Assembly: GCA_021815305.1 (NCBI GenBank)
Contig: JAKAHC010000001.1
Span: forward strand, 372,001-436,000
Origin: Deltaproteobacteria bacterium
Lineage (GTDB): Bacteria > Desulfobacterota > Deferrimicrobia > Deferrimicrobiales > Deferrimicrobiaceae
Direction: 5' to 3'
Length of the DNA stretch: 64,000 nt
Shown: positions 1 to 64,000 of the stretch, piece by piece
How positions within the stretch are numbered: the first letter of the stretch is position 1
How the letters are laid out: every line of letters begins with the position of its first letter
Position numbers and translations under genes: made by a program
Notes under the pieces: model-generated
Seen by the model: only the letters and a program-made list of their open reading frames with translations
What the model was told of the DNA's origin: nothing
Database searches by the model: none

Positions 1-1264
1 GTTCCCACGCCTTTTCGCCGGAAGACGCGGACGCCTCCTTCATCCGGGCCAGGAGCGATTCGTCGTTCCCCATCATCCCCACATTCACGCTGCCGAGGGC
101 GACGATGCACGCCCCGGTCAGGGTGGCGGCATCGATCATCGCCTTCGGCTTGTAGTTGCGGACGGCGTACTCCATCGCATCGGCCAGGAGCAGCCTGCCC
201 TCGGCGTCCGTCGAGAGGATCTCGACGGTTTTCCCCGACATCATCCGGAGAACGTCGCCGGGACGATACGCCGCGCCGGAAGGCATGTTCTCGGCGGCGG
301 GCACCACGGCGACGATGTTCCTCCGGATGCCGAGGGCGGCGCACGCGCGCAGCGTCGCGAGCATCCCGGCACCGCCCGCCATGTCGTACTTCATCTTCTC
401 CATGCCCTCCCACTTCTTGAGGGAGATCCCTCCCGTATCGAAGGTCACGCCCTTGCCCACCAGGGCGATCCACGGCTCCCCCTTCCCCGCGCCGCGGTAC
501 TCCGCCGCGATGAGGCGGGGGGGCGCCTGGCTCCCCTTCCCCACGGCGAGGATTCCGCCGGCCTGAAGCGCGGTCAGTTCCGGAACGCCCAACACCCGGA
601 CCCGGACCCTGTCCGACGCCCCGGAGCCCAGCCCGGCCCCCACCTTTCTCGCCGCTCGGGCCAGATCGTCGGGGCGGAGCTCCGCAGGAGGGGCGGATAC
701 CAGCGCGCGTCCCCAGTTGATCGCCTCGCCCAGGCGGGCGCCGTACGTCACCCCCGCGCGAACCTCCGGCAGGGCTTTGGCGTCCCTTTCGACAAACAGC
801 CACCGGGAGATCCGGTGCCCCTTCTCCCCCTTGTACCGGTCGTATTCGAACGAGGAAAGGGCTGCGCCCAGGGAAGCGAACCTCGCGGCGACGCGCGGCG
901 CGACGCCCTCCGCGCCCGCCCCATGCACCACGGAGGCCACGGTGCCGAGCTTGAGCTTCTTCGCCGTCTTCATCGCGGGAAGCGCGGCCTGTCGCGCCGC
1001 GTCCGCGGTGAATTTCTCCTTCTTCCCGAGGCCGACGACGAGGATGCGGGGGGAGGACAGCCCGCGGGCGGGACGGAGGAAGAGCGTCTCCCCGACCTTC
1101 CCCCCGAAATCGCCGTCGCGGATCGCCCCCGCGATGGTCCCGCCGATCGCGGAGTCCACCGCCGCCGTCGCCCCGTCGGGACGCCCGGCCCCTTCGAACA
1201 GGTTGACCACGATCATGTCCGCCGTAACCGAACGGATATCTCCGGAAACACACTCGATGCGCAT
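1..1264 (-). CDS. pepA: Leucyl aminopeptidase (M17), C-terminus cut by window edge
   Basis: Cytosolic two-metal aminopeptidase that removes N-terminal residues from peptides. The 421 codons seen begin with ATG at 1264 (MRIECVSGDIRSV) and run off the left edge, so roughly the last 70-80 residues are missing. The M17 metal site is visible: KGVTFDTGGISLK, followed by the TDAEGRL box. The residue before TDAEGRL is Ser, where the family signature has Asn; the metal-ligand Asp and Glu are kept. The N-terminal macro-like domain is present. It is transcribed away from bamD, and a good sigma70-type promoter lies just upstream. Confidence 0.95.
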   Translation of the reverse strand, partial: MRIECVSGDIRSVTADMIVVNLFEGAGRPDGATAAVDSAIGGTIAGAIRDGDFGGKVGETLFLRPARGLSSPRILVVGLGKKEKFTADAARQAALPAMKTAKKLKLGTVASVVHGAGAEGVAPRVAARFASLGAALSSFEYDRYKGEKGHRISRWLFVERDAKALPEVRAGVTYGARLGEAINWGRALVSAPPAELRPDDLARAARKVGAGLGSGASDRVRVRVLGVPELTALQAGGILAVGKGSQAPPRLIAAEYRGAGKGEPWIALVGKGVTFDTGGISLKKWEGMEKMKYDMAGGAGMLATLRACAALGIRRNIVAVVPAAENMPSGAAYRPGDVLRMMSGKTVEILSTDAEGRLLLADAMEYAVRNYKPKAMIDAATLTGACIVALGSVNVGMMGNDESLLARMKEASASSGEKAWE

Positions 1265-1306
1265 CGCAAGGCTCCCCTGTCCGGGATCTGAAAATGCCCT
1301 GTTTAG

Positions 1307-1336
1307 ACCATACTGGCCCGTTCGAGGGATTGTCAA
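1307..1336 (-). promoter_or_regulatory. Sigma70-type promoter for pepA
   Basis: On the minus strand TTGACA (1336-1331) is followed after 18 bases by TATGGT (1312-1307). The predicted start of transcription lies about 35 bases before the pepA ATG. The match is by eye. Confidence 0.55.
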
Positions 1337-1383
1337 GGAAAGGGACCTCGGGGACAGGGGGGTGATTGACTTTTCGGGATGGC

Positions 1384-1389
1384 TATACT
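1384..1389 (+). promoter_or_regulatory. Possible -10 box just ahead of bamD
   Basis: TATACT ends only 11 bases before the bamD ATG at 1401. A TTGACT at 1366-1371 is too close (12-base spacer) to be a normal -35 partner. If the box is used, the mRNA would begin about 5 bases before the ATG, which agrees with the lack of a Shine-Dalgarno sequence there. Confidence 0.3.
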
Positions 1390-1400
1390 ACGGTTTCGGG

Positions 1401-2126
1401 ATGCGGCGGATGCGTATTTTGCTCGCCTTGGGAATGGCGCTGGTCCTCCTCCTCTCCGGCTGTTCCGAAAAACTCGCCAGGCAGACGAACCTCACGGACG
1501 CGGACCTGTTCGCACGCGGACAGAAGAACGTGGAACGGAAGAAATACGGGAACGCAGCGGAGGCTTTCCAGGTACTCCTGGAGAGGTTCCCCGCTTCCCC
1601 GTTCGCCGGCCGGGCGCAGTTCCTGCTCGCCGTAAGCCGGATGGAAACCCGGGAAAACATCGAGGCCGAGGTCGCTTTCGACGACTTCCTCCGCCTCTAC
1701 CCCGCCGATCCCAGGGTCCCCGAAGCCCTCTACCTCAAGGGGAAGCTCCTCTCCCGGCAGGTCCAGATCCCCGAACGCGACCAGTCCAAGACCCGTGATG
1801 CCATCAAGGCGTACTCCCTTTTTCTCGAAAAGGCGCCGGGATCCCCGCTCGTCCCGGAGGTCGCCGCGAAGATCAGGGATCTCCGCAACCGGCTGGCCCT
1901 CCACGAAGCCGATGTGACCCGCCATTACATCCGGCGGAAACTTTACGAAAGCGCGGAAGTGCGGTCGCGCAGGGCGCTCGCCGAATACCCGGACGTGCCG
2001 GCCACCCCGGAACTCCTGTCGCTGCTCGCACAGGCGCTGGAGAAGGAAGGAAAAACGGAGGCTTCCGTGCAGGCGCGCAGGAGCCTTGCGGAAAAATTCC
2101 CCGGGTACGGGGGGAAGAAACGGTGA
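1401..2126 (+). CDS. bamD: Outer membrane assembly lipoprotein BamD
   Basis: BamD is the TPR lipoprotein of the BAM complex, which folds beta-barrel proteins into the outer membrane. The 241-residue product opens with a lipoprotein signal peptide ending in the lipobox LLSGC, so Cys21 is the lipidated residue. TPR-like helices follow throughout (for example around DLFARGQKN and DDFLRLYPADP), and length and layout match BamD/YfiO. The frame stays open upstream to 717, but that part is antisense to pepA; the lipoprotein signal fixes the start at 1401. No clear ribosome binding site precedes it. Its stop overlaps the GTG of the next TPR gene, so the two are probably translated together. Confidence 0.85.
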   Translation: MRRMRILLALGMALVLLLSGCSEKLARQTNLTDADLFARGQKNVERKKYGNAAEAFQVLLERFPASPFAGRAQFLLAVSRMETRENIEAEVAFDDFLRLYPADPRVPEALYLKGKLLSRQVQIPERDQSKTRDAIKAYSLFLEKAPGSPLVPEVAAKIRDLRNRLALHEADVTRHYIRRKLYESAEVRSRRALAEYPDVPATPELLSLLAQALEKEGKTEASVQARRSLAEKFPGYGGKKR

Positions 2127-2839
2127 GCCGGGAACTGACCGCCTTGATCCGGATGGGGAAGAGCGCTTTCGGCGAGATGGATTTCCAGAGGGCCGAGCGT
2201 CATCTCCTGGAAGCCGTCGGGGGAGGGGCGAAGTATCCCGACATCTACTATACCCTCGGTCTGATCGAGCACCAGAGAGGGAACTTCCGCCAGGCGGTCG
2301 AGCGGTTCGGGATGGCGGTATCCGCAAACCCCGACTACACGGAAGCGCTGCTGTCCCTGTCCATCACGCTGAACGACATGGGCCGATACGAGGAGGCGCG
2401 GACCGCGTACGAACGGGCCGCGGAAATCATCTCACGCCACGGCGCCCCCTCCGGAGAGAACCTGTTCCGCGGACGGATCGCGAACCTGCACAAGGAACTG
2501 GGGGAACTGTACCTCGCCCTGGGACTGCACGAGGATGCCATCTCCGAGTTCCGGAAGGCCCTCTTCGTCGCCCCCGACTTTCCCGATCTGCGCGTGCGTC
2601 TGGTGACGGCGCTCAGGGAAGCGGGGCACGCGGGGGAGGCGCTCGCGGAGGTCGATGCGTTCCTGGCGGACTTCCCCGGCAACGCGCAGGCGCTGACCCA
2701 GAAGGGGATCCTCCATTACCTCGGGGGGGAAAAGGCGCGGGCGCGCCGCGCGTGGGAAGAAGCGCTTTACCGGGATCCGCTCAACAAGATCGTGCAGCTC
2801 TACCTGAACACCCTCGACAGGGAGCTGCCGCCGGATTGA
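2123..2839 (+). CDS. TPR-repeat protein
   Basis: A 238-residue soluble protein made almost wholly of tetratricopeptide repeats (FQRAERHLLEAV, YTLGLIEHQRGN, and the APDFPDLRVRL / EAGHAGEALAEV region). I see no signal peptide or catalytic motif. TPR proteins act as scaffolds; the partner is unknown. Start is GTG at 2123, overlapping the bamD stop as GTGA, with the purine run GGGGAAGAAA just upstream. The coupling suggests a role linked to envelope assembly, but that rests on position only. It converges on alaS. Confidence 0.7.
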   Translation: MSRELTALIRMGKSAFGEMDFQRAERHLLEAVGGGAKYPDIYYTLGLIEHQRGNFRQAVERFGMAVSANPDYTEALLSLSITLNDMGRYEEARTAYERAAEIISRHGAPSGENLFRGRIANLHKELGELYLALGLHEDAISEFRKALFVAPDFPDLRVRLVTALREAGHAGEALAEVDAFLADFPGNAQALTQKGILHYLGGEKARARRAWEEALYRDPLNKIVQLYLNTLDRELPPD

Positions 2840-2862
2840 GCCGGGCGGTCGCCGCCCCGGCC
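2840..2862. terminator. GC-rich hairpin between convergent genes
   Basis: Between the TPR stop and the alaS stop lies a near-perfect inverted repeat (GCCGGGCGG / CCGCCCCGGC, one bulged base, 3-base loop). No long T-run follows on either strand, so intrinsic termination is only possible. Confidence 0.35.
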
Positions 2863-2867
2863 TTCCT

Positions 2868-5501
2868 CTACTCCCACTCCGACAGGGTGGCAAGCGCCTT
2901 CGGCAGACCCGTGAGGAGGGAGCCGCCCGCCTGCGCCATGTCCTTGCGCCCCCCTCCGCCGCCGCCCACGAAGGAGGCCGCCTTCTTGACGATGTCCGAG
3001 GCCGAGAACCTTCCCGTGAGATCCGCGGTGACGCCGGCGACGAGGTGGCACCGTTCGCCATCCCGCGAGGCCAGGAGCAGAAGGCCGCTTCCGAGCTTCC
3101 CTTTCACTGCGTCGGCCAGTTCGCGCAGCGCCGCCGGGTCCATCGGCTCGACCTCCGCCGCCACGCGGCGTATGCCTCCATGCTCCGCGGCGGTCGCAAG
3201 GATCTCCCCGACCCGATCCCGCGAAGAGCGACGCCTCGCCTCCTGGAGCGCCTTCTCCAGCGCCCTGATCTGCCCCGAAAGCTTCCGGATCCGCTCCGGA
3301 ACCTCCGGGGCGGCCACCTTCAGGTCGCGGGCGGCCTCGTGGAGCGTCCCGGCCTCTTCCCGGAGGTGCCGGTAGGCGGGAAACCCGGTGACCGCCTCGA
3401 TGCGGCGCACCCCCGCGGCCAACGCTCCCTCGGAAAGGATCCGGAACAGGCCGATCTCCGAGGTGTTGCGGACGTGCGTCCCGCCGCACAGCTCGCGGCT
3501 CGCCGAAGGCACGGTCACCATCCGCACGACATCGGCGTACTTTTCCCCGAAAAACGCCATCGCTCCCGCCGCCACCGCCTGTTCGTACGCGAGGGATTCC
3601 CAGGTAACGGGGGCGGAGGAGAACACCACGCGGTTCACCTCTTCCTCGACCGCGGCGAGCGCCTCGGCGGAGACCGCCTCGTAGTGGGAGAAATCGAACC
3701 GCAGTTTGTCGGGTCCCACGTACGACCCCGCCTGCTTCACATGGGTCCCGAGCACCTTGCGGAGCGCGGCCTGGAGCAGGTGGGTAGCCGTGTGGTTCCC
3801 CTGGGTGAGCCTCCGGAGAGAGCCGTTCACCTCGAGCCGCGCCGTCTGCCCCTCCCGCGGGGAACCCTCCGTCACCCTGGCGCGGTGGACGATGAGGTCC
3901 GTCGACGGTTTCCGCGTGTCCGTGATCTCCAGTGCGAACCCGTCCCCGGTGATCCTGCCGACGTCCCCCACCTGGCCGCCGGATTCCCCGTAGAAGGGGG
4001 TAACGTCCGTTACGACGTCGACCTCGTCCCCGACGCCCGCGGAGGGGGCGCGCACGCCTCCACGGAAGATCGCGACCACGCGGGCCTCCGCCGCCTGCCG
4101 ATCGTACCCCACGAAGGTCACGGACACGCCGGAGCGCGACAACTCGGCCGCCACCGCGTCCTGCGCCCCCACTTCCCCCCCCTTCCACGACACGCGGGAC
4201 TGGGCGCGCTGCTTTTCCATCTCGGTCTCGAACCCGGCGGTGTCGAGAACCACCCCCCGCTCGCGGCAGAGGTCGGCGGTGAGGTCCACGGGAAACCCGT
4301 ACGTGTCGTAGAGCCGGAAGGCCACGTCCCCCGGGAACGACTTCGCGCCTTCGTCCCCCATGCGGGAGAACTCCTCCTCGACCATCCGCAGCCCCGCGTC
4401 CAGCGTCTCGAGGAATCGCCGCTCCTCCTGGAACGCCACCGTGTCGATGAACGAAGCGCTCTTCGCGAGTTCCGGGTACGCCGCCGAGAACTCCCGGACC
4501 ACCGTGGCCGCCACCCGGTGCAGGAACGGTCCGTCCAGCCCGAGTTTCTTCCCGTGCCGCAGGGCCCGGCGCATGATGCGTCGCAGCACGTACCCGCGTC
4601 CCTCGTTGGATGGCATGATGCCGTCGGTGACCAGGAAGGCGGTAGCCCGCGCATGGTCGGCGATGACGCGCATGGCGGCGTCGGAAGAGGGGGACTTCCC
4701 CGGCGCCACGCCGCACAGCCGGGAGATCTCGGAAAGGATCGGGCGGAACAGGTCCGTGTCGTAGTTGCTCTTGACCCCCTGGACCACGCCGGCGAGGCGC
4801 TCGAGCCCCATCCCCGTGTCGATGCTGGGCTTGGGCAGCGGGGCCTTCACGCCGGCCTCGTCCTGGTTGTACTGCATGAAGACCAGGTTCCAGATCTCGA
4901 GGAACCGGTCGCAGTCGCACCCCACCGAACAGCCGGGCCTGCCGCAGCCGACCCCTTCCCCCTGGTCGTAGAGGATCTCGGAGCAGGGGCCGCAGGGACC
5001 CGTGGGGCCCATCGCCCAGAAGTTGTCCTTCTCGTCGAACCGCACGATCTGCGACGCGGGAATCCCCATCGTCCCGTGCCACAGGTCGTAGGCCTCGTCG
5101 TCCTCCCGGAAGACGGACACGGTCATGCGCTTCCCGTCGAGGCCGACCTCCCGCGTGAGGAAGTCCCATCCGAAGAAGATGGCGTCCTTCTTGAAATAGT
5201 CCCCGAAGGAGAAGTTCCCCAGCATCTCGAAGAGGGTGTGATGCCGCGCCGTGTACCCGACGTTCTCGAGGTCGTTGTGCTTCCCGCTGACCCGGAGGCA
5301 CCGCTGCGCCGTTGCCGCCCGCTTCCAGTCGGCGGAGGACAGGCCGAGGAAATACTCCTTGAACTGGACCATACCGGCGTTGGTGAAGAGCAGGGTCGGG
5401 TCGTTCCCCGGGATGAGCGACGCGCTGGGGAGAACCTTGTGCCCGTTCCGCTCGAAATAGGCGAGAAAGGCGGTGCGAAGCTGCGCACCCGTCTTGGCCA
5501 T
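2868..5501 (-). CDS. alaS: Alanyl-tRNA synthetase
   Basis: Class II synthetase charging tRNA-Ala in the cytosol. The 877 residues match the usual full length. The N-terminal aminoacylation core begins MAKTGAQLRTAFLAYFERNG and contains LFTNAGMVQFK. The editing domain shows HTATH and CGGTH, the zinc-binding His/Cys set that clears Ser- and Gly-tRNA-Ala. The C-terminal DHHA1-type domain has a glycine stretch followed by RKDMAQAGG. An insert with Cys residues (GVGCGRPGCSVGCDC) in the core looks like the zinc-type insert seen in some bacterial AlaRS. Its ATG directly follows the recX stop (TAA-ATG), so it is the last gene of the recA-pilT-recX-alaS run. Confidence 0.97.
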   Translation of the reverse strand: MAKTGAQLRTAFLAYFERNGHKVLPSASLIPGNDPTLLFTNAGMVQFKEYFLGLSSADWKRAATAQRCLRVSGKHNDLENVGYTARHHTLFEMLGNFSFGDYFKKDAIFFGWDFLTREVGLDGKRMTVSVFREDDEAYDLWHGTMGIPASQIVRFDEKDNFWAMGPTGPCGPCSEILYDQGEGVGCGRPGCSVGCDCDRFLEIWNLVFMQYNQDEAGVKAPLPKPSIDTGMGLERLAGVVQGVKSNYDTDLFRPILSEISRLCGVAPGKSPSSDAAMRVIADHARATAFLVTDGIMPSNEGRGYVLRRIMRRALRHGKKLGLDGPFLHRVAATVVREFSAAYPELAKSASFIDTVAFQEERRFLETLDAGLRMVEEEFSRMGDEGAKSFPGDVAFRLYDTYGFPVDLTADLCRERGVVLDTAGFETEMEKQRAQSRVSWKGGEVGAQDAVAAELSRSGVSVTFVGYDRQAAEARVVAIFRGGVRAPSAGVGDEVDVVTDVTPFYGESGGQVGDVGRITGDGFALEITDTRKPSTDLIVHRARVTEGSPREGQTARLEVNGSLRRLTQGNHTATHLLQAALRKVLGTHVKQAGSYVGPDKLRFDFSHYEAVSAEALAAVEEEVNRVVFSSAPVTWESLAYEQAVAAGAMAFFGEKYADVVRMVTVPSASRELCGGTHVRNTSEIGLFRILSEGALAAGVRRIEAVTGFPAYRHLREEAGTLHEAARDLKVAAPEVPERIRKLSGQIRALEKALQEARRRSSRDRVGEILATAAEHGGIRRVAAEVEPMDPAALRELADAVKGKLGSGLLLLASRDGERCHLVAGVTADLTGRFSASDIVKKAASFVGGGGGGRKDMAQAGGSLLTGLPKALATLSEWE

Positions 5502-6023
5502 TTACTCTTCTCCTTCGAAGGATTCGTTCCACCGGCGGCCGATGGCCGCCCGGCAGACGCCGGGAGGAAATCCGCGCCCGGCGAGAAAACGGTAGGCCTT
5601 CGCGGCCCCCTCGCGCCCCGGGGGGATCCCCTCCCGGAACTTCTTCCGCAACGCCATCGCGGCCGCAACCGTCACCTGTTCGGGGGAAGCGACCTCCCGG
5701 AGCGCGCAGGCGACAAGCTCCCTCGGGAAGCGGCGGGAGGCCAGGGTCCAGGCGATCTTCGCAGGGCCGTACCGCCGCCGTTCCTGGTAGGACCGGGCCA
5801 ACCGGAGGCACAGGACGGCGTCGTCGATCCACCGGAGGTCGCGCAGCCTTGCCAACACCCGCGCGATCTCTCCTTCGGTGACTCCTTTCCGCCCGAGCCG
5901 CTGCGCAACCTCGCCCTCGCTCAAGGGGCGTCGGGCAAGCATCTCCACGGCAAGCCCGAAGGGGTCCCCGCAGGGGGATGTTCCGCCCCCCCTACGACTC
6001 CTTTGGGGGGCCTGCCTTGTCAA
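5502..6023 (-). CDS. recX: Regulatory protein RecX
   Basis: RecX binds RecA filaments and blocks their growth. The 173-residue protein has the three-helix repeats of the family: ALEML-like AVEMLARRPLSEGEV, then LRDLRWIDDAVLCLRLARSYQERRRYG, then FLAGRGFPPGVCRAAI. It overlaps the 3' end of pilT by 32 bases and abuts alaS. The recA-pilT-recX-alaS order keeps recX close to recA as in many bacteria, with pilT inserted between them. Confidence 0.88.
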   Translation of the reverse strand: MTRQAPQRSRRGGGTSPCGDPFGLAVEMLARRPLSEGEVAQRLGRKGVTEGEIARVLARLRDLRWIDDAVLCLRLARSYQERRRYGPAKIAWTLASRRFPRELVACALREVASPEQVTVAAAMALRKKFREGIPPGREGAAKAYRFLAGRGFPPGVCRAAIGRRWNESFEGEE

Positions 6024-7119
6024 AGTCGTCCCAGGTCAGGTCCGAGGCCGAGGAAACGCCCCGCACGCGCAGCGCGAAGTCGTCGGGGTTGCTGGCCTGG
6101 CGAAGCGCCTCTTCCAGCGTGATGAGGTTCTCCTTGAGCAGTCCCATCAGGGACTGGTCGAAGGTCTGCATGCCGTAGCTCACATACCCCTGCTGGATCG
6201 CTTCCCGGATCTTCCGGGTCTTGTCCTTGTCCTCGATGTACTCCCGGACCCGGGCGGTGTTCAGCAGGATCTCCGCGGCGGGAACGCGCCCCTGCCCGTC
6301 GGCCCGGGGGACCAGGCGCTGCGAGATGACCGACTTGAGGACGGAGGCAAGCTGCAGCCGGACCTGCTTCTGCTGGAACGGGGGAAAAGCCGCCACGGCC
6401 CGGTTGATCGTTTCTCCGGCATCGAGAGTGTGCAGCGTCGACAGCACCAGGTGGCCCGTTTCCGCGGCGGTGATCGCGGTCTCGATCGTTTCCAGGTCCC
6501 GCATCTCCCCCACCAGGATCACATCGGGGTCCTGCCGGAGGGCGCTCTTCAGGGCGTCGGCGAAGGACGAGGTGTCCACACCGAGCTCGCGCTGGTTGAT
6601 GATGCTCTTGCTGTCCCGCAGGAGGAATTCGATCGGGTCCTCGATCGTCATGACGTGGCAGCTTCGGTGGGTGTTGATGTACTGCACCAGCGCGGCGAGG
6701 GTGGTGGACTTGCCGCATCCCGTCGTCCCGGTGCAGAGGATCAGCCCCCGCTCCTCCATGGCGATCTTTTCCATGACCTTGGGCAGGTGGAGGTCCGAGA
6801 AGGTCTTCACGCCGACCGGGACCAGACGGAGCACGATTCCGATCGTCCCACGCTGCTGGAACACGTTGACCCGGAACCGGCCCAGCCCCGGGATGCTGTA
6901 GGCACAGTCCAGCTCGTGGTATTTCTCGAACCGTTCCTTCTGGCCCGTGTGGAAGATGACGCCTGTCATCGCCTCGAGGTCCTCGACCTTCAGCGGTTCG
7001 GGGACCTTGAGCGGGATGAGCCTCCCGTTGATGCGGAAGACGGGGGGAAGCCCGACCTTCAGATGGACATCCGAGGCGCCGTGTCTGGACGCCGCCTGGA
7101 GAATGTCGTTCAGCTCCAA
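5992..7119 (-). CDS. pilT: Type IV pilus retraction ATPase PilT
   Basis: Hexameric cytoplasmic ATPase that powers pilus retraction and twitching. Of 375 residues, about 1-100 form the N-terminal PAS-like domain (MELNDILQAASRHGASDVHL is typical of PilT). Walker A GTTGCGKST lies at about 131-139, followed by an Asp box, Walker B (DVILVGEMRD) and a His box (STLHT). C-terminal AEILLNTARVREYI matches PilT rather than PilB. It starts 4 bases after the recA stop and overlaps recX. No pilin or PilB gene is in the window. Confidence 0.95.
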   Translation of the reverse strand: MELNDILQAASRHGASDVHLKVGLPPVFRINGRLIPLKVPEPLKVEDLEAMTGVIFHTGQKERFEKYHELDCAYSIPGLGRFRVNVFQQRGTIGIVLRLVPVGVKTFSDLHLPKVMEKIAMEERGLILCTGTTGCGKSTTLAALVQYINTHRSCHVMTIEDPIEFLLRDSKSIINQRELGVDTSSFADALKSALRQDPDVILVGEMRDLETIETAITAAETGHLVLSTLHTLDAGETINRAVAAFPPFQQKQVRLQLASVLKSVISQRLVPRADGQGRVPAAEILLNTARVREYIEDKDKTRKIREAIQQGYVSYGMQTFDQSLMGLLKENLITLEEALRQASNPDDFALRVRGVSSASDLTWDDFDKAGPPKES

Positions 7120-7123
7120 GGGG

Positions 7124-8152
7124 TCACGCTCCTTCCGTCGCGGGTTTCCCGGCCTCCCCGATCCCGTGCCTGGCCAGGATCTTCCTTGCGAGGCCCGCTG
7201 CCATCTCCGGATGCTCCTTGAGGAACATCCGGGCGTTTTCCCGGCCCTGCCCGATCCGCTCCCCGTCCACAGAGTACCATGCGCCGCTCTTCTCCACGAT
7301 GTCGAGCTCCGATCCGAGGTCGAGGATGTCCCCCTCCCGGGAGATCCCCTCTCCGTAGAGGATGTCGAACTCCGCCTCGCGGAACGGCGGGGCGAGCTTG
7401 TTCTTCACCACCTTTACCCGCGTCCGGCCTCCGATGACGTCGTCGTCCTTCTTGATCTGGGAGATCCGCCGGATGTCCATCCGCACGGAGGCGTAGAACT
7501 TGAGGGCGTTGCCGCCGGTCGTGGTCTCCGGGTTGCCGAACATGACGCCGATCTTCTGGCGGATCTGGTTGATGAAGATCACCGACGTCTGGGACTTGCT
7601 GATCGTTCCGGTGAGCTTGCGCAGGGCCTGGGACATCAGGCGGGCCTGGAGGCCCATGTGGGCGTCCCCCATCTCCCCCTCGATCTCCGCCTTGGGGACC
7701 AGGGCCGCCACGGAGTCCACGACCAGCACGTCGAGGGCGCCGCTGCGGACCAGCATCTCCCCGATCTCCAGCGCCTGCTCCCCCGTGTCGGGCTGGGAGA
7801 TGAGAAGGTCTTCCGTCGCGATCCCGAGTTTCCTGGCGTAGGAGAGGTCCAGGGCGTGCTCCGCGTCGATGAACCCCGCGATCCCCCCCGTGCGCTGCGC
7901 CTCCGCGATGATGTGCAGGGCGAGGGTGGTCTTCCCGGAGGACTCCGGACCGAAGATCTCCGTCACCCGGCCGCGGGGGATGCCCCCGATCCCGAGCGCG
8001 GCGTCGAGGGAGATGGCGCCGGTGGAGATGAAGGGGACGTCCTTCGCCGGAACGTCGGCCCCCAACCGCATGATGGCGCCCTTCCCGTAGTTCTTTTCGA
8101 TCGCCGCGACGGCCATGTCGAGGGCTTTGCGGCGGTTTGCATCCTGTGTCAT
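7124..8152 (-). CDS. recA: Recombinase RecA
   Basis: DNA strand-exchange ATPase and SOS co-protease. The 342-residue product has the usual opening ([19 protein letters not shown]), Walker A GPESSGKT at 68-75, Walker [12 protein letters not shown], and the L2 loop region [19 protein letters not shown]. No intein is present. It lies 32 bases downstream of thpR and is followed closely by pilT. I did not find a convincing LexA box in the short gap before it, so its promoter may be further up in the pgpA-pncC-thpR run. Confidence 0.98.
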
Positions 8153-8184
8153 GGGGATTTCTCCTCTTCTCTATTCGACTGGCT

Positions 8185-8751
8185 TCACGGCTTTCCCCGC
8201 AAGGGGATGTCGCGCAGAACGGTGTAGACGGCCCCCGCCGGGGTGAGGCGGCTTTCGAACAGCGTGAACGACGCGACGGGCACGATTCCGAATTTCCGCC
8301 CGGAAAGCGCCTGGACAAACCGGTCTCCCCATGCGGGAGGAAGCGCTCCGCGGGCGCGGCCGACCGTGATGTGCGGGTGGAACCTGCGGCCCTCCCGGGA
8401 GAACCCGGCCCCCGAAAGCGCGTCCTCCATATTCTGTTGCAACTCCCCTACCAATTCAAGCGGTTCACGGAAGCCCACCCAGAGCACCCGGGGATTCCTC
8501 GTGCCGGGGAAGACGCCCCCCCCTTCCGCCTCCAGAGAAAAAGGGGAAATGCCCCCCGCCACCGCCGCAAGGACCTCTCCGGCCGCACTCGCCTGCCCGG
8601 GGGAGATTTCCCCCAGGAATTTCATCGTGATGTGCAGGTTTCCCCGCGCGACCCACGACACGGGGGCGTGCGTATTGCGCACCGCGGAAATCGCGGCCGC
8701 CACGGCATCCCGGACCTCCCCGGGAAGGCCGATGCCGAGGAACGCCCTCAA
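8185..8751 (-). CDS. thpR: RNA 2',3'-cyclic phosphodiesterase (2H family)
   Basis: A 2H phosphoesterase of the LigT/ThpR group, which opens 2',3'-cyclic ends of RNA. The 188-residue protein carries both catalytic HxT motifs, HITMKFLG and HPHITVGR, at the family's usual spacing. I place the start at TTG 8751, which overlaps the pncC stop (TTGA) and gives MRAFLGIGLPGEV, the normal N-terminus. Gene pairing with cinA/pncC ahead of recA is seen in other bacteria. Confidence 0.88.
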   Translation of the reverse strand: MRAFLGIGLPGEVRDAVAAAISAVRNTHAPVSWVARGNLHITMKFLGEISPGQASAAGEVLAAVAGGISPFSLEAEGGGVFPGTRNPRVLWVGFREPLELVGELQQNMEDALSGAGFSREGRRFHPHITVGRARGALPPAWGDRFVQALSGRKFGIVPVASFTLFESRLTPAGAVYTVLRDIPLRGKP

Positions 8752-9245
8752 CGGATCGCATCCCCTTCCTCCGCGAGGAGCATGGCGGCGACCGTCAATC
8801 CCGTCCGGACGGTTTCGCGGCGGACCTTCCCCCGGTCCCCGGGGAACCGGAACCGGTGCGCGTATCGAACGCCGCCGCGCAAAACGACGGCCACCCAGAC
8901 GGTCCCTACCGGCTTCCCCCGCCTGCCTCCCCCGGGGCCCGCCACCCCGGTCGTGGCGATCGCCACGTCCGCGGAAAACCTGGAGAGGGTTCCTTCCGCC
9001 ATCGCGAGCGCCACCTCCCGGCTCACCGCGCCGCACGTCCCGAGCAGGCCCACCGGGACACCGAGCGCGCCGGTCTTCACGGCGTCGTGGTAGGCGACGA
9101 TCCCTCCGAGGAAATAGCGGGAACTTCCCGGGAGGTCGGTGACCGCGCCCGCAAGGAGCCCCCCCGTGCACGATTCTGCGACCGCAAGGGTCTTCCCCGA
9201 CGAAAGGAGCGCCTCCGCGAGGCGCGCGGAGGCGCGGGCGATCAT
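8748..9245 (-). CDS. pncC: Nicotinamide-nucleotide amidase (CinA C-terminal domain)
   Basis: Stand-alone CinA C-terminal domain of 165 residues, the deamidase that turns NMN into nicotinic acid mononucleotide in NAD recycling. The family motif AVAESCTGGLL, then SSRYFLGGIVAY and ATTGVAGPGG, are intact. The N-terminal CinA domain is absent, so this is the short PncC form. ATG at 9245 overlaps the pgpA stop as ATGA, and its own stop overlaps thpR. NadD lies elsewhere in the window (38961). Confidence 0.9.
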   Translation of the reverse strand: MIARASARLAEALLSSGKTLAVAESCTGGLLAGAVTDLPGSSRYFLGGIVAYHDAVKTGALGVPVGLLGTCGAVSREVALAMAEGTLSRFSADVAIATTGVAGPGGGRRGKPVGTVWVAVVLRGGVRYAHRFRFPGDRGKVRRETVRTGLTVAAMLLAEEGDAIR

Positions 9246-9730
9246 CCCGCCAGCCATGCGATCCCCCGGTATGCCAGCGCAGCGTACACCCCGGCCGCAA
9301 GATCGTCCGCAACAACGTACACGGGACCTTTCCGCGCATCGAGCCACGCCGCGGGGCCGAACTTGAACACGTCGAATGCGCGGAAAAGCAGGAACAGGAG
9401 GACGGCGTGCCCCCACCCCCACGGGATCCCCGTCGACGCAAGGAGCATCCCGACGATCTCGTCGATGACGACGGACCCGGGGTCGGAGCTCCCGGTGACC
9501 GCCATCTCCTCCCGGGCGGCCGGTACGGAAACCAGGAGGAGCACCGCGAGCAGGATGGCATGCCTCGCCCCCCACCCTCCCGTCCAATACCAAAGGGGAA
9601 GACATACCAGCGTCCCCGCCGTCCCGGGAGCCACAGGGCAAAACCCCGCTCCGAAACCCGTGGCGATGGAGCGCAACCCTCCTCGCACCCAGCGGTTTTC
9701 CCGAAAACGATTGACTTGAACGGCGCCCAT
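9242..9730 (-). CDS. pgpA: Phosphatidylglycerophosphatase A
   Basis: Membrane phosphatase that makes phosphatidylglycerol from its phosphate. The 162-residue protein has the PgpA signature: TGFGAGFCPVAPGTAGTL near the N-terminus, DPGSVVIDEIVG in the middle and FRAFDVFKFGPAAWLD. Hydrophobic helices lie at about 57-70, 90-115 and near the C-terminus. It heads the leftward run through recA and alaS and diverges from the HEAT-repeat gene at 9782. Confidence 0.93.
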   Translation of the reverse strand: MGAVQVNRFRENRWVRGGLRSIATGFGAGFCPVAPGTAGTLVCLPLWYWTGGWGARHAILLAVLLLVSVPAAREEMAVTGSSDPGSVVIDEIVGMLLASTGIPWGWGHAVLLFLLFRAFDVFKFGPAAWLDARKGPVYVVADDLAAGVYAALAYRGIAWLAG

Positions 9731-9781
9731 GTCGGATATTTACTACTGTATGCCAATAAAACCGCATTTTCCAATGCCGGA

Positions 9782-11371
9782 ATGACCGAGCCGCCACGAA
9801 CGGTCGACGATCCATTCCTCCAGCGGGTGACGCAGGCCGTCACCGAACTGGCCAAGGGGATGAAAAGCGTGAGCTTTTACCCCGAAGGCCACCCGATCCT
9901 GCTCCAGGCCATCACGAAAATCATCCTGATGCTCGAGGAGATCCCCCTTCCCGAACAGGGGCTGGAGGTCGGGGTCACCCGGAACGCCCTCCTCTATAAC
10001 GACATCGCCCTCCCCGGGGGAGCGGCGAACAAGATGCTTGCGGACCTGAACCGGGAGCTGTACCTCCGCCGCGCGTCCCGGGTCATCTTTCTGCCGAATC
10101 TCAAGCCGCACGAAGTGGTGGCGTTCCTCAAGGCGGTCACCCGGGACGTCGACGAGGTCCAGGACGCCGGCGGCATCGAGAGGCTGCTGCTGCGGGAAAA
10201 GGTTTCCCATATCTGGGCGAACCGGGTCGACTACGCCCAACTCACCGAGCTCCTGAAGAAAGAGGAGGAGCTCGAGGAAGTGGAGCCCGAGGAGGTCGGC
10301 GACGACGTGCTCGGCCCGTCGGACGATGCGGCGTTCCAGGAAACCGCGCTGCCGGTGGAGCCCGTCACGATCGACACCCTTCTCAACCGCATAGAGAAGG
10401 AGACCTCCCCGGGGCCCTACCGCGGGCACATCGTGGAATTTTCCCGGTTCCTCCTTGCGGAGCGCCCCGAAAGGAAGATCGAGTACGCGGCGCGGGCCAT
10501 GTCGATCTTCATCCGCCACATCGAGCAGCCCCCCGGCGGAAGCGAAGAGATCGCGGACCTGGCGCGGCTGGGAATCAAGGAGCTGGCGTCCGACGACCTG
10601 GTCGCCCACTACATCTCCCTGCTGAAGAAACGCGGGTTGCGCGGCAGGCAGGAGATCGAAACCGTCCTCGCCGCGCTTGAAGAGCGGTCCGTGGGACCGC
10701 TGCTCCAGACGCTGGCTGAGGAAGAGGACCTCCTCGTCCGGAAAACGATCGTCGAGATCGTGACGCGCATCGGCAGGGTGGCCGTGCCCGCCATCATCGA
10801 AAACCTGGACGACTCCCGCTGGTACATGGTCCGCAACATGATCACCGTCCTGGGGAGCCTCGGGATGCCCGATCTCGCCCCCCACGTGGCGGCCACCCTC
10901 ACCCACCCCGACCTCCGGGTGAAGAAGGAAGCGATCAAGGCCCTCTCCAAGATCCCCCATCCCAGCTCCGTGACGGCGCTCTGCGAACTCTGCTTCTTCC
11001 CGGAGGAGACGGTTGCGCTCACCGCGACCGCGGCGCTGGCTTCCAAGAAGGAGAGGGATGCGGTGGTCACCCTGTTCCGGAGGACCGTCACCAAGAAGTT
11101 CCTCTACCCGAACTACCGGCTGGCCCACGAAGCGATCGACTCCCTCCGTTCGATCGGCACCGACGACGCGGTGACCGCACTCGAGGAAATCCTCGCGTTG
11201 CCGGCCATGTGGAAGACGGAAAAGTTCCGGTCGATGAAATTCCACGCTCTCAGGAGCATCTCTAAGATCAAAGGCGGCCATTCCAGGGATACCCTGGAGA
11301 AGGCCCGCCGATCGCCCGACAAGCACCTTCGGATCGAGGCCGAAAGGATCCTGAAGAGGCTGGAAGCGTAA
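9782..11371 (+). CDS. HEAT-repeat protein with an unnamed N-terminal domain
   Basis: 529-residue soluble protein. Residues about 12-155 form a domain with YPEGHP (33-38), VGVTRNALLYND and VIFLPNLKPHEVVAFLKAV. The same pattern occurs at the N-terminus of the HD-GYP protein encoded next. A Glu-rich linker (about 160-200) follows. The C-terminal half is HEAT-like helical repeats (AVPAIIENLDDSRWYMVRN, DLAPHVAATLTHPDLRVKK). No signal peptide, enzyme motif or membrane segment is visible. ATG at 9782 has only a weak ribosome site. The downstream gene follows after 14 bases, so the pair is probably one operon. The function is unknown; a scaffold working with the phosphodiesterase is an inference. Confidence 0.75.
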   Translation: MTEPPRTVDDPFLQRVTQAVTELAKGMKSVSFYPEGHPILLQAITKIILMLEEIPLPEQGLEVGVTRNALLYNDIALPGGAANKMLADLNRELYLRRASRVIFLPNLKPHEVVAFLKAVTRDVDEVQDAGGIERLLLREKVSHIWANRVDYAQLTELLKKEEELEEVEPEEVGDDVLGPSDDAAFQETALPVEPVTIDTLLNRIEKETSPGPYRGHIVEFSRFLLAERPERKIEYAARAMSIFIRHIEQPPGGSEEIADLARLGIKELASDDLVAHYISLLKKRGLRGRQEIETVLAALEERSVGPLLQTLAEEEDLLVRKTIVEIVTRIGRVAVPAIIENLDDSRWYMVRNMITVLGSLGMPDLAPHVAATLTHPDLRVKKEAIKALSKIPHPSSVTALCELCFFPEETVALTATAALASKKERDAVVTLFRRTVTKKFLYPNYRLAHEAIDSLRSIGTDDAVTALEEILALPAMWKTEKFRSMKFHALRSISKIKGGHSRDTLEKARRSPDKHLRIEAERILKRLEA

Positions 11372-11385
11372 CGGAGGCGGAAATC

Positions 11386-12771
11386 TTGGACCGAAAACAG
11401 ATGGAGAGCGCAATCTCGGGAATCGTCCGGCTGCTGGGAACCTCCCTGAAGAACCGCGGACTCTATCCCCCGTCGCACCCGCTGGTCCGCACCCCCGTGG
11501 AGAAGTGCCACGCGGAGCTCTCGCCGTTTTTCGCCGAACGCGCGGAACTGGCCCTGACGGTCTCCGACGGCACCCTCGTGCTGGAAGGCGTGCCCGTGTT
11601 CCATCTGACCTCTTCCCTCGAGCTGTTCATGGCGCGGCTGGGGAGCATCGGCGTTCCCGCCGTCATCTTCGAGCGCGGGGTCACGATCCGGGACATCGAG
11701 AACTTCGTGCACTTCCTTCACGAGACCAAGGAGCAGGGGCTCCCCGTCGGAATCATCAAGGAACGCCTCGCGCATCGGGGGGTACTGCACATCCGCATCA
11801 CCGCGGCCGAAGAGGACGAGGACGACTTCACCGTCGCGAGGGAGATCTACGGGAACGCCGTGGGCGTGGTGGTCAAGGCGCTGAAGGACGTGCGGAACGG
11901 CCGGACGCCCAACGGGGCCGACTCCGACCACGCGGTGCGGGAGATGAACGGGATGCTCTCCCGGAACCGGGACGCCATGCTCGCCCTCACGCTGATCAAG
12001 AACTTCGACGAGTACACCTACAACCACTCGGTGAACGTCTCCATCCTTTCCCTCGCGGTCGCGGAGAGCCTTTCGCTTGCGGAGCAGGACCGGGTCAGCG
12101 TGGGCGTGGCGGGCCTGCTCCACGACGTCGGGAAGACGCAGCTGGCGCTGGACCTGATCCGCAAGCCCGGCACGCTGACCGTGGAAGAGTTCGAGGAGAT
12201 CAAGAAGCACCCCGAGGAGGGGCACATCATTCTCGGAAAGATGACCCACATCCAGGAGGCCACGAGGTACATGGTCCTGGAGCACCACATGCGGTTCGAC
12301 CTCACCGGCTACCCGAGGCCCGAGCCGGGGCATCGCGTCCACCCCAACTCCCAGGTCATCGCGGTGGCGGACTGCTACGACGCCCTCACCACCATGCGCT
12401 CCTACCAGAAAGCCCGGACTCCGCAACAGGCGCTGGAGATCATGCGGAAGCTCGCGGGGAAGTCCCTCGATCCCGACCTTGTGCAGCTCCTGGAGCGCTC
12501 CCTGGGGGTCTATCCGGTCGGGACGATGGTGAGGCTGAACACGATGGAGGTCGGAATCGTCACCGGCAACTCCAAGGAGGAAAAGGGGGTTCCGAACATC
12601 GCCGTCCTTTTCGACCGGGCGGGAAATCCCCTCGCGTCCCCTGTGCCCGTGGACCTCGCGACGGAGGACCCGTTCACCGGGAAGCCCCAGCGGGTGATCC
12701 TGGGAACGGTCAACCCCCTCCTGCATCCCCCCGTGTCCCTGACGGGGGTCCTCTCGATGGCCTCCGCCTGA
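11386..12771 (+). CDS. HD-GYP phosphohydrolase with the same N-terminal domain
   Basis: 461 residues. About 6-145 is the domain shared with the preceding HEAT protein (YPPSHP at 27-32, LTVSDGTLVLEGVP, AVIFERGVTIRDIENFV). The C-terminal part is an HD-GYP domain, the type that hydrolyses cyclic-di-GMP: HDVGK at 246-250, HPEEGH, and HHMRFDLTGYP at 300-310, in which the Gly usual after Asp is Leu. Metal His/Asp residues are kept, so it may be active. Start is TTG 11386 because GGAGG lies 8 bases upstream; the ATG at 11401 is too far from it. It ends 4 bases from a convergent HEAT gene. Confidence 0.85.
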   Translation: MDRKQMESAISGIVRLLGTSLKNRGLYPPSHPLVRTPVEKCHAELSPFFAERAELALTVSDGTLVLEGVPVFHLTSSLELFMARLGSIGVPAVIFERGVTIRDIENFVHFLHETKEQGLPVGIIKERLAHRGVLHIRITAAEEDEDDFTVAREIYGNAVGVVVKALKDVRNGRTPNGADSDHAVREMNGMLSRNRDAMLALTLIKNFDEYTYNHSVNVSILSLAVAESLSLAEQDRVSVGVAGLLHDVGKTQLALDLIRKPGTLTVEEFEEIKKHPEEGHIILGKMTHIQEATRYMVLEHHMRFDLTGYPRPEPGHRVHPNSQVIAVADCYDALTTMRSYQKARTPQQALEIMRKLAGKSLDPDLVQLLERSLGVYPVGTMVRLNTMEVGIVTGNSKEEKGVPNIAVLFDRAGNPLASPVPVDLATEDPFTGKPQRVILGTVNPLLHPPVSLTGVLSMASA

Positions 12772-12775
12772 CGCC

Positions 12776-13351
12776 TCACGGGCGGTTCGAGGGATACCCC
12801 CCCAATGCCGCGGCCACCGCGGCCCGGACGGAATCGCTCGGGTCCGCCGCCCTCGCCAGGACCTTTTCCCACCCTCCCTCGCCGACCATCCGGGAGTACG
12901 CCGCCACGGCCTTCGCACGGACCTCCGGATCCGCGTGGTCGAAGAACTTCTCGACGTGGGGAGCAAGCTCCTTCCTGCCGGAGGCGCCGAGCGTCTCGAG
13001 GAGGTTCCCCAGGACCACCCCGTGCTCTTTCGGAAGCATCTCCCACAACGATTTGAGCACCTGCGGCGAGGGGAACGGCGCCAGCGCCCGCACGGCCGCA
13101 CCCCGGACCTCCGCGCTCGCGTCGGAGAGCGCCTGGAGGAGAAGGGATACGCCTTCCCCCCCGCCCATTTCCCCGGCGGCGTAGACCACCCGGAGCCTTT
13201 CCTCGATGCCGCCCCCCAGAAGCCGCGACCGGAAATCCTCGACCGCCCGTTTCGCCCGCAGCCGGTCCATCGATTCGGAAGCCGCCTCCCGCACCGCCGC
13301 CGACGGGTCCGACAGCAGATTCCGCAACGTTTCCTCCACACGTTCGATCAT
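12776..13351 (-). CDS. Small HEAT-repeat protein
   Basis: 191-residue protein of alpha-helical HEAT repeats with the typical DP...VR.AA pattern (DPSAAVREAASESM, DASAEVRGAAVRAL, DPEVRAKAVAAYS, DPSDSVRAAVAAAL). No catalytic motif is visible. Its ATG overlaps the stop of the P1 peptidase gene upstream (ATGA), so both are probably on one message. It converges on the HD-GYP gene. A tie to the larger HEAT protein nearby is possible but not shown. Confidence 0.7.
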   Translation of the reverse strand: MIERVEETLRNLLSDPSAAVREAASESMDRLRAKRAVEDFRSRLLGGGIEERLRVVYAAGEMGGGEGVSLLLQALSDASAEVRGAAVRALAPFPSPQVLKSLWEMLPKEHGVVLGNLLETLGASGRKELAPHVEKFFDHADPEVRAKAVAAYSRMVGEGGWEKVLARAADPSDSVRAAVAAALGGYPSNRP

Positions 13352-14331
13352 CGTGGCTTCCCCCGCTTTCCTTGCAGCTCCGCTGCCGCGGGCACCGACC
13401 GGTTCCCTTTCGCGCTTCGCACCGCGTCCACGATCGCCCTCTCCAAGGCGCGCGTCCCGAGGGCGGCCGCCTGCAACGCATTCCCCTTCCGCCCGGAGGC
13501 CCCCGTGGCCACGGCCACGACGATGTCTCCGTCCATCGGCGTGTGGACCGGGCGTATGGCCCGGCACAGCGCCGCATGCCCCATGCGGGCCACTCCCCAC
13601 AATTCTTCCCTCGTCAGGAGATCCGCGGTGGCGACGACCGCGAGTGTGGTGTTCTCGGAGGAAAAAGGCTCCCGCCGGTATCCCCCGCGGATCAGATCCT
13701 CGGCGTTCGCCGGCGCTTCCCTCCCCTCGGCCCGCGCGCCCGCAAGCCAACGACCGGTTTCCGGGTCCACTACGTCGCCGAAAGCGTTCACCACGGCGCA
13801 GGCCCCCACGACCTCCGCCCCTCCGGAATCCGACGCCGAACCGAACCCCCCTTTCATCGCCCGGGAGATCCCCAGGACTTTCCCGACCGTGGCCCCGGCT
13901 CCCGCGCCCACCGAACCCCGCTTCGGAGGATGGGACGATGCGGCGCACGCCGCATTGTACCCCATCGCCGCGTCCGGCCGGAAGGCGCCGTCCCCGTACC
14001 CCAGATCGTAGACGATCGCCGTGGGAACGATGGGGACGACACCCCCCGGAGTGGAGAACCCCGTGTTGCGTTCCGCGAGGTATCGAACGACCCCCGACGC
14101 CGCATCGAGACCGAAGGCGCTCCCCCCGGCGAGGACAAGGGCATGGATCTTCTGGACGGGATGCGGGCGGAGAAGCGAATCCATCTGGCGGGTTCCGGCG
14201 GCTTCCCCGCGGATGTCCGCCGCCGCCGCCGCGCCTTCGGGAAAAAGCAGGACCGTCACGCCGGACCCTCGGGCCGCATCGTGGGAGTGGCCCACAAGGA
14301 CCCCGGCGACATCGGTGATCGACCCCCCCAT
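13348..14331 (-). CDS. P1-family peptidase (DmpA/aminopeptidase type)
   Basis: 327-residue self-processing hydrolase related to DmpA and BapA, which release N-terminal residues from peptides or amides. Motifs include ITDVAGVLVGH at the start, LAGGSAFGLDAASGV, and the cleavage region ENTTLAVVAT at about 226-235; one of the two Thr residues there is the likely nucleophile exposed by autocleavage. No signal peptide is seen. Natural substrate unknown. ATG at 14331; a plausible promoter lies at 14351-14379. Followed by the overlapping HEAT gene. Confidence 0.85.
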   Translation of the reverse strand: MGGSITDVAGVLVGHSHDAARGSGVTVLLFPEGAAAAADIRGEAAGTRQMDSLLRPHPVQKIHALVLAGGSAFGLDAASGVVRYLAERNTGFSTPGGVVPIVPTAIVYDLGYGDGAFRPDAAMGYNAACAASSHPPKRGSVGAGAGATVGKVLGISRAMKGGFGSASDSGGAEVVGACAVVNAFGDVVDPETGRWLAGARAEGREAPANAEDLIRGGYRREPFSSENTTLAVVATADLLTREELWGVARMGHAALCRAIRPVHTPMDGDIVVAVATGASGRKGNALQAAALGTRALERAIVDAVRSAKGNRSVPAAAELQGKRGKPR

Positions 14332-14350
14332 TCGCCCCCCTGTGGGTATA

Positions 14351-14379
14351 GTCTTACCGGAGAGGGAAAGATTCGTCAA
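14351..14379 (-). promoter_or_regulatory. Possible promoter for the P1 peptidase gene
   Basis: On the minus strand TTGACG (14379-14374) is followed after 17 bases by TAAGAC (14356-14351), about 20 bases before the ATG. The -35 match is good; the -10 match is weak. Confidence 0.35.
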
Positions 14380-14426
14380 TCCGGCGGGTTGAAGGTTTCT
14401 GCGCCCCGAACCCGCACTCCGCGTCG

Positions 14427-14432
14427 TATAAT
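14427..14432 (+). promoter_or_regulatory. Consensus -10 box ahead of ruvX
   Basis: A perfect TATAAT in a GC-rich setting, placing transcription start near 14439. That would exclude the ATG at 14437 and favour ATG 14449. No good -35 sequence is seen at the right distance. Confidence 0.35.
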
Positions 14433-14448
14433 CGGCATGGAGGTGACC

Positions 14449-14886
14449 ATGGGGGACGGCTTGTCCCGGGGAAGAACGCTCGGCCTGGACTACGGCAGCC
14501 GCCGCATCGGCGTGGCGGTGTCCGACCCGATCGGGCTGACGGTCCAACCCCTTCCCGCCATCCTCCGGGAAGGGGACCGGAAGGACATCGCCGCGATCGG
14601 CCGCCTTGCCGCCGAGGCGGGAGTGACTTCCGTCGTCCTGGGCCTGCCCCTCCTCCTCAACGGGGACGAGGGCCCTGCCGCCGTGCGCGTACGGGCTTTC
14701 GGCGACCGGCTCTCCGGGGAACTCTCCCTGCCGGTGACCCTGTGGGACGAGCGCCTGACCACCGCCCAATCCGAGCGACACCTCATCGACTCCGGCGTGC
14801 GGCGGGAACAGCGGAAAGGGATCCGCGACAGCCTGGCAGCCATGTTCCTGCTCCAGAGCGCCCTCGACTGCCGGAACCGGAAATGA
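14449..14886 (+). CDS. ruvX: Holliday-junction resolvase-like protein RuvX/YqgF
   Basis: RNase-H-fold nuclease needed for 16S rRNA 5' end maturation and often called a putative Holliday-junction resolvase. The 145-residue protein has GLDYGSRRIGVAVSDPIG at the start, LGLPLLLNG, and WDERLTTAQSERHL, the family's acidic sites. I prefer ATG 14449 to ATG 14437 because GGAGGTGA sits directly before it. The stop overlaps mltG as ATGA; ruvX-mltG pairing is common. Confidence 0.93.
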   Translation: MGDGLSRGRTLGLDYGSRRIGVAVSDPIGLTVQPLPAILREGDRKDIAAIGRLAAEAGVTSVVLGLPLLLNGDEGPAAVRVRAFGDRLSGELSLPVTLWDERLTTAQSERHLIDSGVRREQRKGIRDSLAAMFLLQSALDCRNRK

Positions 14887-15911
14887 CCCCGCGAAAATCC
14901 GGCAGGATCCGCGGAAACCTCCTCCGCGCCGTCGCCATCGTTGCGCTTGCGGCGGCGATCGCCTTCGCCCTTCTCCTCTTCGATTCCGTCTCCGGCCGGG
15001 ACTGGCAGATGAAGAAGGTGGTCATCCCAAGGAAAAGCACCCTCGCCGATATCACTTCCCTCTTCCGCCAGGAGAAAATCCTCCCCCACCCCCTCGCATT
15101 CCGCGCCCTCGTCCTCCTGACGGGAACCAGCCGCCGGCTGCACTACGGCGAGTACACGTTCCCGGCACCCCCTTCCGCCTTCGAGACGTGGCGCAGGATC
15201 GTCGCCGGTGACGTCATCAAGTACTCCGTCACCGTCCCCCCGGGAGCGAATCTTTTCGACATCGCCTCGCTGCTCGGGGAGATGTCGCTCGCGGACCCGA
15301 AGGCGTTCCTGGACGCGGCGACCTCGCGGGATACGCTTGCCCGCCTGGGAATCCGGGGAAAGAGCGCGGAAGGATACCTCTTCCCGGACACCTACGTCCT
15401 CGTGAAAACCCTCTCCCCGGAGGAGATCCTGGAGATCATGGTCCGGCAGTTTTGGAAGAAATTCACGCCGGAGACGGAGAAACGGGCGAAGGAGGAGGGT
15501 CTGACCGTAAGCCAGGTCGTCACCATCGCCTCCATCATCGAGAAGGAGACCTCGACCGAGGAGGAGAAGCCCCTCGTTTCGGCGGTCATCCGGAAACGGC
15601 TTGCGCTCGGGATGCCGCTGCAGATGGACCCAACGGTGATCTACGGCGCGAAACGGTTCGACGGGACGGTGACGCGGAAAGACCTGCAGGCGGAGGGGCC
15701 TTACAACACCTACCGGAACCGGGGGCTCCCGCCCGGGCCGATCGCAAACCCGGGGATGCCCGCGATCCTAGCGGCCCTCGCTCCGGCGAAAACGGATTAC
15801 CTGTATTTCGTGTCGAACAACGACGGGTCCCACGTCTTCTCCAGGACGCTTCCGGAGCACCTCCGGGCGGTGGAGAAATTCCGGCGGTCCGTCCGGGCGG
15901 AGAAGCGGTAG
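14883..15911 (+). CDS. mltG: Endolytic transglycosylase MltG
   Basis: Inner-membrane-anchored lytic transglycosylase that cuts nascent peptidoglycan and limits glycan length. The 342-residue protein has a short cytoplasmic N-terminus, one membrane helix (AVAIVALAAAIAFALLLF, about 17-34), a LysM-like part and the YceG domain. The catalytic Glu is in IASIIEKET, followed by NTYRNRGLPPGPIANPG and a C-terminal YLYFVSNNDGSHVFS, all typical. Translationally coupled to ruvX. It converges on dksA with only 8 bases between the stops. Confidence 0.95.
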   Translation: MTPRKSGRIRGNLLRAVAIVALAAAIAFALLLFDSVSGRDWQMKKVVIPRKSTLADITSLFRQEKILPHPLAFRALVLLTGTSRRLHYGEYTFPAPPSAFETWRRIVAGDVIKYSVTVPPGANLFDIASLLGEMSLADPKAFLDAATSRDTLARLGIRGKSAEGYLFPDTYVLVKTLSPEEILEIMVRQFWKKFTPETEKRAKEEGLTVSQVVTIASIIEKETSTEEEKPLVSAVIRKRLALGMPLQMDPTVIYGAKRFDGTVTRKDLQAEGPYNTYRNRGLPPGPIANPGMPAILAALAPAKTDYLYFVSNNDGSHVFSRTLPEHLRAVEKFRRSVRAEKR

Positions 15912-15919
15912 CCTAGGCG

Positions 15920-16318
15920 CTATTCTTCGACTTCCCCCATCGGGACCTTCTTGATCCCCTCGTCCGGCTCTTCGCGGGTGTACTTCTCCTCCCGCTCGTT
16001 CTTCTCCTGGCACTCGACGCAATACTTCGCGAAGGGCAACACCTTCAGGCGCGCCTTGGGGATCTTCACTCCGCACTCCTCGCACAGGCCGTACGTCGCC
16101 TCCTCGATCTTGTCCAGGGCGTCGTTGATCTGGCGGAGCTTCCTCTTCTCGCGGTCGGTAAGGATCATGTCCATCTCGCGGGTCCGTTCCTCGGAAACCG
16201 AATCGATGATGTCACCGATGTCCTGCGCGCCCGGCTCGGTGGTCGCCCTCGACCGGCGGGCGATCTCCTGCGCCAGGTTTTCCCGCATCTTCAGAAGCAT
16301 GTCCTTGATCGTCTTCAT
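15920..16318 (-). CDS. dksA: DksA/TraR-family zinc-finger protein
   Basis: 132-residue protein with the C4 zinc finger of DksA/TraR (Cys79, Cys82, Cys100, Cys103) after a predicted coiled-coil of about residues 1-75. DksA works with ppGpp in the secondary channel of RNA polymerase. At the coiled-coil tip the E. coli DPVDRA motif is DIIDSV here: both Asp are kept, but the final Ala is Val, so activity on the polymerase may differ. It has its own strong promoter, whose -35 overlaps the end of rimO. I am sure of the family; strict DksA orthology is less certain. Confidence 0.85.
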   Translation of the reverse strand: MKTIKDMLLKMRENLAQEIARRSRATTEPGAQDIGDIIDSVSEERTREMDMILTDREKRKLRQINDALDKIEEATYGLCEECGVKIPKARLKVLPFAKYCVECQEKNEREEKYTREEPDEGIKKVPMGEVEE

Positions 16319-16355
16319 CCCGGTTCACGCTCCCGTCCGGAAATAAAATTGGATT

Positions 16356-16383
16356 AGTATACCCGGGAGCGACGGGGTGTCAA
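16356..16383 (-). promoter_or_regulatory. Strong sigma70-type promoter for dksA
   Basis: Minus strand: perfect TTGACA (16383-16378), 16-base spacer, TATACT (16361-16356). The -35 box overlaps the rimO stop codon. Predicted leader of about 30 bases to the dksA ATG. Confidence 0.75.
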
Positions 16384-17780
16384 CCGGTTTCGGCACCGGT
16401 TTCGGCATCTCCGGGCCGCACCGCGACCGCCCGCACGTCCCACTCCCTGGAGCCGACGGCCCTGGCCCGGCAGATCTCCCCCGGTTTCCCGAAAAATCCC
16501 GTGAGAAGGACGGATCCGTCCACTTCCGGCGCCTGCCCCCGGTGCCGGCCGGAGGCGCGGCCGCGCGCGAAGGTCTTCTCCACCAGAACCTCCAGGGTCT
16601 TCCCGGCAAGCTCCGCGTTTCGAGCGGATAGGATGTCCGCCTGGGCGTCGCGGATTCTCCGGGCGCGTTCCTCCTTCAACCGCTCGGGGACCTGGGAAGG
16701 CATCGCATACGCGGGCGTTCCCTCCTCGCGGGAATAGGGGAAGACACCGAGGTAATCCCAGCGGGTTTCCTGGACGAACCGGAGGAGCCGGCCGAAGGAC
16801 TGCCGCGTCTCTCCCGGGAACCCGACGATCAGGGTGGTCCGGAGGAAGACCCCCGGAACGGTCCCCCGCAACCGGTCGAGCATCCGGTAGACGTCTCCCG
16901 GCCCGTAGCTCCTCCCCATCCGCCCGAGGATCCCGGCATCGATGTGCTGGACGGGGATGTCGAGGTACGGACAGACCTTTTCCTCCGAACGCAACAGATC
17001 GACGATTCCGTCGTCCACACGGCTCGGGTAGAGATAGAGCAGCCGGATCCAGCGGATCCCCCCGAGGGAGCAGAGGGCCCGCACCAGGGAAACGAGCCCT
17101 CCCTTCTCCCCCCGATCTTTCCCGTACGCCGTGATGTCCTGCCCGATGAGGTTGATCTCCCTGACTCCCCTCCGGGCCAGTCTTCGGGCCTCCGACAGGA
17201 CGGACTCCCGGGACCTGCTGCGCAGCGGGCCGCGGATCGCCGGGATTGCGCAATAGGCGCACCGGTTGTCGCACCCCTCCAGGATCTTGAGGAACGCCGA
17301 TCCCGTCGCCGTGTCCGCCAGGCGATGGCGGTACGACTCGTCCGGGAGCGCGCCCTCGCCGGCGAGGGCGCGCGGGCGCGCTTCGAGGCGCCCTGCGTCT
17401 CCGGCTTCCTCGAGCAGCCCGGATAGGAGGGCAGGCAGGGCCGGGATGTCGGCCGGGCCGAGAAAGAGATCGACCTCGGGGAGGAGTCCCGGGAGTTCCC
17501 CGGCGTAGCGGCGCGCCATGCATCCCGCGACGACCAGCCGCCCGATCCGCCCCCGGCGCTTCTCCGCCGCCAGCGCGAGGATCTCCTCGATCGACTCCTC
17601 CTTGGCGGCGCGGACGAATCCGCAGGTGTTGAGGATGGCGACGTCGGCGCGCCCCGCCGGCACGAGGGCGAACCCCTTCGCCGCAAGAAGCCCCGCCATC
17701 ACTTCGGCGTCCACGGAGTTCTTTCCGCATCCCAGGGTGCGGATGAGGACCTTCGCCGCGCGTCCCCCCGGCCGGCTCAA
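16380..17780 (-). CDS. rimO: Ribosomal protein S12 methylthiotransferase RimO
   Basis: Radical-SAM enzyme that adds a methylthio group to an Asp of ribosomal protein S12. 466 residues: N-terminal UPF0004 domain with cluster cysteines (LGCGKNSVDAE, LNTCGFV, VAGCMARRY), radical-SAM motif GCDNRCAYCAIP, and a C-terminal TRAM domain. LGCGKNSVD identifies RimO rather than MiaB. I set the start at TTG 17780, overlapping the lolA stop (TTGA); no ATG lies near the conserved KVLIRTLGCGK. It is the last gene of the radC-to-rimO run. Confidence 0.92.
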   Translation of the reverse strand: MSRPGGRAAKVLIRTLGCGKNSVDAEVMAGLLAAKGFALVPAGRADVAILNTCGFVRAAKEESIEEILALAAEKRRGRIGRLVVAGCMARRYAGELPGLLPEVDLFLGPADIPALPALLSGLLEEAGDAGRLEARPRALAGEGALPDESYRHRLADTATGSAFLKILEGCDNRCAYCAIPAIRGPLRSRSRESVLSEARRLARRGVREINLIGQDITAYGKDRGEKGGLVSLVRALCSLGGIRWIRLLYLYPSRVDDGIVDLLRSEEKVCPYLDIPVQHIDAGILGRMGRSYGPGDVYRMLDRLRGTVPGVFLRTTLIVGFPGETRQSFGRLLRFVQETRWDYLGVFPYSREEGTPAYAMPSQVPERLKEERARRIRDAQADILSARNAELAGKTLEVLVEKTFARGRASGRHRGQAPEVDGSVLLTGFFGKPGEICRARAVGSREWDVRAVAVRPGDAETGAETG

Positions 17781-18490
17781 TCGTCCACCACCGAGACGCC
17801 CTGCGGCTTGCGGAACCGGAACAGGCCGGAGGGCAGTTTGGGGTCGAGTTTCACGTCGGAGAGATACAGGTGGTTCTCCCCGCCCAGCCGGTCGTAGATG
17901 TGCACCTCCCGGATGAGGGCGTCTGAGGTCGAGACGACGAGATCGATCCTGCGAATCTCCGGAGCGCCCTCGCCCCGGGGAACGAGGCGCAGCATCGTCT
18001 CCTCCCCGGTCTTTCCGGGGATCGACTCTTCGACACGGAACATCCCCGTGAGCTCCCCCTTTCCGAACAGCAGGAGCAGCGGGATCTTCCCTCCCAGGGC
18101 CTTCTCGTCCATCTTCTGCCGGATCACCTGGGGAGAGTCCGCCGGGCGGAAGTAGAAATGGTTCCCGTCGGCGAGGAACAGCTGCGCGTCGGGCTCCTTG
18201 TAGTCCCATCGCATCTTCAGGGGGCGGGCGAAGTAGAGGGTGCCCGACGCCTTCCTCACGATCCCAAGGTTCTGGAGGGGGATTTCCTGGCGGAAATGCG
18301 CGGACAGGGTGCCGACGCCGGCATACCGTTCGGAGACCTTTCGCAGGAGTGCCTCCCCTCCCTTTTCCTTCTCCGCCGCGCCGGCCCGCGCCGGCGGAAG
18401 GAGGAGCGCGGCGGCGAGGAGCAGGGCGGCCAGCGCGCGAAAAGGCGCGCCGTCCCTTCGGCGCGATGTTCCGATCGGTCGGGTCCCCAT
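17777..18490 (-). CDS. lolA: Outer-membrane lipoprotein carrier protein LolA
   Basis: Periplasmic chaperone that carries lipoproteins from the LolCDE transporter to the outer membrane. The 237-residue precursor has a signal peptide (RRRDG..., hydrophobic ALAALLLAAALLLPP, likely cut after AGA). The mature part shows the LolA fold features SAHFRQEIPLQNLG, ASGTLYFARPLKMRWDY and FRFRKPQGVSVVDD. I start at ATG 18490, 20 codons inside the longest frame, because the upstream part overlaps ftsK and the signal peptide begins here. Sits between ftsK and rimO. Confidence 0.88.
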   Translation of the reverse strand: MGTRPIGTSRRRDGAPFRALAALLLAAALLLPPARAGAAEKEKGGEALLRKVSERYAGVGTLSAHFRQEIPLQNLGIVRKASGTLYFARPLKMRWDYKEPDAQLFLADGNHFYFRPADSPQVIRQKMDEKALGGKIPLLLLFGKGELTGMFRVEESIPGKTGEETMLRLVPRGEGAPEIRRIDLVVSTSDALIREVHIYDRLGGENHLYLSDVKLDPKLPSGLFRFRKPQGVSVVDD

Positions 18491-18503
18491 GGATTTCTCT
18501 CTT

Positions 18504-20675
18504 TCAGACGCGGGATGTGCGGGGCGGCTCGTCGTCCTTCCGGGCAACGTACACCTCGCGTTGCTTGCCGCCCTCGGCGGGGCCCACGATCCCCTGCCGC
18601 TCCATCTCTTCGATGATCCGGGCCGCCCGGTTGAAACCGATCTTCAGGCGGCGTTGCAGGAAGGAAACCGAGGCGCGGCCGGCCCGGACGACCTCCTCCA
18701 CCGCCTGGTCGAACATCTCGTCCCGGGACGGGTCGGGATCGTCCGCCGACGGCGGCGCGGTGATGGCGGAGTCGTAGGCGGGAGGCCCCTGGGACTTCAG
18801 GTGTTCCACGACGCGCTGGATCTCCCCTTCGCTCACATAGGGCCCGTGCACCCGCAGGATCCCCCCCACGCCGGGCTGTAGGAAGAGCATGTCGCCGAAT
18901 CCCAGGAGCGTCTCCGCCCCCGACTGGTCGAGGATGGTGCGGGAATCCACCTGCGAGGTCACCTTGAAGGAGACCCGGGAGGGGAAATTCGCCTTGATCA
19001 CGCCGGTCAGGACGTCCACCGAAGGGCGCTGGGTCGCGAAGATCAGGTGGATCCCCGCCGCACGCGCCATCTGGGTCAGCTGGGTGATGGAGTCCTCCAC
19101 CTCCCGCCGGGAGGCGCTGGTCAGCATCAGGTCCGCCAGTTCGTCGATGACGATGACGATGTACGGGAGCTTCGAGAGGTCTTCGTTCTCCCCCGGCGCC
19201 TTGGCGCGGACGGCGGTTTTCTGCCGCTTCTCGACGTACTGGTTGAATGCGTCGATGTGGCGCACTCCGTTCTCCATCATGAGCTGGTACCGCCCCCGCA
19301 TCTCCCCGACGGCCCACTTGAGGACCAGCCCGGCGTCGCGCGGCTGGGTGACCACCGCGTGGTACAGGTGCGGGATCCCTTCGTACAGGGAAAGTTCCAG
19401 CATCTTGGGATCCACCAGGATCAGGCGGACCTCCTCGGGCGTCGCGCGGAACAGGATCGACAGGATCATGGTGTGGAGGGCCACGCTCTTCCCCGAGCCG
19501 GTGGCCCCCGCGATCAGCAGATGGGGCATCTTCCCGAGATCCCGCACCACGGGCTCTCCGAAGATGTCCTTCCCCATGGCGAGCGCCAGGGACGATGCGG
19601 CGCCCGCGTACGCCCCGCACCCCAGGAGTTCCCGGAGGACGATGGGGGCGCGGCGTGCGTTGGGAATCTCGAACCCCATGACGCCCTTCCCCGGGATGTT
19701 CGGAACCACCCGGACCGACTCGCACCGCATCGCAAGCGCCAGGTCGTCCGCCATCGCGGAGACGCGGTTCGCCTTGATCCCGGGGGCGGGGCGGAACTCG
19801 TACATGGTGACCAGCGGCCCGGTTCGGATCTCGGTGATCGCGCCTTCGATGGCGTGCTCGGAGAGCTTCGAGAGGAGCGCCTGGGCGTTCTCCTGCAGCG
19901 CGGCCGCGTCGACGCCCACCTCCGCGGCCCTTGCGGTCTCGAGCAGATCCAGCGGCGGCAGGACGAACGCCTTCCCCGCGGCCCGGGCCGGCGCCGACTC
20001 TTCCGCGACCGGGCGGGGGGGGATGACCCGCGGCGGGGCGGCCGCCTCGGCGGGGGAGGGCGGCTCCTCCTCCCACGCGTCGCGGGGAACGAGCCTCTCC
20101 TTGACCAGGGCGCGCACCTTCTCGGGGGTCTTCTCCCGGCGCAGCAGCCCCGGGAGGCCGCTCAAGGGCAGACCGGTGACGAGCATGAGGGAGAACAGCA
20201 GAAGGGCGATCAGCAGGAGCAGTCCTCCCACGGTGCTCAGCAGTTTCCCCAGGAAATGTTTCCCGAGGAGGTTCCCCACGATCCCCGGCAGGAAGACGTC
20301 CTGCCCCAGCACCGACACGTGCCCCGCGAAGAAGCTCAGGATCCCGAGGACGGAGCAGACGGCGAGGAGACCGCCGCCGGCGCGCCCCCACTTCCCGAGG
20401 ATCCCCTCGCCGCGGAATGTCCAGTATGCGAGGAGCAGGCACATCACGGGGAACCCGAGGGCACCGATGCCGAACATCTGCAGGAGGAGGTCGGAGAGGA
20501 TCGCCCCGACGGTCCCGCCCCAGTTGCGCACCTCGGATCCCGGCACGCTCCACGTGGAGAGGGAGGGGTCCATCTGGTGGAACGAGACCAGGGCCACCGT
20601 CAGGAACACCCCGGCAGTGAGGAAAAGGATCGCCAGGGCGTCGCGGCGGATCTTTCCCGGGTCGGCCACCGTCAC
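18504..20675 (-). CDS. ftsK: DNA translocase FtsK
   Basis: Septum-located DNA pump that clears chromosome ends and activates XerCD recombination. Of 723 residues, the first 165 hold about four membrane helices; a Pro-rich linker (about 200-235) is short for the family. Walker A GATGSGKS lies at about 390-397 and Walker B IVIVIDELADLML follows. The C-terminal winged-helix gamma domain (SVSFLQRRLKIGFNRAARI) recognises KOPS sites. GTG start at 20675 overlaps the rnj stop (GTGA). Confidence 0.95.
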   Translation of the reverse strand: MTVADPGKIRRDALAILFLTAGVFLTVALVSFHQMDPSLSTWSVPGSEVRNWGGTVGAILSDLLLQMFGIGALGFPVMCLLLAYWTFRGEGILGKWGRAGGGLLAVCSVLGILSFFAGHVSVLGQDVFLPGIVGNLLGKHFLGKLLSTVGGLLLLIALLLFSLMLVTGLPLSGLPGLLRREKTPEKVRALVKERLVPRDAWEEEPPSPAEAAAPPRVIPPRPVAEESAPARAAGKAFVLPPLDLLETARAAEVGVDAAALQENAQALLSKLSEHAIEGAITEIRTGPLVTMYEFRPAPGIKANRVSAMADDLALAMRCESVRVVPNIPGKGVMGFEIPNARRAPIVLRELLGCGAYAGAASSLALAMGKDIFGEPVVRDLGKMPHLLIAGATGSGKSVALHTMILSILFRATPEEVRLILVDPKMLELSLYEGIPHLYHAVVTQPRDAGLVLKWAVGEMRGRYQLMMENGVRHIDAFNQYVEKRQKTAVRAKAPGENEDLSKLPYIVIVIDELADLMLTSASRREVEDSITQLTQMARAAGIHLIFATQRPSVDVLTGVIKANFPSRVSFKVTSQVDSRTILDQSGAETLLGFGDMLFLQPGVGGILRVHGPYVSEGEIQRVVEHLKSQGPPAYDSAITAPPSADDPDPSRDEMFDQAVEEVVRAGRASVSFLQRRLKIGFNRAARIIEEMERQGIVGPAEGGKQREVYVARKDDEPPRTSRV

Positions 20676-22324
20676 AGCTCCAGAAGCACGGGAACGATGA
20701 CCGGCTTCCTCTCCAGGCGTTTGTTGAAATAGCGCCGGAGCGCGCGCCGGATATCGGTCTGCATCTCCGCGGAGTCGGTCCTGGCGCCGATTCCCGTCTC
20801 CTCGATGGCCCGGAGCACCTCCTCCCGCGCTCCATCGAGAAGCGCCTCGGAGCCGTTCTCCGTCACCACGCCGCGCGTGACGATGTCCGGACCGTAAAGG
20901 ATCTCGCCGGTGGTCGACGAGAGGGCGAGGACGACCATCACCAGGCCGACCTGGGAGAGGTGGATCCGGTCCTTGAGGACGAGGCTCTCGACATCGCCCA
21001 CCCCCTTGCCGTCGACGAACCGGCGCCCGACCTCCATCCTGCCCGCGCGGGCCATCCTCCCGCCGGAGAACTCGAGCACGTCGCCGTTCAGAACCACCTC
21101 GGTGTCCCGCACCCCCGCCTCTTCCGCGAGCTTGCGGTGCCGTATGAGGAGCCGCGGCTCCCCGTGGATGGGGACGAAATATCTCGGGCGGACCGCCGCG
21201 ATCATCGCCCTCAGTTCCTCGCAGCTCCCGTGTCCCGACACATGGACCTCGGATATCTTCTCATAGAGGACATCCGCGCCGGCGAGGAAAAGCCGGTTGA
21301 TCACACTGGCGATCGCCCGCTCGTTCCCGGGGATGAACTTCGAGGAGAGCACCGCGGTGTCCCCCTCCCGGATCCTGATGTGCTTGTGTTCCCCGAGCGC
21401 CATCAGCGTCAGGGCCGACCGCGGCTCCCCCTGGCTTCCCGTCGTCAGCACCGCCACGGACCGGTCCGGCAGGAACGCGGCCTCCTCCAGGGGAAGCAGG
21501 ATGTCCTGCTCCGGAAGATCGAGATAGCCGAGCTCGATCGCCGTGCCCACGTTGCGCACCATGCTCTTCCCGCAAAGAGCCACCCTGCGTCCGCAGCGCG
21601 CCGCCGCGTGGAACGCCTCCTGGATCCTGTGGAGGTTGGAGGAGAACATGGCGACGATGACCCTCCCCCGGGCCTGCCCGAAGATCTCCGAGAGAGCCTC
21701 CCCCACGAACTTCTCGGGGAGGCTGGTCCCCTCGCGCTCCACGTTCGTGGAGTCGGAGAAGAGCGCCGTCACGCCGCCCTCCGCGGAGAGGGAGCGCAGG
21801 CGCTCGATGCCGGTCGGCACGCCGTCGAGCGGGAACGGATCGATCTTGAAATCCCCCGTGTGGACGAACACCCCCTCCGGACAGCGGAGAATGTACCCCA
21901 CGCCGTCGGGGATGCTGTGGCAAACCGGGAACGCCTCCACCTCGAAGCCGCCCAGCCGGAAGCGTGCGTCGCGCGCGATCGGGATCAGCCGCGCCGCCCC
22001 GTCGAGCCCGTGCTCCGCGAGCCGGTGCCGCAGGAGCCCGAGGGTCAGCCGTGTTCCATATACCGGGATGTCGATTTCCCGTAAAAGGAAGGGGACCGCG
22101 CCGATGTGATCCTCGTGGCCGTGCGTGAGGAGAAGGCCGGCGAGGCGGGGAGCCGCCTCCCGGAGGACGGAGAAGTCCGGAACGACGTAGTCGATTCCCA
22201 GCATCGTGTCGTCGGGAAACATGAGCCCCGCGTCGACCAGGAGCGCGGAATCGCCGCCGTCGAAGAGCATGGAGTTCATGCCGATCTCGCCCAACCCGCC
22301 CATCGGAACCACGCGCAACGTCAT
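20672..22324 (-). CDS. rnj: Ribonuclease J
   Basis: Metallo-beta-lactamase-fold RNase with endo- and 5'-3' exonuclease action on mRNA and rRNA. 550 residues, full length. The zinc motif HGHEDH is at about 68-73, followed by CHSIPDGVG, HTGDFKID, SDSTNVE and the beta-CASP motif GSQGEPRSAL; HVSGHGSCEEL and PIHGEPR complete it. RNase J in a Gram-negative is typical of delta-type proteobacteria. ATG overlaps the plsC stop; the stop overlaps ftsK. Confidence 0.95.
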   Translation of the reverse strand: MTLRVVPMGGLGEIGMNSMLFDGGDSALLVDAGLMFPDDTMLGIDYVVPDFSVLREAAPRLAGLLLTHGHEDHIGAVPFLLREIDIPVYGTRLTLGLLRHRLAEHGLDGAARLIPIARDARFRLGGFEVEAFPVCHSIPDGVGYILRCPEGVFVHTGDFKIDPFPLDGVPTGIERLRSLSAEGGVTALFSDSTNVEREGTSLPEKFVGEALSEIFGQARGRVIVAMFSSNLHRIQEAFHAAARCGRRVALCGKSMVRNVGTAIELGYLDLPEQDILLPLEEAAFLPDRSVAVLTTGSQGEPRSALTLMALGEHKHIRIREGDTAVLSSKFIPGNERAIASVINRLFLAGADVLYEKISEVHVSGHGSCEELRAMIAAVRPRYFVPIHGEPRLLIRHRKLAEEAGVRDTEVVLNGDVLEFSGGRMARAGRMEVGRRFVDGKGVGDVESLVLKDRIHLSQVGLVMVVLALSSTTGEILYGPDIVTRGVVTENGSEALLDGAREEVLRAIEETGIGARTDSAEMQTDIRRALRRYFNKRLERKPVIVPVLLEL

Positions 22325-23037
22325 TTCATCCCTTCTCCCTGACCGGAGGCCACGGCGAGGATCCGCTCCCTCACGGAGGTGGAGATCCGCTCCTTGGTTC
22401 CCCCCGCCCTCTCTTCGGGGGAGAGGGGAGCAAGCACGCGGACCGAAAGCTCCGCCGGCCGGAACCATAGCGCCCCTTTCGGAAGCGCCCTGCGGCCGCC
22501 GTCGATGTACACCGGGACCACGGGCGCCCCGGACCTCTGCGCCAGGAAGAATGCCCCCGGCTTGAACTCTCCGACCCTGCCGTCCCCGGAGCGGGTTCCC
22601 TCGGGGAAAACGACCAGGAGCTGGCCCGCCCGGAGTCGCTCCCCCGCGTCCCGGAGCATATGCACCGCATCCCGCGGGTCGTCCCGGTCGATGAACAGGT
22701 TTCCCGCCGCCGCCATCGCCTTCCCGAAAAGGGGGATCTCCCCCAACTCCCGCTTCGCGAGAAACTTGACCGGCCGCGGGAAGGCCGAAAGCAGGAGCGG
22801 GATGTCCACGAGGCTCTGGTGGTTCACGACCAGCACCGCCCCTCCGGCAGGAAGCTCCTTCATTCCCTCCACGCGCACCTTCCACCCGCCGATGCGGATG
22901 AAGGTCCTGCCCCACCATCCCATGGCGCGCTCCGCCGCGCCGCCTCCCGACAGCCATGCCGCCAAAAGCGTCGCGAGGGCGGATGCCGCGGTGAGGGCCA
23001 GGATGGCCGCGGAACGCAGCATGCCGAGAATCACCAT
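22321..23037 (-). CDS. plsC: 1-acyl-sn-glycerol-3-phosphate acyltransferase
   Basis: Membrane acyltransferase making phosphatidic acid. The 238-residue protein has an N-terminal hydrophobic stretch (AAILALTAASALATLLAAWL), then the acyltransferase motifs: NHQSLVD (the HX4D site), GNLFIDRDD, FPEGTRSGDGRVGEFKPGA and VPVYIDGG. Starts at ATG 23037 inside the radC 3' end (7-base overlap) and ends overlapping rnj. Lies in a run of envelope and division genes. Confidence 0.92.
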   Translation of the reverse strand: MVILGMLRSAAILALTAASALATLLAAWLSGGGAAERAMGWWGRTFIRIGGWKVRVEGMKELPAGGAVLVVNHQSLVDIPLLLSAFPRPVKFLAKRELGEIPLFGKAMAAAGNLFIDRDDPRDAVHMLRDAGERLRAGQLLVVFPEGTRSGDGRVGEFKPGAFFLAQRSGAPVVPVYIDGGRRALPKGALWFRPAELSVRVLAPLSPEERAGGTKERISTSVRERILAVASGQGEGMK

Positions 23038-23609
23038 CCGGCCTCCTCCCGGAAGCTGAAAAACGCGCCGTCCCCGATGATGACGTGGTCGAGCACGGGG
23101 ATTCCGACGATCCCTCCGGCGGACCGCAACCGCCGGGTAACGTCCCGGTCCTCCACGCTCGGAACCGGATCGCCGCTCGGGTGGTTGTGCACCAGGATCA
23201 CCGCGGCGGCGCGTTCCCGGACCGCCGCGGCGAACACCTCCCGGGGGTGGATGAGGCTGCCGTCGAGGATCCCCGAGGTCACCCGCTCCTCCCGCAGGGG
23301 GCGGTGCTTCACGTCGAGGAGCACGGCGACGAACACCTCCACGGGAGAATCGGCGAGCAGGTACCGGAACCGCTCGAAAACCTGCGCAGGCGCGCGCAGC
23401 GGAGCGGGTCGGATCCGCGGCGCGGAAAGCGCCCGCCGGGCGAGTTCCAGGGCCGCCTCCCATCGTTTCGACCTCGCCGGGTCTCCCGGCGGTTCCGCAC
23501 GGGCGGCGCGGCGCATTCCCTCCCCATCGTCGGGGAATGCGATCCGGAACAACTCCGCCTCCTCGATGCTTTCCAGGGGCCGCCCGTTGCGGCCGGGGAC
23601 ATCCGGCAT
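23031..23609 (-). CDS. radC: RadC-family JAB/MPN-domain protein, divergent N-terminus
   Basis: 192-residue member of the RadC (UPF0758) group. The C-terminal JAMM metalloprotease-like site is intact: HNHPSGDPVPSVED. The usual N-terminal helix-hairpin-helix (IPGIG-type) is not recognisable; in its place is a Pro/Arg-rich segment before AALELARR. The start is set at ATG 23609 because AGAGGAGG lies 5 bases upstream; an ATG 11 codons earlier lacks a site. No DNA-repair role is proven for the family. First gene of the plsC-rnj-ftsK-lolA-rimO run. Confidence 0.82.
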   Translation of the reverse strand: MPDVPGRNGRPLESIEEAELFRIAFPDDGEGMRRAARAEPPGDPARSKRWEAALELARRALSAPRIRPAPLRAPAQVFERFRYLLADSPVEVFVAVLLDVKHRPLREERVTSGILDGSLIHPREVFAAAVRERAAAVILVHNHPSGDPVPSVEDRDVTRRLRSAGGIVGIPVLDHVIIGDGAFFSFREEAGW

Positions 23610-23667
23610 GCCGCCTCCTCTGGCGAAATGCCGGGGTTCCATTCAAATACCATTCCCGGAAATTGTC

Positions 23668-23992
23668 AAAACGGCAACGCCGCCGCCCGAGCCGCAGTTC
23701 GACCGGTTCAACCTTCGCCTGCGGCTCTCCCGCCCGGACCGGGATTCGGAGCTTTCGCTCATCCGGAAGAACAACCTCTTCACGACGCGCGACGGAAATC
23801 CTCCCGCGCCGCTCCCGGAACAGGCCCGCGCCCTCCGGGAGGCGGTCGGCCGGGTTACCGTCCGCGACCCGGGTCCACCCCGCCGTCCGCCAGGGAGCCT
23901 CCCCTCGCGGTGCGATCGGGCTGAAGAGCACGGCGCGGGAGCAGTCCTTTTTGCTGGCCGACGGGCTCCGGCGGGAAATCGCCGCCGGGTAG
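23668..23992 (+). pseudogene. Remnant of a MoxR-type AAA+ ATPase (C-terminal third, frameshifted)
   Basis: This otherwise empty stretch between radC and the methyltransferase translates, in one frame from about 23668, to PPPEPQFDRFNLRLRLSRPD and on to LREAVGRVTVRD. A second frame continues TRVHPAVRQGASPRGAIGL and stops at 23992. These match in order the conserved MoxR segments PLPEAQLDRF...PDR, LREAV.RV.VDD and TR.HP.V.LGASPRGA. The Walker A and B region is gone and about 20-25 codons are lost at the frame change. I read it as a decayed gene fragment. Identification is from memory of the family. Confidence 0.65.
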
Positions 23993-24003
23993 GCAATCCG
24001 GTC

Positions 24004-24588
24004 CTATCTCGCGGCTTGCCGTCCGTTTTTGACGGCCTCGTAGATGCTCAGGGGCGGGATGTTCAGCACTTCGTACTCCACCCGGACGGAACCGAACCGT
24101 TCCTCGAGGGGAATCCGGAGGTGGGGAGAAGACTGGTAGAAGGTCTGGTACGCGAGGAACTTCCCGCCGTCCCGCAGCACGTCGTGGATCCCCTTGACGA
24201 TCTCCCTCCGCGCATCGTCCGGAAGGAACGAGAACGGGATCCCGGAGAGGATGTAGTCCACGGGTACGGCGCCGATCTCCTCGAGGATCTCAAGGACGTT
24301 CTCCGCGCAGTCGTTCACGATGCGGACACGGGAATCGGGAAACCTCTTCTGCAGGATTTCCGCGAAGTTCCGGTTCCGCTCGATGAGGACCATCTGCGCC
24401 TCGGGGTGGATCCTCGGAAGCAGGTAGCGGGTGAAAACCCCCATTCCCGGGCCGAACTCCACGAAGACGCGGGCCCGGGCGAAGTCGATCTTCCCGCACA
24501 CCTTCCGGACACCGAAGATCGATGTGGGCGTCACGGAGGCGATGTATTTGTCCGAAAAGAAATTCTTGATATAGCCCAGGGTTCCCAC
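24004..24588 (-). CDS. SAM-dependent methyltransferase, phospholipid/rRNA-dimethylase-like
   Basis: 194-residue class I methyltransferase. The SAM-binding motif EFGPGMGVFTRYLL is followed by an acidic residue in VLIERNRNFAEIL and by DYILSGIPFSFLP at the catalytic motif position. The overall pattern is like the phospholipid N-methyltransferase (PmtA) and KsgA-like group; the substrate cannot be told from sequence. It is transcribed away from comM. Confidence 0.65.
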   Translation of the reverse strand: MGTLGYIKNFFSDKYIASVTPTSIFGVRKVCGKIDFARARVFVEFGPGMGVFTRYLLPRIHPEAQMVLIERNRNFAEILQKRFPDSRVRIVNDCAENVLEILEEIGAVPVDYILSGIPFSFLPDDARREIVKGIHDVLRDGGKFLAYQTFYQSSPHLRIPLEERFGSVRVEYEVLNIPPLSIYEAVKNGRQAAR

Positions 24589-24753
24589 GGATTCGAACCT
24601 CGCCGGCTGGTATGGGATCAGATTACTCCAAACTTCGTATTATCCACAAACCGGTGGGGGTCCGCCACCTTATCCCGGGCGGCACGGAGGTTGCTCCTCC
24701 CTTTGCGGAGCCCGTTTCCCGGGCCATGTCCGCAACGCCGGAGGCCCCGTCCC

Positions 24754-26322
24754 ATGCTGGTACGCTCCCGCTCCTACGCCGCCCTGGGTGTCGACGCCGT
24801 CCCCGTGGACGTGGAAGCCGACATCGCGCAGGGACTTCCCTCGTACACGGTGGTGGGATTGCCCGGTGGAGCGGTTCGGGAAAGCGACGACCGGATCCGC
24901 GCAGCCGTGAGGAACTCCGGGTTCCCCTTCCCCGGCCGAAAGGTCACCGTGAACCTGGCACCGGCGGACCTGCGGAAGGACGGAGCCCTCCTCGACCTGC
25001 CGATCGCGCTCTCCGTCCTGTGCGCGGAGGGCGTGCTCCCGGGAGAGGCGCTGGAAAAGTGGATCATCGCGGGAGAACTTTCCCTCGACGGGGCGGTGCG
25101 GCCGGTGCGGGGCGCCCTCTCCCAGGCGCTTCTGGCGAGGGAGCTCGGGGTGACGGGGGTCATCACCCCCTTCGACAACGGGGAGGAGGCTCGCCTCGTC
25201 CCCGGAGTTCATGTGGCCGCCGTCCGATCCCTCCGGGAGGCCGCCGGCATTCTCGGGGGGGTGTCGCCCGTTCCCGGCGACCTCCCGGGAAACCCGCCGC
25301 CGTTTCTCCGTCCGGAGCACGGAGCCGCCGCCGACCCGGTCCGGCTCCCCGACATGGCCGATGTGACGGGGCAGCCGATGGCGCGGCGCGCCCTCGAGAT
25401 CGCCGCCGCAGGGGCCCATGCGCTGCTTCTCGTCGGCCCCCCCGGCTGCGGCAAGACGATGCTTGCGGAAAGAATGCCGGGAATCCTTCCGGAATTTTCC
25501 CCCTCGGAGGCCCTGGAGGCGAGCCGGGTCTACAGCGCGGCCGGGGAACCGCCCTGGCCGCGCCCCTTGCGGAAACGCCCGTTCCGCGCGCCCCATTCGT
25601 CGATCTCTCCCGCGGGATTGCTGGGCGGGGGGATCCCCCCGCGGCCGGGGGAAATCTCGTTCGCCCACGGCGGCGTCCTGTTCCTCGACGAATTCTCCGA
25701 ATTCCGGCCCGACGCAAGAGAGGCGTTGCGGCAGCCGATCGAATCGGGGGAGATCCGGCTCTCCAGGGCAGGCCACCGATACCGCTTCCCCTGCCGGTTT
25801 CTTCTGCTGGCCGCGTCCAACCCTTGCCCCTGCGGCAACGCCGGGCATCCGAAACGCATCTGCCGCTGCTCTCCGGCGGTGCGCGACCGATTCTCCAGGA
25901 AATTCTCCGGGCCCCTCCTCGATCGGATCGACCTGGCGGTCTCCGTGCTGCCCGTGGCCGCGGAGACGTGGTCCGGAGATCCCCCCGGCGAGACCTCGGC
26001 GGATGTGCGACGGCGGGTCGAAGCGTGCCGGTCCGTGCAGGAGGCCCGGTTCGCGGGTCGCCCCCACCGGTCCAACGGGACGGCCCGCGCTTCCACGAGG
26101 GAGCTGCTGGGAGATCTCGCGCCGGAGGCGCGAGCGTTTCTGACGCGGGCGGCGGATCGGCTCTCCCTCTCCGGGAGGGCCATCGCGAAGTCGTGCCGGG
26201 TGGCGCGCACGATCGCGGACCTGGCCTGCGAACGCAGGGTGGCGCTCCCGCACGTTGCGGAGAGTCTTCAATACCGCCTCCCGGGTTTCGGGATCGGAGG
26301 AACGGGAGAACCGGCGGGCTAA
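24754..26322 (+). CDS. comM: YifB/ComM-family AAA+ ATPase (Mg-chelatase-like)
   Basis: 522-residue ATPase. The N-terminal Lon-like fold (about 1-170) has GLPSYTVVGLPGGAVRES and LNLAPADLRKDGALLDLPIA; AAA+ Walker A is GPPGCGKT and Walker B LFLDEFSEF. A Cys cluster (SNPCPCGNAGHPKRICRCS) is a typical ComM zinc insert. ComM is a helicase that drives branch migration during natural transformation. ATG 24754 has GGAGG 9 bases upstream; the longer open frame before it is chance. It overlaps the stop of the convergent LysR gene by 4 bases. Confidence 0.92.
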   Translation: MLVRSRSYAALGVDAVPVDVEADIAQGLPSYTVVGLPGGAVRESDDRIRAAVRNSGFPFPGRKVTVNLAPADLRKDGALLDLPIALSVLCAEGVLPGEALEKWIIAGELSLDGAVRPVRGALSQALLARELGVTGVITPFDNGEEARLVPGVHVAAVRSLREAAGILGGVSPVPGDLPGNPPPFLRPEHGAAADPVRLPDMADVTGQPMARRALEIAAAGAHALLLVGPPGCGKTMLAERMPGILPEFSPSEALEASRVYSAAGEPPWPRPLRKRPFRAPHSSISPAGLLGGGIPPRPGEISFAHGGVLFLDEFSEFRPDAREALRQPIESGEIRLSRAGHRYRFPCRFLLLAASNPCPCGNAGHPKRICRCSPAVRDRFSRKFSGPLLDRIDLAVSVLPVAAETWSGDPPGETSADVRRRVEACRSVQEARFAGRPHRSNGTARASTRELLGDLAPEARAFLTRAADRLSLSGRAIAKSCRVARTIADLACERRVALPHVAESLQYRLPGFGIGGTGEPAG

Positions 26323-27287
26323 CCCTCCGGGCGCGCAGTGCCCTTGCGCGTACGGGCGGAATGCGGACGTGCGGGAGGCGGCCCCTCTCCTCCCCGCTTG
26401 CCGGGGGGTTCGGAAAGGAACCGGCGGAACCCCTCGGCCGCGGGGCTCAGCGGGCTGTTGCGCAGGTACAGCATGTAGATCGGGCGGCGCAGGTTGAGGT
26501 CGGAAACCCGGACGGCGCACAGGTGCCCGAGCATGACCTCCAGGGTCACCGCCTTCGAAGAGACGATGGAGAGCCCCAGGTTCGCGGCCACCGCCTTCTT
26601 GATGGCCTCCGTGCTGCCCAGCTCCATCGCGCGCCGCAGGGAGACGCCGGCCCGCCGCAACTCCTCCTCCATGATCTCCCGCGTCCCGGATCCCCTCTCC
26701 CGAAGGATGAACAGGTCTTCGGTGAGCATCCGCGCGGGGACGGAATCCCGGGCGGCAAGAGCGTGCTGGGGGGAGACGATCAGCACCAGATCGTCTTCCA
26801 GATACGTGTCCATGGCGAGTTCCGATGCGGGAACGGGCGGCCCGACAAACCCGAGGTCCGCCGTGCCGGCCAGGACGTTGCGGAGGACCGCTTCCTTGTT
26901 CGAGATCGCAAGGCGGATCTCGATCCCCGGATATCGCGTCTTGAACTCTCCCAACACGTCCGGGATCATGTAGATCCCGACGGTGGTGGCCGCGCTGATC
27001 CGGAGGTGCCCCCGGATCAGCCCCTTCAGTCCGTCGATCCTCTCCTGCGCTTCCGCCAGGAGCTGGAACACCCGCCCGGCGTATAGCTGCAGGATCTGAC
27101 CCGCCTCGGTGAGGGCAAGGAACCGTCCCTTCCGCACGAACAGGTGCGTCCCGAGGGTCTCTTCCAGCGCGAGAATCTGCCGGGAGACGGCAGGCTGGGT
27201 CAGGTGGAGCTCGTCCAGCGCCCTCGAGATTCCCTGGAACCTGGCGACCGTCAGGAAGGTGCGGAGGTTGGAGAGGTTCGTGTCCAA
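26319..27287 (-). CDS. LysR-family transcriptional regulator
   Basis: 322 residues: N-terminal winged helix-turn-helix (LRTFLTVARFQGISRALDEL, then LTQPAVSRQILALEE), then a periplasmic-binding-like effector domain from about residue 90 (LRISAATTVGIYMIPDVLGE, ADLGFVGPPV, NLGLSIVSSKAVTLE). It starts at TTG 27287 with GGGAG upstream. It faces the CBS/CoA-ligase/carboligase genes across a 114-base AT-rich gap with a strong dyad, the usual LysR arrangement, so it probably controls that block and itself. Ligand unknown. The last 20-odd residues are Arg/Pro-rich and poorly conserved. Confidence 0.85.
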   Translation of the reverse strand: MDTNLSNLRTFLTVARFQGISRALDELHLTQPAVSRQILALEETLGTHLFVRKGRFLALTEAGQILQLYAGRVFQLLAEAQERIDGLKGLIRGHLRISAATTVGIYMIPDVLGEFKTRYPGIEIRLAISNKEAVLRNVLAGTADLGFVGPPVPASELAMDTYLEDDLVLIVSPQHALAARDSVPARMLTEDLFILRERGSGTREIMEEELRRAGVSLRRAMELGSTEAIKKAVAANLGLSIVSSKAVTLEVMLGHLCAVRVSDLNLRRPIYMLYLRNSPLSPAAEGFRRFLSEPPGKRGGEGPPPARPHSARTRKGTARPEG

Positions 27288-27311
27288 CGTGGTTCTCCCG
27301 TCCTCGATATA

Positions 27312-27339
27312 TTACCAATTCACATATATCCCATATAAT
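27312..27339 (+). promoter_or_regulatory. Promoter for the CBS/CoA-ligase block
   Basis: TTACCA (27312-27317), 16-base spacer, perfect TATAAT (27334-27339). The surrounding 80 bases are far more AT-rich than the rest of the window. Predicted leader of about 55 bases to the TTG at 27402. Confidence 0.5.
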
Positions 27340-27344
27340 ATATG
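27323..27344. promoter_or_regulatory. Perfect 7-7 dyad, likely LysR operator
   Basis: CATATAT, 8 bases, then ATATATG, centred over the -10 box above. It contains ATAT-N-ATAT spacing like LysR-type T-N11-A sites. Its position between the divergent LysR and CBS genes fits a binding site for the adjacent regulator. Confidence 0.45.
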
Positions 27345-27401
27345 CATTTCCAACATACAATATTCCCTGCTACTTTTTTCGCATCCCGAAGGGAGGCTCC
27401 C

Positions 27402-27938
27402 TTGGTAGCCGGCAAACGCACCGCCCGAGACATCATGACCACCCGGGTCCACACGGTGCGGCCTGAGGATCCGCTGTGGAAGGTGATCGATCTGCTCTGC
27501 AGGCACCGGGTCAGCGGGGTGCCCGTGCTGGACGGAAAAAGGCGACTGGTCGGCCTCATCTCGGAACGCGACATCCTGCACGCCATGGATCCCGCCGGAA
27601 CCGATCGCTCCGGGGCCCCCCCGCGCCGGGCCGCAGGACGGCGCCTGAGGGACATCAACGACCTTCCGGCCCGGGAGATCATGGTGACCCAGGTCATCAC
27701 CGCTTCTCCGGACACCGAGCCCCTGCGCCTGGCTTCCGTCATGGCCCTGCGGAAGATCCGGCGGATCCCCATCGTGGAGGGGAAGAAGCTCGTGGGGATC
27801 GTCAGCCACGGAGACGTCTACCGGGCCATCTTCGGGATGCGCGGCGGCGCCTGCGCGGGTCGCGCAGCGGACCCCGAAACCGCCGGAAAGGAAGCGGCCC
27901 CGACGCGCGGGGAGACAGAGGCGCTTCGAGCCCGGTAG
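27402..27938 (+). CDS. CBS-domain-pair protein
   Basis: 178 residues with two CBS motifs (TARDIMTTRVHTVRPEDPL..., then AREIMVTQVITASPDTEPL...). Such pairs bind adenosine nucleotides and gate attached or partner enzymes. No other domain is present. Start chosen at TTG 27402, as GGGAGG lies 5 bases ahead; the in-frame ATG at 27342 lies inside the promoter dyad. It leads the metabolic block and might sense AMP/ATP for the AMP-forming ligase next to it; that is an inference. Confidence 0.78.
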   Translation: MVAGKRTARDIMTTRVHTVRPEDPLWKVIDLLCRHRVSGVPVLDGKRRLVGLISERDILHAMDPAGTDRSGAPPRRAAGRRLRDINDLPAREIMVTQVITASPDTEPLRLASVMALRKIRRIPIVEGKKLVGIVSHGDVYRAIFGMRGGACAGRAADPETAGKEAAPTRGETEALRAR

Positions 27939-27978
27939 CTCCCGGGCCCCGCCCGGCGATGCGGAACGGAGGCAGGGA

Positions 27979-29493
27979 TTGGACGGGAAGACCGCACTGA
28001 CGCTGCTCGACCTGCTCGCCGACGGGACGCCGGAAGCGCCCGCCCTTCTCGCCCCCGACCGCGATCCGATGACTTTCCGCGAGTTGCGCGAACGCGTCCT
28101 CGCCCTTGCCGAACGCCTGGCCTCCTTCGGGCTGGGAAGGGAAGACCGCATCGCGATCGTGATGGAGAACGGCCAGGAAATGGTCCTCTCCCTCCTCGCG
28201 GCCGCCGTGTGCGGCACCGCCGTGCCCCTCAACCCGAGGTACCGCGCCGAGGAGTTCGCCTTCTACTACGGGGACGGAAACGTGCAAGGGATGATCGCGG
28301 CACCAGGCACCGTCCCGGACGCCCACGCGGCTGCCGCACCCGGCACGGTGGTGATCCACGCCGCGACCGATCCGTCGGGGATCCTGCGCCTCGAACCCTC
28401 CGGCACGGCACGCCCCCCGAGGGCGCTGGCCCTCCCCGGCCCCGACGACGTGGCGATCCTGCTCCACACCAGCGGCACCACGAAACGCCCGAAACGCGTG
28501 CCGATCCGGCAACGCAACCTGGCGGCCTCGGCGGCGAACGTCGTCCGCGCCTGCGCCCTCACGCAGGAGGATCGCTCGCTGTGCGTGATGCCGCTGTTCC
28601 ATATCCACGGGATCGTCGCCTCGATGCTGGCGCCGCTCGCCGCGGGCGGATCGGCGGTCTGTCCCCCGGCTTTCGACGCGCTGCGCTTCTTCGGCTGGGT
28701 GGATGCGTTCCGCCCCACCTGGTATTCGGCCGTGCCGGCGATCCACCAGACGCTTCTTTCGCGCGCCGGCCGCCATGCCGATGTCATCCGCGGCAACCCT
28801 TTCCGTTTCATCCGTTCGTGCAGCGCGGCTCTGCCGCCGACGGTGATCGGCCGCATGGAAGAGGTCTTCGGCGCCCCGGTGACCGAGGCATACGGGATGA
28901 CCGAGACCACCCATCAGATGACCAGCAATCCGTTGCCTCCGGGCGTCCGCAAGCCCGGCGCCGTCGGATACGGCTTCGGCGTGCAGGTGGCGATCATGGA
29001 CGAGGCGGGCGCGCTGCTGACTTCGAACGCGCAGGGCGAGGTGGTCGTGCGCGGATTGAACGTGGTGGACGGCTACGAGAACAACCTGGAGGCGAACGAG
29101 GCCGCGTTCGTGCGTGGGTGGCTTCGCACCGGGGACCAGGGGACGATGGACCCGGACGGCTACCTCTCCATCACCGGACGTCTCTCCGAGCGGATCAACC
29201 GCGGCGGGGAGAAGATCTCGCCGCTGGAGATCGACCACGTCCTGCTCCGCCACCCCGCCGTCGCCGAGGCGCTGGCGTTCGCGGTGCCGCACCGGACGCT
29301 CGGCGAGGATGTGCACGCCGCCGTCGTGCTGCGGAGCCCGGCCACCGAACAGGCGCTGCGGCGGCACTGCTCCGATTTCCTTGTGGACTTCAAGGTGCCC
29401 CGTCGCATCCATATCCTGGAGGCGCTTCCGTACGGCGGGACCGGAAAGCTGCGCCGAAACGCCATGGCCGGAACGCTGAAGCTGGCCGGGTAG
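27979..29493 (+). CDS. AMP-forming acyl-CoA synthetase, oxalate-CoA-ligase-like
   Basis: 504-residue ANL-superfamily ligase that activates a carboxylic acid with ATP and CoA. The phosphate loop reads TSGTTKRPKRVPIRQRNLA, in which the usual final Gly of PKG is Arg. VTEAYGMTETTHQM, the D of LRTGDQG, and the C-terminal catalytic Lys in GGTGKLRRNAM are present. The loop and following residues resemble plant AAE3 / yeast Pcs60 oxalyl-CoA synthetases more than long-chain FadD. TTG start at 27979 with GGAGG upstream. Oxalate as substrate is suggested by family resemblance and by the glyoxylate-carboligase-like gene nearby; it is not proven. Confidence 0.75.
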   Translation: MDGKTALTLLDLLADGTPEAPALLAPDRDPMTFRELRERVLALAERLASFGLGREDRIAIVMENGQEMVLSLLAAAVCGTAVPLNPRYRAEEFAFYYGDGNVQGMIAAPGTVPDAHAAAAPGTVVIHAATDPSGILRLEPSGTARPPRALALPGPDDVAILLHTSGTTKRPKRVPIRQRNLAASAANVVRACALTQEDRSLCVMPLFHIHGIVASMLAPLAAGGSAVCPPAFDALRFFGWVDAFRPTWYSAVPAIHQTLLSRAGRHADVIRGNPFRFIRSCSAALPPTVIGRMEEVFGAPVTEAYGMTETTHQMTSNPLPPGVRKPGAVGYGFGVQVAIMDEAGALLTSNAQGEVVVRGLNVVDGYENNLEANEAAFVRGWLRTGDQGTMDPDGYLSITGRLSERINRGGEKISPLEIDHVLLRHPAVAEALAFAVPHRTLGEDVHAAVVLRSPATEQALRRHCSDFLVDFKVPRRIHILEALPYGGTGKLRRNAMAGTLKLAG

Positions 29494-29514
29494 CCGGGGG
29501 GGAGAGGGGGATCC

Positions 29515-30507
29515 ATGCGAATCGCAATCGTCGGCGCCGGCGCGATCGGAGGGTACCTGGCGGCACGGCTGATCGGATCGGGCCGGCAGGTCACGGTGGT
29601 CGCGCGCGGCGCAAACCTGGCGGCCATCCGCGAGGCGGGCATCAGGTTGCGGCTGCCCGACGGAACGGAGGAGACGGCCCATCCGGAACTCGCAACCGAC
29701 GACATGGCCGCCGCGGGGCCGCACGATGTGGTCCTCCTGGCGGTGAAGGGCCAGCAGCTTCCCGCCCTTGTGCCGACGATCCGGCCGCTGCTGGGGCCGG
29801 AGACCGCGATCGTCCCGGCGCAGAACGGCATCCCTTGGTGGTATTTCCAGCGCTGCGGCGGACCCTTTGCCGGCCGAACGCTCGCGTCGGTCGATCCGGG
29901 AGGGGCGATCTCGGCCCACGTCGCCCCGGAAAGGGTGATCGGCTGCGTGACCTACCAGGCGGCCGAGCTTGCGGGCCCGGGCGTGGTGCGCTTCATCGAG
30001 GGGAACCGGTTCACGCTGGGGGAGCCGGACGGCGAAATGAGCGGCAGGGTACAGGAGCTGGCCCGCGCGCTCACCGGGGCGGGCCTGAAAGCGCGTGTCC
30101 GGACCGACATACGAACCGAAATCTGGGTCAAGCTGCTGGGGAACCTGACCTTCAACCCGATCAGCGCCCTCACGCGCGCCACGCTCGGCGAGATCATCGG
30201 ATTCGGGCCGACCCGCGATCTGGCGGCGGCGACAATGGCCGAGGCCCGGGAGGTGGCGGACCGGCTGGGCATCACGTTCGGCGTCACCGTCGAGCAACGC
30301 ATCCGGGGCGCCGCGCAGATGGCGTCCCACAGGACCTCGACGCTGCAGGACATCGAAGCCGGCCGGCCGACGGAGGTGGAATGGCTCGTGGGGACCGTAG
30401 CCGAACTGGGCCGGATGGTGGACGTCCCGACGCCCCGGATCGATGCGCTCTACGCGTGCCTCAGGCTGCTGGAACGGACATCGTGCGGGGGATCGCCGCC
30501 TCGATAA
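29515..30507 (+). CDS. 2-dehydropantoate 2-reductase family protein
   Basis: 330-residue NADPH-dependent reductase of the ApbA/PanE family. The N-terminal Rossmann motif GAGAIGGYLAARL and the signature VLLAVKGQQL are followed by QNGIPWW; the C-terminal helical domain has KLLGNLTFNPISALT with the catalytic Lys, plus TSTLQDIEAGRPTEVEWL. Family members reduce ketopantoate in CoA synthesis, but many paralogues in catabolic clusters reduce other 2-oxo acids. Here, between an acyl-CoA ligase and a ThDP carboligase, a role in the block's own pathway is as likely as pantothenate synthesis. Confidence 0.75.
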   Translation: MRIAIVGAGAIGGYLAARLIGSGRQVTVVARGANLAAIREAGIRLRLPDGTEETAHPELATDDMAAAGPHDVVLLAVKGQQLPALVPTIRPLLGPETAIVPAQNGIPWWYFQRCGGPFAGRTLASVDPGGAISAHVAPERVIGCVTYQAAELAGPGVVRFIEGNRFTLGEPDGEMSGRVQELARALTGAGLKARVRTDIRTEIWVKLLGNLTFNPISALTRATLGEIIGFGPTRDLAAATMAEAREVADRLGITFGVTVEQRIRGAAQMASHRTSTLQDIEAGRPTEVEWLVGTVAELGRMVDVPTPRIDALYACLRLLERTSCGGSPPR

Positions 30508-30523
30508 TCCACGTTTGCATTTC

Positions 30524-30562
30524 ATGAATCATGTAGAATGGTAACCGTTTTCCTGGATTCAT
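30524..30562 (+). promoter_or_regulatory. Possible operator/promoter before the carboligase gene
   Basis: Inverted arms ATGAATC (30524-30530) and GATTCAT (30556-30562) flank a TAGAAT (30534-30539) that could be a -10 box. No good -35 is seen. The 102-base gap before the next ATG is the only long gap inside the block, which makes an internal promoter plausible. Confidence 0.3.
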
Positions 30563-30609
30563 CAGATGACTGAGCGCCCAGGCGATTCCCAAGGAGAAGG
30601 AGAAGGCCC

Positions 30610-32394
30610 ATGCCCAAGATGACCGCCATGAACGCCGCCGTGAAAATCCTCGAAAGCGAGGGTGTCAAACATATTTTCGGCATTCCGGGGGCCGGCATCC
30701 TCCCCTTCTACCGCTCCCTCAAGGACCTTGGGACCATCCGGCACATGCTCTGCCGCCACGAGGAAGGCGCGATCCACATGGCCGACGGGTACGCCCGCGC
30801 CATCGGCACGGTGGGCGTATGCGCGGCCACCTCGGGCCCCGGCGCCAGCAATTTCGTGACCGGCCTGTACACCGCCCAGGTGGATTCGATCCCGGTCCTC
30901 GCCGTCACCGGCCAGAACGTGAAGGCGCAACTGGGCCGGGAAGCGTTCCAGGCGGTCGACATCGCCGGGATCGTGAAGCCGGTCACAAAGAAGTCGTATT
31001 GCGTGCAGGAACCCGCCATGGTGCCGTGGGTGTTCCGGGAGGCGTTCCGGATCATGAAGGAAGGGCGTCCCGGTCCCGTCCTGATCGACCTGCCGCTGGA
31101 CGTCCAGAAGGGAGAGATCGAATACGACCCCGAAACGGATGCGCCGTTCCCCGTCTTCCGCACGCCGCCCGACCGGAAGCAGGTGGCCAAGGCCCTGGAC
31201 ATGCTGCTGGCGGCGGAGAAGCCGGTCATGCTGCTGGGAGGAGGCGTAATCCTCGCCGACGCCTGCGAGGAGTTCGTGAGGATCGCCGAGATCCTGCAGA
31301 TCCCCGTCGTCACTTCCTACATGGGCAAGAGCGGGATCCCGTGGAACCACCCTCTCGCGGCGGGCCAGGTGGGGATCCAGTGCAATACCCGCTCGGGAAA
31401 CCGGATATTCCTGGAGTCCACCCTCGTGTTCGCCGTGGGCGCCCGGTTCAACGACCGCCACACCGGCGCCCTCAACGTCTACAAAGGGAACCGGAAGTTC
31501 ATCCACGTGGACGTGGACCCCGGACAGCTCGGGAAAAACATCATGCCGGACCTGGGCATCTGCGCGGACGCCGGGCTGACCCTGCAGGCCCTGCTGGAGG
31601 AGATCCGGCGGCGGAACATCAAGCCGGGCCCCTCGAAACTCGCGGTCTCGCAGCTGCGCACCAGGCTGGAGCGGAAGACCGATTACGACGGCATCCCCAT
31701 CAAGCCGCAGAGGGTGTTCCGGGAAATCAACGAATTTTTCGATGACGAGACCGTGTTCGTGACCTGCATCGGGTTGAACCAGATCTGGTCCGGGCAGCTG
31801 CAGAAGATCTCCAGGCCCAGGCATTACCTGGACTGCGGCGGTGCGGGTCCGCTGGGGTGGGACCTGCCGGCATCCATCGGGGCCAAGGTCGCCCGGCCGG
31901 ACAGGACGGTGGTCCAGGTGGTCGGGGACTACGGCTTCCAGTTCTGCATGGAAGAGCTTCCGGTCGCCGTCATGTACAACGTCCCCTTCGTGTGCATCGT
32001 CCTGAACAACGGGTATCTCGGGCTCATCCGCCAGGCGGAAAAGTACAACTTCGACATGGATTTCGAAGTGCAGACCTGGTACGAAGCGCTGGCGGAAGGG
32101 GCAAGCCTTGCGGCTCCCCGGATGGCCCTGGGCGACCAGAGAGGCGCCGTCGGGGTGGTCGATTCCGCCGGTTCCCGGATCGAGCCGGAAAACCGGGGGC
32201 GGGGATTCGACTTCGTGAGGTTCGCCGATGCTTGCGGGGCCATCGGCGAGCGCGTCACCGATCCGGAGGAAATCCGCGGCGCCCTCAAGCGGGCGGTGGA
32301 ATCGGGCCGGCCGTACGTGATCGACATCGTCATGGAACGGGATACGGACTGTTCGATGGGCGTCTCCATCGATGCGGTCAAGGAATTCGAATAG
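30610..32394 (+). CDS. gcl: Glyoxylate carboligase-like ThDP enzyme
   Basis: 594-residue thiamine-diphosphate enzyme closely resembling glyoxylate carboligase (two glyoxylate to tartronate semialdehyde plus CO2). The start (MPKMTAMNAAVKILESEGVK) lines up residue for residue with E. coli Gcl, as do FQAVDIAGIVKPVTK, GGAGPLGWDLPA and the ThDP motif GDYGFQF...LNNGYLGLIRQ. Two differences stand out. Residue 51 is Glu (RHEEGA), where E. coli Gcl has the diagnostic Val. An insert of about 25 residues lies near 500-528. Strong ribosome site AGGAGAAGGAG. The close pair with an alcohol dehydrogenase fits tartronate-semialdehyde reduction. A related carboligase on another 2-oxo acid is possible. Confidence 0.8.
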   Translation: MPKMTAMNAAVKILESEGVKHIFGIPGAGILPFYRSLKDLGTIRHMLCRHEEGAIHMADGYARAIGTVGVCAATSGPGASNFVTGLYTAQVDSIPVLAVTGQNVKAQLGREAFQAVDIAGIVKPVTKKSYCVQEPAMVPWVFREAFRIMKEGRPGPVLIDLPLDVQKGEIEYDPETDAPFPVFRTPPDRKQVAKALDMLLAAEKPVMLLGGGVILADACEEFVRIAEILQIPVVTSYMGKSGIPWNHPLAAGQVGIQCNTRSGNRIFLESTLVFAVGARFNDRHTGALNVYKGNRKFIHVDVDPGQLGKNIMPDLGICADAGLTLQALLEEIRRRNIKPGPSKLAVSQLRTRLERKTDYDGIPIKPQRVFREINEFFDDETVFVTCIGLNQIWSGQLQKISRPRHYLDCGGAGPLGWDLPASIGAKVARPDRTVVQVVGDYGFQFCMEELPVAVMYNVPFVCIVLNNGYLGLIRQAEKYNFDMDFEVQTWYEALAEGASLAAPRMALGDQRGAVGVVDSAGSRIEPENRGRGFDFVRFADACGAIGERVTDPEEIRGALKRAVESGRPYVIDIVMERDTDCSMGVSIDAVKEFE

Positions 32395-32419
32395 ACATCC
32401 GACCACGGAGAAAACGACC

Positions 32420-33703
32420 ATGCCCGAGATCAAGGAACAGGCGGTCGCCCTGCTGAAGGAGTTCAAGGGGGAAGCTTACGCTTTCGGCAGCGGCGTGATC
32501 GACACCGCCCCGGGAGCGTTCGCCGCGAAATTCGGGAGGAAGGCCCTGGTTGTCGGGCCCATAGATTCCGGGTGGTTCCAGCCCATCCGGGCGAAGGTTC
32601 TCCGGTCCCTTGCGGATGCCGGGGTGGAAGTGGCGGAAACCGTCCGTTCCGCCGCCCCGAACGCCCCCTTCGAGGACGTCTACCGCATCCATCGCCGCAT
32701 CATGGAGAAGGAACCCGACGTTCTGGTCGCGGCCGACGGCGGGTCGGGGATCGACGCCGTGAAGGCCGCCGCGGCGCTGGCCGGGGTGGGGGACGTCCGC
32801 TCCGGGATCGATCCGTTCTTCGGGGTCGGACAGGTGACCGAGGCCTGCAAGAGAACGGGCAGGTCCCCGATGCCGGTGGTGGCCGTCATGATGGCCGCCA
32901 GTTCCGGCGCGCACCTGACCAAATATTCCAACATCACCGATCCGGTGAAGGGACAGAAGAAACTCATCGTGGACGACGCCATCGTCCCGCCGCGCGCCGT
33001 GTTCGACTACGACGTCACCACCACCCAGCCCATGAGCCTGACGCTGGATGGCGGGCTGGACGGGATCGCGCACTGCCTGGAGGTCTATTTCGGCGCTGCG
33101 CCCGCCGCCCGGGACCGGGCGAAGCGGGTGGCCGAGCCGGGGATCGAGCTCGTCATCTCGGGCCTCCTCGCGGCGAAGAAGGACCCCGCAGGCAGGGAGG
33201 CCAGGACCCTGCTGGGCCTGGGCACCGACCTGGGCGGCTACGCCATCATGATCGGCGGAACGTCGGGAGCCCATCTGTCCAGCTTCTCCCTGGTCGACGT
33301 CCTGAGCCACGGCCGGGCCTGCGCCTTGATGAACCCCTATTACACCGTGTTCTTCGCTCCCGCCGTGCAGGAGCAGTTGCGGGTGGTCGGCCGCATATAC
33401 GGGAAGTACGGGTACATGGAGAAGGACGCGGAGTCCCTCTCCGGCAGGGAGCTCGGCGTTGCCGTGGCCGAGGCGATGGTCCGCTTCAGCAGGTTCCTGG
33501 ATTTCCCCACCCGCTTGAGCGACGTGAAGGGGGTCGGCAGGGAGCACATCGAGCGTTGCCTCGCCGCCGCGAAGAACCCGCAGCTGGACATGAAGCTGCG
33601 GAACATGCCGGTGCCGCTCCACGCGGGACAGGTCGACGAGTACATGGGGCCCATCCTGGAGGCGGCCTGGACGGGGGATTTCGGGAAAATCCGGAACCTG
33701 TAG
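32420..33703 (+). CDS. Iron-type (group III) alcohol dehydrogenase
   Basis: 427-residue NAD(P)-dependent dehydrogenase of the Fe-ADH family. The nucleotide site GGSGIDAVKA and the metal-site segments LDGIAHCLEVYFG and LSHGRACALMNPYYT are present. It starts 25 bases after the carboligase stop, so the two are co-expressed. By position it could reduce tartronate semialdehyde to glycerate; the usual enzyme for that step (GlxR/GarR) is from a different family, so this would be a substitute. Other short aldehydes or alcohols are possible substrates. Confidence 0.78.
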   Translation: MPEIKEQAVALLKEFKGEAYAFGSGVIDTAPGAFAAKFGRKALVVGPIDSGWFQPIRAKVLRSLADAGVEVAETVRSAAPNAPFEDVYRIHRRIMEKEPDVLVAADGGSGIDAVKAAAALAGVGDVRSGIDPFFGVGQVTEACKRTGRSPMPVVAVMMAASSGAHLTKYSNITDPVKGQKKLIVDDAIVPPRAVFDYDVTTTQPMSLTLDGGLDGIAHCLEVYFGAAPAARDRAKRVAEPGIELVISGLLAAKKDPAGREARTLLGLGTDLGGYAIMIGGTSGAHLSSFSLVDVLSHGRACALMNPYYTVFFAPAVQEQLRVVGRIYGKYGYMEKDAESLSGRELGVAVAEAMVRFSRFLDFPTRLSDVKGVGREHIERCLAAAKNPQLDMKLRNMPVPLHAGQVDEYMGPILEAAWTGDFGKIRNL

Positions 33704-33715
33704 GCCGGGAAACCC

Positions 33716-33736
33716 CCGCCGGGCGGGAACCGGCGG
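33716..33736. terminator. Hairpin between convergent genes
   Basis: CCGCCGG, 7-base loop, CCGGCGG, placed between the stops of the dehydrogenase and the opposing flavoprotein. There is no T-run, so a terminator role is uncertain. Confidence 0.35.
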
Positions 33737-33737
33737 A

Positions 33738-34730
33738 TCACAGCCGGTCGGCGATGTCCCAGAACGCCTTCTCCACGTAGTTGCGGAACCCGTGGATGAA
33801 GGCGCAGCGCCGGTGGAACATCGCGAGCGACCCGCAGAAGTAGAGGCCCGGCACGCTCGACTCGCCCGTCGGAGAGATGAGGGGAAAACCCTTTTCGCCG
33901 GTCTTCACGACGCCGCCCTCCACCGGCAACCACCGGGGACGGTACCCCGTGGCGCAGACGATCCAGTCGAACTCCTCCCGCTGGCCGCACCGGAACCTCG
34001 CCTCCCGGCCCGAGAGCGCGACCACCGGGTCCGACTCGCGCAGGGAAAGGATCCGGAAACGGATCAACTCCTTGAGCACGCTCTCCGACGACCCGCGGAT
34101 GTCCTCCAGATCCCCCGTTCCGCTGAAGAAGCGCAGCGGAGCGCGGGTGCACATGGTGACGCGCGCGGTCCCGGCCAGTTCGACGCAGAGCTCGGCGGCG
34201 GAGTTCCCTCCGCCCAGGACGAGCACCCGCTTCCCGTCGTACGCCATGCAGCTCAGGAAATCGCTCGAGTGGAGGACAAACGGGTTCCCGGCCAGGCCGG
34301 GGATCTCCGTGCAGTACGGCTTTGTGGCCGATCCCGTCGCGACCACGAGGAAGCGGCAGGGGATTTCCCCGGCGTCCGTGGCGACGACGAAACCGCCGGG
34401 AACGACCTTCGCGCCGGCAGCCGTCGTCCTCTCCTCGACATCGAGGTGGTTCTCCCGCGCGAACGCGTCCAGATAGCAGAGGAAATCCTCGCGCGTCGGG
34501 AAAGGTCTGCGGGTCCCGGGCAAGGCCCAGAGCGGTTGCGCAAGCGTGAGGGAGGTCCAGTCCGTACCCGGCACCGAGGGGGAGAGCAGGACCATCCCCA
34601 ACCGCATGTCGCGCCACGACTGTCCGATCTTCCCGCGCTCCAGGATCCGATGACCGATCCCGTGTTCCCGGAAACCGGACGACAGCAGGAGCCCTGCCGG
34701 TCCTCCGCCCACGATGACGACGTCCTTCAT
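33738..34730 (-). CDS. FAD/NAD(P)-binding oxidoreductase (monooxygenase-like)
   Basis: 330-residue flavoprotein with the FAD-binding GGGPAGLLLS near residue 8, an NADPH-type Rossmann motif VLGGGNSAAELCVEL in the middle, and the linking ATGYRPRW. The layout resembles flavin-containing monooxygenases and CzcO-type proteins, but it is shorter than true FMOs (about 450). LYFCGSLAMFHRRCAFIHG near the C-terminus resembles the thioredoxin-reductase-like group. Substrate unknown. It opposes the carboligase block and may or may not belong to it. Confidence 0.7.
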   Translation of the reverse strand: MKDVVIVGGGPAGLLLSSGFREHGIGHRILERGKIGQSWRDMRLGMVLLSPSVPGTDWTSLTLAQPLWALPGTRRPFPTREDFLCYLDAFARENHLDVEERTTAAGAKVVPGGFVVATDAGEIPCRFLVVATGSATKPYCTEIPGLAGNPFVLHSSDFLSCMAYDGKRVLVLGGGNSAAELCVELAGTARVTMCTRAPLRFFSGTGDLEDIRGSSESVLKELIRFRILSLRESDPVVALSGREARFRCGQREEFDWIVCATGYRPRWLPVEGGVVKTGEKGFPLISPTGESSVPGLYFCGSLAMFHRRCAFIHGFRNYVEKAFWDIADRL

Positions 34731-34800
34731 GCCGCTTCTCCCCTTCCCGAGGCTTCTCTCCGGTTGTAGTATATACTCCCGATGGGAGAGGTTTTCGCGG

Positions 34801-34829
34801 TTGACAGGAGAAACCTCTTTCCATATAGT
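34801..34829 (+). promoter_or_regulatory. Strong sigma70-type promoter for rplU-rpmA-obgE
   Basis: Perfect TTGACA (34801-34806), 17-base spacer, TATAGT (34824-34829). Predicted leader of about 30 bases to the rplU ATG. Best promoter match in the window; it probably drives the ribosomal-protein run. Confidence 0.85.
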
Positions 34830-34865
34830 GGTTTGTTCTTATTGAAGGGTATGGAGGCCGATGCC

Positions 34866-35180
34866 ATGTACGCCGTAGTCCGCACGGGGGGAAAGCAACT
34901 CCGCGTCGCCCCGGGCGATGTGATCAACGTGGAGAAACTGCCGGTAGAGGCCGGCGCGACCGTGGAACTCACCGACGTCCTGATGGTCTCCACGGACCGG
35001 GGGACCACCGTCGGCACCCCGACCGTGAGCGGCGCCGCCGTGCTCTGCAAGGCCGTGCGCAACGGAAAAGGGAAGAAGGTGGTCGTCTTCAGGTACAAAC
35101 GGCGCAAGGGCTTCTCCAAGAAGCAGGGACACCGGCAGCCGTTCACCACGCTCTCCGTCACCGAGATCCGGGTCGACTGA
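34866..35180 (+). CDS. rplU: 50S ribosomal protein L21
   Basis: 104-residue large-subunit protein that binds 23S rRNA. Start [18 protein letters not shown] and the basic [20 protein letters not shown] near the end are standard. ATG 34866 has GGAGG 8 bases upstream; the in-frame upstream extension would include the promoter. Followed by rpmA and obgE, the widely conserved order. Confidence 0.98.
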
Positions 35181-35203
35181 CCCGGGGAGAAGGGGAAGGG
35201 ACC

Positions 35204-35461
35204 ATGGCGCACAAGAAAGGCGTAGGCAGTTCACGGAACGGCCGGGACAGCCAGAGCAAGCGGCTCGGCGTGAAACGGTTCGGCGGCGAGACCGTCTCCG
35301 CGGGTTCCATCATCATCCGGCAGCGGGGCACCGCAGTCCACCCGGGAGACAATGTGGGAATGGGGAAGGATCACACCCTCTTCGCGCTGATCGACGGCGT
35401 GGTACGGTTCGACCGCATGGGGAAAGACCGCAAGAGGGTATCCGTCCTCTCCGCTTCATAG
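35204..35461 (+). CDS. rpmA: 50S ribosomal protein L27
   Basis: 85 residues, full length. Starts [20 protein letters not shown], so the N-terminal tail reaching the peptidyl-transferase centre is present without the processed leader of Firmicutes. Good ribosome site AAGGGGAAGG. Confidence 0.98.
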
Positions 35462-35475
35462 CGTCCCCCCCGTTC

Positions 35476-36483
35476 ATGGCCTTCATCGATGAAGCCACGA
35501 TCACCGTCCGATCCGGGGACGGCGGCCGGGGGTGCGTGAGCTTCCGGCGGGAGAAGTTCGTCCCGCGCGGGGGTCCCGACGGCGGGACGGGCGGCAACGG
35601 CGGAACCGTATACCTCGATGTGAGCTCCCACCTCTCCACACTGCTCGACTTCAGGTACCGGAACCTCTTCAAGGCAAAACGCGGGGAACACGGCATGGGG
35701 AAGAACATGCACGGGAAAAACGCCCCCGACCTGCGGATCGCGGTCCCGCCGGGCACCATCGTCCACGACGACGAAACCGGGGAGGTCCTCGCGGACCTGA
35801 CGCTCCCGGGAGAGACGTTCCTGGCCGCCGCCGGCGGGCGGGGGGGACGAGGGAACTCCTCGTTCGCCACCCCGGTGCACCAGGCGCCCGACCGCGCGGA
35901 CGCCGGAGAGCCGGGACGGGAGCGCAGGCTCCGGCTCGAGCTCAAGCTGATCGCCCAGATCGGCCTGGTGGGACTGCCCAACGCCGGGAAGTCCACCCTC
36001 CTTTCGAGGATCTCCCGAGCGCGGCCCAGAATCGCGGACTACCCCTTCACCACCCTCTCGCCCGTTTTGGGGGTGGTCTCCCACCGGGACGAGGAGTTCG
36101 TCGTGGCGGACCTGCCCGGTCTGATCGAGGGCGCCCACCACGGGGCGGGGCTGGGCCACCGGTTCCTGAAGCACGCCGAGCGGACGGAGGGGCTGATCCA
36201 CTTGATCGACGCGGGACAGGAGCCTTCCCGGATCGTGGAGGCGTACCGCACGATCCGGGAAGAGATGGGAAAGTTCCGCCAGGAGCTGCGCAAGCGGCCC
36301 ACCCTCCTGGCGTTCAACAAGACGGACCTCCCGGGAGCGCGGGAGAACGCGGAGAGCGCCCTTGCGGACATCGGCCATCCCGCGGAGGAAGTCCACTACA
36401 TATCCGCCGCCACGGGGGAAGGGATCCCTTCCCTGCTCGACGGACTCCTGGCCTTGCGGAGGAGGCATCCCTTTGTCGCCTGA
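35476..36483 (+). CDS. obgE: Obg-family GTPase (50S assembly)
   Basis: 335 residues. The Gly-rich Obg fold spans residues 1-158 (SGDGGRGCVSFRREKFVPRG), then the G domain: G1 GLPNAGKS (166-173), DLPGLIEGAHHGAGLG, and NKTDLP. It binds 50S precursors and links ribosome assembly to ppGpp. The protein ends soon after the G domain, without the extra C-terminal domain of longer Obg proteins. Overlaps the proB start by 11 bases. Confidence 0.97.
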   Translation: MAFIDEATITVRSGDGGRGCVSFRREKFVPRGGPDGGTGGNGGTVYLDVSSHLSTLLDFRYRNLFKAKRGEHGMGKNMHGKNAPDLRIAVPPGTIVHDDETGEVLADLTLPGETFLAAAGGRGGRGNSSFATPVHQAPDRADAGEPGRERRLRLELKLIAQIGLVGLPNAGKSTLLSRISRARPRIADYPFTTLSPVLGVVSHRDEEFVVADLPGLIEGAHHGAGLGHRFLKHAERTEGLIHLIDAGQEPSRIVEAYRTIREEMGKFRQELRKRPTLLAFNKTDLPGARENAESALADIGHPAEEVHYISAATGEGIPSLLDGLLALRRRHPFVA

Positions 36484-37696
36484 CGGAAACATCGCGAATC
36501 GCCGCAGGGAGACGATTGCCTCCCTGCGGGTGCGGCGCGTGGTGGTCAAGCTGGGGAGCGGCACGGTCACCGACCCGGAGGCCGGCCTGCGGCTGCCCAC
36601 GATCCGCTCCCTCGCCGGGCAGATCTCCTCCGCCCTCTCGGGAAAGGGGACCTCCTTCGTCGTCGTCACGTCGGGCGCGATCGCGGCGGGGAGGAAGAAA
36701 CTGGGCATGCCGGAGCGCCCCCGGACGGTGGCCCTGAAGCAGGCGGCGGCGGCCGTCGGGCAGACCACCCTCATGCGCGCCTACGAGCGGGCCTTCGAGA
36801 AGCGGGGGCGGCACGTCGCGCAGCTCTTGCTCACCCACGAGGATTTCGAGAACCGGGAGCGGTACGTCAACGCGCGGAACACCCTGGAGACCCTCCTGTC
36901 GAGGGGAATCGTCCCGATCGTCAACGAGAACGACACGGTCGCGACGGAGGAGATCCGCCTGGACGGAGATGGAGGGGGCGCCAACGACCACCTGGCGACG
37001 CTGGTCACCCAGATGGTCGGCGCCGACCTGCTGCTCCTGTTGACGGACAGCGACGGGCTCCATACCAGGGATCCTCACCGGCACGCGGACGCGCGGCGGA
37101 TCTCCATCGTGGAAAACGTGGACGACGAATCGATCCGGAAGGCCGTCGGCCGCAGGATTTCGACGGCGGGAACGGGAGGGATGGCGTCCAAGATCCTTGC
37201 CGCGCGGGTTCTTTCCGCTTCCGGGGTCCCCGTGGTGATCGCCTCGGGCCTCTCCCGGCGGTCGGTCCTCGACACGCTCGAGGGGAAGGACACCGGGACG
37301 CTGTTTCTGCCGCCCGGGGACGTCCGCCTGTCGAGCCGGAAAGCCTGGATCGCCTATGCGCGGCATTCCCACGGCACCATCCTGGTGGACGACGGGGCGC
37401 GGAAGGTGCTTCTCGACGGGGGAAAGAGCCTCCTCCCCGCCGGGATCGTCGGCACCCACGGGGAGTTCCGGCCGGGGGACGCGGTGTCGATCGCGGACCG
37501 CCAGGGGCGCGTCTTCGCCCGGGGGATCGCGCGCTGGGGGAGCTTGCAGGTGGAGACGGGGAAAGGGAAACGCAGCCAGGAGGTCCGCGCCCTCCTGGGC
37601 CCCGGGCTCCCCGCCGATGTGGTCCACCGCGACGACCTCACGATCCTGCCGCCGGCGAAACCCACCGAACCGGGGAAAGGAGCCGCACCGAGGTGA
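36473..37696 (+). CDS. proB: Glutamate 5-kinase with PUA domain
   Basis: First enzyme of proline synthesis, phosphorylating glutamate. 407 residues if read from TTG 36473, which is preceded by GGAGGAGG inside the end of obgE; no ATG lies near the conserved [12 protein letters not shown]. The kinase domain shows [24 protein letters not shown] and [12 protein letters not shown]. The C-terminal PUA domain (from about residue 300: [10 protein letters not shown]) is the long bacterial form, often the site of proline feedback. Followed by proA with a GTGA overlap. Confidence 0.95.
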
Positions 37697-38961
37697 ACCC
37701 GACCGAGACGACCGAAGCGTTGGTTGCCCGCATCTGCCGCGCCGCGAAGGCGGCGGCGGCGCCCATGGCTTGCGCCGGCACCGCGGCCAAGAACGACGCC
37801 CTCCGGGCGATGGCGCAGGGGCTGCGCGCCCGCTCCGGAGAGCTGAAAACCGGGAACGCCGCCGACGTGGAGGCCGGAAGATCCCGCGGCCTGGCCGCCG
37901 CCGTGCTGGACCGGCTGCTCCTCACGGACGAGCGGATCTCCCAGATGGCCGACGGCATCGAGGAGGTGGTCGCCCTCCCCGACCCCGTGGGGGGGATCGA
38001 GCGGATGGAGCGGCGCCCCAACGGGCTGCTCGTCGGAAGGATGCGCATCCCCCTCGGGGTGATCGGGATCATCTACGAGTCGCGCCCCAACGTCACGGCG
38101 GACGCGGCCGCCCTCTGCGTCAAGTCCGGAAACGCCGTGGTCCTGCGGGGAGGGTCCGAGGCCATCGCTTCGAACACGGCGATCGCCCGGATCCTCCGCG
38201 AGGCGCTGTCCACCGCCGGGTTGCCGGCGGACGCCGTCTCCTTCATCCCGCGGACCGACCGGAGCGCCATCGACGCGATGCTCACGCAGGAAGAGAACAT
38301 CGACCTCGTCATCCCGCGCGGGGGCGAAGGGCTCATCCGGAGCGTCGCCGGGAAGTCCCGCATTCCCGTGATCAAACATTACAAGGGGGTCTGCCACGCG
38401 TACGTGGACGAGGGGGCCGACATCGCGCAGTCCGTCGCGATCTGCGTGAACGCGAAAGCGCAGCGCCCCGGCGTGTGCAACGCGATGGAGACGCTCCTCG
38501 TGCACGAGGCGATCGCGCCTTCCTTCCTTCCGCCCGCCGCGGAGGCGCTCTTCCGCGCGGGGGTCGAGATCCGCGGCTGCCCCGAAACGGTGCGGCTGGT
38601 CCCGAAGGCGCTCCCGGCGAAGGATTCGGACTGGGGGACGGAATTCCTCGATCTCATCCTCGCCGTCCGGGTCGTGCCGTCGATGGACGCCGCGATCGGG
38701 CACATCCGCACGTACGGATCCCTCCACACGGAGGCGATCCTCACCCGCGACCACGGCAGGGCGATGCGGTTCCTGAGGGAAGTGGACTCTTCCCTCGTGC
38801 TGGTGAACGCCTCCACGAGGTTCAACGACGGGTACCAGCTCGGGCTCGGCGCCGAGATCGGGATCAGCACCACCAAGATCCACGCATTCGGCCCCATGGG
38901 CCTTTCCGAACTCACGACGACGAAGTTCGTAGCCTTCGGGGACGGCCAGGTGCGGCGGTAA
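37693..38961 (+). CDS. proA: Glutamate-5-semialdehyde dehydrogenase
   Basis: Second enzyme of proline synthesis, reducing glutamyl phosphate with NADPH. 422 residues with the ALDH-like core: [32 protein letters not shown] and the catalytic Cys in [20 protein letters not shown] start overlaps the proB stop; its TAA shares one base with the nadD ATG. ProB-ProA coupling fits channelling of the unstable phosphate. Confidence 0.97.
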
Positions 38962-39635
38962 TGCCGGCGGCCGCCCCCCGGATCGCCCTCTTCGGCGGCA
39001 CGTTCGACCCCTTCCACAACGGGCACCTGCGCATGGCGATCGAGGTGCGCGAGGCCCTCGGGCTTCCGGGCGTTTCCCTCCTTCCCTCGGCCCAGCCTCC
39101 GCACAAGCCCCTGCAGCCCGTAACCCCCGCGGACCACCGGCTCGCGATGACCCGGGCGGCCGCCGCGGGGATCGAGGGTCTCTCGGTGCTCGACATGGAG
39201 CTCCGTCGGGAAGGTCCCTCCTATTCCCTCCTCTCCGTCCTCGAGGTGAAGGCCGCAAACCCCGGCGCGGAAGTGGTGTTCCTGCTCGGGGCCGACGCCT
39301 TCCCGGAGATCGGCACGTGGCACCGGTCCGGGGAACTGCTCACGGCGTGCGACTTCCTGCTCCTCCCGCGCCCGGGAACCCCGCCGGAAAATGCCTTTCC
39401 GCCGGGGGTCCGTATTGAAATGGAAGAGAACCGTTGTTATAGTTGTCCGGGACGTGCCTACCGTCTTCCCGGAGGAAGCCGGTTGCTGTGCCCCGATCTT
39501 CCGGTCCTGGACATCTCGTCGCGCTCCATCCGGGAAAAGGTTCGGAAGGGAAGGTCCATCCGCGGGCTGGTACCGCCGGAGGTCGAGCGGTATATCGCTT
39601 CCCACGGACTGTACCGAGGGGAAGAAAGAGGGTAA
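38961..39635 (+). CDS. nadD: Nicotinate-nucleotide adenylyltransferase
   Basis: Makes deamido-NAD from nicotinic acid mononucleotide and ATP. 224 residues with GGTFDPFHNGHL (nucleotidyltransferase HxGH), LLPSAQPPHK and the C-terminal ISSRSIREKVRKG (ISSTxxR). It shares the TAATG overlap with proA and is followed by rsfS, as in many bacteria. With pncC in this window it covers part of NAD recycling. Confidence 0.96.
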   Translation: MPAAAPRIALFGGTFDPFHNGHLRMAIEVREALGLPGVSLLPSAQPPHKPLQPVTPADHRLAMTRAAAAGIEGLSVLDMELRREGPSYSLLSVLEVKAANPGAEVVFLLGADAFPEIGTWHRSGELLTACDFLLLPRPGTPPENAFPPGVRIEMEENRCYSCPGRAYRLPGGSRLLCPDLPVLDISSRSIREKVRKGRSIRGLVPPEVERYIASHGLYRGEERG

Positions 39636-39659
39636 CCGGCCATCACCACGAGGAATACA

Positions 39660-39992
39660 CTGCTTTTCTGCGCCCGGTTGGTCCAGGAGAAAAAGGGCCA
39701 GGATGTCCGGGCCCTCGATGTCCGGGAGCACGCGGGATTCACCGACTACTTCCTTCTGTGCTCCGGAAGCTCGGACCGCCAGGTCATCGCGCTGGCGCAG
39801 CATGTCGAGGAGACGTTGAAGAAGGAGAAGGGAGTCCGCCCCATGGGGACCGAGGGGCTGCGGGAAGGACGCTGGGCGCTCCTCGACTACGGGGACTTCG
39901 TGGTCCACGTGTTCCTCGCCAGCATCCGCGAGTTCTACAATTTCGACCGGCTATGGGGAGCGGCGCCCGAGGTGCCCCTCCCCGGGGAATAA
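39660..39992 (+). CDS. rsfS: Ribosomal silencing factor RsfS
   Basis: Binds L14 and stops 50S/30S joining in starvation. Core motifs KKGQDVRALDVRE, FTDYFLLCSGSSDRQV, DYGDFVVHVF and YNFDRLWG are complete. No ATG or GTG starts the frame, which opens at 39636. TTG 39678 leaves only about five residues before the conserved KGQD and has no ribosome site. CTG 39660 gives a longer N-terminal helix and has GAGGA 5 bases upstream, so I use it, giving 110 residues. The exact start needs protein data. Confidence 0.88.
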   Translation: MLFCARLVQEKKGQDVRALDVREHAGFTDYFLLCSGSSDRQVIALAQHVEETLKKEKGVRPMGTEGLREGRWALLDYGDFVVHVFLASIREFYNFDRLWGAAPEVPLPGE

Positions 39993-40016
39993 CCTCCTCC
40001 GGAGGATAGCGAGCGC

Positions 40017-41345
40017 ATGGCCGTCCGCCTGCTTTTCCTGCTCTTTGTCGCCGTCCTGGTGGCGTTCTCCTACATTTCCCTCCTGAACGGGCAGCACGTC
40101 CCGTTCTTTTACTCCGCGGCCCGCCAGGTGGAGGTCACGGTCAGCGAGCTGGCCATCCTCTCTTTCTCCCTCGGGGCGGCGATGGTCATCCTCGGCACGA
40201 TGGTCAAGGACGTGACCGCCGCGTCGAAGAACTGGAGGGAGCGACGGGAGAAGCAACGCCGGGACGCGGCCAAGGCGCGGGCGGTCAAGGCGGGCGAACT
40301 GGTCCAGCGCGGGATGCTGTCCGAGGCGATCAAGGAACTCACGCGCGGCCTGACCGTCAACCCCGACGACCGGGAGGCGCTGGAGCTCCTCGCCTCCACC
40401 CACGCGGAAGCTTCGAATCACCTCGAGGCCGTGAAGGCCCTGACCCGGGTGAAGCAGATCGACCCCTCGGACCTGTCGGTATACTTCCGCCTTGCGCAGC
40501 TGTACCGGAAGATGAACGACCCCGATGCCGCCCTGTCCGTGCTCAAGGCCGTCGAGGCGTCGGAGGGGGAGAATCCGCGCGCCTGGGAGGGGATCCGGGA
40601 CATCCATCTCGCCCGGGGAGAGATGATCCAGGCCTACAACGAGCAGAAAAAGATCATGAAGCTCCGCGGGAAGGATGCCTCCGCGGCGGACCAGGCGCTG
40701 TTCCTCGCCCTCCGGTACGAGAAGGCGCTCGTCCGCCTCGCCCAGGGAAAGACGGACGACGCGGAACGACGCCTCCGGGACCTCGTCAAGGACGAGCCTT
40801 CGTTCTGCGCGTCCTACATCGCCCTGTCCGATCACCTGAGGTCGCGGAACCTCGACGAGGCCACGGAAACGCTTCTGCAGGGGTACCGGGCGACCCGCAA
40901 CCCGGTGTTCTTCATCAAGCTTGAGGACCTGTGCATCGAGACGGAACGCCCCCAGGCGATGATCCGGATCTACTCCCGCCTGCAGCAGGAATTTCCCTCC
41001 GACTACGACGTCAACCTCTTCCTGGGGAAGTTTTTCCTGCGCCTGGAGATGATCGACGAGGCGCTGGAACAGTTGTTGAAGGCGGAGACGCTGGACCCCG
41101 AGCGGGAGTCCGTGAACATCCTGCTCGCGGAAGCGTTCCGCCGAAGGGGACGGTATGAGACGGCAAGCCAGCACTACCAGCGCGCCTTCGGCTACAAGCG
41201 GAGGTACCTCATCCCGTTCCGTTGCGCCGCCTGCGGCTCCTCCACCATCAAATGGACCGCACGCTGCCCTTCCTGCGGGGCATGGGACAGCTACGCCATC
41301 GACCACGGAAACCGGGAATACGCTCTCTCGGCGACCCCTCGCTGA
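40017..41345 (+). CDS. lapB: LapA-LapB fusion: membrane-anchored TPR/zinc-ribbon protein
   Basis: 442 residues. The N-terminal 70 or so carry two hydrophobic segments and resemble LapA/DUF1049 (FSYISLLNGQHVPFFY, then LAILSFSLGAAMVILG). TPR repeats fill about 85-395. The C-terminus is a rubredoxin-like zinc ribbon (Cys403, Cys406, Cys417, Cys420), the hallmark of LapB/YciM. In E. coli LapA and LapB are neighbouring separate genes; LapB steers FtsH to degrade LpxC and so limits lipopolysaccharide synthesis. Here both are one polypeptide. Good ribosome site (GGAGGA). Precedes comF. Confidence 0.85.
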   Translation: MAVRLLFLLFVAVLVAFSYISLLNGQHVPFFYSAARQVEVTVSELAILSFSLGAAMVILGTMVKDVTAASKNWRERREKQRRDAAKARAVKAGELVQRGMLSEAIKELTRGLTVNPDDREALELLASTHAEASNHLEAVKALTRVKQIDPSDLSVYFRLAQLYRKMNDPDAALSVLKAVEASEGENPRAWEGIRDIHLARGEMIQAYNEQKKIMKLRGKDASAADQALFLALRYEKALVRLAQGKTDDAERRLRDLVKDEPSFCASYIALSDHLRSRNLDEATETLLQGYRATRNPVFFIKLEDLCIETERPQAMIRIYSRLQQEFPSDYDVNLFLGKFFLRLEMIDEALEQLLKAETLDPERESVNILLAEAFRRRGRYETASQHYQRAFGYKRRYLIPFRCAACGSSTIKWTARCPSCGAWDSYAIDHGNREYALSATPR

Positions 41346-41346
41346 C

Positions 41347-42075
41347 CTGATCCTCCCCCGGGTCCGCCCCGTTCTTTACGAGATCGCATGCCTGCAGGAG
41401 CTCCTTCCGGCCGCAACACCGGACCTTTCGCGGTGCCCGGTCTCGCGGTGGCCCGCCTACGAAGGCCCCTTGTGCCCCCGGTGCGGAGCCTTCCTCGGCC
41501 AGGCACAGGCCCGGCCGGAACCTTCCGCACCCTGCCTTTCCTGCGAACGGCATCCGCCCGCGTACGCCGCCGCCCGCTCCCTTTTTCCATACGCGGGGAA
41601 TGCGAGGGCCGCCATCGTCGCCGCGAAATACGCCGGATGCCCCTTCCCGGCGCGGGCCGTGGCGGATCGGCTGCGGGAGGGCATCTGCGGCCCTTGGAGG
41701 GACCTTCTTCCGGACGGTGCGAGGACGACGGTCGTACCGGTTCCCGTCCACCCGTGGAAATATTTCCGCAGAGGGTTCAACCTCCCCTCCCTGATCGGGC
41801 TCCACCTCTCCCGCGGCCTGGGGGCCCCCTTCGAACCGCTTACGCTGCTGCGCAACCGGGAGCGGTCGCCGCAGGCGGGACTCCCCCTGGCGGAACGCCT
41901 CCGCAACGTGGAGAGGGCTTTCCGCGTTCCGGAGGGACGGCCTCTCGCGGGGCATGTCCTGCTGGTCGACGACGTGTACACCTCGGGCGCAACGGCGGAA
42001 TCGTGCGCGCGCGCCTTGAAAAGCGGCGGCGCGGACCCTATAGTGGTCGTGACGGTCGCGCGCACCGTCGCCTGA
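41347..42075 (+). CDS. comF: ComF-family phosphoribosyltransferase-like protein
   Basis: 242 residues from CTG 41347. The C-terminal PRTase fold has the PRPP loop LLVDDVYTSGATAESCA, preceded by VPVPVHPWKYFRRGFNLPSLIG, the ComF signature. The zinc part keeps LCPRC and CLSC, but the first Cys pair usual in ComF (PPRCxxC) is missing. ComF helps pull in DNA during transformation in some species; its partner ComM is also here. The start is unsure: no ATG, GTG or TTG exists in frame between 41155 and the conserved region, and no ribosome site is visible. Reinitiation after the lapB stop two bases earlier is possible. Confidence 0.8.
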   Translation: MILPRVRPVLYEIACLQELLPAATPDLSRCPVSRWPAYEGPLCPRCGAFLGQAQARPEPSAPCLSCERHPPAYAAARSLFPYAGNARAAIVAAKYAGCPFPARAVADRLREGICGPWRDLLPDGARTTVVPVPVHPWKYFRRGFNLPSLIGLHLSRGLGAPFEPLTLLRNRERSPQAGLPLAERLRNVERAFRVPEGRPLAGHVLLVDDVYTSGATAESCARALKSGGADPIVVVTVARTVA

Positions 42076-42101
42076 TCCCGAATCGCAGCATGGAGCTCCC
42101 G

Positions 42102-42908
42102 ATGCCCACCTCCCCGTTTCTCGCCGCCGCGCTGCAGTTCCGGGTCGATTTGGCCGACATCCCCGCCAACCGGGCCCGGGCCGTCCGCCTCATCGGGAAA
42201 GCCGCCGCGATGGGAGCGCGCCTCCTGGTTCTGCCGGAGATGTGGAGCACGGGGTTCGCGGAAGAGAAGCTCCTTCCCCTCGCACGGACCACCCCGGAAA
42301 TCCTGCAGGAACTGCGGGGGCTGGCGGGACGACTGCGCGTCGTGATCGCCGGATCGCTCCCCGAAAGGGTCGGCCGCTCCGTCTGCAACACCCTCTACGT
42401 CATCGACGCCACGGGAGTCGTCAACGGGGAGTACCGCAAGGCCCACCTGTTCACCCCTTCCGGGGAGGATCGATGGTTCCGCCGCGGGACCTCGACCCGC
42501 GTGGTCCCCACGGTCGCCGGCCCGGTGGGCCCCCTCATCTGCTACGATCTGCGGTTCCCGGAACTTTCCCGGAAATATTTCCTCGAGGGAGCGCACACCC
42601 TGTGCGTCTCTTCCCAATGGCCCTCGGTACGGCAGGCCCACTGGGAGATCCTCACCGCCGCCCGGGCGGTGGAGAACCAGTCGTACCTCGTCGCCGCCAA
42701 CGCCGTGGGGCCGTCGGGCCCCTTCCGCTACTCCGGAGGTTCGGTCGTCGTGTCGCCCTCCGGGGAACGACTGGCCGCGGCGGACGCGGAAGAGGGGATG
42801 GCGCTCGCCACGATCGACCCGGCCGTCGTCCTGGAAACCCGAAGGAGGATCCCGTGCTTCGAAGACCGGAACGAGCGGGCGTACCGGAAGACCCGGCGGG
42901 ACGCGTGA
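42102..42908 (+). CDS. Carbon-nitrogen hydrolase (nitrilase family, omega-amidase-like)
   Basis: 268 residues with the Glu-Lys-Cys triad: Glu46 in LPEMWSTGF, Lys113 in YRKAHLF, Cys147 in ICYDLRFPEL. The size and TSTRVVP / NAVGPSGPF features resemble YafV / Nit2 omega-amidases, which hydrolyse 2-oxoglutaramate-type amides (metabolite repair). ATG 42102 is chosen because GGAG lies 6 bases upstream; ATG 42090 is also possible. The stop overlaps rfaE2 (GTGA). Confidence 0.87.
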   Translation: MPTSPFLAAALQFRVDLADIPANRARAVRLIGKAAAMGARLLVLPEMWSTGFAEEKLLPLARTTPEILQELRGLAGRLRVVIAGSLPERVGRSVCNTLYVIDATGVVNGEYRKAHLFTPSGEDRWFRRGTSTRVVPTVAGPVGPLICYDLRFPELSRKYFLEGAHTLCVSSQWPSVRQAHWEILTAARAVENQSYLVAANAVGPSGPFRYSGGSVVVSPSGERLAAADAEEGMALATIDPAVVLETRRRIPCFEDRNERAYRKTRRDA

Positions 42909-43372
42909 TCCCCCGCCGGAGCGTGGGCGCTCTCTGCGCCCGCCTGCGCCGGCAGGGAAAGCGGATCGTCTTCACCAACGGCTGCTTCGACATCCTGCAT
43001 GCCGGGCATGCGAAGTACCTTCGCGCCGCAGCCGCCCTGGGCGACGTCCTCGTGCTCGGACTGAACGGCGACGCCTCGGTGCGGCGCCTCAAGGGCGAGG
43101 GGCGTCCCCTGCAGAAGGCCGCCGATCGGGCGTACCTGCTCGCCTCTCTTTCCTGCGTCTCCTACGTTGCGGTCTTTTCCGAGGACACGCCGGCCCGTCT
43201 CATACGGGAAGTGCTCCCGCACGTCCTGGTCAAGGGAGGCGACTGGAAGGGAAAGGAGATCGTGGGGGCCGACGTGGTGCGCGCGCACGGGGGGACCGTG
43301 ACGACCATCCGGTTCCTGCCGGGGCGCTCGACGACGTCGATTCTTGCGCGCGCGCAGGGCTCCGCCCGGTAG
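42905..43372 (+). CDS. rfaE2: D-glycero-beta-D-manno-heptose 1-phosphate adenylyltransferase
   Basis: 155-residue nucleotidyltransferase that makes ADP-heptose for the lipopolysaccharide core. FTNGCFDILHAGHAKYL holds the HxGH site; LGLNGDASVRRLKG and VKGGDWKGKEIVGADVV are typical. Only the C-terminal half of E. coli HldE is encoded, so the kinase half must be a separate gene outside the window. GTG start. Its presence confirms a heptose-containing lipopolysaccharide. Confidence 0.93.
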   Translation: MIPRRSVGALCARLRRQGKRIVFTNGCFDILHAGHAKYLRAAAALGDVLVLGLNGDASVRRLKGEGRPLQKAADRAYLLASLSCVSYVAVFSEDTPARLIREVLPHVLVKGGDWKGKEIVGADVVRAHGGTVTTIRFLPGRSTTSILARAQGSAR

Positions 43373-43386
43373 CCGGCCTTTCCGCT

Positions 43387-44550
43387 TTACGAAGGAAGGT
43401 TCCGGATCTTCCGAAGCGCCGTGAGGAACCGCGCCACCTCTTTCCGCGTGGTGAAGGGGCCCGGACTGACCCTTACGGTTCCCGTGGGGAACGTCCCGAG
43501 CGTCCGGTGACCGTTCGGGGAGCAATGCAGTCCCGCCCGCACGAGGATTCCGGCCCCCTTCTCCAGGCGCCACCCCACCTCGGAGGGGTCCATTCCCTCC
43601 ACGACGAACGACACCGGGGATACGCGGGCCGACGGATCCGGAGGCCCGAAGAACCGAACCCCGTGGATCCCGGAAATCCCATCGAGGAGTTCGGATACGA
43701 GGGCGACCTCCTTGCGCCGGATCGATTCGACCCCTTTCCGGAGGATCCAGGCAAGGGACACGGAGAGCCCGGCGATCCCCACCGAGTTCGGTGTCCCCGA
43801 CTCGAGGGCGTCCGGGAAAAACTCCGGCTGACGATCCGACTCGGAGCGGCTTCCCGTTCCCCCTTCCGTCAACGGGATGATCGGAACCCCCTCCCGGACA
43901 TAAAGGAAACCGGTGCCCTGGGGTCCCAGGAGCCCTTTGTGCCCGGGGGCGGCCAGCAGGTCGACGGACAGGGAAGGGATGTCGATCGGAACGGACCCCG
44001 CCGTCTGTGCGGCATCCACCAGCGTGAGGATCCCCTGCCTGCGGGCGGCGGCCGCGACCGCCCCGACCGGCTGCAGCGCACCGGACACGTTCGAGGCGTG
44101 CACCATCACGACCATGCGCGTCCCCTTCCGGAAGGCGGCGACCATGTCCCGGGCGTCCACCACCCCGTCGGGGCCGGCGGGCACGATGGTGACCCGCACG
44201 CCTCCTTCCTCCATGCGGCGGAGGGGGCGCATCACCGAGTTGTGCTCCACCGACGTGGCCACCACGTGGTCTCCCGGCCGGAGCACCCCCTTGACCGCCT
44301 GGTTCAGCGCTTCCGTGGCGTTCCCCGTGAAGACGAACCGCGAGCTGTCCTCGCAGCCGAACAGCCGGGCGAGCCGCTCCCGGGCCGAGAAGAGGTCGCG
44401 CGCCGAGCGGATGGAGAGGACGTGTCCCGACCGGCCGGGGTTTCCCGCTCTCCGGATGGCGGCGGAAACGGCCTCGGCCACGCCCGCGGGCTTGGGCAGG
44501 GAGGTCGCGGCGTTGTCGAGATACGTGTACGGAGGGATGCGGCTTGCCAG
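43387..44550 (-). CDS. Cysteine desulfurase (class V aminotransferase fold)
   Basis: 387-residue PLP enzyme releasing sulfur (or selenium) from cysteine. N-terminal YLDNAATSLPKP, PLP-binding Lys205 in APGHKGLLGP and catalytic Cys343 in GLHCSPNGHRTLGT are present. The first in-frame ATG/GTG/TTG (GTG 44481) would delete the conserved N-terminal motif. CTG 44550 keeps it and has GGAG 7 bases upstream, inside the end of mltD, so I start there. The HCSPNGH context looks like the group often found with selenium or DUF3343 genes; a DUF3343 gene lies two genes away on the same strand. Confidence 0.87.
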   Translation of the reverse strand: MASRIPPYTYLDNAATSLPKPAGVAEAVSAAIRRAGNPGRSGHVLSIRSARDLFSARERLARLFGCEDSSRFVFTGNATEALNQAVKGVLRPGDHVVATSVEHNSVMRPLRRMEEGGVRVTIVPAGPDGVVDARDMVAAFRKGTRMVVMVHASNVSGALQPVGAVAAAARRQGILTLVDAAQTAGSVPIDIPSLSVDLLAAPGHKGLLGPQGTGFLYVREGVPIIPLTEGGTGSRSESDRQPEFFPDALESGTPNSVGIAGLSVSLAWILRKGVESIRRKEVALVSELLDGISGIHGVRFFGPPDPSARVSPVSFVVEGMDPSEVGWRLEKGAGILVRAGLHCSPNGHRTLGTFPTGTVRVSPGPFTTRKEVARFLTALRKIRNLPS

Positions 44551-44551
44551 G

Positions 44552-46504
44552 TCAGGACTCCAGGGGGATGACGAGGACGGTGCCGAGGCGGAGGAGATCC
44601 CCGTTCTTCAGGCGGTTCCTGTCGGCGAGGGTCTCGGCCCTGACCCCGTAGACCCGCGCGATCTTGTCGAGGGTGTCCCCCTTGTGGACCTTGTACCGGA
44701 CCGTCCGCTTGCGGCTCCGCGCAAGCGGTTTCGGCGCGCCGCGCTTCTTCGCACCGGACGCCGCCCTCACGGAGGGCCTGCCGCCCGGCAGGACGAGCCG
44801 CGATCCGATCCGAAGCGGCGCTCCCGGCGCGATCCCGTTCGCGCGCGCAAGCGCTTTCACGGAAACGCCGTGGGTCTTGGCGAGGCGTCCCAACGTGTCG
44901 CCTTTCCGGATCGTGATCGTGCCTCCCCTCCCGGTTCCCGGGCCGTGTCCCCGCCCGTGCCGGCGCCCGCGGCCTCCCTCCTCGGCCCGCATGTGGGCCA
45001 TCGTCAGTTGGTCCGGGGAAACCTCCTTCCCCGGAACCGATTCGTCGGCGCTCAGACCCGTCACGGGGATGACCAGGCGCGAAACCCGGTAAAGGGAGTT
45101 CCGCTTCAGGCCGTTCAGCTCCTTGAGGTTGGCCGCCGGAACACGGTATTTCTCCGCAAGCCCGTTCAGCGTTTCCCCCTTCCTCACGCCATGCTGGAGG
45201 AACGTGATCTTCGCCTGGCTTCGGATCTCCTCCGCCCGCTCTTCCGCCCTGCGCGCCGCCTCGGTCCCGAGCCGCAGCTCGTACTGCTCCCGGTTGGGAG
45301 GCGTGCAGAACCTGCGCAGCTCCGGGTTCCATTCGCGGAGGGTCCCGTACGGGACGTCGAGAATCCGGGACAGCTCGGCAAGGTCGGTCCCCCCCGGCAC
45401 CTCCACCGTGCGCAGGTCCAGCGGCTCCTCGTATTCCACATCGCCGAACCCGTACTTCTCCGGCTCCTTCGCGATGGCCAGCGCCGCGAGCATCTTGGGG
45501 ACGTAATCTTTCGTCTCCTGCTTCAGGTAGCGATGCCGGATGAGTACCGCGAAATCGTCGGAATTGTAGCGCGCCACCGCCTTCTGGATCTTCCCTTCGC
45601 CGGCGTTGTACGCGGCCGTGGCAAGCGGCCAGGAATCGAACATCCCGTAGAGGTCCTTCAAGTACGAGGCGGCGGCATGCGTGGATTTCACCGCGTCCCT
45701 GCGCTCGTCCGTCCACCAGTCGATCCGCAGTCCGTAGCGGCGCCCCGTCCCGGCGATGAACTGCCAGGGACCCGCGGCCCTGGCCACCGAATACGCCTTG
45801 GGGGAAAACCCGCTCTCGATCAGGGCGACGTAGACCAGGTCCTCGGGGAGCCCGTACCTCGCGAGGATCTTCCGCATCATCTCCCCGTACTTCCCGGATC
45901 GGGCGAGGTACCGTTCGAACTTGTCCCGGCCGCGCGTCTGGAAGTACCGGATGAACTGCTCGATGCGGCTGGAGAGGTTGGCGAACACCCCGTCTTTCCC
46001 TTTTCCCACCTCGTCCGAGGCGTTGGCGAAGAAATTTTCGCCGATCCCGGCCTCCGCGTTGTCGTCCGCAGCCTGGTTCCTCGTCACCTGGAGATCCACA
46101 TCGTCGCGGGACAGGACCCGGTCGGGCGCCTTCCCGGAGGGAGGAGCGACAAGCGACAGGACGGGCTCCGCCGGAAGACGGGACGGTACGGAAGAACAGG
46201 AAACGGTCGGGGGGAGCGCGTTCCCGCAAACGGGAGGTTTCTCCGCCGGGGGGGGGGTCGAAACCGCCGCCGAGAACCCCCGGGGGCCGGGAATGTCCGG
46301 CGGGAGCAGGGCGGAAACCCGTTTCCCGGAAGTCGGCGCGGAGGGCGGGGCTGCCGGGGCGCCGTGCGGGACCGCCTTCGCATCCTCCAACCCGGGAACG
46401 GCGGTTTCCGGCGGGTTCCCGGCGGCCCGCCCCATGGGCGAAAGCCCGGTCCACACCGTGAGAAACAGCGTTCCTGCCAGGATTCCCGCGACCCGCCTGC
46501 CCAA
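44552..46504 (-). CDS. mltD: Membrane-bound lytic transglycosylase D-like, with LysM repeats
   Basis: 650 residues. N-terminal signal sequence (GILAGTLFLTVWTGLSP), a Pro-rich segment to about 130, then an SLT domain with catalytic Glu in VALIESGFSPKAYS and AAGPWQFIAGTGRRYGL, ATAAYNAGEG. Three LysM repeats follow (HGVRKGETLNGLAEKY, ITIRKGDTLGRLAKTH, YKVHKGDTLDKIARVY), so it binds peptidoglycan in the periplasm. There is no lipobox, unlike E. coli MltD. TTG start with GGAGGTGCC. Its own promoter is at 46536-46564. The stop lies 2 bases from the desulfurase start. Confidence 0.92.
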   Translation of the reverse strand: MGRRVAGILAGTLFLTVWTGLSPMGRAAGNPPETAVPGLEDAKAVPHGAPAAPPSAPTSGKRVSALLPPDIPGPRGFSAAVSTPPPAEKPPVCGNALPPTVSCSSVPSRLPAEPVLSLVAPPSGKAPDRVLSRDDVDLQVTRNQAADDNAEAGIGENFFANASDEVGKGKDGVFANLSSRIEQFIRYFQTRGRDKFERYLARSGKYGEMMRKILARYGLPEDLVYVALIESGFSPKAYSVARAAGPWQFIAGTGRRYGLRIDWWTDERRDAVKSTHAAASYLKDLYGMFDSWPLATAAYNAGEGKIQKAVARYNSDDFAVLIRHRYLKQETKDYVPKMLAALAIAKEPEKYGFGDVEYEEPLDLRTVEVPGGTDLAELSRILDVPYGTLREWNPELRRFCTPPNREQYELRLGTEAARRAEERAEEIRSQAKITFLQHGVRKGETLNGLAEKYRVPAANLKELNGLKRNSLYRVSRLVIPVTGLSADESVPGKEVSPDQLTMAHMRAEEGGRGRRHGRGHGPGTGRGGTITIRKGDTLGRLAKTHGVSVKALARANGIAPGAPLRIGSRLVLPGGRPSVRAASGAKKRGAPKPLARSRKRTVRYKVHKGDTLDKIARVYGVRAETLADRNRLKNGDLLRLGTVLVIPLES

Positions 46505-46535
46505 GGCACCTCCGGCGGAGACAAATTAAGTAGCT

Positions 46536-46564
46536 ATATTATTTGGAAAATTCACCAAGGTCAA
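46536..46564 (-). promoter_or_regulatory. Promoter for the mltD gene
   Basis: Minus strand TTGACC (46564-46559), 17-base spacer, TAATAT (46541-46536), in a local AT-rich patch. Predicted start about 25 bases before the mltD TTG. Confidence 0.6.
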
Positions 46565-46593
46565 GAACGGAATGGAGACGGGTTTCGAAGGGG

Positions 46594-46860
46594 TCAGAAG
46601 GGGGTGAGATCGTACCCGCCATCCCCAAGGGACAGATGGGCCGAGAGGGGGGAAAGCCGCGAGGCGGACAGGATCTCCCTCGCCCGGTCCCGTTCCGCCA
46701 GGGGGATGCGGATCGCGAGCCCGCATTCGGAGGTCAGGTGCCTGGGGACAGGGATCAGGCGCATCGGCACTCCCCCCTTCCTCAGTTGTTTTTCGGCCGA
46801 CAGGACCTGGTGGGTCCCGCGGAAGACAAGGATCATCTCCGGCGTCGCGGCGCGCGCCAA
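46594..46860 (-). CDS. DUF3343 protein (putative Se/S carrier-like)
   Basis: 88 residues of the DUF3343 family: ILVFRGTHQVLSAEKQLRKG, VPMRLIPVPRHLTSECGLAI (with the conserved Cys), then a short tail. Family members occur in anaerobes beside cysteine desulfurases and selenium genes and are thought to carry sulfur or selenium. TTG start with AGGAGG close upstream. Lies two genes upstream of a cysteine desulfurase on the same strand. Confidence 0.8.
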   Translation of the reverse strand: MARAATPEMILVFRGTHQVLSAEKQLRKGGVPMRLIPVPRHLTSECGLAIRIPLAERDRAREILSASRLSPLSAHLSLGDGGYDLTPF

Positions 46861-46906
46861 GTTTCCTCCTTGGGAAGCCGCCGATGGGAATGCGGCCCGG
46901 ATCCAT

Positions 46907-46912
46907 TATACT
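46907..46912 (+). promoter_or_regulatory. Possible -10 box 9 bases before a start codon
   Basis: TATACT ends 9 bases ahead of the ATG at 46922, which has no Shine-Dalgarno sequence. If used, the leader would be about 3 bases. No -35 box is clear. Confidence 0.3.
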
Positions 46913-46921
46913 ATTCGGTAT

Positions 46922-47209
46922 ATGGCCGTTCCCGCGACCCCGATCCTGCACCCCGCATCCTGGACGCTCATGGTCCTCATCGGGACCGCTGCGCTTACCG
47001 TGAACCTCCCCCTGGGGTATGCCCGCCAGGGATACCGGAAGTTCTCCGTGGGCTGGTTCGTATGCGTGCACCTCTCCGTTCCGCTGATCGCGTACCTGCG
47101 GCTGGCCAACCACGTCAGCACGTGGGCCGTCCCCGCGTTCATCGCATGCGCGGTTCTGGGACAGATCGCGGGGGGGAGGGTGCGGCACAGACGCCGGGTG
47201 CGTTCGTGA
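46922..47209 (+). CDS. Small membrane protein of unknown function
   Basis: 95 residues with about three hydrophobic segments (WTLMVLIGTAALTVNLPLGY, WFVCVHLSVPLIAYL, WAVPAFIACAVLGQIAGG) and a basic C-terminus (RVRHRRRVRS), so the tail is probably cytoplasmic. I do not recognise the family. Its stop overlaps the GTG of the DUF721 gene (GTGA), so the two are made together. No ribosome site; see the -10 box at 46907. Confidence 0.6.
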   Translation: MAVPATPILHPASWTLMVLIGTAALTVNLPLGYARQGYRKFSVGWFVCVHLSVPLIAYLRLANHVSTWAVPAFIACAVLGQIAGGRVRHRRRVRS

Positions 47210-47679
47210 GCCGGCAAGGCCCCGTTCCCCTCTCGACCGACCTGGACCGGTACCTTGCGTCCCTCGGATTGCCGCACGTTTCCCTCCTGGTTTCCCTTCG
47301 GAAGGCGTGGCCCGGGATCGCAGGACCGGCGCTTGCCGGAAAAACGATGCCTTCGAGGTTCCGGAACGGCGTCCTGACGGTCACGGTGCGGAACCACGCA
47401 TGGGCACAGGAGCTCCAGCTGTCCAAACCCCTGCTGCTTTCAAGGATCGCCGAGGCGGCGGGCCCGGACAGCCCCGTAAAGGATGTGCGGTTTTCGGTCG
47501 ACGCGGGCTCCTCCATGGTGCCGGAACGGGAAATTTCCCTGCCGGAGCCTCTTCCCCCCCCCCCAGCCCTCCCGGACCCGGAGGGACTCTCCTCCGTCTC
47601 CGACCCGGCGACCCGGGAGAGTCTTCGCGCCATCCACCGCCGGGCGGGATGCCGCAGGAAACCGGAATCGGAGAAGTAA
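47206..47679 (+). CDS. DUF721 (DciA-like) protein
   Basis: 157 residues. The N-terminal 90 match DUF721 (LVSLRKAWPGIAGPALAGKT, GVLTVTVRNHAWAQELQLSK), a KH-like fold. Some members (DciA) load the replicative helicase DnaB in bacteria lacking DnaC; others are of unknown role. A Pro-rich tail follows. GTG start coupled to the preceding membrane-protein gene. No DnaC is visible in the window, so the DciA role cannot be judged here. Confidence 0.72.
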   Translation: MSRQGPVPLSTDLDRYLASLGLPHVSLLVSLRKAWPGIAGPALAGKTMPSRFRNGVLTVTVRNHAWAQELQLSKPLLLSRIAEAAGPDSPVKDVRFSVDAGSSMVPEREISLPEPLPPPPALPDPEGLSSVSDPATRESLRAIHRRAGCRRKPESEK

Positions 47680-47709
47680 CCGCCCCGCGGCCGGGAATCA
47701 GGGGACCGA

Positions 47710-48447
47710 TTACGAACCGCGGCCGCCGCGGAAGAGACGGCAGATCCTCTCCACCTCGGGGACGTATTTCTCGTGCTCCCCGTGGAGATACAGGGGGGGG
47801 AGTTCCCGGGTCGCGCCCCCCCTCCCGGGAGCGGCGCAGTAGAGGATCCTAGACGGCGGCGCCCCTTCCCGTGGGTGGACGCGCCGGAAACATTCTCCCG
47901 TCATCCCTTCCCGGCGGACGCACGCCTCGATCTCCGGGAGTCTCGAGAACGGAAGGATCACGGCGAACCTACCGCCCGCAGCGGCATACCGGCCGGCAGC
48001 GGCGAACAGTTCGGGGAGCGAGCAGGAAACTTCATGACGCGCCGTTTCCCTGCAGGGATCGGGATTGCGGCGACCGCGGCCTGCCACCCCGTACGGGGGG
48101 TTGGAGACCACGAGATCGAACGCCCCGGCGACGACCCCCGGGATCTCCCCGCGGAGATCCCCGCGCACGGCGAGAAGCCGCGAGGCAAGGCGATTGTCCC
48201 GGAAGTTCTCCCCGGCAAGGGCAAAAAGCTCCTCCTGCAGTTCCACCCCGATCCCCGAGAACGGAGAGGGGGAAATGCGGCAGAGGAGCAGAAGAAGGAC
48301 ACCGCAGCCGGTGCCCAGGTCGAGAACGGCCCCGCGGGCGAGCGGCGCGGCGAACCCGGCCAGCAGGACGGAATCGATCGAGAAGCGGTATCCCCGCGAC
48401 GGCTGCCGGATCGCGAGGCGGCCGGCGTCAGCCGGGAACCCGTTCAT
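47710..48447 (-). CDS. tRNA1(Val) adenine-N6 methyltransferase-like protein
   Basis: 245-residue class I methyltransferase of the TrmN6/YfiC group. YRFSIDSVLLAGFA and LDLGTGCGVLLLLL bind SAM; the N6-adenine catalytic motif is SNPPYG. Family enzymes methylate A37 of tRNA-Val, though related proteins modify rRNA. Its start overlaps the end of the DUF1015 gene by 20 bases. Confidence 0.8.
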   Translation of the reverse strand: MNGFPADAGRLAIRQPSRGYRFSIDSVLLAGFAAPLARGAVLDLGTGCGVLLLLLCRISPSPFSGIGVELQEELFALAGENFRDNRLASRLLAVRGDLRGEIPGVVAGAFDLVVSNPPYGVAGRGRRNPDPCRETARHEVSCSLPELFAAAGRYAAAGGRFAVILPFSRLPEIEACVRREGMTGECFRRVHPREGAPPSRILYCAAPGRGGATRELPPLYLHGEHEKYVPEVERICRLFRGGRGS

Positions 48448-49756
48448 TTCCCCCCACAGGGAACATCAGCAGCCCCGTGCCGATTTTCGGGTAGAAGAAG
48501 GTGGCCTTCTGGGGGAGGACGTGGCCCGACAGGGATACGTCACGGAACTCCTTCACGGTCACCGGGTTGAGGAAGAAGGCGGCTTGGACCGCGCCCGAGG
48601 AGAGGTCCGCCGCCGCCTTCGCGGGGTCTTTGTAGTACTTCACGAAACTGCCCGCCGTGACCGCCTCCGGGGAGATCCCCAGCAGGTGCTCGAAGAGGAA
48701 CCCGTGGAGGAGAACGACGTCCAGCGCGCGCAGTTGCGGCGGAAACGCGTTCAGGTTCGCGTCGCAGAACCCGTGGAGGTCGGGGAAGGCGACCAGGTGG
48801 TACCGGTTCCCGCCGGCGCTCCACCCGATCGCCTTTCCGGATCCGCCCGCCTCCTCCACCGCGCGCATCGCATCCTCGGGCGACCCGGCCCGCGTTTCCA
48901 CCGGCAGGACGGACCGGATCTTCGCGAGGAACGTATCCTCGGAGAACCCCGGCACGGAGTGGATCCCCCGGTGCGTGGGGAGGATGACGATCCCCTCGTC
49001 GTCCATGTTGCACAGGAACATCAGGACGTGCTCGTACGCCGCGGCGGGGTTTGCGCCGTGCTTCCCGCGCATCTCCTCCCGGAACGCCAGCGCCGTCTCG
49101 TAGCGGTGGTGCCCGTCGGCGATGAACACCCCCGTGCCGGCCATCTTCCCGATCGCGCCCCGGAGCGCATCGGGGCGCGTGACCGTCCACACCCGGTGTT
49201 TCACTCCCAGGTCGTCCACGGCGGACAGGTCGGGTCCGGTGTCCATCCCCGAGCGCAGGCTCGAAAGCACCTCGTCGCCGGGATCGGAGTAGAGACCGAA
49301 GATGGGGCTCATGTGGGCGTCCGTCGCCCGCATCAGGGCAAGACGGTCCTGCTTGGGCCCGGAGTGGGTCCGCTCGTGGGGGAACACCACCCCCTCGCCG
49401 AAGGCGGAGAGCCGGAGCGCCCCCAGGAACCCTTTCCGCACGCAGGTCCCCCTCCCCGGGATCGTGAACTCCTGTTCGTAATAGTAGAGCGCCGGAGAGG
49501 CGTCGCGGACCAGCGTGCCGTCGGCGATCCATTCGCGGAACCGCGCCGCCGCGCGGGTGTACTTGTTCGATCCGGGCCCATCCCCCTCCCTCTCCATCCC
49601 GAAGTCGATCCGGGTGATGTTGCGCGGGTGGCGCCGGTGCAGCGCCTCCTGCTCCTCGGGGGAGATGACGTCGTAGGGCGGGGCAACCACAAGGGTCAGA
49701 TCGCCCACGCGGGCGGTATCGTAGCGGATCCCCCGGAACGGCTTCACGTCGGCCAT
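48428..49756 (-). CDS. DUF1015 family protein, possible free-serine kinase
   Basis: 442 residues, full-length DUF1015: MADVKPFRGIRYD, VVAPPYDVISPEEQ and ADGHHRYETALAF (DGHHR at 214-218). The DGHHR site is shared with the ParB-like serine kinases SerK and SbnI, which make O-phosphoserine. That activity for DUF1015 is an inference from the motif. The gene lies 7 bases after sua5 in a run that then enters the methyltransferase gene. Confidence 0.85.
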   Translation of the reverse strand: MADVKPFRGIRYDTARVGDLTLVVAPPYDVISPEEQEALHRRHPRNITRIDFGMEREGDGPGSNKYTRAAARFREWIADGTLVRDASPALYYYEQEFTIPGRGTCVRKGFLGALRLSAFGEGVVFPHERTHSGPKQDRLALMRATDAHMSPIFGLYSDPGDEVLSSLRSGMDTGPDLSAVDDLGVKHRVWTVTRPDALRGAIGKMAGTGVFIADGHHRYETALAFREEMRGKHGANPAAAYEHVLMFLCNMDDEGIVILPTHRGIHSVPGFSEDTFLAKIRSVLPVETRAGSPEDAMRAVEEAGGSGKAIGWSAGGNRYHLVAFPDLHGFCDANLNAFPPQLRALDVVLLHGFLFEHLLGISPEAVTAGSFVKYYKDPAKAAADLSSGAVQAAFFLNPVTVKEFRDVSLSGHVLPQKATFFYPKIGTGLLMFPVGGNERVPG

Positions 49757-49763
49757 GGCAAGG

Positions 49764-50429
49764 TCACCCTCTTTCCAGGAATTCGATGATGACTCGGAAC
49801 GGGATCGCTCCCTCCCGCAGCAGGACCGGCAGGTCGCCGTTCATCCGGACCACGGTGGAACCCGCGGATCCGCCGGCATCTCCCTCTTTCCCCGCGCGGG
49901 GGGGCGGCCCGTCCCACAGGATCCAATCCGCTTCCCCGGTGAACTCGCGGACGATCTCCTCCGCGGACCTCCAGGCACCGGGGTTCCCCGAGCGGTTCGC
50001 GGACGTCCCCGTGATCGCCCCCAGCAACCCCTGGGCAAGCATTCGCGGCACGGGGTGGTCGGGGACACGCAGTCCCACCGTATCGCCGCCCCCCGTGACC
50101 GCGGGGTGGACCCCCGGGTCGGACGGAAGCACCAACGTGAGCGCGCCGGGCCAGAACCGCTCCATCAGCCGGGACGCCCCTTCCGGCACGTGGCGCACCC
50201 ACCGGTCCACCTCTTCCGGTCCGGAAAGGAGAAGCGGGATCGGCTTGCCCCGCTCCCGGCCCTTCGCCTCCACCAGATGCGACAGGCCCTTCGAGGAGTG
50301 CGGGTTCACGCCGATGCCGTACAAGGTGTCCGTGGGGTAGATCACCATGCCCCCCTCCCGGAGGGAGGCGGCGACTTCTCCGGGGAGAACCACCGCCCGC
50401 TCCACGTCCAGGCGGACCAGCCGCGTCAT
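49764..50429 (-). CDS. tsaC: L-threonylcarbamoyladenylate synthase (Sua5/YrdC/TsaC)
   Basis: 221 residues. Makes the threonylcarbamoyl-AMP used for the t6A base of tRNAs. [19 protein letters not shown], then [13 protein letters not shown] (KxR..K) and [10 protein letters not shown] are the family's active-site segments. Sua5's extra C-terminal domain is absent, so it is the short TsaC-like form. ATG overlaps the DUF89 stop (ATGA). Confidence 0.92.
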
Positions 50430-51301
50430 GCGGCGGGCCGCCCGTCGCCACCGAGGACCAGGAGCTCGCCTTCCGGTTTCCCGACGGCGCGGGATACCAC
50501 GGGGCATTTGCACCGGAGCAGGAAGTACGCCCGGGGGCAGCGTCCCACCAGGGTCTCGAAGTTGGCCTGTCCCTTCGAGAGGATCAGTTCGGAGTTCGCG
50601 AGGCGATCGAGGAACGTTTCCGCGCACAGGGAAAGATCGGTCCCCACCCCCCGGTTGCCGTTCGAGACGAGTTCCCCGTAGGCCGACAGTCCCAGCCGCT
50701 GCGCTTCCGCCATCGTCAGGTCGTCGATGACGGGGCCGCCCTTCACTCCCAGCCACACCCTTGCCCCACGCGACGAGAGGAGCGAGAGCAGCGGAACGTC
50801 GAAGGCCGCCTCTCCCGCGTTGTCGAGGAGGAAACCGACGGTCCCCGCTTCGAGCAACCGTTCCCGGAAATGCCGCGGGAGGCGGAACCCCCCCGCCGCC
50901 TCCTGCGCGACCGAACCCGCCTCCCGCTCCATCGCGTCCTGCTCGATGATGCCGGAGTCCATGATGTTCCCGGTCACGGACAGCCATACGGCCGCCGCCC
51001 AGGGGTCCGGCGACGCCGTAACCAGCCCCTCGGCCCACTTCGCCGTCTCCGCGAACCGGGACAGGTGGCGTTCCTTCACCGGGCGGAAAGGGTCGTCCGT
51101 ACCCAGAGTCGCCCGCACCTCCGCGTGCAACCGGGTGGCGGTCTTCGCGGGGACCTCCCCCCCGGAGGGCAGGTTCGTCAGCAGCGTGCGGAACCGCGCG
51201 GCCAGGGAAAGGCGCTCCCCTTCCGTGGCCCCGTGAGCCCTTGCGGCGAGATCCGCCTGGAGGAGGAAACAGGGGAAGCACTCCGGGGAGAGGACGATCA
51301 T
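50426..51301 (-). CDS. DUF89 / ARMT1-like damage-control phosphatase
   Basis: 291 residues. The N-terminal [11 protein letters not shown] and the metal-site motifs [12 protein letters not shown] and [13 protein letters not shown], with CKCPVV near the end, are typical of DUF89. Family members hydrolyse harmful sugar phosphates or nucleotide intermediates using a divalent metal. Here it lies between purE and tsaC with 4-base overlaps on both sides, so it may clean up a purine-pathway or other phosphate by-product; the substrate is unknown. Confidence 0.82.
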
Positions 51302-51786
51302 GTGAGCCCCTTCGCCGCCTCCTCCACCGCCTCCGCCATCTCCTTCCGCTGCGCCCGGATCTTCTCCCGCAGTTCCGGGGAAGCGAGGGAGAGGATCTGG
51401 GCGGCGAGGTGCCCCGCGTTCTGGGCCCCCGCCTTCCCCACGGCCACGGTGGCCACCGGAACTCCTCCCGGCATCTGGACCGTCGAGAGCAGCGCGTCGA
51501 AGCCGGCCAGCGGAGACCCCGCCAGGGGCACTCCGATCACCGGGAGCACCGTCTCGGCCGCGACGTACCCGGCAAGGTGCGCCGCCGCGCCCGCTCCCGC
51601 GATGATCACGTCGTACCCGTCCTTCTCCGCGCTCCGCGCGAGGGCGTGGGTCCGCTCCGGGGTCCGGTGCGCCGATGCGACCGTCATCTCGTACGGGATC
51701 CCGTACCCGGCGAGGACCTTCCCCGCCTCGGCCATGACCTCCGCGTCGGAAGCGCTGCCCATGAGGATCAGGACCTTTCCCGTCAT
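51298..51786 (-). CDS. purE: N5-carboxyaminoimidazole ribonucleotide mutase PurE
   Basis: 162 residues; moves the carboxyl group in purine synthesis. [30 protein letters not shown] and [12 protein letters not shown] are standard class I PurE features. Starts at ATG 51786 overlapping the purD stop; an in-frame upstream extension lies inside purD. PurK, its usual partner, is not in the window. Confidence 0.96.
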
Positions 51787-53072
51787 CGCGTCCCCCCCCG
51801 CGCCAGGGCTTTGCGGCCGATATCCGTCCGGAAATAGGCGCCTTCCCAATGGATCTTTCCCGCGGCGCGATACGCCCGGGCGATCGCGTCGGGGAGGGTG
51901 TCCCCGATCGAGGTCACGCCGAGCACCCGGCCGCCGCCGGTGACCAGCCTACCCTCCTTGCGCGCCGTGCCCGCGTGGAAGACGACCACGCCCGGCTCCT
52001 TCTCCGCCTCTCCGATCCCCTCGATCGGGCACCCCTTCGCGTACCCGCCGGGGTAGCCGCCCGAGGACATCACGACGCAGACCGCGGGCCGGGGGTCGAT
52101 GTCCATGACCGCATCGGTGATCTTCCCCTGCGCACACTGGAAGAGCAGGGGGACGATGTCGCTCTTCAGGCGGAGGAAGAGCGGCTGGGCCTCCGGATCT
52201 CCGAACCGGACGTTGAACTCGAGAACCCGCGGGGCGCCGCCGTCGATCATCAGGCCCGCGTAGAGGATGCCGCGGAAAAGGATCCCCTCGGCGCGCAAGC
52301 CGGCGAGGAGGGGCGTGAAAACCTCCTTGAGCACGCGGTCCTCCACCTCGGGGGTCACCACCGGCGCAGGGGAGTACGCGCCCATCCCGCCGGTGTTGGG
52401 GCCCTGGTCGCCGTCCCCGATCCGTTTGTGGTCCTGGGAAGACGGGAGGGGCACGACCTTATGCCCGTCGGTGAAGACGATGTACGAAGCCTCCTCGCCG
52501 GAGAGGCACTCCTCGATCACCACGCGGTCTCCCGCGGCGCCGAAGACGCGCCGGTCCATCACGTCCGAGAGGAAGGAAAGCGCCTCCTCGAACGTCTGGG
52601 CCACGGCGACGCCTTTCCCCGCGGCCAGCCCGTCCGCCTTGATCACCACCGGGAGCCGGTGCGTCAGGACGTACTGCTCGGCATCGTCGTAGTCGTCGAA
52701 CACGCGGAAGGACGCGGTGGGAACCCCGTACTTCGACAGGATTTCCTTCATGAACACCTTCGACCCCTCCATGCGGGCCCCCTCGCCGCCCGGTCCGCAC
52801 ACGAGGAGCCCCTCCTTCGCCAGGAGGTCGGCGAGCCCCGCGGCCAGAGGCGCCTCGGGGCCGACCACGGTGAGGTCGATCTTCTTCGAAACGGCGAAGT
52901 CGCGCAGCTTCGGCAGGTCGTCCGCGGCGACGGGGACGCACTCCGCGTGCGCCGCGATTCCGGGATTCCCCGGTGCGGCGTAGACCTTCGACACGAGCGG
53001 GCTCCGGGCGATCTTCCACGCAAGGGCGTGTTCGCGGCCTCCCCCGCCCACTATGAGAACCGATCGTCCCAT
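51783..53072 (-). CDS. purD: Phosphoribosylamine-glycine ligase
   Basis: 429-residue ATP-grasp enzyme of purine synthesis. [20 protein letters not shown] at the start, [30 protein letters not shown] and [11 protein letters not shown] are typical. ATG 53072 chosen over GTG 53075. It lies 28 bases after purH and is coupled to purE. Confidence 0.97.
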
Positions 53073-53100
53073 CACGCCCCCTTCCCGCCGTCGCGAAGCA

Positions 53101-54666
<1,566 letters not shown>

Positions 54667-54718
54667 GGTCTCTGGACCCTTCCTTGCGGTGTCTGGTTTG
54701 TGCGGTCGGGTTACGGCG

Positions 54719-56245
54719 TCACGGCTTGATGGGGACGGCCCCCAGGACCGTTTTGAGGTCCTCGTCGGCGAACTTGATCCCGATCCCGAGGAACAGCGTC
54801 CGGAGATCCCGCTCGCTCGCCAGCACGTCGTCCACGCCGCCGGTCACAAAAAGGTTTTTGACGATATCATAGTTGCCGTACGCTTTCAAATGCGGCGGCA
54901 GGCCCTTCCGCGAGAAGTCGAAAGCGTCCAATCCCAGCGTGAGGCGGTCCTTCAGGACCTCGTAATCCAGCCCCACTCCGCCGGTGGATTCCATCACGCC
55001 CCCCTTCACCGTGAACCCCGAGAACCGCTTCGCGATCAGCGCGGTGAACTTCAGCTTGTTGGTGTAAGTCTCCGAGGTCGTCGTCTCGGTCGTCCCCGGG
55101 GGAGTGGTCGTCAACGTGGTCGTGTTCGTGTCGAGCTTCCCCCGCGGATCGTCCACCAGCCCGATCTGGTAATACTTGTCCGCCGTCGGCTGGAGGCGCA
55201 GGTTCGCGTAATGCTTGAAGTCCGAGGATTGCGCCTGCCATTCGAGGTGGTAATCGATGAAGGTCTTGAGCTCCTCCGTCTTGCGCACGTACCGGTTGAT
55301 CCCCTCGAGCGTCTTCGTGAGGGAGTTGTGGGCCGTGTTGTCGTTCACGAGCATCCCGAGGGTCCCTTCGCCCCGGTCGATCTTCTCCATCACCCTCCCC
55401 GCGGCGTCGAGGGTGTTGTCGAGTTTCGCCGATGCGACTTTCAGGTTTTCGATGGTCTCCTTGACGTTCGCGCGGTTGTCCCCCACCACGCCGCTCACCC
55501 GGTCGCTCATCTCCTCGAGCTTGCGGGCCAGGGCCGGGGTCTCGCTCTTGAGCGTTTCGGAGAACGAGCGCAGGTTCGCGATGGTGACCCTCAGGTCCTC
55601 CTTGTTCACCGAGGAGATTTCGGAAAGGTCGGAGGAGAGCTTGTCGATGTTGACGAGGATCCGGTCGAACCGCTTCTCGTTCCCCTGGACGACCGCGCGC
55701 AGCGAGGCCGTGGTGGCCCGGACGTCCCGCAGGATGTCCGCGAGCGCCTGCTTCCCCTCCTCGGTCCCGAACGTCTCGCCCAGGGTGGAGGTGAACTTCT
55801 TGATGTCGTCGCCGATCCCCTCGAGTTTCCGCACCATCGCGTCGAGGTTCGTCGGGGCGAGGGTATGGGTTACCTTCCCCCCCGCGGGCAGGGTCTGCTG
55901 CAGGTCCTTCCCGGGGACGATCTCCACGTATTTCTCTCCGAGCAGCCCCTGCGTCTGGATCGATGCCACCGAGTCGATCGGTATGCGGTACTTCGGGGCG
56001 ATGCGCAGCACCAGGCGCGCCCGGTTCCCCGCGAGCTGGATCTCCTCGACCTTTCCGATGGGCACCCCCGCCATCTTCACGTCCGACTTGGGCTCCAGCC
56101 CCGCCGCGGACTCGAAGTCCACGGTGAGCCGGTACCCCTTGTCCGCGATCAGCCCCCACTTGCTGACGCGGAACGTGAAGTACGTGAGGACGATGAGCCC
56201 CATCAGGACGAAGATTCCGACCCGGGCTTCCCTCGACATCCGCAT
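54719..56245 (-). CDS. mlaD: MCE-domain (MlaD) protein with beta-rich C-terminal domain
   Basis: 508 residues. One N-terminal membrane helix (VGIFVLMGLIVLTYFTF), an MCE domain at about 35-115 (YRLTVDFESAAGLEPKSDVKM, GLLGEKYVEIVPG), then a long helical region to about 325. The last 180 residues alternate polar and apolar residues (YANLRLQPTADKYYQIGLVD, LKFTALIAKRFSGFTVKGGV, LFLGIGIKF) and look like outer-membrane barrel strands. Classic MlaD is about 180 residues. Mla systems move phospholipids between membranes. Good ribosome site (GGGAGG). A 178-base gap separates it from mlaF, with a TATAGT at 56373-56368 that could be an internal promoter. Confidence 0.85.
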   Translation of the reverse strand: MRMSREARVGIFVLMGLIVLTYFTFRVSKWGLIADKGYRLTVDFESAAGLEPKSDVKMAGVPIGKVEEIQLAGNRARLVLRIAPKYRIPIDSVASIQTQGLLGEKYVEIVPGKDLQQTLPAGGKVTHTLAPTNLDAMVRKLEGIGDDIKKFTSTLGETFGTEEGKQALADILRDVRATTASLRAVVQGNEKRFDRILVNIDKLSSDLSEISSVNKEDLRVTIANLRSFSETLKSETPALARKLEEMSDRVSGVVGDNRANVKETIENLKVASAKLDNTLDAAGRVMEKIDRGEGTLGMLVNDNTAHNSLTKTLEGINRYVRKTEELKTFIDYHLEWQAQSSDFKHYANLRLQPTADKYYQIGLVDDPRGKLDTNTTTLTTTPPGTTETTTSETYTNKLKFTALIAKRFSGFTVKGGVMESTGGVGLDYEVLKDRLTLGLDAFDFSRKGLPPHLKAYGNYDIVKNLFVTGGVDDVLASERDLRTLFLGIGIKFADEDLKTVLGAVPIKP

Positions 56246-56423
56246 CCTCCCTTTGCACGACCGCCTCCCGGCGACCCGCCCGGCGGTCCCCTTCCCGCCG
56301 GCCTCAGAGAGGCGGAAGCGGCGGCCCTTCCCCGGCGCTCCGGAGCGTCGCCCCGGACGCCGGGATTACTATATCACCGGCGGCGCAGCCGCATTCCCGA
56401 TTTCTGTGCCCGGCGCGGGCGCA

Positions 56424-57233
56424 TCAGCCGCGCCGCGTCCCTTCGTCCGCGGCGTGCGTGCGGCGGACGAAGCGGACGAACTCCTCGTTCTCGTCCGTGA
56501 TGGGTCCGTGGGCGCGGCCGGCCACGAACTGCGCCACCACGGGGTTCGACGTCGCCCGGATCTCGTCCGGCGTCCCCACCTCGATGATCTTCCCCCTGTA
56601 CAGCATCGCGATGGAGTCCGCGATCTTGCAGGCGGAAGCCATGTCGTGCGTGATGGCGATCGATGTCACGCCGAGCGTCTCCCGAAGGGAGATGATCAGG
56701 TCGTTGATGACGTCGGCCATGATGGGATCGAGTCCCGTGGTCGGTTCGTCGTACAACAGGATATCCGGCTCCGAGGCGATCGCCCGGGCGAGCCCCACAC
56801 GCTTCTTCATCCCCCCCGAAAGCTCCGCGGGCATCAGCCGCTGGACGTCCCGCAGTCCCACCATCGAGAGCTTCTCCTCCACCACATCGCGGATCTGCCG
56901 CTCGGGGTACAGTTTCAGGCGGCGCAGGGCGAAGGCGACGTTGTCCCCCACGTCCAGCGAGTCGAACAGGGCCGCTCCCTGGAAGAGCATCCCGAACTTC
57001 TGCCGGACCCGGACCCGCTCCGCCTCGTTCATCTTCGTGATGTCCGCGCCGTCGATCAGGATCTCCCCCGCGTCGGGCCGCAGCAGCCCGACCGCGCACT
57101 TGATGAGCACCGACTTCCCCGTCCCGCTGCCGCCGATGACGACCGTGTTCTTCCCCTTCGGGATCGCAAGGTCGACGCCGTCGAGGACCACCTTCCGCCC
57201 GAACCGTTTGCACAATCCCCGGATCTCGATCAC
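56424..57233 (-). CDS. mlaF: Mla-type ABC transporter ATP-binding protein
   Basis: 269-residue ATPase of the phospholipid transporter. Walker A GGSGTGKS (34-41), Q-loop LFQGAALFDSLDV, signature LSGGMKKRVGLARAI and Walker B ILLYDEPTTGLDP. The C-terminus extends past the core like MlaF. GTG start 57233. Follows mlaE by 18 bases; the order mlaE-mlaF-mlaD is kept, without mlaB or mlaC here. Confidence 0.93.
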   Translation of the reverse strand: MIEIRGLCKRFGRKVVLDGVDLAIPKGKNTVVIGGSGTGKSVLIKCAVGLLRPDAGEILIDGADITKMNEAERVRVRQKFGMLFQGAALFDSLDVGDNVAFALRRLKLYPERQIRDVVEEKLSMVGLRDVQRLMPAELSGGMKKRVGLARAIASEPDILLYDEPTTGLDPIMADVINDLIISLRETLGVTSIAITHDMASACKIADSIAMLYRGKIIEVGTPDEIRATSNPVVAQFVAGRAHGPITDENEEFVRFVRRTHAADEGTRRG

Positions 57234-57251
57234 CGGCGCCCGGCTCCCCTT

Positions 57252-58049
57252 TCAGAACATGAACGAGGTCATGAAGTAGTCCGAGATCAGCACCATCATC
57301 GAGGAGGCCACCACCGCCCTCGTCGTCGCGCGCCCTACCCCCTCGGCGCCCCCCTGCGCGATGAACCCGTGATGGCACGAGATGAGGGCGATGAGCATCC
57401 CGAAGACCGAGGCCTTGATGAGCCCCGTGTAGATGTCCTTCATCTGCAGATACTGGTACGTCTTCGCGATGTACACGTACGGGTTGGCCCCCAGGAGGTA
57501 GACCGCGACGAAATACCCCCCCAGGATCCCCACCAGGTCCGCGAACACGACCAGCACCGGGAGCACGACGGTGGCGGCGAGCACCCTCGGCACGACCAGG
57601 TACTTCACCGGGTTGGTGGCCAGCGTGACGAGGGCGTCGATCTGCTCGGTGACCTTCATCGTCCCCAGCTCCGCGGCCATCGACGCGCCCACGCGCCCGG
57701 AGACCATGAGCCCGGCGAACACGGGGCCCAGCTCGCGCGTGATGGAGAGGGCCACGACCGACCCGACGAAGCTGGTGGCGCCGAACCGTTGGAAACCGGA
57801 GTAGCTCTGGAGGGCGAGGACCATGCCCGTGAAGGTGGCGGTGACCAGGACGACCGGCATCGACCGGACGCCCACTTCCTCCATCTGCTTGACGACGTTG
57901 CGGAACTCGGAGGGCGGACGGGGGATCCACGAGACGACCTGCAGGAAGAGAGTGAAGATGTCCCCGAGGTCCTGGAGCATCGCATAGACCCGCTCGCCGA
58001 GCCCCTCGGCGAGCCGCGCAGCCCCGCTTCGCCGTGCCGGCTCAGTCAA
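57252..58049 (-). CDS. mlaE: Mla-type ABC transporter permease
   Basis: 265 residues, inner membrane. Typical MlaE: VTATFTGMVLALQSYSGFQR, RELGPVFAGLMVSGRVGASM, AAELGTMKVTEQIDALVT and VLVVFADLVGILGGYF, about five membrane helices. TTG start with GGAGG upstream, overlapping the end of alr by 8 bases. Confidence 0.94.
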   Translation of the reverse strand: MTEPARRSGAARLAEGLGERVYAMLQDLGDIFTLFLQVVSWIPRPPSEFRNVVKQMEEVGVRSMPVVLVTATFTGMVLALQSYSGFQRFGATSFVGSVVALSITRELGPVFAGLMVSGRVGASMAAELGTMKVTEQIDALVTLATNPVKYLVVPRVLAATVVLPVLVVFADLVGILGGYFVAVYLLGANPYVYIAKTYQYLQMKDIYTGLIKASVFGMLIALISCHHGFIAQGGAEGVGRATTRAVVASSMMVLISDYFMTSFMF

Positions 58050-59157
58050 CGGTCCTCCTCGGGATCCGCGCGCCCGTCTGCGTGAGGACCTCGTACGGGA
58101 TGGTGCCGCAGAGGCGGGCGATCTCTTCCGCGGACATCGAGGCCTCCCCCATCACTTCCACGTCCGCTCCGAGGGAGACGTCCGGGACCCCCGTCACATC
58201 GAGCATCGTATGGTCCATACACACCGTCCCGGCGACCGGGACAGGTTGTCCCCCCACCGACATGCGCCCCTGTCCGGTCAGGGCCCGGCGGTATCCGTCG
58301 GCGTAACCGATGGGGACCACGGCGATCCGGCGGGCGCCCCGGCAGCGGTACCTCCGGTTGTAGCTCACGGGGTGGCCACCCGGAAGTTCCTTGAGGGAGA
58401 GGATCTTCGTGACGATCCGCATCACGGGGCGCAGGAAGATCTCCGCGGCTCCCGGGGGGAGCGGGGAGCAGCCGTACAGGGAGATGCCCGGCCGCACGGC
58501 GTCGAACGGCGCCTCCCGGTACCGGAGGATGCCGGCGCTATTGAGCGCGTGGACCACCACACCGTCCCCGAACGCCTCCCGCATCGGAGGGAGCCCTTCC
58601 GCGAAGACCGACAGTTGCGCCCGGGTGTACTCCCGGTCCTCTTCCTCCGGTCCGTCCGCCGAGGAGAGGTGGGTCATCCACCCTTCCAGCCGCAGCCCGG
58701 GCGCCGACGGGAGCGAAGCCAGCAGGCGGCGCGCATCCCGCGGGAGGATGCCTAGCCGCCCCATCCCCGTGTCCACCTTGACGTGGACCGGGAAAGGCCT
58801 CCCGGCGCTTTCCCCCGCTCGCGAGAGGTATCCCGCCTGTGCGGGGTCGAACAGGACCGCCGACAGGCCATGCGCGTGCGCCTCCGCCGCCTGCGGAGGA
58901 TCCACGCCTCCCAGCACCAGGACGGGGAGCCGGACTCCTCCCCGCCGAAGTTCCACCCCCTCCTCCACCGTCGCCACGCCGAGCATCCGCACCTTTTCCG
59001 CCTCGAGGGCGCGCGCGACCGGGACGGCGCCGTGCCCGTAAGCGTTGGCCTTCACGACGCCGAGGATGCCCGTGCGGGGCGGAAGCAGGGCGCGGAGGGC
59101 GTGGACGTTGTGTCTCAGAGCCGAGAGGCGGATCTCCGCCACCGTGGGTCTTGCCAA
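58042..59157 (-). CDS. alr: Alanine racemase
   Basis: 371-residue PLP enzyme giving D-alanine for peptidoglycan. PLP Lys in GVVKANAYGHGAVPVA near residue 34, the second-base region YGCSPL / RPGISLYG, and VSYNRRYRC; VCMDHTMLDVT near the end. TTG start 59157. First gene of the leftward alr-mlaE-mlaF-mlaD run, with a plausible promoter at 59197-59226. Confidence 0.95.
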   Translation of the reverse strand: MARPTVAEIRLSALRHNVHALRALLPPRTGILGVVKANAYGHGAVPVARALEAEKVRMLGVATVEEGVELRRGGVRLPVLVLGGVDPPQAAEAHAHGLSAVLFDPAQAGYLSRAGESAGRPFPVHVKVDTGMGRLGILPRDARRLLASLPSAPGLRLEGWMTHLSSADGPEEEDREYTRAQLSVFAEGLPPMREAFGDGVVVHALNSAGILRYREAPFDAVRPGISLYGCSPLPPGAAEIFLRPVMRIVTKILSLKELPGGHPVSYNRRYRCRGARRIAVVPIGYADGYRRALTGQGRMSVGGQPVPVAGTVCMDHTMLDVTGVPDVSLGADVEVMGEASMSAEEIARLCGTIPYEVLTQTGARIPRRTVD

Positions 59158-59196
59158 TCTCGAACCTCGCGGGGGAGCGGCGTAAGCGACGGGAAA

Positions 59197-59226
59197 AGTC
59201 TACCCCACCGCCGCCCGGCAAGTAAA
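59197..59226 (-). promoter_or_regulatory. Possible promoter for alr-mla
   Basis: Minus strand TTTACT (59226-59221), 18-base spacer, TAGACT (59202-59197); each box matches 4 of 6 consensus bases. Leader of about 33 bases to the alr start. Confidence 0.4.
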
Positions 59227-59270
59227 GGAAGCGGGCTCCCCTCGCACGGACGCCAAACGCAGGATGCCGC

Positions 59271-59305
59271 GCGGGGATGTCCACGCGGGGATGTCCACGC
59301 GGGGA
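59271..59305. repeat. Tandem 14-base repeat abutting the thiamine promoter
   Basis: GCGGGGATGTCCAC occurs twice head to tail (59271-59284, 59285-59298), and the first 7 bases follow a third time to 59305. The array ends exactly at the -35 box of the thi promoter. It could be a regulator site or a simple slippage product. Confidence 0.7.
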
Positions 59306-59334
59306 TTGACAGCGCCGCCCCGTTCCCGTATTCT
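59306..59334 (+). promoter_or_regulatory. Promoter of the thiamine operon
   Basis: Perfect TTGACA (59306-59311), 17-base spacer, TATTCT (59329-59334). Predicted start near 59341, just before the TPP riboswitch. Confidence 0.75.
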
Positions 59335-59343
59335 CTTTCTATC

Positions 59344-59435
59344 GCCAGGGGTGCAATTCGCTGAGAGCTCGCTGCCGTAGTGGCGGGCAACCCGTCGAAC
59401 CTGACCCGGATAATGCCGGCGCAGGGAGCGTGGTG
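59344..59435 (+). promoter_or_regulatory. TPP riboswitch (thi box)
   Basis: The aptamer core is clear: GGGGTGC, then CTGAGAG, a variable arm, ACCCGTCGAACCTGA, and GGATAATGCCGGCGCAGGGA, in the order of the THI element. It binds thiamine pyrophosphate in nascent RNA. Limits are approximate. A terminator follows directly, so TPP probably stops transcription before the first gene. Confidence 0.95.
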
Positions 59436-59443
59436 CTCTTCGA

Positions 59444-59470
59444 ACCGTGCCAGTACTGGCGCGGTTTTTT
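59444..59470 (+). terminator. Intrinsic terminator of the TPP riboswitch
   Basis: A 9-base stem (ACCGTGCCA / TGGCGCGGT, one G-T pair) with loop GTAC, followed by six T. Its place 45 bases before the first coding start fits the expression platform of the riboswitch. Confidence 0.88.
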
Positions 59471-59515
59471 CATTTTCAGGCCATTTTTTCTTTTTCCGCG
59501 AAAGGGAAGAAAACG

Positions 59516-60922
59516 ATGACAATGCCGCAGAGCTCCGCCGCCACCCGCACGAACCTCCCGGTCGTCGCCGACGAGATCTTCCGCCTCATGTCCGCCGCCA
59601 AGCCGTACGGCCGCCGCGAGGCGTTCGCCCTGCTCCGCTCCCTGTCTCCCCGCCGGAGGATGACCCTTCCCGAAACCGCGAGGCTCCTCGCCACGGAAGA
59701 CCCGATGGTGTGGGAGACCGCCGCGGTCGTCGCGCGCGCCGTGAAGGAAGAGGTGTTCGGCCGCAGGATCGTGCTCTTCGCCCCGCTGTACCTGTCCAAC
59801 GAATGCTCCAACAACTGCCTCTACTGCGGCTTCCGCCGGGAGAACCGGGAAGCGCGCCGGATCACCCTCTCCGCCGCCCAGGCCGTCGAGGAGGCGCGAC
59901 ACCTGGAGAGGAAGGGGTTCCACCGGATCCTCCTCGTCGCCGGGGAACACCAGGGGAAGACCGCGGTGGATTACATCACCGGCGTGATCCGGGCGATCTA
60001 CCGCGAAACCGGCATGCGTATCCTCCACGTGAACGCGGCCCCCATGCCCGTGGAATCCTTTCGCGCGCTGAAGGAGGCGGGCGCGGGCGTCTACCAGTGT
60101 TTCCAGGAAACGTACGACCCGGAGACGTACGCCATGATGCACCCCTCGGGCGCGAAGGCGGACTACGCGTGGAGGCTCACCTGCATGGACCGCGCGATCT
60201 CCGCGGGGTTCGGCGACGTGGGGACCGGAGCCCTGCTGGGGCTGAACGATTACAAGTTCGAGGTCCTGTCGGTCATCCGCCACGCGGAAGCCCTCTACGA
60301 GGCGTACGGCGCCTTTCCGCACACGATCTCCGTGCCGCGGTTCAAGCGGGCCTTCGGCGCCCCGATCACCGTCGCCCCCTTCCCCGTCAGCGACTCCGAG
60401 TTCGAGCGCGTCGTCGTCGCGTACCGCCTCGCCGTCCCTTCGGCCGGGGTGGTCGTCTCGACGCGCGAGCCGGCGGCCCTCCGGGAGCGGAGCCTGGACA
60501 TCGGCGCCTCCCAGATCAGCGCGGGGTCCAAGACCGACCCCGGGGGGTACGGAGACGGCGTCCGCCGCCACGAGTCGGAGCAGTTCGAAGTCGACGACAC
60601 CCGCCCGATCGAGGAGATCGTGCGCGCGGTGCTGCGCAAGGGGTACATCCCCTCTCTCTGCACCAGCTGCTACCGCCGCCACAGGACCGGGGACACCTTC
60701 ACCGAGATGGCCCTCGACGGGCACATCCGGGACTATTGCCTTCCGAACGCCCTCCTGACGCTGGCGGAGTACGCCGTGGGGACCGCCGATGCCGACCTGA
60801 AACGCCGTTGTCTCGACGCCGTGGAGGCGGGACGCAGGGACCTCGGGGACTCCGCGCTCCGGCCGGAGTTCGACCGGAAACTCGCGGTCGTGCTCGCCGG
60901 CGGGAGCGACGAGCACTTCTGA
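59516..60922 (+). CDS. HydG-type radical-SAM tyrosine lyase in the thiamine operon
   Basis: 468 residues. Radical-SAM cluster CX3CX2C at Cys97, Cys101, Cys104 ([12 protein letters not shown]). The C-terminal CX2CX22C motif (Cys382, Cys385, Cys408) is the mark of HydG, which uses a second FeS cluster to make CO and cyanide for [FeFe]-hydrogenase. ThiH is shorter (about 370-380) and lacks it. Both enzymes split tyrosine to p-cresol and dehydroglycine. Here it is first in a TPP-controlled run with thiS and thiG, where ThiH is needed, and no hydE, hydF or hydrogenase gene is near. I infer it supplies dehydroglycine for the thiazole. Ribosome site GGGAAG before ATG 59516. Confidence 0.85.
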
Positions 60923-60937
60923 CGAGGGGGGGGACGC

Positions 60938-61138
60938 ATGGAGATCGTCCTCAACGGGGAAACGCGCGCGGTGGGAGAGGGAGCGACGGTCTCCTCGCTC
61001 CTCGAGGAACTGTCGCTGCCGCCGACGCGCGTCGCGGTGGAGCGGAACCGGGTGATCGTCCGGAAGACCGAGTACGGTGCCACGGAGCTCGCGGCGGGGG
61101 ACCGGCTCGAGATCGTCACTTTCGTGGGGGGAGGGTAA
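60938..61138 (+). CDS. thiS: Sulfur carrier protein ThiS
   Basis: 66-residue ubiquitin-like protein ending FVGGG, so the C-terminal Gly-Gly that becomes a thiocarboxylate is followed by a third Gly or forms the last pair. It gives sulfur to ThiG. 15 bases after the HydG-like gene, 5 bases before thiG. The activating ThiF is not in the window. Confidence 0.93.
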
Positions 61139-61143
61139 GGAAC

Positions 61144-61914
61144 ATGGCCGACACGCTGACCATCGGGGGAAAAACGTTTCGTTCGCGCCTGCTCGTGGGG
61201 ACGGGGAAGTACCCCGACTACCCGACGATGGTGCGGGCGCTGGAGGCCTCGGGCGCGGAGATCGTCACCGTCGCCGTCCGCCGAGTCAACCTCGACCGGT
61301 CGAAAGAGTCCCTCCTCGACCACGTCGACCCCAGGCGGTACACCCTCCTGCCCAACACGGCCGCCTGCTTCACGGAAGAGGACGCGGTTCGGACCTGCCA
61401 CCTCGCGCGGGAGGCGGGGATGTCCGACATGGTGAAACTCGAAGTGATCGGTGACGAGAAGACCCTGTTCCCCGACACGCAGGCGCTCCTCGCCGCCGCG
61501 AAGCGGCTCGTGAAGGACGGGTTCGTCGTCCTTCCCTACACCAACGACGACCCCATCATGGCGAAGCGGCTCGAGGACGCCGGGTGCGCCGCGGTGATGC
61601 CGCTGGCGGCTCCGATCGGTTCGGGTCTCGGGATCCGCAACCCGTACAACATCCGGATCATCCTCGAGACCGTGAAGGTCCCCGTCATTGTGGACGCGGG
61701 CGTCGGGACCGCCTCCGACGCGGCGATGGCGCTGGAGCTGGGGTGCGACGGAGTGCTCATGAACACCGCGATCGCCTCCGCGAAGGACCCGGTCCTCATG
61801 GCGGAGGCGATGCGGGACGGGGTTTCCGCCGGGCGCAAGTCGTTCCTGGCCGGGCGGATTCCGAAGAAACTGTACGCAACCGCCTCGTCGCCGCTCGACG
61901 GGACGTTCTTTTAG
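61144..61914 (+). CDS. thiG: Thiazole synthase ThiG
   Basis: 256 residues, TIM barrel. Joins deoxyxylulose phosphate, dehydroglycine and ThiS sulfur into the thiazole. [15 protein letters not shown] at the start, the catalytic Lys in [16 protein letters not shown], then [15 protein letters not shown] and [18 protein letters not shown]. Complete. Confidence 0.97.
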
Positions 61915-61942
61915 GCGGTTTCGCGCGGCGCCCGCGTTCCCG

Positions 61943-62601
61943 ATGGAGACCGGTTTCCGGCTCTACCTGATCACGGACCGCAGGCAGGTCGCCGGCGGCG
62001 ATCTCCCGGCGGCCGTGGAGAGGGCGCTGGGGGGCGGGGCGGAAGCAGTCCAGCTTCGGGAGAAGGACCTTCCCGCAAGGCGGCTGTACGACCTGGCGCG
62101 GGAGCTGCGGGCGCTCACGTCCCGGTACGGCGCCAAGCTGCTGATCAACGGGCGGGTCGACGTGGCTCTCGCGGCCGGGGCGGACGGCGTGCACCTCGGC
62201 GTGGGCTCGATCCCGCCGGGGGAGGCGCGCCGGCTCCTGGGGCCACGGGCGCTGATCGGATGTTCGACGCACTCCGCGGCGGAAGCGGCGGAGGCGGAGT
62301 CCGGGGGCGCGGACTTCGTGACGTTCGGACCGGTGTACGCCACCCCGTCGAAGGCGGCCTACGGCCCGCCGGTCGGGGTCGACGCGCTGCGGCGCGTCTG
62401 CGCCGCCGCGCGCCTGCCGGTCTTCGCGCTGGGAGGCATCGGGCCCCGGAACGTGGGAGAGGTGGTCGCGGCCGGGGCGTGCGGGGTCGCGGCGATCTCG
62501 GCGGTATTCGCCGCGAAGGATCCGGGGGAGGCGACCGGGGATTTCGGGCGCCGCCTCGCGGAAGCGTTCATCGTGCGTACACAAGGACAGGAGGGTTCGT
62601 C

Positions 62602-62605
<4 letters not shown>
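61943..62605 (+). CDS. thiE: Thiamine-phosphate synthase ThiE
   Basis: 220 residues; couples the pyrimidine and thiazole halves. YLITDRR at the start, AVQLREKD, LLINGRVDVALAAGADGVHL, and FGPVYATPSKA are standard. ATG 61943. The stop overlaps the thiC ATG (ATGA). No thiD kinase is in the window. Confidence 0.95.
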
Positions 62606-63891
<1,286 letters not shown>

Positions 63892-63905
63892 GGAGCGGCT
63901 TTCCG

Positions 63906-64000
63906 CTACTTCGGCGCCCGTTTCCTTTCCGGCGGGCGCGTCTCCCCGGACGGCGCCAGGTAGCGGAAAGGCGCACGCTCGACCGCGCGCGCCTTCTCGC
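63906..64000 (-). CDS. C-terminal end of an unidentified gene
   Basis: A leftward frame enters from the right edge and stops at TAG 63908-63906, giving about 31 residues (including RAVERAPFRYLAPSG and a basic tail). It is too short to identify. The Arg/Lys/Pro-rich end is like that of many real proteins here, but it may be chance. Confidence 0.35.
   Translation of the reverse strand, partial: EKARAVERAPFRYLAPSGETRPPERKRAPK

Follow-up and report, generated by a model that had tools for sequence, protein, structure and literature searches.

A HydG-type radical-SAM protein as the candidate dehydroglycine synthase of a TPP riboswitch-regulated thiamine operon

The first gene of a riboswitch-regulated thiamine operon (59516–60922, + strand) in the window, the whole 64,000-nucleotide stretch of DNA that was analysed, very probably encodes a dedicated O2-independent dehydroglycine (2-iminoacetate) synthase of thiamine synthesis, and we refer to the protein with this candidate activity as thi-HydG. 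A close relative of HydG of this kind, which keeps the extra iron-sulfur site of that enzyme, appears to supply a building block of vitamin B1 in many bacteria that avoid oxygen. To our knowledge, HydG-type enzymes are otherwise known only for building the metal centres of hydrogenases, the second cluster of HydG is understood only as the site at which dehydroglycine is converted to CO and cyanide for hydrogenases, and an extra iron-sulfur site has been thought unnecessary for vitamin B1 synthesis. The open-licence literature searched yielded no report of a HydG within a thiamine operon, and earlier notice in subscription papers is possible.

The operon was delimited with Rfam and Pfam. A TPP riboswitch aptamer (RF00059; 59337–59445, + strand) was detected with 62 bits (gathering score 54.3), and thi-HydG, thiS, thiG, thiE and thiC followed 3' of it on the same strand. 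The downstream genes encode the sulfur carrier ThiS (60938–61138; Pfam ThiS, 56.6 bits), the thiazole synthase ThiG (61144–61914; Pfam ThiG, 372 bits; of the ThiO-partnered class by the ThiG tree and diagnostic residues), the thiamine phosphate synthase ThiE (61943–62605; TMP-TENI, 209.6 bits) and the HMP-P synthase ThiC (62599–63891; ThiC_Rad_SAM, 647.8 bits). The gaps of 15 bases between thi-HydG and thiS, 5 bases between thiS and thiG and 28 bases between thiG and thiE, together with the overlap of thiE and thiC, indicate an arrangement as one operon. The initial annotation had described this succession of riboswitch and genes, headed by a 468-residue radical-SAM protein with two cysteine motifs, and every element of it was recovered. 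In the 468-residue reading frame, the codons of CSNNCLYC (Cys97, 101, 104), the radical-SAM cluster motif CX3CX2C, lie at 59804–59827 (+ strand), and those of CTSC-X22-C (Cys382, 385, 408), the auxiliary [4Fe-4S] cluster motif CX2CX22C, lie at 60659–60739 (+ strand).

Profile and fold comparisons placed the protein with HydG. It scored 382.9 against the HydG model TIGR03955 (cut-off 312.15, passed) and 306.3 against the ThiH model TIGR02351 (cut-off 380, failed). Its AlphaFold model (pLDDT 94.5) superposed on full-length HydG 4WCX with Z 54.5 (450 residues, 1.6 Å), C-terminal domain included, and on HydG 4RTB with Z 48.3, and its identity to the HydG proteins of the PDB was 41–43%. The alignment with ThiH 7PD2 covered 363 residues (Z 47.2), the C-terminal domain being missing from ThiH. 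The cysteines of CSNNCLYC were invariant in both alignments made. The likeness to HydG (TIGR03955; 4WCX, 4RTB) thus comprises the full-length fold, both cluster motifs, the length and the tyrosine-site residues. Every thi-HydG protein tested passed the TIGR03955 cut-off and would accordingly be annotated as a hydrogenase maturase. The public HydG model is thus too permissive, and the name HydG alone is no sign of [FeFe]-hydrogenase maturation.

The HydG equivalog cut-off exceeded, all three auxiliary cysteines and the full HydG fold would also suit an ordinary HydG maturase that lies in a thiamine operon by chance and perhaps serves hydrogenases encoded elsewhere. The residues of the protein argue against this reading. 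TiHydG R178, N180, T201, I322 and M407, which are invariant in 105/105 canonical HydG proteins, were replaced in the 34 thi-HydG proteins by I/M, H, V, V and mostly T, respectively (TiHydG numbering), and correspond to I169, H171, V192, V313 and T396 of the studied protein. The strand motif RxNxN of canonical HydG became IxHxN in the thi clade. Comparison of thi-HydG with HydG bears on which residues commit dehydroglycine to CO and cyanide, and on the origin of the H-cluster pathway. The tyrosine-binding residues of ThiH have been named (PMC9046217), and the equivalents of TcThiH Y80, T299, R300, R306, S318 and S321 were kept in 34/34 proteins of the thi clade; Y92, R317, R323, S335 and S338 of the studied protein match Y80, R300, R306, S318 and S321. 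The sole exception in the tyrosine site was the position of ThiH Glu158, which is Asn in thi-HydG (34/34), as in most HydG proteins.

If thi-HydG works as HydG and ThiH do, its N-terminal [4Fe-4S]-SAM site would generate a 5'-deoxyadenosyl radical, and this radical would cleave the Cα–Cβ bond of tyrosine to yield p-cresol and dehydroglycine. The dehydroglycine would then be passed intact to ThiG, which is of the ThiO-partnered class and would need no ThiH-type docking partner. From dehydroglycine, deoxyxylulose phosphate and ThiS-thiocarboxylate, ThiG would build the thiazole. The auxiliary cluster presumably no longer yields the Fe(CO)2CN building block of hydrogenases and may help to hold, shield or gate dehydroglycine until its release.

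The gene content of the studied genome agreed with such a role. ThiS, ThiG, ThiE and ThiC were present and no ThiH, ThiO or full-length Thi4 was found, which leaves thi-HydG as the sole candidate source of dehydroglycine. A search of this genome with the protein, which would show a separate ThiH, returned only the protein itself and weak unrelated radical-SAM matches, and the HydG model, which also picks up ThiH in relatives, gave a single match. ThiO was not detected above the cut-off in this genome or in any of the 29 genomes searched. Thi4 was considered as the thiazole maker and rejected, because the genome held no full-length Thi4, only short matches to about 50 residues of a nucleotide-binding stretch that were equally found in every control genome. 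The genomes checked held no further known route to dehydroglycine or the thiazole, and thi-HydG would close the gap at the dehydroglycine step in many anaerobes with neither ThiH nor ThiO. The search of the studied genome also returned no HydE above the cut-off, no Fe_hyd_lg_C domain of an [FeFe]-hydrogenase and no HydF (best match 3e-21, within the range of other GTPases). None of thiH, hydE, hydF and hydA, whose joint presence the initial annotation had named as counter-evidence, was therefore found. Most of the genomes were metagenome-assembled, so that these absences rest on a completeness of about 95%, repeated over many genomes. Sulfur supply to ThiS by the second cluster was also considered for an operon without thiF; it is unneeded, since the studied genome has a ThiF-family protein outside the operon, and every genome checked encodes one of the ThiF/MoeB family elsewhere.

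The distribution of thi-HydG was assessed across 297 genomes sampled from the phylum. The gene was present in 24 genomes of nine families and stood directly 5' of thiS-thiG in 23/24 loci, mostly with thiE and thiC after them; the 24th locus was cut by the contig end, yet its riboswitch was present. In one of the loci checked for this (L050), an lgt gene lay between thiG and thiE. A TPP riboswitch preceded thi-HydG in 21/24 loci, the studied one included. ThiH was found in none of the 24 thi-HydG genomes, compared to 16 of 35 genomes with a canonical HydG (Fisher P = 4e-5) and 68 of the 273 genomes without thi-HydG (Fisher P = 0.0015), values that ignore the relatedness of the genomes, overstate certainty and are indicative. 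Two genomes of the same family as the studied one (G179 and G268) carried a true ThiH adjoining thiG instead of thi-HydG. HydF, HydE and hydrogenase were missing from the thi-HydG genomes, except for Moorella-class genomes and G079 (HydE only), all of which have a canonical HydG; G079 was the only one of the 24 phylum carriers with a canonical-type HydG besides thi-HydG. Most of the weak HydE and HydF matches in the carriers came from thi-HydG, from different radical-SAM proteins or from GTPases of other kinds, and a partial HydE-like match in G096 (129 bits) lay below the cut-off. The lack of HydE, HydF and [FeFe]-hydrogenase in the studied genome and its close thi-HydG relatives speaks against a maturase placed in the operon by chance. 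Separately, contig C7 of G079 (85% complete) was seen to carry a HydE-HydG pair (L060), in a genome that yielded neither HydF nor an [FeFe]-hydrogenase.

A scan of named genomes revealed the same arrangement in Nitrospirota (Nitrospiraceae), Deferribacterota (Deferribacteres) and Moorella-class Bacillota (Moorella mulderi). This recurrence of the layout across phyla, with an invariant auxiliary motif, indicates that the arrangement is not due to chance. Moorella mulderi carried two HydG genes, a canonical one adjoining HydE and another that comes last in thiE-thiS-thiG-hydG; HydF was present and ThiH absent. Within the Moorella class, 8/22 genomes had both a canonical HydG and a second HydG (429–468 bits), all without ThiH, and five other genomes of the 22 had ThiH and no complete second HydG (P = 0.08 for this class alone). 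The second copy stood beside thiG in 7/8 of these genomes, the contig of the eighth being short, and the HxN signature and the auxiliary motif were present in 7/7 newly fetched second copies. The coexistence of a canonical and a thiamine-operon HydG shows that the latter is distinct from the maturase, a further point against the chance placement of a maturase. In a Nitrospirae genome, a ThiS-ThiF fusion gene was observed directly upstream of thi-HydG (L101:8076-10251), and no thiG was found on that contig stretch.

We built a tree of 76 HydG and ThiH proteins with IQ-TREE (LG+C20). The thi-linked proteins formed one clade (support 97/88) on the HydG side, and the ThiH group was separated with a support of 100/100. 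The thi clade was sister to the maturation HydG group, whose own branch was weak (89/54). The C. hydrogenoformans 'HydG' 4RTB was considered as a possible thi-HydG and ruled out, as it grouped with canonical HydG in the trees. The studied protein fell into the distinct clade of thiamine-operon genes, not among maturation-active HydG proteins. This separate position, together with the genome content, the coexistence in the Moorella class and the five replaced positions, makes a maturase in the operon by chance exceedingly improbable. Unlike HydG, thi-HydG stands in thi operons with a TPP riboswitch, has the five canonical positions replaced and does not need HydE, HydF or a hydrogenase. The tree supports the reading that thi-HydG and maturation HydG are sister clades which parted long ago, that thi-HydG has members in several phyla, and that the change may have run either way. 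The functional swap between hydrogenase maturation and vitamin synthesis that had been proposed thus stood as far as a HydG-side enzyme occupies a thi operon, but not as a local or recent event. As the two are sister lineages, the auxiliary cluster may have begun in vitamin synthesis, before H-cluster building, or the reverse.

The partner enzyme ThiG was analysed in trees of its own. The ThiGs encoded next to thi-HydG and those encoded next to ThiH were parted by one branch (support 99), a split seen between phyla as well as inside a single family or class. When ThiO-partnered ThiGs were included, these joined the thi-HydG side and the ThiH partners stayed apart (support 97). The ThiO-type references comprised Rhizobium thiC-thiO-thiS-thiG-thiE, one operon each of a Staphylococcus and a Falsirhodobacter in which an FAD oxidoreductase is encoded, a gene on a Deinococcus plasmid, and the structures from B. 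subtilis, P. aeruginosa, M. tuberculosis and Thermus; Deinococcus and the four organisms of the structures are taken by us to use ThiO. Among the ThiG positions that distinguish the classes are A73, G103, D135, N166, D192 and M223. ThiO (glycine oxidase; TIGR02352) provides dehydroglycine to ThiG, and thi-HydG would resemble it in supplying the same ThiG class, whereas ThiO itself is an unrelated O2-dependent flavoenzyme that is absent here. Since its ThiG partner is of the class associated with ThiO, thi-HydG would replace ThiO as much as ThiH, and these sequence comparisons suggest an O2-independent stand-in for ThiO that feeds ThiG independently of a ThiH complex. The earlier proposal of a HydG type in place of ThiH was thus correct in that the genome lacks ThiH, and too narrow in that ThiO would equally be replaced. 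ThiH (TIGR02351; 7PD1) shares with thi-HydG the place next to thiG, the tyrosine-binding residues and the radical-SAM barrel (Z 47), but it lacks the C-terminal cluster domain, has Glu158 instead of Asn, was never found together with thi-HydG in the sampled genomes and has ThiG partners of a different class.

The cysteines of the auxiliary cluster (CX2CX22C) were present in all thi-linked proteins checked with a complete C-terminus (41/41; L049 is cut short in this region), and the surrounding PSLCTxCYR was nearly invariant across phyla. The CX2CX22C motif was not found in the ThiH proteins examined. Cysteines so strictly kept suggest that the cluster is retained under selection and is improbable as a remnant. 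That the second cluster is a mere structural remnant, and that the enzyme acts exactly like ThiH, would fit all known tyrosine-binding residues but one being common to ThiH; we regard it as unlikely, given the conservation of both motifs across phyla, their lack in ThiH and a linked ThiG outside the ThiH-partner class. The same invariance in 41/41 proteins would equally fit a bifunctional enzyme, one that feeds ThiG with dehydroglycine and in addition produces CO and/or cyanide at the auxiliary cluster for some other use. The CO ligand of [NiFe]-hydrogenases could be one such use, and HypD is indeed encoded in many thi-HydG genomes. However, HypD was absent from the near-complete carriers G099, G064, G203, G127, G247 and Moorella, so [NiFe] maturation is not the general reason for the cluster, and CO supply to [NiFe]-hydrogenases as its general purpose is disfavoured. 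With the positions invariant in canonical HydG changed as well, such a double function seems very unlikely. For the dehydroglycine synthase that we favour, we propose tentatively that this HydG-lineage cluster serves thiamine synthesis apart from CO and cyanide, possibly by holding or releasing the unstable dehydroglycine. That a widespread sister clade carries this cluster in B1 operons constitutes a natural experiment on the role of the cluster.

Two further HydG variants were observed. The HydG proteins of L032, L033, L034, L066 and L068 (genomes G245, G028, G065, G160 and G291) read CTAGYR, with the second auxiliary cysteine replaced by glycine, and stand in hydF-positive genomes. A divergent HydG-like protein with a CPRLGR motif (L057-L059 and L062-L065, genus g71) showed several changed tyrosine-site residues, such as R306 to W and S318 to L; its genes lie away from the thi genes, and the host genomes also have ThiH.
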